Of a DNA stretch of 35,237 nt, positions 1-35,237 are shown piece by piece; the stretch's first letter is position 1; each line of letters begins with the position of its first letter. Origin of the DNA: a virus; the IMG/VR virus record IMGVR_UViG_3300045936_000143, positions 1 to 35,237 of that record. The stretch is one strand, 5' to 3'. The notes beneath the pieces are model-generated. The model was given only the letters and a program-made list of their open reading frames with translations, was not told where the DNA came from and did not search any database. The position numbers and the translations under genes are program-made.

Positions 1-1185
1 GAGGGCCTCGCGCTGCTCGCGAAAACGGCGAAGCTCGCGGAGGAGGAAGACCGCGAAATGACCGACGAGGAGAAGGCGGCCATCCAGGCGATCACCAGCG
101 ACGGGCTCGCGATGAAGGACAAGATCACGCGCCTCAAGGGCACCGAGGCGATCAACGAGCAGCTCGCGCAGCTGACGGCCGGCGCGCTCTCCAAGCCGGC
201 GCCGCGCGTCCTGAAGTCGCTCGGCGAGCAGTTCGTGAGCTCCGAGGCCTACGACTTCTTCAAGCAGGGCGGGCACCGCTCGCAGTCCGCGTGGCGCTCG
301 CCGAGCGCGGAGCTGTTTCTTGCGGCGACCCTGACCGAAGATCCGGCCTCGGGTGGCGCACTGGTCCTACCGCAGTACATTCCCGGCATTCTCCCGACGC
401 CGTCACGGCGCCTGGTCGTCGCGGATCTGTTCGCGCAGGGCACGACCGACAGCAACGCCGTCGCCTACATGCAGGAGACGCTCTTCACCAACGCGGCCGC
501 GGCCGTCGCCGAGGGCGCCGTGAAGCCGGAATCGACGCTGACCTTCGCGGCGGTCACCGATGCGGTCCGCAAGATCGCGCATTGGTTGCCCGTCACCGAG
601 GAGATGCTCGAGGACGTCGCGCAGATTCGGTCCTACATCGACGCGCGCCTGCGCCTCGGCGTCGAGCTCGCCGAGGAGGACGAGCTCCTCAACGGCAGCG
701 GTGTCGCGCCGCACCTGCTCGGCCTCAAGAACCGCGTGGGCCTGGCGGCCGATGTGGTGCGCGGCGCCGCCGAGAACAACGCCGACGCGATCTTCCGGCA
801 GATCATGGCGATCTTCTCCGCGTCGTTCCTGATGCCGAGCGGCATCGCCATGAACCCGGCCGATTGGGCGACGACGGCGCTGATGAAGACGACGACCGGT
901 GAGTACCTGACCGGCGGGCCCTTCGCCTCGATTCAGACCCCGACGCTGTGGGGCCTGTCGGTGGCCGTGACGCCCGTCCAGGCGGCGACTGTCGCCATGG
1001 TCGGCGCGTACAAGCAGGCCGCGCAGATCTTCCGCAAAGGCGGCATCCGCGTCGAGGCCTCCAACTCGCACGTGGACTTCTTCATCAAGAACCTGGTGGC
1101 CATCCGTGCGGAGGAGCGCCTGGCGCTGGCGGTCTATCGGCCGGCGGCCTTCGGCGAAGTCACCAGCCTCGGCGTGCCGGCGTAG
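1..1185 (+). CDS. HK97-type major capsid protein, 5' end missing
   Basis: This encodes the major capsid protein that forms the head shell. The frame is open from the first base, so the gene begins left of the window. An ATG at 58 lies inside the helical N-terminal arm and is probably internal. The charged, helix-rich first 80 residues match the scaffold-like delta domain of HK97 capsid proteins. The next part has the family hallmarks: a GGALVLP segment followed by P-domain and A-domain strands, and the LPVTEEMLED region. HK97-type capsids are normally cut by a protease after the delta domain. The portal lies at the opposite window edge, and connector genes follow at once. Family assignment is confident; the cleavage site is not assigned. 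Confidence 0.93.
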   Translation, partial: EGLALLAKTAKLAEEEDREMTDEEKAAIQAITSDGLAMKDKITRLKGTEAINEQLAQLTAGALSKPAPRVLKSLGEQFVSSEAYDFFKQGGHRSQSAWRSPSAELFLAATLTEDPASGGALVLPQYIPGILPTPSRRLVVADLFAQGTTDSNAVAYMQETLFTNAAAAVAEGAVKPESTLTFAAVTDAVRKIAHWLPVTEEMLEDVAQIRSYIDARLRLGVELAEEDELLNGSGVAPHLLGLKNRVGLAADVVRGAAENNADAIFRQIMAIFSASFLMPSGIAMNPADWATTALMKTTTGEYLTGGPFASIQTPTLWGLSVAVTPVQAATVAMVGAYKQAAQIFRKGGIRVEASNSHVDFFIKNLVAIRAEERLALAVYRPAAFGEVTSLGVPA

Positions 1186-1194
1186 GACGACGAG

Positions 1195-1491
1195 ATGGGC
1201 TGCGGCAGCTGGTATCTGGAGACGCCGCCACCCTGCCCGGTCGACGACACGCCGTTTACGGCGTGTACGCCGGAGTCGGTGGCGCAGCGGCTCGCGCAGC
1301 AGTTGGCGGCGCAGGGGCAGACGTTGCCTCCCGGCACCCTGGTGGCGGTGCCGGTGGAACGTCCCCTTGGCCTCCCTGTGCCCTCGCCCGCAGCGCCGGC
1401 ACCGCAGCCCACGTTCACGACCAAGACCTATCGCGGGAAGCATCCGAAACCACCGCGGACGCTGCCGCCGCATTCGCACCCGCACCGATGA
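1195..1491 (+). CDS. Small proline-rich hypothetical protein
   Basis: A 98-residue protein of unknown function between the capsid and connector genes. It begins with a Cys-containing segment and a stretch rich in Gln and Ala. Its C-terminal half is rich in Pro and ends in a basic, His-rich tail. The stop codon overlaps the ATG of the connector gene (ATGA), so the two are probably translationally coupled. Its position would suit a minor head protein or capsid decoration factor, but no fold is recognised. The start is the first ATG after the capsid stop. Confidence 0.6.
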   Translation: MGCGSWYLETPPPCPVDDTPFTACTPESVAQRLAQQLAAQGQTLPPGTLVAVPVERPLGLPVPSPAAPAPQPTFTTKTYRGKHPKPPRTLPPHSHPHR

Positions 1492-2090
1492 TTGCCCCCT
1501 GGCAAACGCCGCTGCGGTCGTTCTCAGTGCTGGTGACCCCGCCGGTCCAGGAGCCGCTCACGCTCGAGGAGGGGAAGCTCCGCGCCGGGCTCTCCTGGTC
1601 GTCGGACGAGCCTCCCTCCGGTCGGCCACAGTTGATGCTCGACCATATCGCCGCGGCGCGCGGCCAGGTCGAGCGCGATACCGGCCTGGCGCTCTTGACG
1701 CAGACCCGGGACGTCTACTTCACGACGATCGGCGACGGGTTGATTGCGCTGCCGTGTCAGGCGCTCCCGCTCCAGTCGATCGCGAGCATCACGCCGATTG
1801 CGCCGAGCTCGGCGCCGGCCTGGCGATCGGGCGCGTTCACGGTGAGCGGCAACCCCACGTGGCTCGACGCGCTGGGCGGCGTGCAGACGGGCGTGGCGCG
1901 CTGCGTCGTGGGCTGGACCGATCCGGCGGACTTGCGCCTCAAGGAGCCGCTCCTCTACCACGCCGTCGGCCTGATGACGGCCCACCTGGCGACGTTCGGC
2001 CGCGACCTGGTCACGGCGGACGCGTCGAACCTGGTGCCGTTCGGCTACGAAGAGGCGATCGCGTCGTATCGCCTGATCTGGCTCGTGTGA
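1488..2090 (+). CDS. Head-tail connector (gp6-like)
   Basis: A 200-residue protein that most resembles the gp6/gp15 adaptor family, which forms a ring below the portal. Support comes from a helical region (LDHIAAARGQVERDTG), a short beta region with the motif YFTTIGDG, a downstream turn rich in Pro and Gly, and a C-terminal helix ending in an ASYRLIWL-type tail. These features and the place directly after the capsid gene are typical. The ATG at 1488 overlaps the stop of the previous gene by four bases, which fixes the start. The head-closure gene follows after one base. Confidence 0.8.
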   Translation: MIAPWQTPLRSFSVLVTPPVQEPLTLEEGKLRAGLSWSSDEPPSGRPQLMLDHIAAARGQVERDTGLALLTQTRDVYFTTIGDGLIALPCQALPLQSIASITPIAPSSAPAWRSGAFTVSGNPTWLDALGGVQTGVARCVVGWTDPADLRLKEPLLYHAVGLMTAHLATFGRDLVTADASNLVPFGYEEAIASYRLIWLV

Positions 2091-2091
2091 G

Positions 2092-2451
2092 ATGGGACTC
2101 ATCGCCCCATTCACGTCGATCGCGAAGCGGCCCCACCGGGTCGTGGCCGAGACGCTCGGGAAGCCGGTCCCGGACGGCGAAGGCGGGTACCGCGAAGACT
2201 GGCGGCCGCTGGATCCGCCGACGCTTTTCGTCGAGATCACGCCGATCACCGGCCAGGACGTGCAGCGGCTCGTGCCGGAAGGGACGGTCATCTCCGCCAC
2301 GACGCATATCGTCAGCGGACCCTATCATCCGGGGCTGACGACGGAAGCGCAGCTGCGGCTCGGTGCCCGGACGTTCCGCGTCACCGGCGTCGTCTCGCGC
2401 GGCGAGCGGAACAGTGAGAGCGTCATGCTCGTGGCGGAGACGACGCGATGA
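2092..2451 (+). CDS. Phage head closure protein (head-tail joining)
   Basis: A 119-residue head-tail joining protein of the SPP1 gp16 / HK97 head-closure type. It forms the stopper ring that closes the connector after DNA packaging. The N-terminus contains the usual reference to assay-like beta strands, then ITPITGQD. The C-terminal part has the family signature RLGARTFRVTGV followed by a strand pair. The gene overlaps the next one by four bases and lies in the standard connector-closure-gp10-terminator order. Confidence 0.83.
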   Translation: MGLIAPFTSIAKRPHRVVAETLGKPVPDGEGGYREDWRPLDPPTLFVEITPITGQDVQRLVPEGTVISATTHIVSGPYHPGLTTEAQLRLGARTFRVTGVVSRGERNSESVMLVAETTR

Positions 2452-2900
2452 CGAGTGGCGTCCAGTGGACCGGTCTCGAGGAACTCAAGGCCGCGATGCG
2501 GGCACTCCCGCGGGAGCTGGCCGATCGGGCGGGCGGCACGGTCCGTCAGCGCGCCTATGCCGCGAGCGCCCGGATGCAAGCGGCCTATCCGGTCTCGGGC
2601 CGACGGAAGAAGACCGGCGGCCTGCGGCTGCGCGCCGGCGTGGACACCACCGAGGAGCTCTCGACGTTCGGGATTGTCGCGACGGTCCGCAGCCGCGCGA
2701 AGCACTCGCACCTCTGGGAGTTCGGCACGGGCCTACGCGTGACCAATAAGGGCCACCGGACGGGGCAGATGACGCCGAACCGCTACGGGGCGCCGGTCGC
2801 GGTGCCGACGATGATGCAGGAGCGCGCCCGGATGCACGACGAGATCGTCAGCATCATGCGGACGGCCGGCGTGCAGCTCGAGGTCGTGGAAACCACATGA
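2448..2900 (+). CDS. HK97 gp10-like tail completion protein
   Basis: A 150-residue protein of the HK97 gp10 family, involved in joining head and tail. Its N-terminal helix (GLEELKAAMRALP) is followed by helix-rich sequence with many Arg and Ala. The central motif HSHLWEFGTG is the best-known signature of this family. The ATG overlaps the end of the closure gene and its stop overlaps the start of the next gene, as expected for equimolar assembly genes. Confidence 0.85.
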   Translation: MTSGVQWTGLEELKAAMRALPRELADRAGGTVRQRAYAASARMQAAYPVSGRRKKTGGLRLRAGVDTTEELSTFGIVATVRSRAKHSHLWEFGTGLRVTNKGHRTGQMTPNRYGAPVAVPTMMQERARMHDEIVSIMRTAGVQLEVVETT

Positions 2901-3358
2901 CCGCCCTGCTCCCGGACAGCAGCGCCGTCGACGAGGCGATCATCCAGCGGCTCAGTGGCGATGCGGCGCTCGCGGCGTTGATGCCCGACGGCGTGTATTG
3001 GGACGTCGCCGCCGGGAACGCGCAGGCGTTCGTGACCGTGTCGCTCGTCGACTCGCAGGACCAGTACCTCTTCGAGGCGGCGCAGGGCGAGGAGATCGAG
3101 ACGTTGACCTACGAGGCCAAAGCGTGGGTGCTCGACACGAGCGGCCAGGCCTCGGTCCGCGAGGCGGCCGCGCGGATTCACCAGTTGCTGCACGGCGAGG
3201 CGTTGCCGGTCATCGACGGGTTCGCGTGTCTGGCGATTCTGCGTCGGGGTCGGGTCCGGCGCACCTATGTCGACACCATCAACGACGTGCGCTGGCTGCA
3301 GCGCGGCGGTCGCTATCAGGTCACGGTGCAGCCGCTCGCGATCACGGTACCTGGCTGA
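2897..3358 (+). CDS. Tail terminator / completion protein (DUF3168-like)
   Basis: A 153-residue protein resembling the DUF3168 tail-completion family, which caps the tail tube at the head end. It opens with a helix carrying a LSGDAALAALM segment, followed by WDVAAGNAQAFVTVSL, the usual 'bound plus strand' pattern. A helix with EAAARIHQLLHG follows, and the C-terminal strands include YQVTVQPLAI. It is coupled to gp10 by a four-base overlap and precedes the major tail protein, the standard position. Confidence 0.8.
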   Translation: MTALLPDSSAVDEAIIQRLSGDAALAALMPDGVYWDVAAGNAQAFVTVSLVDSQDQYLFEAAQGEEIETLTYEAKAWVLDTSGQASVREAAARIHQLLHGEALPVIDGFACLAILRRGRVRRTYVDTINDVRWLQRGGRYQVTVQPLAITVPG

Positions 3359-3373
3359 ACGAAAGGACACATC

Positions 3374-4026
3374 ATGGCGCGCAGACACGGAAGCTACGGA
3401 CAGATCCTGATGGACGATGATCCGCCGGCCGAGCCGACAGCACCGTCGCCGGTGCTCGTCGCCTCGATGAACAAGTGGTCGCTCGATCTGAAGCGCGACC
3501 GGGCGGACGTGACGGCGTTCGGCGACACGAACAAATCCTCAAGAGGGTAAGACGGGGGCACGGCATGGAGACATGTCGCTGCGAACTGACTCTGATTGAC
3601 TTGAACCCTGCGATGGGAACAAGGGGCAAGCGAAAGCAGCCTGAGAGACTAAGCGAGTCGGCATCCTTCGGGATGGTGCGATAGTCCGACCTCACGGGAA
3701 TAGGAACCGTGAGAGGTGGCAGAAATGACCACCCGCCATCGAAAACGATGGTTACGAAGTAACAGCGTGACGTACAGGGGTTGCCGGACATCAGCGGGAG
3801 TCTGGGCGGGTTCTGGGATGCACCGAACGTCGAGATTTTCGACGTCGCCATGGGCGACACGGCGGCGTTCCTGAAGCTGATCCCGTCCTCGCTGGATGCG
3901 ACGTACTTCTTCAGCGGCATGGCGTTCATTGACGCGAACATCGACGTCGACTCGGGCGGGGCCGTCACGATCGGCGGATCGTTCGCGGCGGCCGGCGCAT
4001 GGACCCGCGATCCCGTGACGCCGTAA
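3374..4026 (+). CDS. Major tail tube protein gene, split by a group I intron
   Basis: The gene is interrupted. Exon 1 is 3374-3536 and exon 2 is 3770-4026; joined they give 420 nt and a 139-residue protein. Exon 1 starts with an ATG preceded by GAAAGGA. Splicing joins AAA-T to AC-GTA and creates the continuous segment DVTAFGDTNK-Y-VQGLPDISG, a typical strand-turn of tube proteins. Exon 2 then carries GGFWDAPNVEIFDVA and the C-terminal FAAAGAW region. The tube protein forms the stacked rings through which DNA passes. Without splicing, translation would stop at 3548-3550 after 58 residues. The joint falls between the first and second bases of the Tyr codon. The tube assignment is from family resemblance and position after the terminator. 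Confidence 0.85.
3537..3769 (+). ncRNA. Group I self-splicing intron, 233 nt, without an ORF
   Basis: All core helices of a group I ribozyme can be drawn in order. P1: 3535-3539 with 3544-3548, with a U3536-G3547 wobble exactly at the 5' splice site. P2: 3561-3567 with 3572-3578, loop GAGA. P3: 3586-3592 with 3655-3661. P4: CUUG 3600-3603 with CAAG 3620-3623. P5: CCC 3606-3608 with GGG 3615-3617; J4/5 and J5/4 are both AA. P6: 3624-3627 with 3639-3642, capped by a GAAA loop. P7: GACUA 3647-3651 with UAGUC 3682-3686, plus G3645-C3687 with bulged A3646. P8: 3662-3666 with 3671-3675, loop UUCG. P9 hairpins: 3691-3713, 3715-3733, 3736-3751, 3751-3763. The exon ends in U3536 and the intron ends in G3769. 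Splicing restores the tail-protein frame. Confidence 0.93.
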
Positions 4027-4433
4027 GCGGCGGCGGACTCGTCATCGGCCAGGCGCCGGCCGTCCGACCGTCCGTCCTCGACTCGACGCTGACCGGCGTC
4101 CACGGGCGGATCACGTGGCACGACTATCCGGCGTGCGATGTGCACCGGTTCACGATTCTCCGCAGCGCCCCGCAGGCCGGCCAGCGCGTCTGGTCGATGC
4201 GGGGCGCGGTGTCGCATCTCAACCCGCTGACGATCCGCCAGCAGCCGCTCGTCTTCGTCGCGCCGTTTCTCGGCAAGGACCGGGACGGCCGGCCGAAGCC
4301 GGCGGCGTGGTACTGGCCGATCGTGTCCCTGTCCGTCCATGAGCCCTTCTGCTCGGTGGTCCTCGGGCCGCCGATTGTGCCCGACACCATCGACCGCACG
4401 GCGCAGCTGCAGGGACTGCGGCTCGTGCGGTGA
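3999..4433 (+). CDS. Hypothetical tail-region protein
   Basis: A 144-residue protein of unknown function between the tail tube and the tail chaperone. It starts inside the last codons of the tube gene (28-base overlap). The N-terminal 35 residues are rich in Val, Pro and Gly. The rest looks like a mixed beta protein with a WYWPIVSLSVHEPF segment and no Cys pairs beyond two isolated ones. It may be a minor tail or adaptor protein by position alone. Confidence 0.55.
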   Translation: MDPRSRDAVSGGGLVIGQAPAVRPSVLDSTLTGVHGRITWHDYPACDVHRFTILRSAPQAGQRVWSMRGAVSHLNPLTIRQQPLVFVAPFLGKDRDGRPKPAAWYWPIVSLSVHEPFCSVVLGPPIVPDTIDRTAQLQGLRLVR

Positions 4434-4443
4434 AGGAGGCCCG

Positions 4444-4932
4444 GTGAATACGTCCCCGATTCGGCGTCCCACGAAGACCACGATCAACATCTCGCGCGGC
4501 AACTGGATTGTCGTCAAAGACCACCTCACGGCCGGCGACCAGCGCGCCGTGATGAAGGGCTCGCTGAAGCGGGTCCGCACGCTGGCCGGCGAGGAACGGG
4601 AAGAAGTCGACGTCATCAACGCGCCGCTCGTCCAGGCGGCGGCCTATCTGCTGGACTGGTCGATCCGCGACCCGGACGGGAACCCCGTCAGCGTCCGCGG
4701 GCTCACCGACGAGCAGATGATCGCGGTCCTCGGGATGCTCGAGCCGGAAGACTGCAACGAAATCTGCCGCGTCATCGACGAGCACGATGACGCGATGCGG
4801 GCGCTGCGAGCCGCCGAAAAAAAAGCGGCCGATGGCGAGATCAAGTCGCCAGCGACCTCGCCATCGCCAAGCACTTCGGCTGGCGATACGAGTGGGTCGC
4901 CGAGCTCGATGCCGACGTCTACGAAGTCCTGA
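4444..4932 (+). CDS. Tail assembly chaperone, zero-frame product (gpG-like)
   Basis: The zero-frame product is 162 residues. It starts at a GTG preceded by a strong AAGGAGG. Residues 1-127 look like a real folded protein, including WIVVKDHLTAGDQRAVM, and a helical end (EHDDAMRALRAAEKKA). After the A8 tract the zero-frame sequence becomes a low-complexity string of Ser, Pro and Thr. That is the shadow of the real downstream reading in another frame. In siphophages two proteins (gpG and gpGT) from such a gene escort the tape measure during tail assembly. The tape measure follows directly. Confidence 0.75.
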   Translation: MNTSPIRRPTKTTINISRGNWIVVKDHLTAGDQRAVMKGSLKRVRTLAGEEREEVDVINAPLVQAAAYLLDWSIRDPDGNPVSVRGLTDEQMIAVLGMLEPEDCNEICRVIDEHDDAMRALRAAEKKAADGEIKSPATSPSPSTSAGDTSGSPSSMPTSTKS

Positions 4933-4958
4933 TTGAGCAGCTGACGCAGGAGGACTGA
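4444..4958 (+). CDS. Tail assembly chaperone, -1 frameshift product (gpGT-like)
   Basis: The same start as the zero-frame chaperone, but ribosomes slip one base back on the A8 tract at 4817-4824. The zero-frame codons there are GAA AAA AAA, a classical slippery heptamer A AAA AAA. After slippage the frame continues from 4824 to the TGA at 4956-4958, adding 44 residues. These include SDLAIAKHFGWRYEWVAEL, a credible helix with Trp and Tyr that no start codon in that frame could otherwise express. The product is 171 residues. No downstream pseudoknot was modelled. Confidence 0.72.
4817..4824 (+). other. Slippery A8 site for -1 ribosomal frameshift
   Basis: Eight consecutive A bases in a very GC-rich gene. 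In the zero frame they supply two AAA lysine codons after GAA, so both tRNAs can re-pair after moving back one base. The downstream -1 frame is the better coding frame. Confidence 0.72.
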
Positions 4959-4962
4959 GCGG

Positions 4963-7539
4963 GTGACCGTCACTGGCAAGTTCGTCGCGGACTTCACGTC
5001 GTTCGAGACGGCGGTCGAGAAGGCGCGCGTCTCGCTCGGCACCCTGGAAGTCAACAGCAGCAAGGTGCAGGCCTCGCTGCAGCGGATGGCGACGTCCTTT
5101 ACCGGTCAGAAATTGATTCAGGATGCGCAGCTCGTGACGCGCGCGATCGAGGAAGCCGGCGGCGCCGCGGTCCTGACCGAGAAGGAAATGCGCGCGGTCA
5201 ACGCCCAGGTGACCGAAGCGATCGCGAAATACAAGGCCCTCGGCAAAGAAGCGCCGAAGGCGATGACGGATCTCGCCGAGGCGACGAAGCAGGTCGAGCA
5301 GCCGGCGCTCACGAAGTGGTTCTCCGACCTCGGCTCGTCGATCGCCGGGACCGCCGCCGGCTTCATCAGTGCGCAGGCCGTCATCGGTGGCGTGCAGGCC
5401 GCACTCGGCGGCCTGGTGGATTTCCTCAAAGGCAGCGTCGACTCCTTCCTGTCGGCGGAAGCGGCCGAGAAGAAGATGACGGCGGCGCTCCGTTCGATGG
5501 GCCTCGCCACCCCGGAGACGGTCTCCGCGCTCAACGATCTTGCCGGGCAATTCCAGGAGACGACGACCTACAGCGATGACCTGATCTCGGAGATGGAAGC
5601 GCTGCTGATTCAGGTCGGCGGCGTCGCCCCGCACGAGATGGAAAAGGCGCTGACGGCCGCGACGGACCTGGCGGCCGGCCTCGGCATCGACCTGCAATCC
5701 GCGACGATGCTCGTCGCGAAGGCCTTCGCCGGGAATACCGAGGCCTTCAGCAAGTACGGACTGAAGCTGGACGAAGCGCGCGTCAAGACCGAAGGCGTCG
5801 CGTACGTGCTCGACGAGCTCGCCGACAAGTTCGGCGGCCAGGCGGCGGCCGTGACGGAGACCTATGCGGGGAAGGTCGCGCAACTCGCCAACGAATGGGA
5901 CAACCTGAAGGAGGCCGTCGGCAAGCTGATCGTCGACAACCCGATCGTCGTCGGCATCCTCCGCGATCTCACGACGCTGATCCGCGGGGGCGATGATGCG
6001 CTGAATGACTGGATTGATACCTGGAAGGAGTTCGCCGGCCTCGCGTTCCTGCCGCCGGCCTTGAAGAACGCGCTCGATGAACTCAACGACTACTACGAGA
6101 AAGCGAACGAGGCCGCGGCGCTCCATCGCCAGATCAACGAGCAACTGAAAACGCCGCCGCCGTCCTTCGGCGCGAGGCCGGATACGGGCGCGGCCGATCA
6201 GCTCGCGCGGTCAAAGCAGGTTGTTGCCGAGACGATCGCCGGCTGGAAGGAAGAAGACGTCGCCCGGAAGGATCGGGAACGCGCGGCCGAGCAACATGCC
6301 GAGAAGATGCGCCAGCTCACGGCTGACCTGTTCGGCGGCTCAGCGCGTGCCCTGGCCCGCGACTATGTCACCGCGATCGGCTCCGTCGAGAACGTCAATA
6401 AACTCGGCGCCGAATCAACGACGCGCACGATCGAAGCCCTGACCGCCGGCATCCGCGCCTATCGGGAGATCGGCGAGACGGCACCGCAGGCGATGACGGA
6501 CCTGCTCGACGCCACGCTCTCGTGGAATGCGATGGTCAATCCGACCATCGAGACGGTGCAGGACTTCGGCGGTGCGCTGAAGGCCCTCGACGTGCCGATG
6601 CAGGACTTCGGGCGCTGGCTGAAGCTGACGCCGCCGGGCATCAACGCCGCCGGCAAGGAAGCCCAGGACTTCGCCCATCGGATGCTCCAGTGGGATCCGG
6701 CGCTCCAGCTCGCGCAGGTCAACCTCGCGCAACTCTCCAGCGCGTTGGGGACGCTGGCGTCCGTCGCGCCAGGGGCATTCGGCGCCGTGGCCGGCGGCCT
6801 GAACACGATGCTGAATGCGACGAAGGGCATCAAAGAATCCTTCGGCGGCATCAAGGACGCCGTGGGCGCGTTCAAGCAGGGCCAGTCGCTCGCCGGCCTG
6901 ACGAGCCTCGCCTCCGGGATTACCGGCGTCATCAGCGCCGCGATGATGGCCGTCCAGGGCATCAAAGCGATCTGGAACGCGTTCGACAACAACAAGGGCC
7001 GGGATGCCGTCGAGAAGTTCGCGGAGTCCTGGGGCGGGTTCGATGCGCTCCACGCGAAGTTGCTGGAAATGGGCGAGACCGGCGAACAGCTCTGGATCAA
7101 GCTGACGCAGGGGACCGGCCAAAACAATCCCGAGCAGGCCGCGCGGAACATCGCGGAAGTCGAGGAGGCGATCCGGCGTCACGAGGAGGCCGCGCGCGAT
7201 GCCGGCGAGGCGACGGAGGAAGAAGCGCAGGCCACGATCGAGACGGCGACCGAAGCCGCGCAGGCGCTCGACGAACTCGCGCCGAAGATCCAGGCGAACG
7301 TCGAGGAATGGCGGAAATGGAGCGATGAGGTCACGGCATTCCTGCAGCAGGTCGCCGACGATATCCGATCGATGCCGCAGCCGTCCGTCCTGCCGGCGCC
7401 GACCGCAGCCGGCCTGACGGCGCCGGCTGCCGCGGAAGGTGGGGGCGGCACGGCAGTGATTGAACTGGATGGCCGCACCATCGCCGAAGCGGTGGTGCCG
7501 GAGATTTCCGGTGTCGTGAAACGGTACGGATTGGCCTAG
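4963..7539 (+). CDS. Tail tape measure protein
   Basis: An 858-residue, almost wholly helical protein that sets tail length and is injected with DNA. It starts at GTG 4963, five bases after the chaperone frameshift product stops. Residues 120-150 form a hydrophobic helix (GTAAGFISAQAVIGGVQAALG). The following section has alternating helices and a repeated pattern of threonine plus alanine, typical of tape measures. Around residues 640-670 there is a second hydrophobic stretch with LASGITGVISAAMMAVQ, and the C-terminus is an acidic coiled coil. Its large size and place after the chaperone are diagnostic. Confidence 0.9.
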   Translation: MTVTGKFVADFTSFETAVEKARVSLGTLEVNSSKVQASLQRMATSFTGQKLIQDAQLVTRAIEEAGGAAVLTEKEMRAVNAQVTEAIAKYKALGKEAPKAMTDLAEATKQVEQPALTKWFSDLGSSIAGTAAGFISAQAVIGGVQAALGGLVDFLKGSVDSFLSAEAAEKKMTAALRSMGLATPETVSALNDLAGQFQETTTYSDDLISEMEALLIQVGGVAPHEMEKALTAATDLAAGLGIDLQSATMLVAKAFAGNTEAFSKYGLKLDEARVKTEGVAYVLDELADKFGGQAAAVTETYAGKVAQLANEWDNLKEAVGKLIVDNPIVVGILRDLTTLIRGGDDALNDWIDTWKEFAGLAFLPPALKNALDELNDYYEKANEAAALHRQINEQLKTPPPSFGARPDTGAADQLARSKQVVAETIAGWKEEDVARKDRERAAEQHAEKMRQLTADLFGGSARALARDYVTAIGSVENVNKLGAESTTRTIEALTAGIRAYREIGETAPQAMTDLLDATLSWNAMVNPTIETVQDFGGALKALDVPMQDFGRWLKLTPPGINAAGKEAQDFAHRMLQWDPALQLAQVNLAQLSSALGTLASVAPGAFGAVAGGLNTMLNATKGIKESFGGIKDAVGAFKQGQSLAGLTSLASGITGVISAAMMAVQGIKAIWNAFDNNKGRDAVEKFAESWGGFDALHAKLLEMGETGEQLWIKLTQGTGQNNPEQAARNIAEVEEAIRRHEEAARDAGEATEEEAQATIETATEAAQALDELAPKIQANVEEWRKWSDEVTAFLQQVADDIRSMPQPSVLPAPTAAGLTAPAAAEGGGGTAVIELDGRTIAEAVVPEISGVVKRYGLA

Positions 7540-7541
7540 CG

Positions 7542-7631
7542 ATGCCGTTTCCCAGCCGGGTCAGTCACCGTCTCACGACGTCCAATCCGGGCGGGACCGC
7601 GGGAGAGCCGACGGACGCCGGACATGGCTGA
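7542..7631 (+). CDS. Mini-ORF overlapping the tail hub start
   Basis: A 29-codon frame beginning two bases after the tape-measure stop. Its stop codon lies inside the hub start region (ATGGCTGA), so the two are positioned for translational coupling. The last residues read GEPTDAGHG and almost match the mini-ORF before the second copy of the hub domain at 10904. It may serve only to deliver ribosomes; no function is claimed. Confidence 0.35.
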   Translation: MPFPSRVSHRLTTSNPGGTAGEPTDAGHG

Positions 7632-7959
7632 ACCGGCCTACGTCCAATCGACGCATCTCAACAGCTCAAGCGGGACAGCGCGATCCCTCGCGTTGCCGGC
7701 GCCCGTCGCGCCGGGGAACTGTCTGCTCGTCATCGTCAGCGATGGCGGGGGGGCGGTCCTCAGCAGTCTCACCTCTGATCGCGGGGATGCGTTCACCCTC
7801 GTCCTCGACCATGCGGATACCGGAGGACGACGGCAGCGGATCTACCGCTGCTTCGGGGCGGTCGGCGGCGTCACGACGGTGTCCTTTACGTGGAACACCA
7901 GTTACGGCGACACGTTCTATCTGTTCGAGATCAGTGCCACGTCGATCACGGCCTCGACG
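7609..7959 (+). repeat. Direct repeat, copy 1 of an exact 351-bp pair
   Basis: These bases are identical to 10938-11288 (offset 3329). The repeat begins just upstream of the hub ATG and ends in codon 112. One mismatch at 7608 separates it from a few further matching bases. Beyond 7959 the two genes stay similar but differ at many positions, so the identity was made or kept by recent recombination. Confidence 0.95.
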
Positions 7960-10239
7960 GTCTCGGACTTCGCCTTCGTCAGCGATCACTCGAACACGAC
8001 GCCGCTGACCAACCTCGCGCCCCACGCGATGTTCCTCAAAGTCAGTCGCACCAACGTCGCCGCGAGTTCGATGCTGCCGGCTGCGGGGGACGGCTACACC
8101 CGGCGCGAGGCGGATGACCCCCTCTCGCAGTACGTGCAGACGAAAGACGTGTCGGCGGTCGAAACGAACGACGGCACCTGGACCTGCACGGTGGGCACCG
8201 CCCGATCGACCAATGTCCTGCTGGTGTTCGAGGGCGCCACGACCCCCCCCGTCGTCGAAGGGCTCGTCCTCACCATCGCCGGCACCGAGCGCCGGTTTCG
8301 CCTGGGCAGTCTGCGCATTGACAGCAGTATGAACGCCCTCGATCGCGCGTCGGCGATCCTGGATATTCTCGACGGGAGCCCGCGCCCGGAATTGGCCGAT
8401 GAATTGGTGATCACCGAGGACGGGGTGCGGCTGTTCGGCGGCGTCCTGGACGATGTCAGCGAACGGGCCATTACGGCGGACGCCTCGAAGGACTTGATGG
8501 TCGCGATCGGCGCGGCGGATTTCAATACCTACGCGGATCGGCGCTATGTCATCAATCTGGCCTCGACGGCCGCGATGACGCTCAAGGCGACACTCGAGCT
8601 CCTCCTGCCGTACCTCACGCCCTTCGGCGTGACCTTGTCGCCGACGCAGGTCGATGGGCCCCTGGTGGAGCCCTTTTCTTGGCAGTACCGCCTCCTCGCC
8701 GACATTCTCAACGAGCTCGCGGCCGCGACCGCGTATGTCTGGGAAATCGACTACGCGAAAGTCCTCCGGATGTGGTACCCGGGGTCGGAGGTGGCCCCGT
8801 TCAATATTGTGGACGGCGAGCGGCGGGTCATCGGCGATATCGTCGTCAATCCGCTCGGCACGGAATACGCCAACCGCGTGATCGCGATTTGCGGGCCGGA
8901 CGCGCCCCGCGATTTTGAGGACACGTACTACAGCGATGGCGTCAGCGCGACCTTCGCGTTGCGCTATCCGTTTCTCAATCATTATGGCGTCGTGTGGACG
9001 TTCGACGTCGCCCCGCCTGGCGCGGTGACCGGTCTTGATGTCCGGGTGGAAGGGACGCCCGGGTCGACGACGTATACCTATGCGGTCGCCGCGTACAACG
9101 GGTCCGGCTTGGGCCCGAAATCCGGCGCCAACTCCGTCAGTACCGGCCCCGCGACGTTGGATGCCGTCAATAAGATTCGCGTGGATTGGATCCCCGTCGC
9201 GAGTGCGACCGGGTACGTCATTTATGGCCGGACCGGCGTCACGACCTATCTGGATGTCAACATCTACGGCGAGACCGTCTACTACGACGACGACGACCAC
9301 GACATCGAAAAGCCCGGCGATCCGTCGTTGCCGGACGACTTGGGCCATGCGGAGACCTTGTCGGATGTGCCGGGCGCCGCGCAGTGGTGGTTCAATGCCG
9401 CGGCGAATCCGCCGACGTTCACGCGCAATGCCGGCCCGTTGCCGGCCGGCACGGAAGTGCGGATTCGCTATCACGTCGCCTGGCCGATCATCCTGACGGC
9501 CGATGATGCCGCGGAACAGGCGGCGCATGGCATTCACGAAGTGTTGGTCCGCGACGAAAACGCCTGGACGCTGGCGCAGGCGCAGGCGGTCGCGGATAAC
9601 GCCCTGGCGAAATATGTCGATCGCCGCCGCATCGTGGAATACACCACGCTCGAGGCAGGCCTCGCCGTGGGGCAAACCCAAACGCTCGTCATCGCCCGCC
9701 GCCAACTGGACGGCCAGTTTCTGATAACCGATATTGCGATCCAGCAGGACCGTGTCGCCCTGCTGCGACGGACCGTCACGCTCCAGGAGGCCTCGACGTA
9801 TCAGGGGTCCTGGCGCGACGTGTACAAGCTCTGGGCGGGGTCTGGCAGCGGGGGCGTCGTCGCCAACAGTGGCGGGGCGGTCGCCGGCGGCGGCACCGCG
9901 CATCGCCTCACCCACGAACCGGGCGGCAGTGATCCGTTGGCCGTCGACAACGATGCGGCGGTCGGCAGCTTGCGGACCCTGGGCACCGGGCCGCGCCAGG
10001 CTGCGCCCGGGTCGGCGTTGGCAGACTACCTGCTGCTGTCGGACGTCGACGAGATCGACGTCACGACGCTCGCGGGGTATCCGGGCGGGACGACGACGTT
10101 CTTGCGCGCCGATGGGACGTTCGCCCCGCCCACGGCGGCGGCGACGGGCAGCTGGATTCCGCTGAGTGCGGGCACCGAACCGCTGACGTGGGTGTCGGAT
10201 GGGGCGGGCCATCCCATCCTCGTGGGGTACACGCCATGA
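7624..10239 (+). CDS. Tail hub / central baseplate protein with fibre-type C-terminus
   Basis: An 871-residue protein with several parts. Residues 1-205 are a beta-rich Gly/Ser/Thr domain that is duplicated as a separate gene at 10953. Residues 206-460 look like a tail-hub core, with strands such as DELVITEDGVRLFGGVL typical of hub proteins that close the tube tip. Residues 461-565 resemble a fibronectin III domain (YTYAVAAYNGSG and GYVIYGRTG). Hub-like sequence returns with a helix rich in Ala and Gln and a WRDVYKLW segment. The C-terminus has HEPGGSDP and FLRADGTF, linkers also seen in the fibre protein at 28514. It probably acts in host contact and DNA exit. The family is inferred, not tested. 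Confidence 0.75.
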   Translation: MAEPAYVQSTHLNSSSGTARSLALPAPVAPGNCLLVIVSDGGGAVLSSLTSDRGDAFTLVLDHADTGGRRQRIYRCFGAVGGVTTVSFTWNTSYGDTFYLFEISATSITASTVSDFAFVSDHSNTTPLTNLAPHAMFLKVSRTNVAASSMLPAAGDGYTRREADDPLSQYVQTKDVSAVETNDGTWTCTVGTARSTNVLLVFEGATTPPVVEGLVLTIAGTERRFRLGSLRIDSSMNALDRASAILDILDGSPRPELADELVITEDGVRLFGGVLDDVSERAITADASKDLMVAIGAADFNTYADRRYVINLASTAAMTLKATLELLLPYLTPFGVTLSPTQVDGPLVEPFSWQYRLLADILNELAAATAYVWEIDYAKVLRMWYPGSEVAPFNIVDGERRVIGDIVVNPLGTEYANRVIAICGPDAPRDFEDTYYSDGVSATFALRYPFLNHYGVVWTFDVAPPGAVTGLDVRVEGTPGSTTYTYAVAAYNGSGLGPKSGANSVSTGPATLDAVNKIRVDWIPVASATGYVIYGRTGVTTYLDVNIYGETVYYDDDDHDIEKPGDPSLPDDLGHAETLSDVPGAAQWWFNAAANPPTFTRNAGPLPAGTEVRIRYHVAWPIILTADDAAEQAAHGIHEVLVRDENAWTLAQAQAVADNALAKYVDRRRIVEYTTLEAGLAVGQTQTLVIARRQLDGQFLITDIAIQQDRVALLRRTVTLQEASTYQGSWRDVYKLWAGSGSGGVVANSGGAVAGGGTAHRLTHEPGGSDPLAVDNDAAVGSLRTLGTGPRQAAPGSALADYLLLSDVDEIDVTTLAGYPGGTTTFLRADGTFAPPTAAATGSWIPLSAGTEPLTWVSDGAGHPILVGYTP

Positions 10240-10901
10240 GTGACCAGACCTTGAACCGCTTTCTGGCGCGCGGCACGGCCGCCGCCCGCGCCGCGTTTAC
10301 GCCGGCGCCGCCGACCCCGGCGAGCGGCCCCGACCCCGGATATGTCTGGTATGAGACCGACACGGGGCAGCTCTACGCCTGGGACGGCAGCGCGTGGGAC
10401 GTGGCGGGCACGGGCGGCACTCCGGGCGCGCACGCAACGAGTCACGAGACTGGCGGCAGCGATGCCATCGACACCCTCGATGCCGCCGTGATCACCAGCG
10501 GCACGATCGCGAGCGCGCGGCTGCCGGCGCGGATCGGCGCGGTCGGGCTGATCATTGACGGCGGCGGCAGCGCGATCACGACGGGGGTCAAGGGCTTTGT
10601 GCGCGTCCCCTTTGCGTGCACCATCACCGGGGTGACGCTGCTCTCGACCGATGCCAACGCGACGGCTGGGTCCATCGTCGTCGACATTTGGAAGGATACT
10701 TACGCGAACTATCCACCGACGGTGGCCGACACCATTACGGCGAGCGCGAAGCCGACCTTGAGCAGCGCCAACAAGAGCGAAAACACGACGTTGACCGGCT
10801 GGACGACCGCGATCGCAGCGGGCGACGTCCTCGGGTTCAACGTCGACAGCGCGGCGACGGTCACGCGCGTCATGCTCACGCTGACCGTGCAGGCGGGTTA
10901 A
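10236..10901 (+). CDS. Fibre-like tail protein
   Basis: A 221-residue protein whose ATG overlaps the hub stop (ATGA). The N-terminus has GYVWYETDTGQLYAWDGSAW, a motif of small beta structures found at the start of many phage fibre subunits. A HETGGSDAI linker follows. The remaining 130 residues are rich in Thr, Ala and Gly and end as a beta sandwich-like domain. It likely attaches to the tail tip and may bind host surface or carry a binding partner. Confidence 0.65.
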   Translation: MSDQTLNRFLARGTAAARAAFTPAPPTPASGPDPGYVWYETDTGQLYAWDGSAWDVAGTGGTPGAHATSHETGGSDAIDTLDAAVITSGTIASARLPARIGAVGLIIDGGGSAITTGVKGFVRVPFACTITGVTLLSTDANATAGSIVVDIWKDTYANYPPTVADTITASAKPTLSSANKSENTTLTGWTTAIAAGDVLGFNVDSAATVTRVMLTLTVQAG

Positions 10902-10903
10902 TC

Positions 10904-10960
10904 ATGGCGCTGCTCTTCTGCGCCATGACGGGAGAGGCGACGGACGCCGGACATGGCTGA
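10904..10960 (+). CDS. Mini-ORF overlapping the second hub-domain gene
   Basis: An 18-codon frame just after the fibre-like gene. It ends within ATGGCTGA at the start of the next gene, as does the mini-ORF at 7542. Its last residues read GEATDAGHG. The shared ending comes partly from the repeated DNA and may reflect coupling rather than a working peptide. Confidence 0.3.
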   Translation: MALLFCAMTGEATDAGHG

Positions 10961-11288
10961 ACCGGCCTACGTCCAATCGACGCATCTCAACAGCTCAAGC
11001 GGGACAGCGCGATCCCTCGCGTTGCCGGCGCCCGTCGCGCCGGGGAACTGTCTGCTCGTCATCGTCAGCGATGGCGGGGGGGCGGTCCTCAGCAGTCTCA
11101 CCTCTGATCGCGGGGATGCGTTCACCCTCGTCCTCGACCATGCGGATACCGGAGGACGACGGCAGCGGATCTACCGCTGCTTCGGGGCGGTCGGCGGCGT
11201 CACGACGGTGTCCTTTACGTGGAACACCAGTTACGGCGACACGTTCTATCTGTTCGAGATCAGTGCCACGTCGATCACGGCCTCGACG
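10938..11288 (+). repeat. Direct repeat, copy 2 of an exact 351-bp pair
   Basis: This is the second copy of 7609-7959, in the same orientation. It carries the start and first 112 codons of the stand-alone hub-domain gene. After 11288 the pair diverges (for example STVSDFAF against STFTDLGS). Confidence 0.95.
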
Positions 11289-11624
11289 TTCACGGATCTC
11301 GGCTCGGGTACCGTCAATCACTCGAATGCGACGCCGCTGACCAACACTGCGCCCCATGCGATGTTCCTCAAGACCAGCCGTACCAACGCCGCCATGACCA
11401 CGACCGTGCCGGTGGCGGGGGACGGCTACACCCGACGTGAGGCCGATGACCCCCTCTCGCAGTACGTGCAAACGAAAGATGTGACAGCCGTCGAGACGAA
11501 CGACGGCACCTGGACCTCGACGGGCGGTGTCCGATCGACCAACGTCCTGCTGGTGTTCGAGGGCGCCGTGAGCGCGCCTGCCGCCGCCGAGCGCGTCGAG
11601 CCGTTCGTGTGGATGCCGGTGTAG
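10953..11624 (+). CDS. Stand-alone copy of the tail hub N-terminal domain
   Basis: A 223-residue protein. Its first 112 residues are identical to the tail hub at 7624 and residues 113-205 are clearly homologous. It then ends in a short unique tail rather than the hub core. It is therefore a single copy of the hub's outer domain, perhaps a decoration or receptor-binding subunit of the same fold. A mini-ORF precedes it in the same arrangement as before the hub. Function is unknown; the domain may be a beta sandwich. Confidence 0.75.
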   Translation: MAEPAYVQSTHLNSSSGTARSLALPAPVAPGNCLLVIVSDGGGAVLSSLTSDRGDAFTLVLDHADTGGRRQRIYRCFGAVGGVTTVSFTWNTSYGDTFYLFEISATSITASTFTDLGSGTVNHSNATPLTNTAPHAMFLKTSRTNAAMTTTVPVAGDGYTRREADDPLSQYVQTKDVTAVETNDGTWTSTGGVRSTNVLLVFEGAVSAPAAAERVEPFVWMPV

Positions 11625-11684
11625 CGATGCCAAACCCCACCGCGGCGATCGGGTTAGCCGTCTGACTGGAGATGAGCGACGACG

Positions 11685-12005
11685 ATGCCGACTGACTTCC
11701 GCCCGCGACCAGGCGCGCGTGATTGGGCGGGTCGATCCGCGTTCGTGCTCGCATGCGGCCTGGCGCTGGGCTGGGCCGGTGCGATCCTCTTTGCCGCCGT
11801 CACCGTCACCACCCGGCCCGTGACCGAGCAGGCGGCGCAGTTCATGAGCGCGATCGGCGGCGCGATCGCCGGCGCGCTCGCCACCTACCTCGGCTCGACG
11901 CTGCATCATCCTGGCGAACCGTTACGGCGACGTCGGGACGATTGGCCGCCTGGCGACGATCGACACCGACCGTCGCCGAGTCTCACCGATCCTGACCGAG
12001 TCTGA
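11685..12005 (+). CDS. Small two-helix membrane protein, candidate holin
   Basis: A 106-residue protein with two predicted membrane helices, about residues 18-40 (AFVLACGLALGWAGAILFAA) and 50-70 (FMSAIGGAIAGALATYLG). The N-terminus is basic and the C-terminus is highly charged, rich in Arg and Asp. Size, topology and its place after the tail genes fit a class II holin, which opens the inner membrane at lysis. No endolysin is recognised nearby, so the lysis role remains an inference. Confidence 0.5.
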   Translation: MPTDFRPRPGARDWAGRSAFVLACGLALGWAGAILFAAVTVTTRPVTEQAAQFMSAIGGAIAGALATYLGSTLHHPGEPLRRRRDDWPPGDDRHRPSPSLTDPDRV

Positions 12006-12013
12006 CCAATCGG

Positions 12014-12042
12014 GGGAACCCTTCACAGTTCCCGTCTAGAAT
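12014..12042 (+). promoter_or_regulatory. Inverted repeat and -10 box upstream of the SLATT-like gene
   Basis: GGGAAC (12014-12019) and GTTCCC (12028-12033) form a perfect 6-bp inverted repeat with an 8-base loop. TAGAAT at 12037-12042 follows and resembles a -10 box. It ends 8 nt before the ATG at 12051, so the mRNA could be nearly leaderless. No good -35 was found; the repeat occupies that region and may be an operator. Confidence 0.4.
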
Positions 12043-12050
12043 GGGGGCCC

Positions 12051-12542
12051 ATGACGGAGATCAGGCTGTCCGAGGCGCAGCAGAAGAACGTCTGGGACGG
12101 GTGGTTGGGCGCTGAGATTCGCGCGAACTACTTCGCAGACCTGTGCGGTCGATACCAGCGGTGGCAGCGGCTCATCACCTTCGCGACGTTGCTGACATCA
12201 TCCGGCGCGGTCGCCGCGATCCTGCGCAATCTCGATCCGGCCGTGCAACTGTCCCTGGCGCTGCTCACCGCCGCGCTCAGCCTGTGGAGCACAGTACACA
12301 ACTACAACAAGAGTGGCACCGACTGGAGCGACCTGCATTTTCGCTGGCGCACGCTCGCACGCCAGTACGAAGCCCTGTGGCAGGACATGTATGCGCCCGA
12401 CAGTCCGGCGACGTTGGCGGCACTGCTCGTCAAGGATGCCGAAATCGGGAAGAGTTCGACCGCGTTCCCGCATCGGGAACGGTTGATGGCGAAGTGGCAG
12501 GACCATGTGGTCAGCCATCACGGCGGGCCGGCGGCGGCGTGA
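12051..12542 (+). CDS. SLATT-like two-transmembrane protein
   Basis: A 163-residue protein with the shape of the SLATT family. A basic helix (residues 25-40) leads into membrane helix 1 (41-58). A short loop with Asp and Pro follows, then membrane helix 2 (65-84), and then a long cytoplasmic helix with the pattern W..L..RWR.LA.QYEALW. SLATT proteins are membrane effectors linked to nucleotide-signalled defence. A phage-borne copy next to the attachment site could be a superinfection-exclusion factor, but it could also be an unrelated lysis protein. It appears to have its own promoter. Confidence in the fold is moderate. Confidence 0.5.
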   Translation: MTEIRLSEAQQKNVWDGWLGAEIRANYFADLCGRYQRWQRLITFATLLTSSGAVAAILRNLDPAVQLSLALLTAALSLWSTVHNYNKSGTDWSDLHFRWRTLARQYEALWQDMYAPDSPATLAALLVKDAEIGKSSTAFPHRERLMAKWQDHVVSHHGGPAAA

Positions 12543-12691
12543 CGACGAGTCCGCAGCGGCCGGGCGACGTCACGCGGCCGGATCCGAACCCGGATTCAAT
12601 CAAGTCATGGCCGCCCCTCCCGAAGCCGTTACCCCCGCCGCCGCCTCCACCGCCGCCCCCACCCGTACCGCCGCGTCGTCCTGAGCCGTAG
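12539..12691 (+). CDS. Proline-rich small peptide
   Basis: A 50-residue frame starting at GTG and overlapping the end of the previous gene by four bases. It consists of charged and Pro residues, then a run of about ten Pro and an Arg/Pro end. Proline-rich small proteins occur as outer spanins (Rz1 type), but here no signal sequence or lipobox Cys is present. It may not be translated. Confidence 0.3.
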   Translation: MTTSPQRPGDVTRPDPNPDSIKSWPPLPKPLPPPPPPPPPPPVPPRRPEP

Positions 12692-12752
12692 CGCCGGCCC
12701 GTCACCGATTCACAGACACCGCGGGGGGGAGGGCGGCGAGACGGCTATCTGA

Positions 12753-13241
12753 CTATCGGGTGAGCTGCGCGCGATTGGTCTTGATCCACTTCTCCACGCG
12801 ACCGTGCACATCGAGGGCGACTTGCGTCCACGACGGCGGGATGCCGAGGGTGCTGTCTTCGACACGCTGTCCGACAATCTCCGTTGAGTAGTCCCCGGCG
12901 GTCAACTTGAGCGTCAGCGCCTTGAGGCCTCTGCCTTTCGACTGCAGCTGGCCGGTGAGTGCGTCGCGTGTTACCTTGCGCTCATCCGTCGTGCCCGCAC
13001 CGCGGCCGACGACCTCGATGATGACCACCGCCTCGCCTGGCGTGTCCACCAGTCGCACGAGCTTCTTGTCCCACCGGAGCTTCTGCAGATCTTTCGTCGA
13101 ATCGATCCGCGCCTGCAGCGCTTCGTCGACGAACTCCGCGGTGGGCGTGACGATGTGCATCGGCACTGGCGCTGCATCATCGCTGGCCATCGCTGGCGCC
13201 AGGGCCGCCACGACCATCATCGCCGCTATGAACTGTCGCAT
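12753..13241 (-). CDS. Secreted hypothetical protein
   Basis: A 162-residue protein beginning at ATG 13241, preceded by GAAGGAGAG in ideal spacing; a longer reading from 13295 is not supported by an RBS. The first 23 residues are a signal peptide (MRQFIAAMMVVAALAPAMAS), probably cut after an Ala-Met-Ala-Ser type site. The mature part has a helix, strands (EAVVIIEVVGRG) and a Lys-rich region, and ends in helix and Arg. It is convergent with the tail module and may be a lysogenic-conversion gene (moron) expressed from the prophage. No family is recognised. Confidence 0.7.
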   Translation of the reverse strand: MRQFIAAMMVVAALAPAMASDDAAPVPMHIVTPTAEFVDEALQARIDSTKDLQKLRWDKKLVRLVDTPGEAVVIIEVVGRGAGTTDERKVTRDALTGQLQSKGRGLKALTLKLTAGDYSTEIVGQRVEDSTLGIPPSWTQVALDVHGRVEKWIKTNRAQLTR

Positions 13242-13529
13242 GTCTCTCCTTCGCTTCCTGTCTTCCAGGGTTGCGGGTGCAATTCGGCGGACCACTTGGG
13301 CTGGACGTGGTTCAACGAGTTAGCGGCCGCGCCGGCGAGATGTTTGGCTGCGGCGAGAAAACTCGTTTGACGAGGGCCAGACTTCCCACGGTCGCCGGAA
13401 TGGACGTACGAGGCTCATGTCGCCTTCAGCGTGGACGCAGGAGCGGCGATCGCCGGTGCGCCCGAGGGTGAGTCCGGCCACGTGACAGCGCGTTCCTAGC
13501 CGCCTGCTGGCCGTTGGCGTGGGCGAACT

Positions 13530-13546
13530 TGCATTTTCAAAATGCA
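13530..13546. repeat. 17-bp near-perfect palindrome
   Basis: TGCATTTT and AAAATGCA face each other around one central C. It stands out as AT-rich within GC-rich DNA and could bind integrase, an accessory bending factor, or a regulator. No poly-T follows, so it is unlikely to be a terminator. Confidence 0.45.
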
Positions 13547-13584
13547 GGATCGGGTGGGCAGTCAGGCGATTCGGGTCGTTTTTG

Positions 13585-13608
13585 TTTGTGCAAATTTTGT
13601 GCAAATCT
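13585..13608 (+). repeat. Arm-type repeat, left copy
   Basis: A 24-bp sequence composed of two tandem TTTGTGCAAA-like units. It is identical to 13837-13860. The two copies lie about 100 bp and 89 bp from the tRNA-like core, an arrangement typical of integrase arm-binding sites on either side of attP. Confidence 0.6.
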
Positions 13609-13688
13609 GGCGGGGAAGGCGTGCGTTCCAAGGAGGGACGTTCTCAGAAACGAGAGAAAACACTCAATGTTTCTGCACGAGTCCTCAC

Positions 13689-13748
13689 GCGTCCGGGAAT
13701 CCAACCTGCTTAGAAGGCCGATGCTCTATCCAACTGAGCTACGGGCGC
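13689..13748 (-). pseudogene. Decayed tRNA-Arg(UCU), probable attP core
   Basis: On the minus strand the first 41 bases (13748 to 13708) look like an intact 5' half of tRNA-Arg. They contain a GCGCCCG acceptor strand, a D arm with GCUC/GAGC, and the anticodon loop CUUCUAA. The 3' part (13707 to 13689) is tRNA-like but broken. About 13 bases are missing from the anticodon stem, variable loop and T arm, while the acceptor strand CGGACGC still pairs 6 of 7. It cannot be a working tRNA. As the integrase gene ends 16 bases upstream, it is probably the attP core, shared with a host tRNA gene. Confidence 0.65.
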
Positions 13749-13764
13749 GTATGAACTATAACAC

Positions 13765-15207
13765 CTAATGGGTCAATGGCTTAGCTCGCCGACCTCCTTT
13801 CACAGGTGACGCCGACTGGCGGTGTAGTTCGGCCTTTTTGTGCAAATTTTGTGCAAATCTCGCGGCGTTCGCGGCCTCCTCCTGCGCCCGCCGCATCGCC
13901 TGCCGCATGTCCTCCCGTTCGATGTTGAGGTAGCGGGACGTCGTCTCGATGTTGGCATGGCCGAGCAGGGCCTGGACCGCCCCCAGGGGCCACCGCTGCT
14001 CGAAGTGGAGCCGGCACGCGCCTTCCCGGCGCAGGTCCCGGAACTCCAGATCGATCTCCGTGGTGAGTCGCGTGCGGCAGGCCGCCGTCAGCTTGCCCTG
14101 GCCCCGCTCCCACTCCGGCGTGATGCCATGGGCCCGGAGGAGCGTGGTCTCCCACGCCTTCTTGGGAAACGGGAGGCGCTCGCCGACCTCATTGCCAAAC
14201 ACATAGGCGCTCGGCGGGAATGGCCGCCCGGCCGGGTCGAAGCGCACCATCGCGAGCACCGCCCGCAGCCGGGACGTGATCGGGACATAGCGGTGCTCGC
14301 CGTCCTTGGTGTCCTCGGCATCGAGCCGGATCCAGTCCCGCTCGATCTGGGCCCATTGGAGCTCGATCAGTTCCCCCTGCCGGGCGCACGATTCTAGCGC
14401 GGCGATGATCAACCGTTGCAGCCGCTCGTCGGCGTGCCGGATCAGGCGGTCTTCTTCGCTCGCCTGGATGATCGTCCCGTCCTGGTCGATGACGGCGAGG
14501 TGCAGCCGTCGCTTGCGGACGTCCTTCCGTTCACTGCGGCGCCGAATGTCCGTGTCTGGCTCGAACCACGATCGGGTGATGAGCTTTTTCTTGACACCCC
14601 ACGCCGACAGCAGCCGACAGAGCTGCAGGTACTTGTTCCGGGTCGAGGCGGACGTGCCGCGGACCTGCAGCGCGAGCTCGAGGTCGGCTTCGGTGATCAG
14701 ATTGATATCCATGTCGCCGAGCGGCCCGTGGACGCCAGGCGCGTCATAGAGCTGATTGAGCCGCGCCTGGTCATCGGTGATCGGCGCTCCGGGCGCGGCC
14801 AAGCGCGACTGACCCTCGTATTTCCCTTTACGCTTCGGACAGCCCACGAGAAAGACCGGGCCGTACTGCCGCAGCGTCAGTGATCTGGCCGAATCGATCG
14901 TCGCCGTCGTCGGGCGACGATGCTGATACCAGGTCGCCTCGTTGAAGGTGCCGGCCTTGATGGCGTCGCGCAGGGCGTCAGCCTCGGTGATCGCGTCGGT
15001 CTTTGAGTCGACGTGGCGACGCAGCAGCTTGTCGAGGCTGAACCGATACGGCTGGCCCTGCCAGAAAGAGTTGACGTACCACGGGTGTGGACACTTGGCC
15101 CACGTCCGGCGACCGCACCGACACCGCTTGCGCAGCCCGTCGTTCGTCGCGTTCATTCGCGTCACGCGCGCTGAGGATCCGGTCGTGGTCTGCTGCGGTC
15201 TTGCCAT
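13765..15207 (-). CDS. int: Tyrosine-recombinase integrase
   Basis: A 480-residue integrase that should join the phage to a host tRNA gene. Near the N-terminus is a Cys/His cluster (C29, C31, C39, H41) that may bind zinc. A core-binding helical region follows around 150-210 (ASTRNKYLQLCRLLSAW). The catalytic domain has R276 (CARQGELIELQW), K301, R393 in LEFRDLRREG, H417 in LLGHANI, and nucleophile Y426 in TTSRYLN. In the usual HxxR box the His is replaced by Arg (R390). The ATG overlaps the stop of the preceding gene (TAATG). The 3' end contains one of the arm-type repeats as coding DNA. Confidence 0.9.
   Translation of the reverse strand: MARPQQTTTGSSARVTRMNATNDGLRKRCRCGRRTWAKCPHPWYVNSFWQGQPYRFSLDKLLRRHVDSKTDAITEADALRDAIKAGTFNEATWYQHRRPTTATIDSARSLTLRQYGPVFLVGCPKRKGKYEGQSRLAAPGAPITDDQARLNQLYDAPGVHGPLGDMDINLITEADLELALQVRGTSASTRNKYLQLCRLLSAWGVKKKLITRSWFEPDTDIRRRSERKDVRKRRLHLAVIDQDGTIIQASEEDRLIRHADERLQRLIIAALESCARQGELIELQWAQIERDWIRLDAEDTKDGEHRYVPITSRLRAVLAMVRFDPAGRPFPPSAYVFGNEVGERLPFPKKAWETTLLRAHGITPEWERGQGKLTAACRTRLTTEIDLEFRDLRREGACRLHFEQRWPLGAVQALLGHANIETTSRYLNIEREDMRQAMRRAQEEAANAARFAQNLHKKAELHRQSASPVKGGRRAKPLTH
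13837..13860 (+). repeat. Arm-type repeat, right copy
   Basis: The second copy of the 24-bp repeat, lying inside the C-terminal codons of the integrase (residues RFAQNLHK on the minus strand). Being both coding and probably an integrase-binding site, it is constrained twice. Confidence 0.6.
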
Positions 15208-15470
15208 TACTGCCCGCCCCTGTGCTGCCCCTGGAGTCGGCGCAGTTGATCCTCTGGTGACTCCTCGCTTTCGACCGCCCCGCCATGCACTTCGATGGTG
15301 AAGGTCTGTCCTTCGGTCGGGACCGCTTCGCGATAGCCCGTGTCAAAGTTGTTCCAATAGCGCACGCCGCGGGACCAGGAAATGCAGCACGTCGGATCCC
15401 GCAACAGCTGTTCGACGTGGCCCAAGAACATGGCGATCTGGTCGTCGTTCAGCGGTCCATGCTTCATCAT
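15207..15470 (-). CDS. Hypothetical protein upstream of integrase
   Basis: An 87-residue protein with its stop overlapping the integrase start. It has an N-terminal helix (LNDDQIAMFLGHVEQLL), a Cys pair in PTCCISWSRG, then an aromatic segment (YWNNFDTGY) and an acidic C-terminus. The ATG at 15470 was preferred to a TTG six bases upstream because of the GGAAGG spacing. It belongs to the hicA-hicB-integrase transcription unit. No function is known. Confidence 0.6.
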   Translation of the reverse strand: MMKHGPLNDDQIAMFLGHVEQLLRDPTCCISWSRGVRYWNNFDTGYREAVPTEGQTFTIEVHGGAVESEESPEDQLRRLQGQHRGGQ

Positions 15471-15472
15471 GA

Positions 15473-15814
15473 TCAACTGACCTTCCGTGGGCGCCCGCCG
15501 AGCCGGCCGTTGGCGCGGGCCGCGGCCGCCTTACGGGCGCTCGTGCGCTGGCCGACGAGCGCCGCCGCCGAGACGATCGACACCACGGGCGCCCGGCTCG
15601 TGCCGCGCTTGACGGCCGCGACCTTGACCGCGTTCCCGGTTCCGTGCGGTTCCGCATCTGGGAAGCGTTCGAGATACCCCGTCAGCGCCTCGCGGATGGC
15701 GCGTTCACACGCGCGCTGCGTGGCGCGCTGCGCATACACCGGCAGGCCGACGACATAGGCGCTGATCGCGCCGGAGTCTTCGCGTTCAAAGACAATCGGA
15801 AAATGGGACGTCAC
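15473..15814 (-). CDS. hicB: HicB-like antitoxin
   Basis: A 113-residue protein. Residues 1-55 have the HicB fold pattern: FPIVFERED, AYVVGLPVYAQ and a helix (ACERAIREALTGYLE). HicB normally binds and silences HicA. The C-terminal half is basic (ARKAAAARANGRLGGRPRK) and may bind DNA for autoregulation. The GTG start overlaps the hicA stop by four bases, the arrangement expected for coupled toxin and antitoxin. Confidence 0.75.
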   Translation of the reverse strand: MTSHFPIVFEREDSGAISAYVVGLPVYAQRATQRACERAIREALTGYLERFPDAEPHGTGNAVKVAAVKRGTSRAPVVSIVSAAALVGQRTSARKAAAARANGRLGGRPRKVS

Positions 15815-15996
15815 TTGAGTAGCCCTGCCTCTCTCAGGATCCGGTTGCCCAAATGCCCCGCGTCGTGCCCATGCACGGTCAGCCAGAGGCGCTTCCCGGT
15901 CGTTGGATGCACGAATAACCGGTGACTGCCTTTGCCCGTGCGCTGCTCGACGAACCCGGCCTGGGTCAACTTTCGGATGAGTTCTTTCCACGTCAC
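15811..15996 (-). CDS. hicA: HicA toxin (mRNA interferase)
   Basis: A 61-residue protein of HicA size and order. The N-terminal helix WKELIRKLTQAGF is followed by the strand with the catalytic His (GKGSHRLF, H25) and a C-terminal helix (GNRILREAGLLK). HicA cuts mRNA and stops growth unless HicB is present. It starts at GTG, very close to a promoter -10 box, so the mRNA probably has little or no leader. In a prophage such a pair can stabilise the element or block other phages. Confidence 0.83.
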   Translation of the reverse strand: MTWKELIRKLTQAGFVEQRTGKGSHRLFVHPTTGKRLWLTVHGHDAGHLGNRILREAGLLK

Positions 15997-16003
15997 GAGA
16001 GAC

Positions 16004-16032
16004 AGTATAACCGAACGATGGGTTATTGTCCA
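16004..16032 (-). promoter_or_regulatory. Sigma70-type promoter of hicA-hicB-int
   Basis: On the minus strand TGGACA (16032-16027) and TATACT (16009-16004) are separated by 17 bp. Each hexamer differs from consensus at one base. Transcription would begin around 15997-15998, only 1-2 nt ahead of the hicA GTG. Confidence 0.7.
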
Positions 16033-16056
16033 GTCGGGAGCCGCTCAGTGGCGGCC

Positions 16057-16260
16057 TCATCGCTCCACGCGCACGTAGCACTTTCGACCGAGGTCGTATC
16101 GGACCTCACCCGGGTGCAGACGCTGAAACGTCTGCAGGTCCTTCGACGCCTGCGGCATCGAGATGTCGAACTTCCGTTGCAGGTGCTCGCGATTGATAAA
16201 CCCGTAGATCCCGAGCATCTCCGTGATCCAGGCCTGGCGCTGACGCTCACACCAGGTCAT
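16057..16260 (-). CDS. Small winged-helix-like protein
   Basis: A 67-residue protein starting at the ATG that overlaps the stop of the previous gene. Its region IYGFINREHLQRKFDISMPQ followed by SKDLQTFQRL resembles the winged HTH seen at the head of DeoR/WYL-type regulators, with a short strand pair at the C-terminus. As it lacks an effector domain it would be a stand-alone DNA-binding protein, maybe for the adjacent hicA promoter. Inference only. Confidence 0.55.
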   Translation of the reverse strand: MTWCERQRQAWITEMLGIYGFINREHLQRKFDISMPQASKDLQTFQRLHPGEVRYDLGRKCYVRVER

Positions 16261-16754
16261 TCGCGTGGCTCTCGCTGTTGCCAGACGCCCAACTGGGCGT
16301 ACTGCACGTCTGGTTCGTTCAGATTCGGCCGACCCATTCGCCGAGCCAACGGGGTCCCGCCCCAGATCAGGCGCGCGAGCAAGCACTCGGCACCATCGGC
16401 TGTCAGGCCGCGGGGGTGCTGGCGTCTGTAGTCCTTGATCGAACCGCCGCGCTCAATGATGTCGCTCAGGTACTGGAACTCGCGCTGCTGCAGGATCACC
16501 GCGCCGGTGCACTCGTACGTGACGGTGTGGTCCTTGACGTAGTTGCCGGTCGCCTGCCGCATCATCGGGTCCGTCGGGTGGCACGTCATCGGATCGCCCT
16601 TGCGCAACTGAGCCCACAGCCGTTTCAGGTTCGCCGCTGTGTACCAGCGATACTTCTGGTTCTCGACCAGTGGCGACGGCTTTCCCAGGTTCGACCGCCG
16701 CCACGGGCACGCCGCACACGGCTCGTGCTTGCAGACTTCGACGGGACCCCTCAT
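16257..16754 (-). CDS. DUF6283-like cysteine protein
   Basis: A 165-residue protein beginning at the ATG overlapping the upstream stop. The N-terminal motif CKHEPCAACPWRRSN is a Cys cluster typical of small phage proteins of the DUF6283 type. The following part contains CHPTDP and a Cys (YECTGA) that may complete a metal site. The C-terminal half has helices and an Arg-rich segment (LARRMGRPNLNEPDV). Function is unknown. Confidence 0.55.
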   Translation of the reverse strand: MRGPVEVCKHEPCAACPWRRSNLGKPSPLVENQKYRWYTAANLKRLWAQLRKGDPMTCHPTDPMMRQATGNYVKDHTVTYECTGAVILQQREFQYLSDIIERGGSIKDYRRQHPRGLTADGAECLLARLIWGGTPLARRMGRPNLNEPDVQYAQLGVWQQREPRE

Positions 16755-17023
16755 GGTTCTTCGAACTGACGACACGCGCCGCAGAACCGGTGGCGGACAT
16801 CATTCAGGTTGTAGGAGGTCCGGCCGCACCACGGGCACGTATAGGAGGGCAGGCCCGCAGGAATCCCCGATCCGTCGATGGCCCTGAGCGGTTGAATCTC
16901 GACGTCCGACGGATGCCAGCCATTGCGAGTCACCCACTCGACGGCGGCGTCATAGGAACGCAAGGGCCCATAGCACGATCGCCAGACGCCCTTGTCGTTG
17001 TCAGTGATGACGATCCACTCCAT
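16751..17023 (-). CDS. Small zinc-ribbon protein
   Basis: A 90-residue protein. The first 50 residues form an alpha/beta piece (YDAAVEWVTRNGWH). The C-terminal part carries two CxxC motifs, CPWCG and CGAC, spaced for a zinc ribbon. The stop overlaps the next gene. Role unknown; such proteins are common in early phage regions. Confidence 0.6.
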   Translation of the reverse strand: MEWIVITDNDKGVWRSCYGPLRSYDAAVEWVTRNGWHPSDVEIQPLRAIDGSGIPAGLPSYTCPWCGRTSYNLNDVRHRFCGACRQFEEP

Positions 17024-17031
17024 CAAGGGCC

Positions 17032-17292
17032 TCAGCGGTCCTCGGCGGGGTCGTCGCCGCGGCGCAGCACTTCGAGCACGGTGGGACAGTCGGCGAAGTA
17101 GTCGCGCACACCCACCAGGAAGCGTTCGCCGGCGAGCCGGTTGACGCCCTGCAGCTGAGGATGCCGCAGCGCGAGCTGGACCACGCCGGCGAGTTGCAGC
17201 GCCGATTGCGGTTGCAGGGCGAGCTCCATGAATGTCGGCTTGTGTTGAATCTCGCGGGCCATGGTCCGCACGATCTGTTCGTCAGTGGTCAT
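17032..17292 (-). CDS. Small helical hypothetical protein
   Basis: An 86-residue protein starting at ATG 17292 (overlapping the upstream stop, ATGA). It looks mainly helical, with ALQLAGVVQLALRH and an acidic, basic-mixed C-terminus. The sequence RLAGERFLVGVRDYF suggests an amphipathic helix. No homologue is recognised. It belongs to the tight minus-strand operon. Confidence 0.55.
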   Translation of the reverse strand: MTTDEQIVRTMAREIQHKPTFMELALQPQSALQLAGVVQLALRHPQLQGVNRLAGERFLVGVRDYFADCPTVLEVLRRGDDPAEDR

Positions 17293-17474
17293 GGGCTTTC
17301 CTTCCGTTCGGCCTTCAGGACTCTCAAGGCGGCGCGCGCCTCGGCGCGATCCGCGAAATAGCGGCGCCAGCGGCCGCGGGCATCGTCGAATTCGAGAAAC
17401 CAGAGTCGTAGCGGATCGCGGCACGGCCCGATGCGCGGGAGCCGAGAGGGCGGCTTACGACCAACAGCCTTCAC
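17289..17474 (-). CDS. Small basic hypothetical protein
   Basis: A 61-residue protein beginning at GTG 17474 (GTG 17480 is possible). It is rich in Arg, with a strand segment LRLWFLEFDDARGRWRRYF and a helical end. The pattern looks like a small ssDNA- or protein-binding integrase-arm fold, but that is only a resemblance. It overlaps both neighbours. Confidence 0.5.
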   Translation of the reverse strand: MKAVGRKPPSRLPRIGPCRDPLRLWFLEFDDARGRWRRYFADRAEARAALRVLKAERKESP

Positions 17475-17779
17475 GGCCACACGCGAAACACGTCCCCCCG
17501 ATGTGCGCGGACGCCGGATGCGCACAGCTCCGGCACCGGCAGTCGCGTCGCAGGCGGCCGACCAGCGATCGCATGACACAGTCCTCGGCGTGGCGCGTCG
17601 CGCCGCCGGCGGGGGAGCTCGACGCCACACCAGGTGCAGAACGTCGGCAACAGATTGGCCGGCGCATAGTCCGTCGTCGCGACCGGGCACACCGGCGCAT
17701 GGAGGGTGCACTCCCGGGGCCGCTCGTCCGCAAACCGCACCCCGCACCACGGGCAGAACTGTGGGTCGTCAGCGGGCAT
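17455..17779 (-). pseudogene. Zinc-ribbon gene with a probable frameshift
   Basis: Read from ATG 17779, the first 55 residues carry FCPWCGVRF, a Cys/His segment and TFCTWCGVELP. Then the frame turns into an Arg-rich shadow. One base shift in the run of five G (plus strand 17611-17615) connects to another frame that ends at 17455 and includes HAEDC, CRCRSC and CFACGREGCW. Joined, the two parts would form a Cys-rich protein with four CxxC-type motifs. Either the gene is broken, or the run contains a sequence error, or frameshifting occurs. Confidence 0.45.
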
Positions 17780-17797
17780 GGCGGGACGATCGAGGAC

Positions 17798-18037
17798 TCA
17801 GACGAAGACCCGCCAGATCGACAGGCGGTCGCCAACAGTGCGCCTGGACGGAGCGGGATGAGGGGATTGACTGCGGAGCCCGATCAGGTTGCGGAGGATG
17901 GTTACGACCATGGGCGCCGCCTCTGGATTGTCGCGCCCGAGGATGGGTGCGAGGGTCACGATTTCTCGCACGGGATCACCGATGGATCCTGACTCCTGTG
18001 GCTGATGAAACGAGAGCACGTTGCCGTTGCGAATCAT
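17798..18037 (-). CDS. Hypothetical protein downstream of the repressor
   Basis: A 79-residue protein with a strong GGAGGAGGGG before its ATG. It includes PVREIVTLAPILGRD and MVVTILRNLIGLRS, short hydrophobic helices, and a basic C-terminus. It is the second gene leftward from the repressor promoter and may be co-expressed in lysogens. No family recognised. Confidence 0.55.
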   Translation of the reverse strand: MIRNGNVLSFHQPQESGSIGDPVREIVTLAPILGRDNPEAAPMVVTILRNLIGLRSQSPHPAPSRRTVGDRLSIWRVFV

Positions 18038-18077
18038 TAGCAGTCCCCTCCTCCACATCTCTCGGCGGGATGTCTGC

Positions 18078-18575
18078 TCACGCCCTCCGTCGCAGCTTGC
18101 GCGCGCGAGGTTTGATCCCCAGTTTTTCGTACTGCCCCAGCATCTCCTCCAGTGAGTCGCGGAGATGGGGCGGTAATTGCTGCATGCGCTTGGCGAGGGC
18201 CAGCACCTCGTCCTCAACTTCCATCCCGTCGGCATCCACGGCCCGCAACGCGTCCATCAGAATTTTGCGGATCGTGCCGCGCCTGTCTTCATCAGAGCCG
18301 CGGCGCAGGGGCGAGACGAGGACGCGATCCAGCGGCACGTCGAGCTTGCGCGCAATCTCCTCGAGGACGCGCGTCTGGGTATGGAACCCGCGCACGATCT
18401 GGCTGATGGTTTTCGTCCCGATCTGCGTGGCTTTGGCGAGATCCGCCTGACGCCACTTGCGCTCATTCAGCCAGTGTTGGATCGCGTCGCCCCATGGTCC
18501 GGTTCCCCGTTTGGCTTGCGGCATCTCATCGGGAGAATAGCCGTCCCCTGCCAGAACCGAAACCAGCCGCTTCAT
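18078..18575 (-). CDS. CI-like repressor with XRE-type HTH
   Basis: A 165-residue protein with a helix-turn-helix at about residues 43-64 (ADLAKATQIGTKTISQIVRG), within a classic XRE domain (IARKLDVPLDRVL). The C-terminal half is helical and charged and may serve dimerisation; no Ser-Lys peptidase site of the LexA/lambda CI type is visible. It is divergent from the Cro-like gene, as expected for a lysogeny repressor. The ATG at 18575 sits six bases after a promoter -10 box, so the longer start at 18590 is not likely. A leaderless mRNA would match lambda cI from PRM. Confidence 0.75.
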   Translation of the reverse strand: MKRLVSVLAGDGYSPDEMPQAKRGTGPWGDAIQHWLNERKWRQADLAKATQIGTKTISQIVRGFHTQTRVLEEIARKLDVPLDRVLVSPLRRGSDEDRRGTIRKILMDALRAVDADGMEVEDEVLALAKRMQQLPPHLRDSLEEMLGQYEKLGIKPRARKLRRRA

Positions 18576-18581
18576 GGCGCA

Positions 18582-18610
18582 AACATACACGTGGTTATTA
18601 AAAATAACAA
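18582..18610 (-). promoter_or_regulatory. Repressor promoter (PRM-like)
   Basis: Minus-strand TTGTTA (18610-18605) and TATGTT (18587-18582), 17 bp apart, both 4 of 6 to consensus. Start of transcription would be about 18575, the repressor ATG itself. Confidence 0.5.
18594..18608. promoter_or_regulatory. Operator palindrome between the divergent promoters
   Basis: GTTATT and AATAAC form a perfect inverted repeat around AAA. It overlaps the -35 of the repressor promoter and lies ten bases before the -35 of the Cro promoter. It is the best candidate for repressor or Cro binding; no second full copy was seen. Confidence 0.55.
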
Positions 18611-18617
18611 TTTGTTC

Positions 18618-18645
18618 TTGACCGATGGTAAAAAAAGACTATAAC
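18618..18645 (+). promoter_or_regulatory. Early rightward promoter (PR-like)
   Basis: TTGACC (18618-18623) and TATAAC (18640-18645), spaced 16 bp, each one base from consensus. It should drive the Cro-like gene and the rightward operon. Confidence 0.65.
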
Positions 18646-18660
18646 AGGGGCTTTTCGACC

Positions 18661-18894
18661 ATGGGTGCACGACGTTCACGACACGATCTTCGACTGAAGA
18701 TCGCCATCATCGAAAGCCGCCGCACGCAGCGCCGCGTGGCGCTCGATACGCGCATCGCGGAAGTGCGGCTGAGCGCCATCGTCCGCGGCCAGCCGGCCAC
18801 GCCCGACGAGCAGCAGCGGCTCGCCAAATACCTCAACCGCCGGATCACCGATCTGTTCGACGTGGATCCCACGGCCGACAGCGCGATGCAGTAA
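18661..18894 (+). CDS. Cro-like small HTH protein
   Basis: A 77-residue DNA-binding protein. It has a helical N-terminus (LRLKIAIIESRRTQRRVA), then DTRIAEVRLSAIVRG as the recognition helix region, and DEQQRLAKYLNRRITDLF at the C-terminus, the standard XRE/Cro layout. It starts at ATG 18661, preceded by AGGGG. As the first gene of the rightward operon, opposite the repressor, it most probably plays the Cro part. Confidence 0.65.
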   Translation: MGARRSRHDLRLKIAIIESRRTQRRVALDTRIAEVRLSAIVRGQPATPDEQQRLAKYLNRRITDLFDVDPTADSAMQ

Positions 18895-18899
18895 GACCC

Positions 18900-19196
18900 G
18901 TGACCTCAGTGCCGCTGCTCGTCGTGCAGACGTACTACTGCGAACCACCGCGCGGCCGCCCGCCGTACTTCGAGATCCACCTGGCGCCGCTGGCTGACGA
19001 GGCGCTCGACGATCCCCGGCCGCGCCGGCGCGATGCCTTTCTCGCGCATCGGTGTCACACGTGCCTGGTGGTGGTCACCGCCGACCGCGATCTCTACATC
19101 GACGCCCTCGACGCGGAGGGCACGACGCATCGCCTCGTCGCGCAGTGGCACCGCGAGCCCCCCTACTCCGTGCTCGACCGACTGGAGGCCGCATGA
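18900..19196 (+). CDS. Hypothetical protein
   Basis: A 98-residue protein from GTG 18900, six bases after the Cro-like gene. It includes a strand-rich start (VPLLVVQTYYCE), a CHTC pair around residues 52-55, and a strand pattern LVVVTADRDLYID. Its stop overlaps the next start (ATGA). No function recognised. Confidence 0.55.
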   Translation: MTSVPLLVVQTYYCEPPRGRPPYFEIHLAPLADEALDDPRPRRRDAFLAHRCHTCLVVVTADRDLYIDALDAEGTTHRLVAQWHREPPYSVLDRLEAA

Positions 19197-19420
19197 TGCC
19201 GACGTCGCCCTCGCCCTGGCTGACTGCTCACGAAGCGGCCGACCGCCTGCGCATCACCGAGAAGACCCTGTATCGCGAAGTGAAGGCCGGCCGGCTGCGC
19301 GCCGCCCGCATCGGCGGCCGGCGCTCGCTCCGCTTCCTGCCGGAGTGGTGTGACGCCTATCTCGAGGCCTTCGCCACCCCGGTCGAGATCTATCCGTTCC
19401 AGGTCGGGAGGAAACGATGA
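19193..19420 (+). CDS. Excisionase-type HTH protein
   Basis: A 75-residue member of the MerR-like/excisionase HTH group. WLTAHEAADRLRITEKTLYR is the helix-turn-helix, and the following KAGRLRAARIGGRRSLRF is the beta wing with conserved Gly-Arg residues. It could act as Xis with the integrase, or as a regulator. The ATG at 19193 overlaps the previous stop. Confidence 0.75.
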   Translation: MMPTSPSPWLTAHEAADRLRITEKTLYREVKAGRLRAARIGGRRSLRFLPEWCDAYLEAFATPVEIYPFQVGRKR

Positions 19421-20376
19421 CGACGGAGAACCCAGATCACGACGAGCGCAACGAGACGGCGCTGACGGTCCCGGCCACGCTCAGCGACATGGCGCGCCTG
19501 CGGCAGCGCGGGCGCGAGATGCTCGAGACGAAGGCCGAGCTCCTGCACACCGCGCGCGGCTTTGGGCTGAAGGAGACGCACCCCACCGACTGGGTGCTCT
19601 TCAAGGCGCCCGACGAGCACGGCGGCCAGGTCGTCGGCTATCTCTCCGACGCCGGCTGCGATCGCGTCCGCGACATCTTCGGGATCGAGGTCTACGACGT
19701 GACGCCGCCGGTGCGGATCGCCGGCGCCGTGCCCGGCGAGTTCATGTATGTGCAGAGCGCCAGCGGCCGATCGAAGTTCACCGGCCAGGTCGTCGAGCAC
19801 ATCGAAGGCGGGCGCTCGTCGACCGACGACTTCTGCAAGGACGTCGAAGGCCCGGCCCTCGAGCTGCTCGTGCGGAAAGCCTGCCGCGCCAACACCGACG
19901 GCAACATCACGCGCGAGCTCGCCGGCCTGAAGGCGGTGCCGCTCGAGGAGCTCGCGCGCGCCTGGGACGGCTCGCCGAAGAAAGTCGAGCAGTGCCGCCT
20001 CGGGCGCGGGTTCGGCTCGCGCAGCGAACGCCTCGGCGGCACCTCCGAGCGCGTGCCCGACGTCACGCCGCCGGTCTGTCCGCATCACAACATCCCGCTG
20101 GTCTATCGACCCGCCAAAGGCAATCGCGGGGCGTTCTACGGCTGCAGCAAGTATCAGGAGCACCCGAAGACGGCGAAGCCGGTGATCGTTGATGCCGCGA
20201 CGTGGGTCGTCCAGCAACAGGCCGCGGCGCAGCAACAGCCGAAGCCGGCGCCGGCGACGAATGGGAAACCGGAGAAACCCGAAGCACCAAAGCCCGAGCC
20301 GAGCGGGCCGTGCGCCGTCTGCGGCAAGGCGCCAGCAGAACACGCGACCGCCGATCACGAGTGGGAACGCAAGTGA
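19417..20376 (+). CDS. Early phage protein with zinc ribbon
   Basis: A 319-residue protein. Residues 1-60 are helical, then an alpha/beta part includes GYLSDAGCDRVRDIFGI. The zone around 220-255 has CPHHNIPLVY...FYGCSKY, which resembles the C-terminal zinc ribbons of topoisomerases. A linker rich in Gln, Pro and Lys leads to a final Cys/His group (CAVCGKAPAEH). It is coupled to a Cas4-like nuclease, so it may be an ssDNA-binding or annealing partner. That role is inferred from context only. Confidence 0.55.
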   Translation: MTTENPDHDERNETALTVPATLSDMARLRQRGREMLETKAELLHTARGFGLKETHPTDWVLFKAPDEHGGQVVGYLSDAGCDRVRDIFGIEVYDVTPPVRIAGAVPGEFMYVQSASGRSKFTGQVVEHIEGGRSSTDDFCKDVEGPALELLVRKACRANTDGNITRELAGLKAVPLEELARAWDGSPKKVEQCRLGRGFGSRSERLGGTSERVPDVTPPVCPHHNIPLVYRPAKGNRGAFYGCSKYQEHPKTAKPVIVDAATWVVQQQAAAQQQPKPAPATNGKPEKPEAPKPEPSGPCAVCGKAPAEHATADHEWERK

Positions 20377-21386
20377 CCCCCGAGCTGCTCGACGTCGCGC
20401 CGGCGCAGCTCGCCGAAGCGATCGAGACCGCCTGGGCCCATCAGCTCGAGCGGCAGCGGCGGCCGACCGCGCCGCATCCCTACGTCTACGCGTCGGCCTG
20501 GCGCCCGTGCACGAAGCGCATGGTCCACGAGCTGATCGAGCCCGACAAGTTGCCACCCTACAGCGTCGAGACGCTGGCGAAGTTTCAGCGCGGCGGCGAT
20601 CGCGAGCGCGACCTGTTGATCGATCTGATTCGCGTCGGACGGGAAGCGGAGCCACCCTTCGAGGTCATCGGCCAGCAGCAGCGGTTCGAACTGAAGGACC
20701 GCAAGGGCCGCGTGGCGATCGCCGGCAAAGTCGACGCGCGCCTCCGCGTGAGCCCGACGAAAGCGGCGCCGCTCGAGATCAAGGCGTGGTCCCCGACGCT
20801 CGTCGAGCGCATCGAGACGTTCGCGGATCTCTTCGCCAATCCGTGGACGCGGAGCGGCGCGCACCAGCTGCTCACGTATCTGTTCGGCGCCGGCGAGGCC
20901 TTCGGCTTCCTGCTGCTCGATCGCGCCGGCCTGCCGCTGCTCCTGCCGGTGGAGCTCGAGGCGCATCTCGATCGCGTCGAGGACTTCCTGACGCGCGCGG
21001 AAGCGGCGCTCGATCATGTCGCGGCCGGCACGCTGCCGCCGTTTCTCGTCGGCGATGCCGGTGAATGCGGCCGATGTCCGTTCTACGGGTCGGTGTGCAA
21101 TCCGCCGACGTCGCACGCCGGTGCCGTCGTGCTCGACGATCCCGAGCTCGAGCAGCTCCTCGACCAACGCGAGGCGCTCCGCGGGCCGGGCCTCGACTAC
21201 GAACGGGTCGATCGCAAGGTGAAGGACCGGCTGCGCGGCATCGAGCTGGGGATCGCCGGGCCCTACGCCATCAAGGGCACGTGGGGGAAGCAGTCGCGCC
21301 TCGAGCTCCCGCCCCAGATGCGCCAGGCTTTCACCGTCATCGACCCCAAAGGCCGTTTCACCTTGGAGATCACGCGGGTGCAGTGA
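20373..21386 (+). CDS. Cas4-like PD-(D/E)XK nuclease with Fe-S cysteines
   Basis: A 337-residue nuclease of the RecB/Cas4 group. The active site is D121 (AGKVDAR), E135 and K137 (PLEIKAW). Four Cys (C46, C232, C235, C242) are spaced for the iron-sulphur cluster of Cas4 and AddB. Such phage enzymes process DNA ends for recombination. The GTG start overlaps the previous stop by four bases. No CRISPR array is present in the window, so a phage recombination role is more likely than a CRISPR one. Confidence 0.82.
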   Translation: MTPELLDVAPAQLAEAIETAWAHQLERQRRPTAPHPYVYASAWRPCTKRMVHELIEPDKLPPYSVETLAKFQRGGDRERDLLIDLIRVGREAEPPFEVIGQQQRFELKDRKGRVAIAGKVDARLRVSPTKAAPLEIKAWSPTLVERIETFADLFANPWTRSGAHQLLTYLFGAGEAFGFLLLDRAGLPLLLPVELEAHLDRVEDFLTRAEAALDHVAAGTLPPFLVGDAGECGRCPFYGSVCNPPTSHAGAVVLDDPELEQLLDQREALRGPGLDYERVDRKVKDRLRGIELGIAGPYAIKGTWGKQSRLELPPQMRQAFTVIDPKGRFTLEITRVQ

Positions 21387-21613
21387 TGCGCTGCGCCTGC
21401 ACGGACATGACGTTGTGCGCGATGCATCGCCGGAACCGCGATCGCATCGCACGACTATACCGAACGGAGCCCACCGATGCGCGTGACGATCAACGTCGAG
21501 AACCGGTACGAAGCGGATCTGATTGCCCGAGCCATCGAGGACCCGACCGTCAAGGCCGCGGTGCTGGTGACCGGGATGCTGCTCGACTTGCCGACGGTCC
21601 CGGCCCGGCGTGA
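21386..21613 (+). CDS. Possible Cys-containing small protein
   Basis: A frame of 75 residues. Its first 25 residues (MRCACTDMTLCAMHRRNRD) have credible Cys spacing and the ATG overlaps the nuclease stop. The second half is the shadow of the gene at 21477, so the true gene, if any, is uncertain. Confidence 0.3.
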   Translation: MRCACTDMTLCAMHRRNRDRIARLYRTEPTDARDDQRREPVRSGSDCPSHRGPDRQGRGAGDRDAARLADGPGPA

Positions 21614-21716
21614 GGTCCTCAGCTTCGCGCTGTCGACCGTCGCCGGCCAGGAGAGTGGCCCGCGACCGCCGTCCCCGTTACGCCTGCACGATGCGACCGG
21701 CACCAGCGGCGACTGA
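21477..21716 (+). CDS. Small hypothetical protein
   Basis: A 79-residue protein with a strong start (MRVTINVENRYEADLIARAI), a strand/helix mix, and a low-complexity Pro/Ser/Gly tail. The first 55 residues have a good codon pattern. It lies directly before a replication-type gene. Unknown function. Confidence 0.6.
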   Translation: MRVTINVENRYEADLIARAIEDPTVKAAVLVTGMLLDLPTVPARREVLSFALSTVAGQESGPRPPSPLRLHDATGTSGD

Positions 21717-21735
21717 CCCCGGGGAGGACGTCGTC

Positions 21736-22821
21736 GTGATCTACCTCGATGATCGGCTGCCGACGCATCCGAAGATCCTGCGGGCGGGCGCGCTACTCGG
21801 CAACCGGACGGGGGACGCGTTCTTGCTCTACGTGGTGGGGATTTCGTACGCTCGAAACCAGCTCACCAACGGTTTTTTACCCGACACGTTCGTGACGTCT
21901 TGTGGCCTCGTAGCGACACCACAAGCGGTCGCAAACGCCCTCAGCAACCGGGGGGTCCGACTGTGGCGAAAGGTCCGCGGCGGCTACCAGATCCACGACT
22001 ACCTCGACTTTAACCCGAAAGCCTCTGAGGTCAAGCGGAAGCGGGCGCAGGACCGCAAGCGCAAAGCGCTCGAGCGGGCGGCGAGCAACGGGCGAAACGC
22101 CGCGCACAATTTGTCCACGACGGACATTTCGCGGACTCGCGCGCGCGCGGTACCACGTACCCACGTATCCACGAATCCACACGGACGGGGTGGTACTAGC
22201 AACCAGCTCCAAGTAGAGACGCCTGTCTTGATCCGTACAACTAGCAAAAACCTACCGCCGCGCTCCGCGCGACGGGATTCCCTCTTGGAAAAGTGCCATG
22301 CGGAAACCGATCGGGTTTCGGCAGTTGTGCATGGTCGCACGCGAGATCCTGACAGCGGATCGCCGCCTCGACGACACCGAGTGGCGCGAGCGCATCAAGG
22401 ACCGGATCATCGCGCTCGGCTACACGTACCCGCAGCCGTGGTCGCTGCTCACCGATGCGATGACCCAGGTCGAGCGGGCGCTCGAGCGGCGGTGGGGACC
22501 GCGACCACCGCCGTTGCCGCCGGTGCCGCCGCCGCGCGACCCCGATCGCGGATCGCCCTGGCACATTCCACGACAGCGCACCGACCAGGGCGCGTGGATG
22601 GGGCCGGCGCGCATTCTTCCAACACTGGCCGAGCACGTGCCCGAGGCCGTCGCCGCGATGCGGAAAGCCGCGGCCTCGCCTGCGGTGCGACGCGCGATTC
22701 GAGCCGCCCAGGCGCGCGAGCTCGCGGAAGCGGCGCAAGCCGCGCAGGAACCGTCGACCGAACACCTACGGCGGCTTCAGGCCGCCATCGAGGCGCTGCG
22801 GGCCTCGCGAAGGCTGCGTGA
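21736..22821 (+). CDS. Replication-type winged-helix protein, 3' end uncertain
   Basis: From GTG 21736, with GGGGAGG upstream, the protein starts like a phage replisome-organiser winged helix: VIYLDDRLPTHPKILRAGAL and YQIHDYLDFNPKASEVKRK. A basic, low-complexity linker follows. The first 165 residues are credible coding sequence. Past about 22235 the frame becomes an Arg/Ala-rich shadow, while another frame encodes the gene at 22298. The original gene may therefore have ended or shifted frame there. The open frame to 22821 is given as the limit only. Confidence 0.55.
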   Translation: MIYLDDRLPTHPKILRAGALLGNRTGDAFLLYVVGISYARNQLTNGFLPDTFVTSCGLVATPQAVANALSNRGVRLWRKVRGGYQIHDYLDFNPKASEVKRKRAQDRKRKALERAASNGRNAAHNLSTTDISRTRARAVPRTHVSTNPHGRGGTSNQLQVETPVLIRTTSKNLPPRSARRDSLLEKCHAETDRVSAVVHGRTRDPDSGSPPRRHRVARAHQGPDHRARLHVPAAVVAAHRCDDPGRAGARAAVGTATTAVAAGAAAARPRSRIALAHSTTAHRPGRVDGAGAHSSNTGRARARGRRRDAESRGLACGATRDSSRPGARARGSGASRAGTVDRTPTAASGRHRGAAGLAKAA

Positions 22822-22942
22822 GGCCGCTGGCGATGGAACGCCCGATGGTGACGTTCACGGTGATCGGCGAGCCGCAGCCGAAGGGATCGACGAAGGCGTT
22901 TGTGCCGAAGTCGTGGGCGGCGAAAGCCGTCGCCATGGGTGA
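22298..22942 (+). CDS. Helical protein, perhaps the C-terminal part of the replication gene
   Basis: A 214-residue frame with good coding pattern up to about 22830. It begins MRKPIGFRQLCMVAREILTA and has helices (WRERIKDRIIALGYTYPQPW), a Pro-rich link, and an Ala/Arg helix. In this frame the DNA is open already from 22232, before the ATG, so the part could be joined to the gene at 21736 by a +1 shift. The last 110 bases overlap RusA and are probably a shadow. Confidence 0.55.
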   Translation: MRKPIGFRQLCMVAREILTADRRLDDTEWRERIKDRIIALGYTYPQPWSLLTDAMTQVERALERRWGPRPPPLPPVPPPRDPDRGSPWHIPRQRTDQGAWMGPARILPTLAEHVPEAVAAMRKAAASPAVRRAIRAAQARELAEAAQAAQEPSTEHLRRLQAAIEALRASRRLREAAGDGTPDGDVHGDRRAAAEGIDEGVCAEVVGGESRRHG

Positions 22943-23333
22943 GGCGCCTCGCGCGATCGTGACGTCGGACAACCCGGCGGCGAAAGGCTGGCAGCAGCTC
23001 GTCGCCGAGCGCGCCCAGACGGTGCTGACCGGCGACGGGCTCTTCGTCGGTCCCGTGCGCGTCGCCGTCGTCTTCCGGCTACCGCGGCCGGCCTCCCTGC
23101 CGCGAAAGGTCCAGCATCACCTGAAAAAGCCCGACGTTGACAAGCTCGCGCGCAACGTCCTCGACGGCCTGCGCGGTGTGCTCTACGCCGACGATCGGGC
23201 GGTCGTGGATCTCCGCGCTCGGAAGGTCTACGCCCCGACCGGCAGCGCGCCGGGCGCGGATATCACGGTCGGCCTGGTGGCGCCACCGCCGGCGGCTGAG
23301 TGGACGTCGCGGGATCTGTTCGCGGAGGTGTGA
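22833..23333 (+). CDS. rusA: RusA-family Holliday junction resolvase
   Basis: A 166-residue enzyme that cuts four-way DNA junctions during recombination or before packaging. FTVIGEPQPKGSTKAF matches the N-terminal RusA strand, and KKPDVDKLARNVLDGL carries the acidic residues D101 and D103 and Lys104. DD120-121 follows in LYADDRAVV. All known key positions are present. ATG 22833 and 22845 are both possible starts; TGAGG is well spaced for the first. Confidence 0.87.
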   Translation: MERPMVTFTVIGEPQPKGSTKAFVPKSWAAKAVAMGEAPRAIVTSDNPAAKGWQQLVAERAQTVLTGDGLFVGPVRVAVVFRLPRPASLPRKVQHHLKKPDVDKLARNVLDGLRGVLYADDRAVVDLRARKVYAPTGSAPGADITVGLVAPPPAAEWTSRDLFAEV

Positions 23334-23567
23334 ATGCGACCGCCGGTGATTCATGAGGCCAGTGCGCTGGTGGACGGCGTGCAACGGTGCGTGCGCTGTG
23401 GGGTCATCCTCACCGACTACCGAGAGGCGATGGTGCTCGAAAGCGATCGCCCGCTTCGCGGGTGGCCGGCCGGCGCATTCATCGAGGTCGCGGCCGGTGG
23501 GCCTGGCGTGCCGACGTTTTCGTCGACGACCGAGGACGCGCCGACCTGCGAGGTGTCCGAATTCTGA
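23334..23567 (+). CDS. Small hypothetical protein
   Basis: A 77-residue protein starting at the base after the RusA stop. It has one CxxC pair (CVRCG) near residue 20, a Gly/Pro-rich middle and another Cys at the end. No family recognised. Confidence 0.5.
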   Translation: MRPPVIHEASALVDGVQRCVRCGVILTDYREAMVLESDRPLRGWPAGAFIEVAAGGPGVPTFSSTTEDAPTCEVSEF

Positions 23568-23576
23568 AAGTGACCA

Positions 23577-23696
23577 ATGGACCATTCGGAGCTGCTGAAG
23601 CTCGTGAGCGTGTTGATCGTGCTGGTGTGCATCATGGCCGCGGCCGAGATCATCAAAGCCGTCTGGCGGATCGACGACGATGACGACGTGTCCTGA
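23577..23696 (+). CDS. Single-span membrane peptide
   Basis: A 39-residue peptide with one hydrophobic helix (LVSVLIVLVCIMAAAEII) and an acidic end with five Asp in a row. The short length and its fit between two genes (17-base overlap downstream) suggest a small accessory membrane protein. It could affect host membrane proteins. Confidence 0.5.
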   Translation: MDHSELLKLVSVLIVLVCIMAAAEIIKAVWRIDDDDDVS

Positions 23697-23916
23697 GTGC
23701 CGCGGCAATGTCCAGACCGTGATGGCGCGCGGCGGCCGCGGCCCGCAGGGCGGCGATCTGATTGTGTGTCTGGCGTGCGGCGCGATCTGCTCGTTCTGGT
23801 CGGACTTAACGCTGCACACGCTGCAGCCGCACGAGGCGCGGCATTACGACCCGATGCTGCTCCTCCAGGCCATTGCGATCGCCGACAACATCATCGCCAG
23901 GAAGCGGATGAATTGA
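23680..23916 (+). CDS. Small zinc-ribbon protein
   Basis: A 78-residue protein with CPEC at the N-terminus and CLAC at about 30-33, forming a four-Cys metal site. The C-terminal helix reads MLLLQAIAIADNIIARK. The ATG lies within the end of the peptide before it. Unknown role. Confidence 0.6.
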   Translation: MTTCPECRGNVQTVMARGGRGPQGGDLIVCLACGAICSFWSDLTLHTLQPHEARHYDPMLLLQAIAIADNIIARKRMN

Positions 23917-23937
23917 CCATGGGGAAGAGGTGACGAG

Positions 23938-24576
23938 ATGAGCGTGCCGAATGAATACCAGTTCGTGTGTGACGTCGTCGGGCCGCGCTTGGCGATCGTC
24001 GGCGACGAGGAGGAGACGCGTGCGAACTCCTTCTGGGCCTGCAACGATGGTTGCGTGCAGATCCGCCAGAAGGATCCGCGCTGGGGCCTGCTGATCAAGA
24101 CCGGCGGGGCGCAGGTCGAGAACAGGGCGGCGGATATCTGGGCGTATGACCTCGGCAACGGCACCCTGCAGGTCGTCGACATGATTTCGAACGCCGAGGG
24201 CGCGCCCCCACCCGAGGGTGGCGCCCGCACCCCACCAGGGCCTGCCTGGAGCGAGAAGGACATCCGCTCGATCAGCGAATGGGTCGTGCCATACAACGAC
24301 ATGCCGGCCCCGGGACCCGATCCCGGCCCGAGCGGCGACACCGTGACCGTGCCGACGGCCGCGGCGTTCGAGAAGCTGAAGGCGGACATCGCCTCGCTCG
24401 ATGAGCGTCTGATGGCGCTGGAAGCCAACAACGGGAACACCGGCTTCCCGTCGCGCATCGCGCTGCGCACTTGGCGCGGGCGGTATGTCGTCGCGGTCAA
24501 CGATGAGGCCTATTCGGTCGCGGCGGATCGCGAGAGCGCCGGCGCGTGGGAAACCTTCGACGTGGAACCGAAGTGA
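23938..24576 (+). CDS. Protein with a fascin-like beta-trefoil end
   Basis: A 212-residue protein. The N-terminal 90 residues look like an all-beta module with DDVVGPRLAIVG-type strands and Trp (FWACNDG, DIWAYDLGNG). After a Pro/Gly linker there is a short coiled coil (FEKLKADIASLDERLMALE). The last 40 residues (RIALRTWRGRYVVAV and AGAWETFDV) match the repeat motif of fascin-like beta-trefoil domains, which often bind sugars. It is unusual in an early phage region; it may be a surface or moron protein. Confidence 0.55.
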   Translation: MSVPNEYQFVCDVVGPRLAIVGDEEETRANSFWACNDGCVQIRQKDPRWGLLIKTGGAQVENRAADIWAYDLGNGTLQVVDMISNAEGAPPPEGGARTPPGPAWSEKDIRSISEWVVPYNDMPAPGPDPGPSGDTVTVPTAAAFEKLKADIASLDERLMALEANNGNTGFPSRIALRTWRGRYVVAVNDEAYSVAADRESAGAWETFDVEPK

Positions 24577-24591
24577 ACGCGAGGCGCAGCC

Positions 24592-24828
24592 ATGAAGACG
24601 CCGAGAGTACAACCGGATTCAGAGGTGGCGCTTCGAGGGTTGCCTCACGGATGGATTGGTCAGTGCCATCGCCGAGGGTGTCGTCATCGGGCGTCGGTGT
24701 TAATCGAGGTCGACGGCACGGTCCAGGGCGAGTACTGCCAGCGACACGCCGGTCAGATGTTCAGAGAGCTTCGTGATCGATTGCGCGAAAAGCTGGATGC
24801 GCAGGTGGACAAGGAGGTCGCGCCATGA
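24592..24828 (+). CDS. Small Cys/His protein
   Basis: A 78-residue protein with CHRRGCRHRA and a later CQRHAG, a possible Cys2His2-type site. The C-terminus is a charged helix. The stop overlaps the start of the metallopeptidase. Confidence 0.55.
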   Translation: MKTPRVQPDSEVALRGLPHGWIGQCHRRGCRHRASVLIEVDGTVQGEYCQRHAGQMFRELRDRLREKLDAQVDKEVAP

Positions 24829-25373
24829 AAGTCAAGAAACTCCCCAAGGTCGCGTATCGCCTGCTCTCGCGCGAGGAGTACCCCGAGGCCTATCGCCGCG
24901 TGACCGACCTGGTCACGCGGTATCACGAGGAGCTCGCCAGCGCCCGGATCGCGCTCGCGTGGTGCACGTCGTGGAAGCGGGACACGGACGGCAACTTGAC
25001 GCTCGGGAAGTGCCGCCGCGCGACGGCCCTCGATCGGCAGTTGCACGAGTATGACTTCGTGATCCTGCTCAATCAGGACTTCTGGATGAATCCGCAGACC
25101 ACCGCGATTCAGAAGGACGCATTGCTCGATCACGAACTCTGCCACGCGATCGTGCGCGTGGACCCGGAGACCCACGATCCGCTCGTCGACGAGCAGGGCC
25201 GGATCGTGTACCGGCTCCGGCGGCATGACCTCGAAGAATTCGCCTGCATCGCGGAACGCTATGGGATCTGGAAGAAAGACATTGAACTGTTCCATCGCTC
25301 GCTGAAGCGGGCCGACAAGCAGCGCCTGCTGCCGCTCGACGAGCAGGCCGCGTCGGTCAACGCGGTGCACTGA
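24825..25373 (+). CDS. Phage metallopeptidase-like protein
   Basis: A 182-residue protein with the zinc-binding HELCH motif (H103, E104, H107) in a helix (KDALLDHELCHAIV). The next part contains RRHDLEEF, a likely third ligand and support helix. It resembles the putative phage metallopeptidase family (PhageMetallopep) of similar length. Substrate unknown; it may act on host regulators or cell wall. Coupled at both ends. Confidence 0.75.
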   Translation: MKVKKLPKVAYRLLSREEYPEAYRRVTDLVTRYHEELASARIALAWCTSWKRDTDGNLTLGKCRRATALDRQLHEYDFVILLNQDFWMNPQTTAIQKDALLDHELCHAIVRVDPETHDPLVDEQGRIVYRLRRHDLEEFACIAERYGIWKKDIELFHRSLKRADKQRLLPLDEQAASVNAVH

Positions 25374-25588
25374 TGCTGCCGCGCCAGACCGGGGAGCCGC
25401 GGGCGCGGCGCGATACCTGGGCGTGGACGCACGAGCCGCCGCCCCACGCCTACGCGCTGCACGCGCACGCCTGGCCGACGGTCGATGATCTGCTGGCCAT
25501 CAGCGCCGGTGGCCGGGCCGACGCGATCGCGCAAGTGACGCGCGGCGAGGTGACGTACTACGGACTGGGTGATGAGCAACGAGACTGA
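25373..25588 (+). CDS. Small hypothetical protein
   Basis: A 71-residue protein rich in Ala, Arg and His (AYALHAHAWPTVDDLL). The ATG overlaps the metallopeptidase stop (TGATG). No known fold. Confidence 0.5.
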   Translation: MLPRQTGEPRARRDTWAWTHEPPPHAYALHAHAWPTVDDLLAISAGGRADAIAQVTRGEVTYYGLGDEQRD

Positions 25589-25760
25589 CCTCACCCCGGC
25601 CGAGCGGCGACGGGCGCTGATGAGTGCGCGCGCGATTTGGCTGCGTGACCTGGCGGCTGACCCGACGCTGCCGTTCACCCGGCTCGAGCGCATCGTCTTG
25701 CGCGCGGCCGCGGACAAGGTGAGGTTGGTCGCCGGCGAAGGAGGGACCCGATGCGAGTGA
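25572..25760 (+). CDS. Small helical protein
   Basis: A 62-residue, Arg/Leu/Ala-rich helical protein (LTPAERRRALMSARAIWLRDL). The ATG is within the end of the previous gene. Its end overlaps the next start. Function unknown. Confidence 0.5.
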   Translation: MSNETDLTPAERRRALMSARAIWLRDLAADPTLPFTRLERIVLRAAADKVRLVAGEGGTRCE

Positions 25761-25990
25761 CGCTGGAGAGCACCGACAAGGTCGTCGATTTGATGTTTGA
25801 GGACGGGCAGATCGTGCCCGCGCGGATCTGGGAGGGCGAGACCTCGAGTGGCATTCCCTGCCACGCCTACATCACCCGGATCGCCGTCCACAACCAGGAC
25901 GACGGGAGCGCGTTCGAGCGCGAGCTCCTGCAGCAGCGACCGCCGCACAATCCGGATGTCGCGGCGCTGCCGCGTCGCCTGGTGATCTGA
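25751..25990 (+). CDS. Small beta-rich hypothetical protein
   Basis: A 79-residue protein with strands VTLESTDKVVDLMF and CHAYITRIAVHN. The start overlaps the upstream gene by ten bases and has a GGAGGGA site before it. No known family. Confidence 0.55.
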   Translation: MRVTLESTDKVVDLMFEDGQIVPARIWEGETSSGIPCHAYITRIAVHNQDDGSAFERELLQQRPPHNPDVAALPRRLVI

Positions 25991-25999
25991 GGCGTTGTG

Positions 26000-26287
26000 A
26001 TGACGACCGACTCGAGGCTCTACGCGGCGATCGCGTACACGCTCGATCGCATTCAAGTGGATCCCGATGTCCGCTACTACTGCGGGTTTGGGACGGAGCT
26101 CTTCTATCAGCTCGTCCAGGCGGAAGCGGACTATCTCGGCAAGCCACTCGAAGAGATCGAAGCCGAGCGCCGGCAGGATCGACAACCATCCTATCGGCGG
26201 CGGGAGCCGGAAGTGGTCCGCCTGCGAGACCAACTCGCCGAGTTGCGCCAGCAATGGGACCACGGCATCAACCGGACTCGCTCATGA
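26000..26287 (+). CDS. Small helical hypothetical protein
   Basis: A 95-residue protein with helices (LYAAIAYTLDRIQ, LFYQLVQAEADYL) and a charged coiled-coil end. A GTG at 25997 is the other possible start. The stop overlaps the next ATG. Confidence 0.55.
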   Translation: MTTDSRLYAAIAYTLDRIQVDPDVRYYCGFGTELFYQLVQAEADYLGKPLEEIEAERRQDRQPSYRRREPEVVRLRDQLAELRQQWDHGINRTRS

Positions 26288-26487
26288 CTCGTGATCGATG
26301 GGCGATCCGTGTGACCTACCGCAGTGGCGACGACGCGTGGCTCCGGCATGGCCCCGTCATCGGCGAAGGACGGATCGCGACGTTCACGACTCGGGAACAC
26401 GCGGAGCGGGAAGCGCGCGTCCTTCGGAACGGTCTCGATGCTGACGACATCGTGATGGTTGTGAAGTGTCCCACGGTACACAGCTGA
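26284..26487 (+). CDS. Small hypothetical protein
   Basis: A 67-residue alpha/beta protein (RWAIRVTYRS, then a helix TREHAEREARVL). Joined to both neighbours by stop/start overlaps. Unknown function. Confidence 0.5.
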   Translation: MTRDRWAIRVTYRSGDDAWLRHGPVIGEGRIATFTTREHAEREARVLRNGLDADDIVMVVKCPTVHS

Positions 26488-26750
26488 TGCCGACCGAATC
26501 GAACTATCTGTGCGGCTGTGGGCGGTTCATGCGGCCAAAGCAGAACAGCGTGACCGTGGAGGAGCTCCATGCGGACGGCTCTCCATACAAGCTCTGGGAC
26601 GCCGACCTTTGGGAATGCGTCGAGTGCGGTGTCGAGATCATCACCGGCTTCGGATCACTCCCGCTCGCCGAACATTGGCAGCCGACCTATGGCGAGCAGC
26701 GGACTCGCCTCGCCCCCGTGTATCCGGGTCGCTGTCGAGAGGAGGAGTAA
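26487..26750 (+). CDS. Small zinc-ribbon protein, paralogue of 27870
   Basis: An 87-residue protein with CGCG and CVEC as the two halves of a zinc site. Between them is PKQNSVTVEELHADG, and after them GFGSLPLAEHWQPTY. The gene at 27870 encodes a clear paralogue with the same segments. Phage genes rarely keep two copies, so a useful dosage or division of labour is possible. The ATG overlaps the upstream stop (TGATG). Confidence 0.65.
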   Translation: MPTESNYLCGCGRFMRPKQNSVTVEELHADGSPYKLWDADLWECVECGVEIITGFGSLPLAEHWQPTYGEQRTRLAPVYPGRCREEE

Positions 26751-26755
26751 ACGCG

Positions 26756-27247
26756 ATGGCGTACGCTGCGAACACGACCGTCCCGGTCGAGAAGAGTCGT
26801 GCCGAAATTGAACGGTTACTCTCGAAGCACAAGTGCACGAAGTTCATGGCGGGCGTCGACCATGAGCGGCACCAGGCAACCGTGCAGTTTCAGGCCCACG
26901 CTCGGATCGTCAAGTTCGACATCGCACTTCCGGACCCGGCCGATCCGAAGTATCGCAGAATCAAGAACAGCTACTTACAGCGCACACAGGCCGGCATCGA
27001 CAAGGCCGTCGACCAAGAAACTCGCACGCGGTGGCGCGCGTTGCTCTTGGTCATCAAGGCGAAGCTCGAGGCGATCGAGAGCGGTATCGCCACATTCGAG
27101 GACGAATTCCTCGCGCATGTGCTCTTGCCGAATCAGCAGACGGTCGCCGAATGGGTCGGGCCCGAGGTCGCGCGCATCTACGAAACGGGAACGATGCCAC
27201 CCGCGCGGCAACTGACAGGCGACGTGGTCGAGGCGGACGCTGGGTAG
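26756..27247 (+). CDS. Conserved phage-type protein with N-terminal VEKS motif
   Basis: A 163-residue protein with a good RBS (GGAGGAG). The start reads MAYAANTTVPVEKSRAEI, followed by strands (HQATVQFQAHARIVKFD) and helices (WRALLLVIKAKLEAIE). Proteins with this beginning are widespread in phages and integrative elements but have no known function. The seventy C-terminal residues include a Pro/Ala-rich end. Confidence 0.65.
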   Translation: MAYAANTTVPVEKSRAEIERLLSKHKCTKFMAGVDHERHQATVQFQAHARIVKFDIALPDPADPKYRRIKNSYLQRTQAGIDKAVDQETRTRWRALLLVIKAKLEAIESGIATFEDEFLAHVLLPNQQTVAEWVGPEVARIYETGTMPPARQLTGDVVEADAG

Positions 27248-27297
27248 ACACGACGCGAGAGTCTGACTTGCGTGACGATCGGGACAAGGAGGCAAGA

Positions 27298-27453
27298 ATG
27301 ATCACGCTCATCATCACGTTGATCATCATCGGGCTGCTCTGGTATCTGGTCGAGACGTACCTCCCGATGCCGGCGCCGATGAAGACGATCATCCGGGTGG
27401 TCGTCATCATCGCGCTGGTCCTCTACCTGGCGCGGTTCTTCGGGGTGCTGTGA
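27298..27453 (+). CDS. Small membrane protein of Thivi_2564 type
   Basis: A 51-residue protein with two membrane helices, LIITLIIIGLLWYLVETYLP and IIRVVVIIALVLYLARFF, linked by Pro and Met residues. Its length and MPAPMKTII link fit the Thivi_2564 family. AAGGAGG precedes the ATG. The role is unknown; it could be a holin or an inner-membrane accessory. Confidence 0.65.
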   Translation: MITLIITLIIIGLLWYLVETYLPMPAPMKTIIRVVVIIALVLYLARFFGVL

Positions 27454-27671
27454 TGACCCGCGAGGAAGCGATCCAGGCGCTGACCGCGCTGCCGGCCGTG
27501 GCGCGGATCAGCCGCGCCGATGTGACGCTGACCTCGGTGATCATCGTCGAGTGCGACGAGCCGCTGACGTTGCAGGCACGGACGATCATCCAAGAGCAAC
27601 TACAGAAGGTCTGGCCGAACAACCGATGCGTCGTGCTCGATCAGGGATACCGGTTGAAGGTGCAGCCGTGA
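27453..27671 (+). CDS. Small hypothetical protein
   Basis: A 72-residue alpha/beta protein with a helix at each end and VTLTSVIIVECDEP between. Start and stop overlap the neighbouring genes. Unknown function. Confidence 0.5.
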   Translation: MTREEAIQALTALPAVARISRADVTLTSVIIVECDEPLTLQARTIIQEQLQKVWPNNRCVVLDQGYRLKVQP

Positions 27672-27868
27672 AGGCCGCCCGCGTCACGGCCTTCACCGTC
27701 CGCGCCCTGGAGCTCGAGCTCGGCGCCTCGCTCCGGGTCGTCGAAGTCACGCAGGTCAACGACCGTGAGCGGATGTTCCTGATTCTCACGCCGCGCTGTC
27801 CCTACTGTGGGCAACTGAACCCGCGGCGACAATGCCGCAGCTGCGGCGCATCCGCTCGAATTCATTGA
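27668..27868 (+). CDS. Small zinc-ribbon protein
   Basis: A 66-residue protein from GTG 27668. The first 40 residues form strands (LRVVEVTQVNDRERMFLIL). CPYCG and CRSCG at the end make a zinc ribbon. Possibly a nucleic-acid-binding or adaptor protein. Confidence 0.55.
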   Translation: MKAARVTAFTVRALELELGASLRVVEVTQVNDRERMFLILTPRCPYCGQLNPRRQCRSCGASARIH

Positions 27869-27869
27869 C

Positions 27870-28139
27870 ATGGCGGGACCCACCAACGGATCGCTGGTCT
27901 GTGGCTGCGGTCGCATCATGACCATCAAGCAGAACAGCGTCACCGTCGAGGAGCTCTTCGAAGATGGCCGCGGCTACAAACTCTGGGATGCCGACTTGTA
28001 TGAATGTCTCGAGTGCGGGGTCGAGGTGATCAGCGGCTTCGCGCAGCTGCCGCTCGCCGAGCACTATCAACCGACGTATGCCGCGCAGCGGGCACGCCGC
28101 GGGCCCATCTATCCCGCGCGCTGCCGTCCGGACCCTTGA
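27870..28139 (+). CDS. Small zinc-ribbon protein, paralogue of 26487
   Basis: An 89-residue protein that shares CGCGR, KQNSVTVEEL, KLWDADL, CVECGVE/CLECGVE and LPLAEH.QPTY with the gene at 26487. Together the pair indicates duplication in this small-gene cluster. Function unknown. Confidence 0.65.
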   Translation: MAGPTNGSLVCGCGRIMTIKQNSVTVEELFEDGRGYKLWDADLYECLECGVEVISGFAQLPLAEHYQPTYAAQRARRGPIYPARCRPDP

Positions 28140-28173
28140 CGCCACGCGTACCATGCGCGAGGAGAGGTGACTC

Positions 28174-28521
28174 ATGGCTGCAGGCACGTATCACTTGGCG
28201 ATCGAACAGGGCGCCGTCTTCGCCCGGACGTTTGCGTGGACCACCGCCGCCGGCGATCCGGTCGCGCTCGATGGCTATACCGCCGCGATGCAGCTCCGGG
28301 CGATCCCGCAGGGGCCAGTGGTCGCCGACTGGTCGGGGTCGCTCGCGGTCCAATCTCCGGGCGCCGTCGCGCTGCATGTGGCGGCCACGGAGACCGCGCT
28401 GCTCACCGTCCACAGTGGGGTCTACGACCTCGAGCTGACGCCGCCGAGTGGGCCGGCCGACACGTTCCGGTTCCTGCAGGGCATGTTCAATGTGAGCCGC
28501 GAGGTGACCCGCGATGTCTAG
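28174..28521 (+). CDS. Baseplate/fibre-associated protein
   Basis: A 115-residue beta-rich protein with a RBS GAGGAGAGG. The opening [19 protein letters not shown] and the ending [12 protein letters not shown] are common in phage proteins encoded before tail fibres. The gene overlaps the fibre gene by eight bases, suggesting the two work together, probably as a fibre mount. Function is by context. Confidence 0.6.
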
Positions 28522-30454
28522 CACCATCACTGTGACCGATCCGTCGGTCGTGAACGGCGCGTCGGTGCCGCCAACCGTCATCACCGTCGATCTCGCGATC
28601 CCCGGGCCGCCGGGACCGCCAGGACCCCAGGGCGAACCCGGCACCGCGGCGCCACACGCGCCGACGCACGAGGCCGGTGGCAGCGATCCGGTCGCGGTCG
28701 CGGATCTCGCCGGCGCTGACGTCCTGGCCCTCACGAACACGAGCAATCTGTTCGAGGGCGACCAGACCATTGACGGCAATCTGATCGTCACCGGCGAGAT
28801 CAACCCGGCGCGCTGGGCCGAGCAGCGCCCGAAGGTTGAGGCGCTCGAGCGCAGCGAACGCGCCACGGGCGTCCGCACGCTGCTCTCGAATGACCTCGTG
28901 GCTGGCATGTCGCTCCGCCACGACGCGGAGCTGAGCGCGGGCCACATCACGGTCGGCAACTACGACACGCAGACCTATCAGCCGCTCGTGCTCGAAGCTG
29001 AGCGCCTCTCGCTCGTCACGGGGGTCTACCCGCCAGGGCTCGCGGAGCATGTGCGCGTGCATCCGTCCGGCGGCGTCACGGTCGGGGAGGGCGTGGACCA
29101 CGAGGTCGATCCGGGTGTCGGGATCGTGCGGGCGCGCGGGCTGGAGGCGCCTCTCTCGCCGGATGTGCTCACGCACGCCGGCGGCTATCCCGGCGGCGGC
29201 GGCTTCCTCCGCGCCGATGGCACCTTCGCCGATCCGCCGCGCTCGACGGCGACGCTGCTGGCGTATGACTGGAACAGCACGACCTCGCCGCCGCCGACGA
29301 GCAGTCAGCTCCGGCTCGACGCGCCGGCGCCCTACACGGCGGTGACAACGCTCTGGGCGCGGCTGATCACCAGCGACGGGATCGACGCGACGCGCCTGCT
29401 GCTGGCGATTCAGCCTGAGACGCGCCTCATCGTGCAGGACAGGAATGACTCCGCGCTCTACGTCGATCTCGCGACGACGGGTCCCGCGATGGACCAGGGC
29501 GGCTACGTCGCGATCCCGGTCGCCTGGCGAGCCAATGGCGGAGCGCTCCTCAGCAATCAGGCCGTGCTGCTGGCCATTGGCCAGCGCGAGACGACGGCCG
29601 GGCCCGAAGGGCCGCCCGGGCCTCCGGGCCCGCAGGGCGATCCGGGCCCCCCAGGCGCGACGGGCCCCGTCGGGCCGACAGGGCCGGCTGGCCCGCAGGG
29701 GGCTAACGGGGAGCCGGGCGCAGCGGGCCCCGCCGGGCCTGCTGGCGCCCAAGGCCCGCAGGGCGATCCCGGCGCGGCGGGCGCACAGGGGCCGCCAGGC
29801 GCCCAAGGGGAGGCCGGTCCCGCTGGGGTGACCGGACCGCAGGGCGTGCCTGGCCCCGCCCCGGCGGGCACGGGGTTCGTCAAGGTCACCAACGGGGTCC
29901 TCGAGACCCCCAGCGGCACGCTGCCGCTGGCCGCGATCGAGTCGCTGGCGGCGTCCCGTCTCCTAGGCCGTGGGGACGGCGGCGCCGGTAGTCCGCAGGC
30001 GTTGACGGTTGGCAAAGGGCTGGCGCTGGCGGGCACGACGCTGTCGGGCACGGCGTCGAGCTTTATGGGCTACACGTTCAGTTCGACCACGACCGAGCCG
30101 CCGGCGAGTGCCGGCGTCCGGATGAACGGCGCGCACCCGTACACGGCGGTAACCAAGGTGTGGGTGCACTACCTCAACACGAATACCGAGGACATGTTCT
30201 TCGCGCTGACGCGGATGCAAGTCGGCTCCACGCTGGTCGTGCAGGACAAGGACGCGCACGCGCAGTTCGCCGAGTTCACGGTGACCGGGCCGGTCATCGA
30301 CAAGACCACGTATTGCGAGGTGCCCGTGGCGTGGAAGTCGAACGGGACGGCGCTGACCAACAACCAGGCCGTGCTCGTGCGGGAAACGTACGTGGTGACG
30401 CTCGCGATGCTGAGCGCGCTCGAGGCCAGGGTCGCGGCGCTCGAGGGCGCTTGA
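28514..30454 (+). CDS. Collagen-like tail fibre protein
   Basis: A 646-residue fibre. Residues 28-42 are a first short collagen-like part ([14 protein letters not shown]). HEAGGSDP then leads into helical and beta segments. FLRADGTF stands near 230. Residues 249-355 form a beta domain that is repeated at 517-625. Residues 363-447 have about 28 Gly-X-Y triplets, which should form a triple helix. The C-terminus is a short coiled coil ([13 protein letters not shown]). A trimeric, receptor-binding fibre is the best reading. Confidence 0.82.
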
Positions 30455-30531
30455 TGCGGTACCGGGCCGCGCGGAAGGGTCGCCCCCGACTGCGCCTGCT
30501 GCAGCAGGGGCTGAATCGACAGCCGGCCTGA
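30454..30531 (+). CDS. Tiny basic peptide
   Basis: A 25-residue frame ([19 protein letters not shown] and six more) starting at the fibre stop (TGATG). It is Arg-rich and sits directly before the first HNH gene. It may not be functional. Confidence 0.25.
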   Translation: MRYRAARKGRPRLRLLQQGLNRQPA

Positions 30532-30533
30532 CT

Positions 30534-30761
30534 ATGCCCAGCGCTCCGCAGCGGATGTGCCCCACCCCGCACTGCGGCCGGTTGACGTCCGGCGGACTGT
30601 GCGGTCGGTGCCGGCGCCGGCAGGACCTGGCGCGATGGACCGTGACCGACCACATCATCGCGCTCCGTGATGGCGGCGAGCGGCTCGACCCGGCGAACTT
30701 TCAGTCGCTCTGTCGCGGTTGCAACGCGGCAAAAGCGATCACGCACGCGGTGCGCGGGTGA
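30534..30761 (+). CDS. Short HNH endonuclease
   Basis: A 75-residue HNH protein. CPTPHCG and CGRC form a zinc site. The beta-beta-alpha motif is TDHIIALRDGG, then N (PANFQSLC) and CNAAK. The HNH protein at 33175 has the same ends with about 45 further residues between them, so this is a shortened form. HNH enzymes next to terminase genes can assist DNA packaging. Confidence 0.75.
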   Translation: MPSAPQRMCPTPHCGRLTSGGLCGRCRRRQDLARWTVTDHIIALRDGGERLDPANFQSLCRGCNAAKAITHAVRG

Positions 30762-30814
30762 ACATTTTCGGAGCGCGATCGCGATGGCACGACGTCGACC
30801 GGGGGGGGAGGGGG

Positions 30815-30955
30815 ATGAAAATCGCTGGCGCGCCCAAGCCCCGGAACCACCCGGCAGTGCATCGCGTGTGGCCGCAGGTTTTCGACCAAGTTGAATTCTC
30901 GCTGAGGAGCGCGCTACGGGTCGCCGAGGGCCGCGCAAAACACCTACCGCGTTGA
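30815..30955 (+). CDS. Possible 46-residue protein
   Basis: A frame from ATG 30815 after a G-rich region (eight G, then GGGGG). It reads AGAPKPRNHPAVHRVWPQVF and overlaps the 5' end of the small terminase gene. The coding pattern is weak. It may be a shadow. Confidence 0.25.
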   Translation: MKIAGAPKPRNHPAVHRVWPQVFDQVEFSLRSALRVAEGRAKHLPR

Positions 30956-31467
30956 ATCGCCTGCGCGGGAATCCAGGGAAACGGCGTCAGGGCCGAGAGC
31001 CGGCGCCGACGCAGTTGCCCACCGTGCGCGCGCCCAGCTGGCTCGATGCGCTCGCGAAAACCGAATGGCGACGGCTCGAGCCGGAGCTGGTCCGGCTCGG
31101 CATGTTGACCCTGCTCGACGTCAGCAAATTCGCGGCGTACTGCCGCTGGTATGCGCGGTGGCGGCGGTATGAAGACCGCTTGACCGCGCTCGCGCGGACG
31201 AAGCGCGGGGAGCTGCTCACGTCGAAGGCGGGGGCCGTGCATCCGCATCCGCTCGTCGCGATGGCCAAGCACGCGGCCGAGATGATGAATCGCTTCGGAT
31301 CGCAGTTCGGCCTCTCGCCCTCGGACCGCGCGGGTCTCAGCCTGCCGCTGGACCCGACCGCGCCGGTGCATGACCGGCCCGACCAGCCACCGCGGCCGCC
31401 GCGGGATGAATTCGAGGATTTCCTGACCCGATCACGCGCCGCGGGGACCGATGCGCCGTCCGCGTGA
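30916..31467 (+). CDS. terS: P27-family terminase small subunit, start probably ACG
   Basis: The terminase small subunit recognises phage DNA for packaging. RLRGNPGKRR at the N-terminus and the helical core with CRWYARWRRYEDRL fit the P27 family. The family N-terminal motif (GRRGPRKTPTALNRLRGNP) begins upstream of the first usual start, TTG 30952. The frame is open back to 30895, and an ACG at 30916 stands exactly where the initiator Met is expected, six bases after GAGGAG. The start is therefore either the rare ACG or an altered ATG, with TTG 30952 as fallback. It overlaps terL by 17 bases. Confidence 0.72.
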   Translation, partial: TGRRGPRKTPTALNRLRGNPGKRRQGREPAPTQLPTVRAPSWLDALAKTEWRRLEPELVRLGMLTLLDVSKFAAYCRWYARWRRYEDRLTALARTKRGELLTSKAGAVHPHPLVAMAKHAAEMMNRFGSQFGLSPSDRAGLSLPLDPTAPVHDRPDQPPRPPRDEFEDFLTRSRAAGTDAPSA

Positions 31468-33172
31468 ATGGCGCCAGGCGATCGCGCGCGCGACGAAGGC
31501 CGGTTGGGACCCCGCGGCGATTGGTGATTGGCAGGATGTTCGCGCCGTCCTCGATGGGTGCTGGTTCCACGCGGTCGCCGCGGATCATGTCGTCGAGTTC
31601 TTTCGCCGCTACCTGCGGCACTCAAAGGGGCAGTGGGCGGGTCGAGCGTTCGAGCTGCTCGCGTGGGAAGAGGCGGCGCTGCGGCGCCTCTTCGGCTGGA
31701 AACGACGCGACGGGACGCGGCGCTTCCGCCGCGGCGGGATCTGGATTGCGAAAAAGAACGGCAAGTCGACGCTCGCGGCGGGGATCGAGCTCTATCTCCT
31801 CGTCGCCGATCATGAGCCAGGCGCGGAAGTCTACAGTGCGGCCAACGACCGCGGCCAGGCGGGCATCATCTACGACGAGGCCGCGAACATGGCGCGCACG
31901 TCGCCGGCGCTGCGCCAGCGGTTGCAGCCGGTCGACAGCCGCAAGACGATCGCTTTTCCCGGCATGGCGGCGAAGCTACAGGCGCTGTCGGCCGATGTTC
32001 CGACGAAGGAAGGCCTCAACGCTCACGGGGTGATCAACGATGAGCTCCACGCGCGCCGCGATCGGGGCCTGTGGGACACGCTCGCCTACGCCGGCGCGAG
32101 TCGTCGCCAGCCGCTGAATCTCTCGATTTCTACCGCCGGCCTCGCCGATGAGACCTCCATCGCCTGGGAGCAGTATCGGTACGCCACGAACGTGATCGAG
32201 GGCGGCCGTGGCCGCGGGGAACACGGCCTCCAGGACTGGGCGTTCTTTGCGCTGATCTATGAAGCCGATCCAAAGGACGATTGGACCGATCCGGCGACGT
32301 GGCAGAAAGCGAACCCAAGTTTTGGGGTCACGATTGATCCCCAGACCTTCGCCGAAGAGTGCCGCGAAGCGCAGCACGAACCGCGAAAAGAGAACGCGTT
32401 CCGGCGCTATCGGCTCAATCAGTGGGTGCAGCAGCAGACGCGCTGGATTCCACTCGAGATCTGGGACGCGAACCACGTCCACCCGGTGCAGGCGTCGGCC
32501 CTCCCCGGCGCGGTGGCGCGCGGCGGCCTGGATCTCGGCTCGGTCAGCGACCTGTCCGCCTGGATCCTGCTGTTCGACTGTCCGCACGATCCCGAGGCGC
32601 TCGACGTCCTCGCACGGTTCTGGGTGCCCGAGGCGGCCTTGGTGTCCGCCTCCGAGGCGAGGCGCCGTCGTGCGGGCCGTCGTCCTGCGAACCCGAACGC
32701 GCAGCTCTATCAGCAGTGGGTCACGGATGGCTATCTCGAGACGACCCCAGGCGAGGTGACCGATTACGACTTCATCGAAGCGGCGATCATCGAGGACGCG
32801 CAGCGCTTCGATCTCCGCAGCCTGGCCATCGATCGACTCTTTCAGGGGCAGGCCGTGTCGAATCACCTCACCGACGAAGGCCTGACGGTCGTGGCGATGG
32901 GACAGGGCTTCCTGTCGATGGGCGCACCGATGAAAGAGTTCGAGCGCCAGTGGACGTCTCGGCGGATCCATCACGGCCAGCACCCGATTCTGCGGTGGAT
33001 GGCGGGCAACTGCGAAGTGAAGGCGGACCCGCACGGCAACCTGAAGATCGTGAAGCCGCAGTCTCACGATCCGCGGAAGGTCGACGGATTGGTCGCGCTG
33101 GTGATGGCGCTGGACCAGGTCACCCGCGACGACGAGGCACCGGCCGAGGATCCCGATCTCGTGGTCGCCTGA
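31451..33172 (+). CDS. terL: Terminase large subunit
   Basis: A 573-residue DNA-packaging motor. Walker A is AKKNGKST (residues 100-107). Walker B is VINDELHA (D197, E198). The nuclease domain starts with D361 (GLDLGSVSD), has D461 (AIDRLFQG) and D545 (KVDGLVAL), the three acidic residues of the RNase-H-like cutting site. The size is normal for the HK97-type/Terminase_1 group. An HNH gene follows two bases later. Confidence 0.94.
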   Translation: MRRPREWRQAIARATKAGWDPAAIGDWQDVRAVLDGCWFHAVAADHVVEFFRRYLRHSKGQWAGRAFELLAWEEAALRRLFGWKRRDGTRRFRRGGIWIAKKNGKSTLAAGIELYLLVADHEPGAEVYSAANDRGQAGIIYDEAANMARTSPALRQRLQPVDSRKTIAFPGMAAKLQALSADVPTKEGLNAHGVINDELHARRDRGLWDTLAYAGASRRQPLNLSISTAGLADETSIAWEQYRYATNVIEGGRGRGEHGLQDWAFFALIYEADPKDDWTDPATWQKANPSFGVTIDPQTFAEECREAQHEPRKENAFRRYRLNQWVQQQTRWIPLEIWDANHVHPVQASALPGAVARGGLDLGSVSDLSAWILLFDCPHDPEALDVLARFWVPEAALVSASEARRRRAGRRPANPNAQLYQQWVTDGYLETTPGEVTDYDFIEAAIIEDAQRFDLRSLAIDRLFQGQAVSNHLTDEGLTVVAMGQGFLSMGAPMKEFERQWTSRRIHHGQHPILRWMAGNCEVKADPHGNLKIVKPQSHDPRKVDGLVALVMALDQVTRDDEAPAEDPDLVVA

Positions 33173-33174
33173 CG

Positions 33175-33564
33175 ATGCCGACCGGGCCCGCCCGCCGCTG
33201 TCGGACGCCAGGCTGCCGCGCGCTGGTCGCGTGGGGCGCATCGCCCTGGTGTCTGCCCTGCCGCCGGCGCCGTGAGCAGGGACGCGGCTCGGCGGCCGAT
33301 CGGGGGTACACGGCGGCGTGGGCACGCTACTCCCGGCAGTGGCTGGCGCGCTATCCGTGGTGTGGGATGCGCCAGGACGGCGCCCTGCACGCCGAGCACA
33401 GTCGGTGCGTCCAGGAGGGGCGGCGCGTCCGCGCGACCTGCACCGATCACATTCGGGCAATTCGCGACGGCGGCGCGGTGTTCGACCCCGCCAACCATCA
33501 ATCGCTCTGCGGCGCGTGCAATCGCCGGAAAGCCATCGCCTACGAAGGGGGCTTCGGCCGATGA
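33175..33564 (+). CDS. HNH endonuclease
   Basis: A 129-residue HNH enzyme located directly after terL. CRTPGCR and CLPCR form the first metal site. A helical region (RGYTAAWARYSRQWLARYPWCG) and Cys groups follow, then TDHIRAIRDGG and NHQSLCGACNRRK complete the HNH fold. HNH proteins near terminase work in cos-type packaging. The short homologue at 30534 lacks the middle part. Confidence 0.85.
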   Translation: MPTGPARRCRTPGCRALVAWGASPWCLPCRRRREQGRGSAADRGYTAAWARYSRQWLARYPWCGMRQDGALHAEHSRCVQEGRRVRATCTDHIRAIRDGGAVFDPANHQSLCGACNRRKAIAYEGGFGR

Positions 33565-33576
33565 CCCCGCCTCGCC

Positions 33577-33621
33577 GGCGAGGAGGTGGGCGCGGACGAT
33601 CCCGATCTGGTCGTCGCCTAA
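33577..33621 (+). other. Echo of the terL 3' end after the HNH gene
   Basis: In frame with the HNH gene but after its stop, this DNA reads GEEVGADDPDLVVA-stop. TerL itself ends with AEDPDLVVA-stop; 23 of 27 bases match around the shared part. This suggests that the HNH gene was inserted near the end of terL, with a piece of the end left behind. The rest of 33565-33769 has no convincing gene. Confidence 0.5.
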
Positions 33622-33769
33622 ATGAACGACCACGCACGTCTGAGCTGACCTCTGCACCCTCTCGCGTGCGCCGCGTGGCAACCGCGGGTTAAGCGATGGC
33701 AGGTATTGAACCTGAGACTGCGCGCCGGTTGCACGACGCGTGTGCGTGGTCGAGGCCGATCCTACGGCT

Positions 33770-34021
33770 TTACGAGAACGGCGTGAACCGGCGCCGCTTG
33801 CCGCAGAGACACCAGTCGCCGACCACGGCGCCCTCGCGGAAGTAATGGGTCGACCCCACGTCGCCGCTGCGGTCGCACCGCGGCGGCGCTGGGGCGGCCG
33901 CAGTGGGCGGCGTGGGAACCGACGGCGCGGCCTCGGTGTCCAGGGCGCGGGAGAGTTGCGCGCGGCGGCTGGCGGCGAGCGCGGCCTGGCGCTCGCGCGC
34001 GCGGTGGCGGACGTTGCGCAT
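33770..34021 (-). CDS. Small Cys-containing protein on the minus strand
   Basis: An 83-residue protein. It has a basic helical N-terminus (RERQAALAASRRAQL), a Pro/Ala linker, then CDRSGDVG and WCLCGKRRRF with Cys spaced for metal binding. It runs against the direction of the late genes, opposite a small RHH gene. It may be a moron. Confidence 0.5.
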   Translation of the reverse strand: MRNVRHRARERQAALAASRRAQLSRALDTEAAPSVPTPPTAAAPAPPRCDRSGDVGSTHYFREGAVVGDWCLCGKRRRFTPFS

Positions 34022-34025
34022 GGCG

Positions 34026-34031
34026 TATAAT
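34026..34031 (+). promoter_or_regulatory. -10 box TATAAT before the RHH gene
   Basis: A perfect TATAAT lies ten bases before the ATG at 34042, giving a leader of about 4 nt. No convincing -35 was seen. Confidence 0.45.
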
Positions 34032-34041
34032 ATGGGCCGCT

Positions 34042-34236
34042 ATGCCCGATGCCGCACGTCGACCCGGGCGCCCTCCCCTCGACCGGACCGATCCCGGTCC
34101 GTCGGTCACCGTTTCGATTCGCTTGCCGTCGCGCACCTACGATCGCGTCTGCCAATGCGCGACTGCCGGCGGCGTCTCAGTGCCGGAAGTGCTCCGGCGC
34201 GCTTGGCGCGCGTCGGATGATGCCGACGACGACTGA
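34042..34236 (+). CDS. Ribbon-helix-helix DNA-binding protein
   Basis: A 64-residue protein with a disordered basic start and a RHH core: VTVSIRLPSRTYDRVCQCA, then GVSVPEVLRRAWRA. This is the CopG/Arc type of DNA-binding dimer. It probably controls nearby promoters. It has its own -10 box, so it may be expressed separately from late genes. Confidence 0.65.
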   Translation: MPDAARRPGRPPLDRTDPGPSVTVSIRLPSRTYDRVCQCATAGGVSVPEVLRRAWRASDDADDD

Positions 34237-34274
34237 CCGCCTTCCGACAATTTTGAAATAAAAAATCACGCTCG

Positions 34275-34287
34275 ACGGCTGAGCCGT
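34275..34287. promoter_or_regulatory. Inverted repeat before the portal operon
   Basis: ACGGCT and AGCCGT face each other around one G, next to an AT-rich stretch (34249-34268). As it lies between the RHH gene and the portal operon it could be an RHH operator. Only one copy was found. Confidence 0.35.
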
Positions 34288-34309
34288 GGCACCGTGACCG
34301 GCGTCTCCC

Positions 34310-34540
34310 ATGTTCGCGTGGCTGATGTGGTGGCGGCCGCCGGCGCTCCTGCGCGTCGTGCTGGTGAACCTGAAGGAACCGACTGACGAAGCGCTCCGCG
34401 GCGTGCTCTGGTCCAGCCGCGGGCCCTGGTTGCAATTGCGCGAGGCCGCGATTGTGCCCGCGCACGGTGATGCGCAGCCGATCGATGGCGAAGTGCTCGT
34501 GCCGCGCGACAACGTCGCCTTCATCCAGGTGGTGCCCTGA
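34310..34540 (+). CDS. Small protein upstream of portal
   Basis: A 76-residue protein with a hydrophobic, Trp-rich start (MFAWLMWWRPPALLRVVLVN) and a beta-rich end (IDGEVLVPRDNVAFIQVV). Small proteins of this kind often come before HK97-type portals. Its stop overlaps the portal ATG. Confidence 0.6.
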   Translation: MFAWLMWWRPPALLRVVLVNLKEPTDEALRGVLWSSRGPWLQLREAAIVPAHGDAQPIDGEVLVPRDNVAFIQVVP

Positions 34541-35237
34541 TGCCGATTGTCCAGTCCCGCGGCACCCTGCGCTCGGTGGAGCGGTCGCCGGCCGCGCCGG
34601 CGATCGGGCCGAGTCGCTCGGGCCTCGACGTGCCGTGCGGCGCGACCTATGCGGCGATCTACCGGACGCAGCCGAGCGTCCGCACCGTCGTGTCCTTCCT
34701 GGCGCGCAACGTGGCGGACCTCGGGCTGCACGTCTTTCGGCGCGTGTCGGATATCGATCGCGTCTACCTCATCGACCACGAGCTCGCGACCTGGATCGCG
34801 AAGCCGAACCCGGCGATGACGCACTACCGCATGGTCGAGAACCTCATGAACGACATGGGGGTGTTCTTCAACGGCTACTGGTTGAAGCTCCGCGGCGACC
34901 CGACGCGCCTGTGGTTCGTGCGGCTGCCGCCCGAGACGGTCACCGTCGATGGCTGGCTCCTGCCGTCGGTGTTCTGGTGGACGCTGCCGGATGGCAACGT
35001 CGTCGAGTTGAAGCCACGTGACGTCGTGCACTTCAACGGCTACGACCCGGACAACCCGCTGATGGGGCTGTCGCCGATCGAAACCTTGCGGCAGATCCTC
35101 GCCGAGGAGGCCAACGCGACGCTGTACCGGCGCGCCTACTACGCGAACAGCTCTCGCGTGGAGGGCGTGATCACACGGCCGGCCGGCGCGCCCAAGTGGA
35201 CGCCGGAGCAGAAGTCGGCCTTCCGCGAGCAGTGGCA
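34540..35237 (+). CDS. HK97-type portal protein, 3' end missing
   Basis: The portal forms the DNA gate at the head vertex. The 232 residues present have the typical features: SVRTVVSFLARNVADLGLHV near the start, an AKPNPAMTHYRMVENLM helix, the NGYWLKLRGDP turn, and DVVHFNGYDPDNPLMGLSPI. The ATG overlaps the previous stop (TGATG). The gene runs over the window edge; capsid sequence is expected next. Confidence 0.93.
   Translation, partial: MPIVQSRGTLRSVERSPAAPAIGPSRSGLDVPCGATYAAIYRTQPSVRTVVSFLARNVADLGLHVFRRVSDIDRVYLIDHELATWIAKPNPAMTHYRMVENLMNDMGVFFNGYWLKLRGDPTRLWFVRLPPETVTVDGWLLPSVFWWTLPDGNVVELKPRDVVHFNGYDPDNPLMGLSPIETLRQILAEEANATLYRRAYYANSSRVEGVITRPAGAPKWTPEQKSAFREQW

What the first reader, a model, noticed from the sequence alone, without database searches (positions are those of the whole stretch)
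3374..4026. Compact group I intron inside the major tail protein gene
The tail tube gene is split by 233 nt that can be folded into a complete group I core (P1 to P9). It has a U-G pair at the 5' splice site, interlocked P3 and P7, and a G at the 3' end. Removal of exactly 3537-3769 restores the frame and a typical tube motif (GDTNK-Y-VQGLPD). The unspliced frame stops after 58 codons. Therefore the phage's most abundant tail protein must depend on RNA splicing. The intron has no homing endonuclease gene, although two HNH genes lie elsewhere in the genome. Group I introns are known from other phages, mostly in enzyme genes; I have not checked for a close example in tail tube genes.
Basis: partly seen in the sequence, partly recalled or inferred. 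Interest (0 to 1): 0.92.

Follow-up and report, generated by a model that had tools for sequence, protein, structure and literature searches.

The report
Group I intron in phage tail gene
A short self-splicing RNA element interrupts the gene for this phage's tail tube protein and has to be cut out of the message before the protein can be made; such introns are known, but this one belongs to a large family that Rfam does not detect and that often sits in genes for virus shell and tail parts.

Summary
The finding holds, with one correction. A compact group I intron without an ORF splits the predicted major tail (tube) protein gene of a temperate-phage contig. Its exact extent is 3540-3769 (230 nt), not 3537-3769 (233 nt). 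Across 94 homologous intronless loci (76 distinct segments) the 230-nt excision always scores better, giving GDTNK-S-YVQGLPD. Rfam's Intron_gpI model does not match here. A covariance model built from 60 viral and metagenomic relatives, window left out, matches at 104.9 bits (E 3.5e-24); those 60 show strong covariation in P3, P5, P6 and P8. Both exons are under purifying selection (dN/dS about 0.1). All ten intron differences between the two known alleles fall outside helices. The intron's nearest relatives sit in a capsid gene and a probable virion gene of other phages, each after ..CCU, which suggests movement between virion genes. Introns in tail and capsid genes are already known (Twort orf142, LittleE, BAKA, crAss-like phages), so this is a new member of a known kind. 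More interesting is the large family that Rfam misses, found in ribonucleotide reductase and virion genes. Splicing itself was not tested.

The parts
3374..3539 (+). exon 1 of the major tail (tube) protein gene, codons 1-55 plus first base of codon 56; ends in U3539
   Evidence: Homologous to the N-terminal half of intronless tail proteins; PHROG major tail protein match of the spliced protein, E 2e-7
3540..3769 (+). group I intron, 230 nt, no ORF; last base G3769
   Evidence: R1 covariance match E 3.5e-24; excision of exactly 230 nt preferred in 94 of 94 homologous loci
3770..4026 (+). exon 2 of the major tail protein gene, codon 56 (last two bases) to stop
   Evidence: tblastn to relatives; dN/dS about 0.12 against L002
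3536..3557 (+). P1 with internal guide: U3536-U3539 with G3554-G3557, U3539.G3554 at the splice site, 14-nt loop (proposed)
   Evidence: Inference from comparison of window, L002, L081, L079; not covered by model R1
3548..3550 (+). in-frame UAA that ends translation of the unspliced frame within the P1 loop
   Evidence: also in the P1 loop in L002 and L079 by sequence
3558..3582 (+). P2 hairpin, 10 pairs
   Evidence: minimum free energy fold, pair check, no differences within it in L002
3586..3592 (+). P3 5' strand CUGACUC, pairs with 3655-3661
   Evidence: all 7 pairs show double changes across 60 relatives; window pairs 7 of 7
3600..3623 (+). P4 (3600-3603/3620-3623) and P5 (3606-3608/3615-3617)
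3624..3642 (+). P6 and P6a with GAAA loop
   Evidence: 5 of 6 pairs with double changes, 100% of cells paired
3647..3651 (+). P7 5' strand GACUA, pairs with 3682-3686 and interlocks with P3
   Evidence: invariant in 60 relatives; sequence
3655..3661 (+). P3 3' strand GAGUCGG
3662..3675 (+). P8 hairpin with UUCG loop
   Evidence: 4 pairs with double changes, 97.5% of cells paired
3682..3686 (+). P7 3' strand UAGUC
3691..3752 (+). P9 (3691-3713), P9.1 (3715-3733) and P9.2 (3735-3752) hairpins
   Evidence: fold, pair check, conserved with compensating changes in L081/L079

Best explanation
Nucleotides 3540-3769 are a compact, ORF-less group I intron. The late tail transcript folds into the P1-P9 core. 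An external guanosine bound at P7 would attack after U3539, and the freed 5' exon would attack after G3769, joining AAAUCCU to ACGUACAG so that the tail tube protein GDTNKSYVQGLPD... can be translated. Unspliced mRNA gives only a 58-residue fragment, because a UAA lies 9 nt into the intron. The intron is a recent and sporadic arrival in this gene: related phages lack it, and its nearest relatives sit in virion genes of other phages. It belongs to a widespread phage intron family, many of whose members have homing endonuclease genes in or near them; this one probably lost its endonuclease or arrived without one. Shown: homology, boundaries, structure, selection. Inferred: catalysis, splicing in vivo, route of arrival.
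For: Intronless homologues at the syntenic place fix the junction: 94 of 94 loci favour 230 nt. The held-out covariance model R1 hits at 104.9 bits, the only hit in the window, with no hit in 77 loci carrying intronless tail genes. In 60 relatives 97.7% of pair cells are standard, 19 pairs have double changes, and 0 of 500 shuffles reach this. An independent second allele (L002 and its copies in three assemblies) has the same intron: 95.7% identity, no indels, 10 differences, none in a helix (P about 0.0003), and exons with dN/dS 0.10-0.12. The same family splits an RNR gene in Roseobacter phage CRP-118 and a P22-type coat gene in MW202674, and a capsid gene in L081 whose join is exact. The BAKA tail-gene intron, proven by RT-PCR (PMC3706429), gives weak matches to both R1 and Rfam.
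Against: Rfam Intron_gpI gives no match to the window at any reported level, and none at the family cores I checked except a sub-threshold full-length match in L011. No transcript or splicing data exist. P1 is short (two C-G and two U.G pairs) and no clear P10 was seen. The intron subgroup was not assigned.
Confidence: 0.95

Rival explanations
1. A group I intron, but with the first reader's boundaries 3537-3769 (233 nt) and product GDTNKYVQ.
For: U3536 is also a U, the frame is also restored, and a hairpin can form at 3535-3548.
Against: All 94 homologous loci score lower with this product and have one more residue at the junction. The P1 it implies is broken in L002 by G3545C. L081 and L079 also splice after ..CCU before CAA.
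Confidence: 0.03
2. The insertion has inactivated the gene (a broken tail gene in a decaying prophage, with a dead intron).
For: The gene is interrupted by stops and no splicing data exist.
Against: dN/dS about 0.1 in both exons, intron helices free of change between alleles, and the same allele in several assemblies. No second tail tube gene was seen, but this was not searched exhaustively.
Confidence: 0.03
3. The second half is reached by ribosomal bypassing or internal initiation (a TTG at 3781), not by splicing.
For: An ORF with TTG start exists at 3781-4026.
Against: A covarying group I core with the exact exon U / intron G ends would be unexplained, and intronless homologues are single-chain proteins.
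Confidence: 0.01

Closest known systems
Twort orf142 group I introns (Landthaler and Shub 1999; orf142 later identified as tail tube gene, PMC11878797, PMC10136302)
   Same: Group I introns in a phage tail tube protein gene, self-splicing
   Different: Three introns, two of subgroup IA2, in a staphylococcal myovirus with exon skipping; here a single intron whose family has only 3 nt between P7 and P3, which leaves no room for the P7.1/P7.2 hairpins usual in subgroup IA (that rule from general knowledge)
Mycobacteriophage BAKA/Optimus minor tail gene intron and LittleE capsid gene intron (PMC3706429)
   Same: Virion structural genes; 265 nt and no endonuclease in BAKA; exon-end U and intron-end G; splicing shown by RT-PCR; a similar CAGAAAUGA loop near the 3' end
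   Different: Only a weak match to model R1 (17.5 bits); BAKA and LittleE give sub-threshold Rfam matches whereas the window gives none
Introns of the R1 family in phage RNR genes (CRP-118, L011) and P22-type coat gene (MW202674)
   Same: Same core with R1 scores of 95-113 bits
   Different: Other host genes; longer or ORF-bearing loops in many members
Group I introns of crAss-like phages, including in MCP (PMC7886860), and of Jug phages (PMC12363816)
   Same: Introns in core phage genes, including capsid
   Different: Not compared by sequence here; large phages with many introns per genome

Membership tests
Group I intron | Interlocked P3 and P7 helices with P4-P6 and P8 in canonical order | tested here: met
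   All helices present in the window; covariation in 60 relatives in P3, P5, P6 and P8; P7 invariant
Group I intron | U at the end of the 5' exon paired with G of the guide; G at the intron end | tested here: met
   U3539 and G3769 follow from the homologue-defined junction; the U.G partner G3554 is a proposal
Group I intron | Precise insertion in an otherwise intact gene | tested here: met
   Intronless homologues at the syntenic place
Group I intron | Match to Rfam RF00028 above its gathering score | tested here: not met
   No match. This is a feature of the model, not of the class; PMC11878797 states that the Rfam model lacks subgroups
Group I intron | Guanosine-dependent self-splicing | not testable with these tools
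   Needs in vitro or in vivo splicing
R1 family (this work) | Covariance match to relatives with the window left out of the model | tested here: met
   104.9 bits, E 3.5e-24
Mobile (endonuclease-bearing) intron | Homing endonuclease ORF inside the intron | tested here: not met
   Intron of 230 nt is filled by the ribozyme core; no intron ORF
Phage major tail (tube) protein | Homology to annotated major tail proteins | tested here: met
   phrog_9522 E 2.1e-7 and phrog_10528 E 5e-7 for the spliced protein; none for the unspliced 58-aa ORF. No Pfam match

The most novel reading that the evidence does not exclude
The window's intron belongs to a large lineage of compact phage group I introns that Rfam does not detect. 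The lineage has spread repeatedly into late virion genes (major capsid, portal/adaptor, tape measure, tail tube) as well as RNR genes. Closely similar copies in different genes of related phages suggest movement between genes at ..CCU sites, possibly by reverse splicing or borrowed endonucleases. This would contradict the view that phage introns are confined to nucleotide and DNA metabolism genes.
Probability: 0.5. Interest if true: 0.6.

Novelty: new member of a known kind. Interest (0 to 1): 0.42.

Why it matters
One of the most abundant proteins of the virion depends on RNA splicing, so splicing must be efficient late in infection. Recent work asks why phage introns seem confined to nucleotide and DNA metabolism genes (PMC11878797). 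The family found here, missed by Rfam, is common in virion genes, so part of that pattern may come from detection and from which phages have been sampled. It also means that many 'split' capsid and tail genes in viral contigs are probably misannotated.

Tried and rejected
Rfam at gathering and relaxed thresholds: no group I hit in the window; only the Transposase-2 (E 0.47) and togavirus frameshift (E 3.3) models, treated as chance. blastn of the whole gene in phages: nothing. blastn of the intron in phages: one weak but real lead (CRP-118, E 0.02), the rest chance; plasmids: chance matches only. A first pair count with a mis-typed structure string was discarded and redone. A query typed as an RNR fragment gave nothing useful for the question. 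Structure prediction of the spliced protein was not attempted because it is not encoded letter for letter in the window. The second HNH gene was not located. A clear P10 pairing was not found.

Full report
Check of the observation. The tail gene begins at 3374 and its frame runs into a UAA at 3548-3550 after 58 codons; the downstream part resumes in another frame and ends at 4026. The joined protein matches PHROG major tail protein families, and the unspliced ORF matches none. The gene lies after a major head protein gene (58-1185), an HK97-gp10-like gene and a Tail_completion_gp17 gene, and before a tape measure gene. An integrase, both terminase subunits, RusA and a metallopeptidase lie further along, so the contig is a temperate siphovirus-type phage. 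The record is a viral contig of 35,237 bases.

Boundaries. Searches with the spliced protein found three contigs with the same intron (L002-L004, 94% amino-acid identity in exon 2) and distant intronless homologues (L005-L008). Those and relatives found through the capsid protein or the tail protein alignment read NK-x-YV without interruption. Comparing the two possible products on 94 homologous loci (76 distinct segments), excision of 230 nt (3540-3769) scored better in all 94, with no gap opposite the extra residue. Only U3539 joined to A3770 gives both the extra residue and the conserved tyrosine. R1 found no intron in 77 of these loci, so the intron is a sporadic insertion.

Is it a group I intron? 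Rfam RF00028 does not match. The conserved blocks TGATTGACTTG and GAGACTA..ATAGTCC led to more than 100 viral contigs and, through CRP-118 and L011, to RNR introns. In 102 of 111 of these the seven bases before TGATTGA pair at six or seven positions with the seven bases that follow GACTA plus three. An alignment of 60 members without the window (A1) gives P3, P4, P5, P6, P6a and P8 by RNAalifold. With P7 added, 97.7% of cells pair, 19 of 29 pairs have double changes, the covariation score is 0.519 against 0.162 in shuffles, and sliding the partners drops pairing to 45% or less. P7 itself never varies, so it is supported only by conservation and position. Model R1 built from A1 matches the window at 3584-3689 with 104.9 bits, E 3.5e-24, as its only match. 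It also matches L002-L004 and none of L005-L008. The motif used to collect the family was drawn from the window and CRP-118/L011, so the match of those blocks is partly by construction; the pairing of P3, P6 and P8 is not. A link to experimentally proven introns is the BAKA tail-gene intron (RT-PCR, PMC3706429), which matches R1 weakly (17.5 bits, E 0.014) and Rfam below threshold.

Anatomy. P2 3558-3582, P3 3586-3592/3655-3661, P4 3600-3603/3620-3623, P5 3606-3608/3615-3617, P6 3624-3627/3639-3642, P6a 3630-3631/3636-3637, P7 3647-3651/3682-3686, P8 3662-3675, P9 3691-3713, P9.1 3715-3733, P9.2 3735-3752; every listed pair is standard. For P1, UCCU (3536-3539) can pair with GGGG (3554-3557). 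The GGGGG run and the ..CCU|CAA context recur in L081 and L079. All family members in A1 have three nucleotides between P7 and P3 on the 3' side, so the P7.1/P7.2 hairpins of subgroup IA (general knowledge) cannot be present; over half of viral introns in PMC11835236 are assigned to IA2. I leave the subgroup open.

Function of the host gene. Between the window and L002 the exons differ at about 11% of bases with dN/dS 0.10 (exon 1) and 0.12 (exon 2); the intron differs at 10 of 230 bases, none in a helix (probability about 0.0003 if placed at random). Both exons and the ribozyme are thus maintained, as expected if the spliced protein is used.

Origin. The closest intron, L081, sits in a major capsid gene (51.6% identical to the window's uninterrupted capsid protein) and its removal gives VKNL|VAIRAEQRGALAVYRP, exactly the capsid sequence; L079 sits near the start of another probable virion gene. 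Coding pieces next to family introns match ribonucleotide reductase, major head protein, portal/adaptor and homing endonuclease families, and L172 has one in a tape measure gene by sequence. This points to movement between late genes. The mechanism (reverse splicing, or an endonuclease acting in trans) is inference. These tallies come from the longest ORF near each intron and are rough.

Comparison with what is known. Group I introns in virion genes are known: tail tube gene orf142 of Twort (three introns; PMC11878797, PMC10136302), capsid and minor tail genes of mycobacteriophages (PMC3706429), and MCP of crAss-like phages (PMC7886860). The finding is therefore a new member of a known kind. 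What may be new is the size and gene preference of a family that the Rfam model misses; PMC11878797 notes that the Rfam model is incomplete and asks why phage introns seem confined to nucleotide and DNA metabolism genes. My literature search covers only open-licence papers.

Noticed in passing
L142 (MW202674.1) 1184-2699: P22-type coat protein gene annotated as two separate CDS with a hypothetical protein between; the gap holds an R1-family intron (96.3 bits), so the capsid gene is probably misannotated.
   Followed up: partly
L013 (OR420741.1, Roseobacter phage CRP-118) 1472-1873: Ribonucleotide reductase annotated as gp44 and gp45; an R1-family intron (112.8 bits) lies at the break.
   Followed up: partly
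L081 4336-4562: 227-nt intron of the same family in a major capsid gene of a phage related to the window; removal restores VKNLVAIRAEQ.
   Followed up: yes
L172 5109-5219: R1-family intron in what looks like a tape measure protein gene (GFAKQNYTMLDNL); sibling contig L167 is 91% identical upstream.
   Followed up: partly
L038 and L051: Three R1-family introns each within a few kilobases.
   Followed up: no
L074 and L111: An R1-family intron and, a few hundred bases downstream, a second intron that Rfam does recognise (114.6 and 92.5 bits), apparently in one RNR gene.
   Followed up: no
L133 and L137 (Omnitrophota MAG contigs): R1-type intron cores with identical P3/P8 in two MAGs; possibly phage sequence in bacterial bins.
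   Followed up: no
window 3548-3550: The in-frame stop lies in the P1 loop in window, L002 and L079, so ribosomes reading unspliced RNA would stop before the ribozyme core.
   Followed up: partly
window 30534-30758: HNH gene just upstream of the small terminase gene, more likely a packaging-associated HNH than a homing enzyme; a second HNH match exists among the window ORFs but was not located.
   Followed up: partly
window 28514-30454: 646-aa ORF with collagen-like triple-helix repeats (PF01391, E 9e-14), probably a fibre protein.
   Followed up: no
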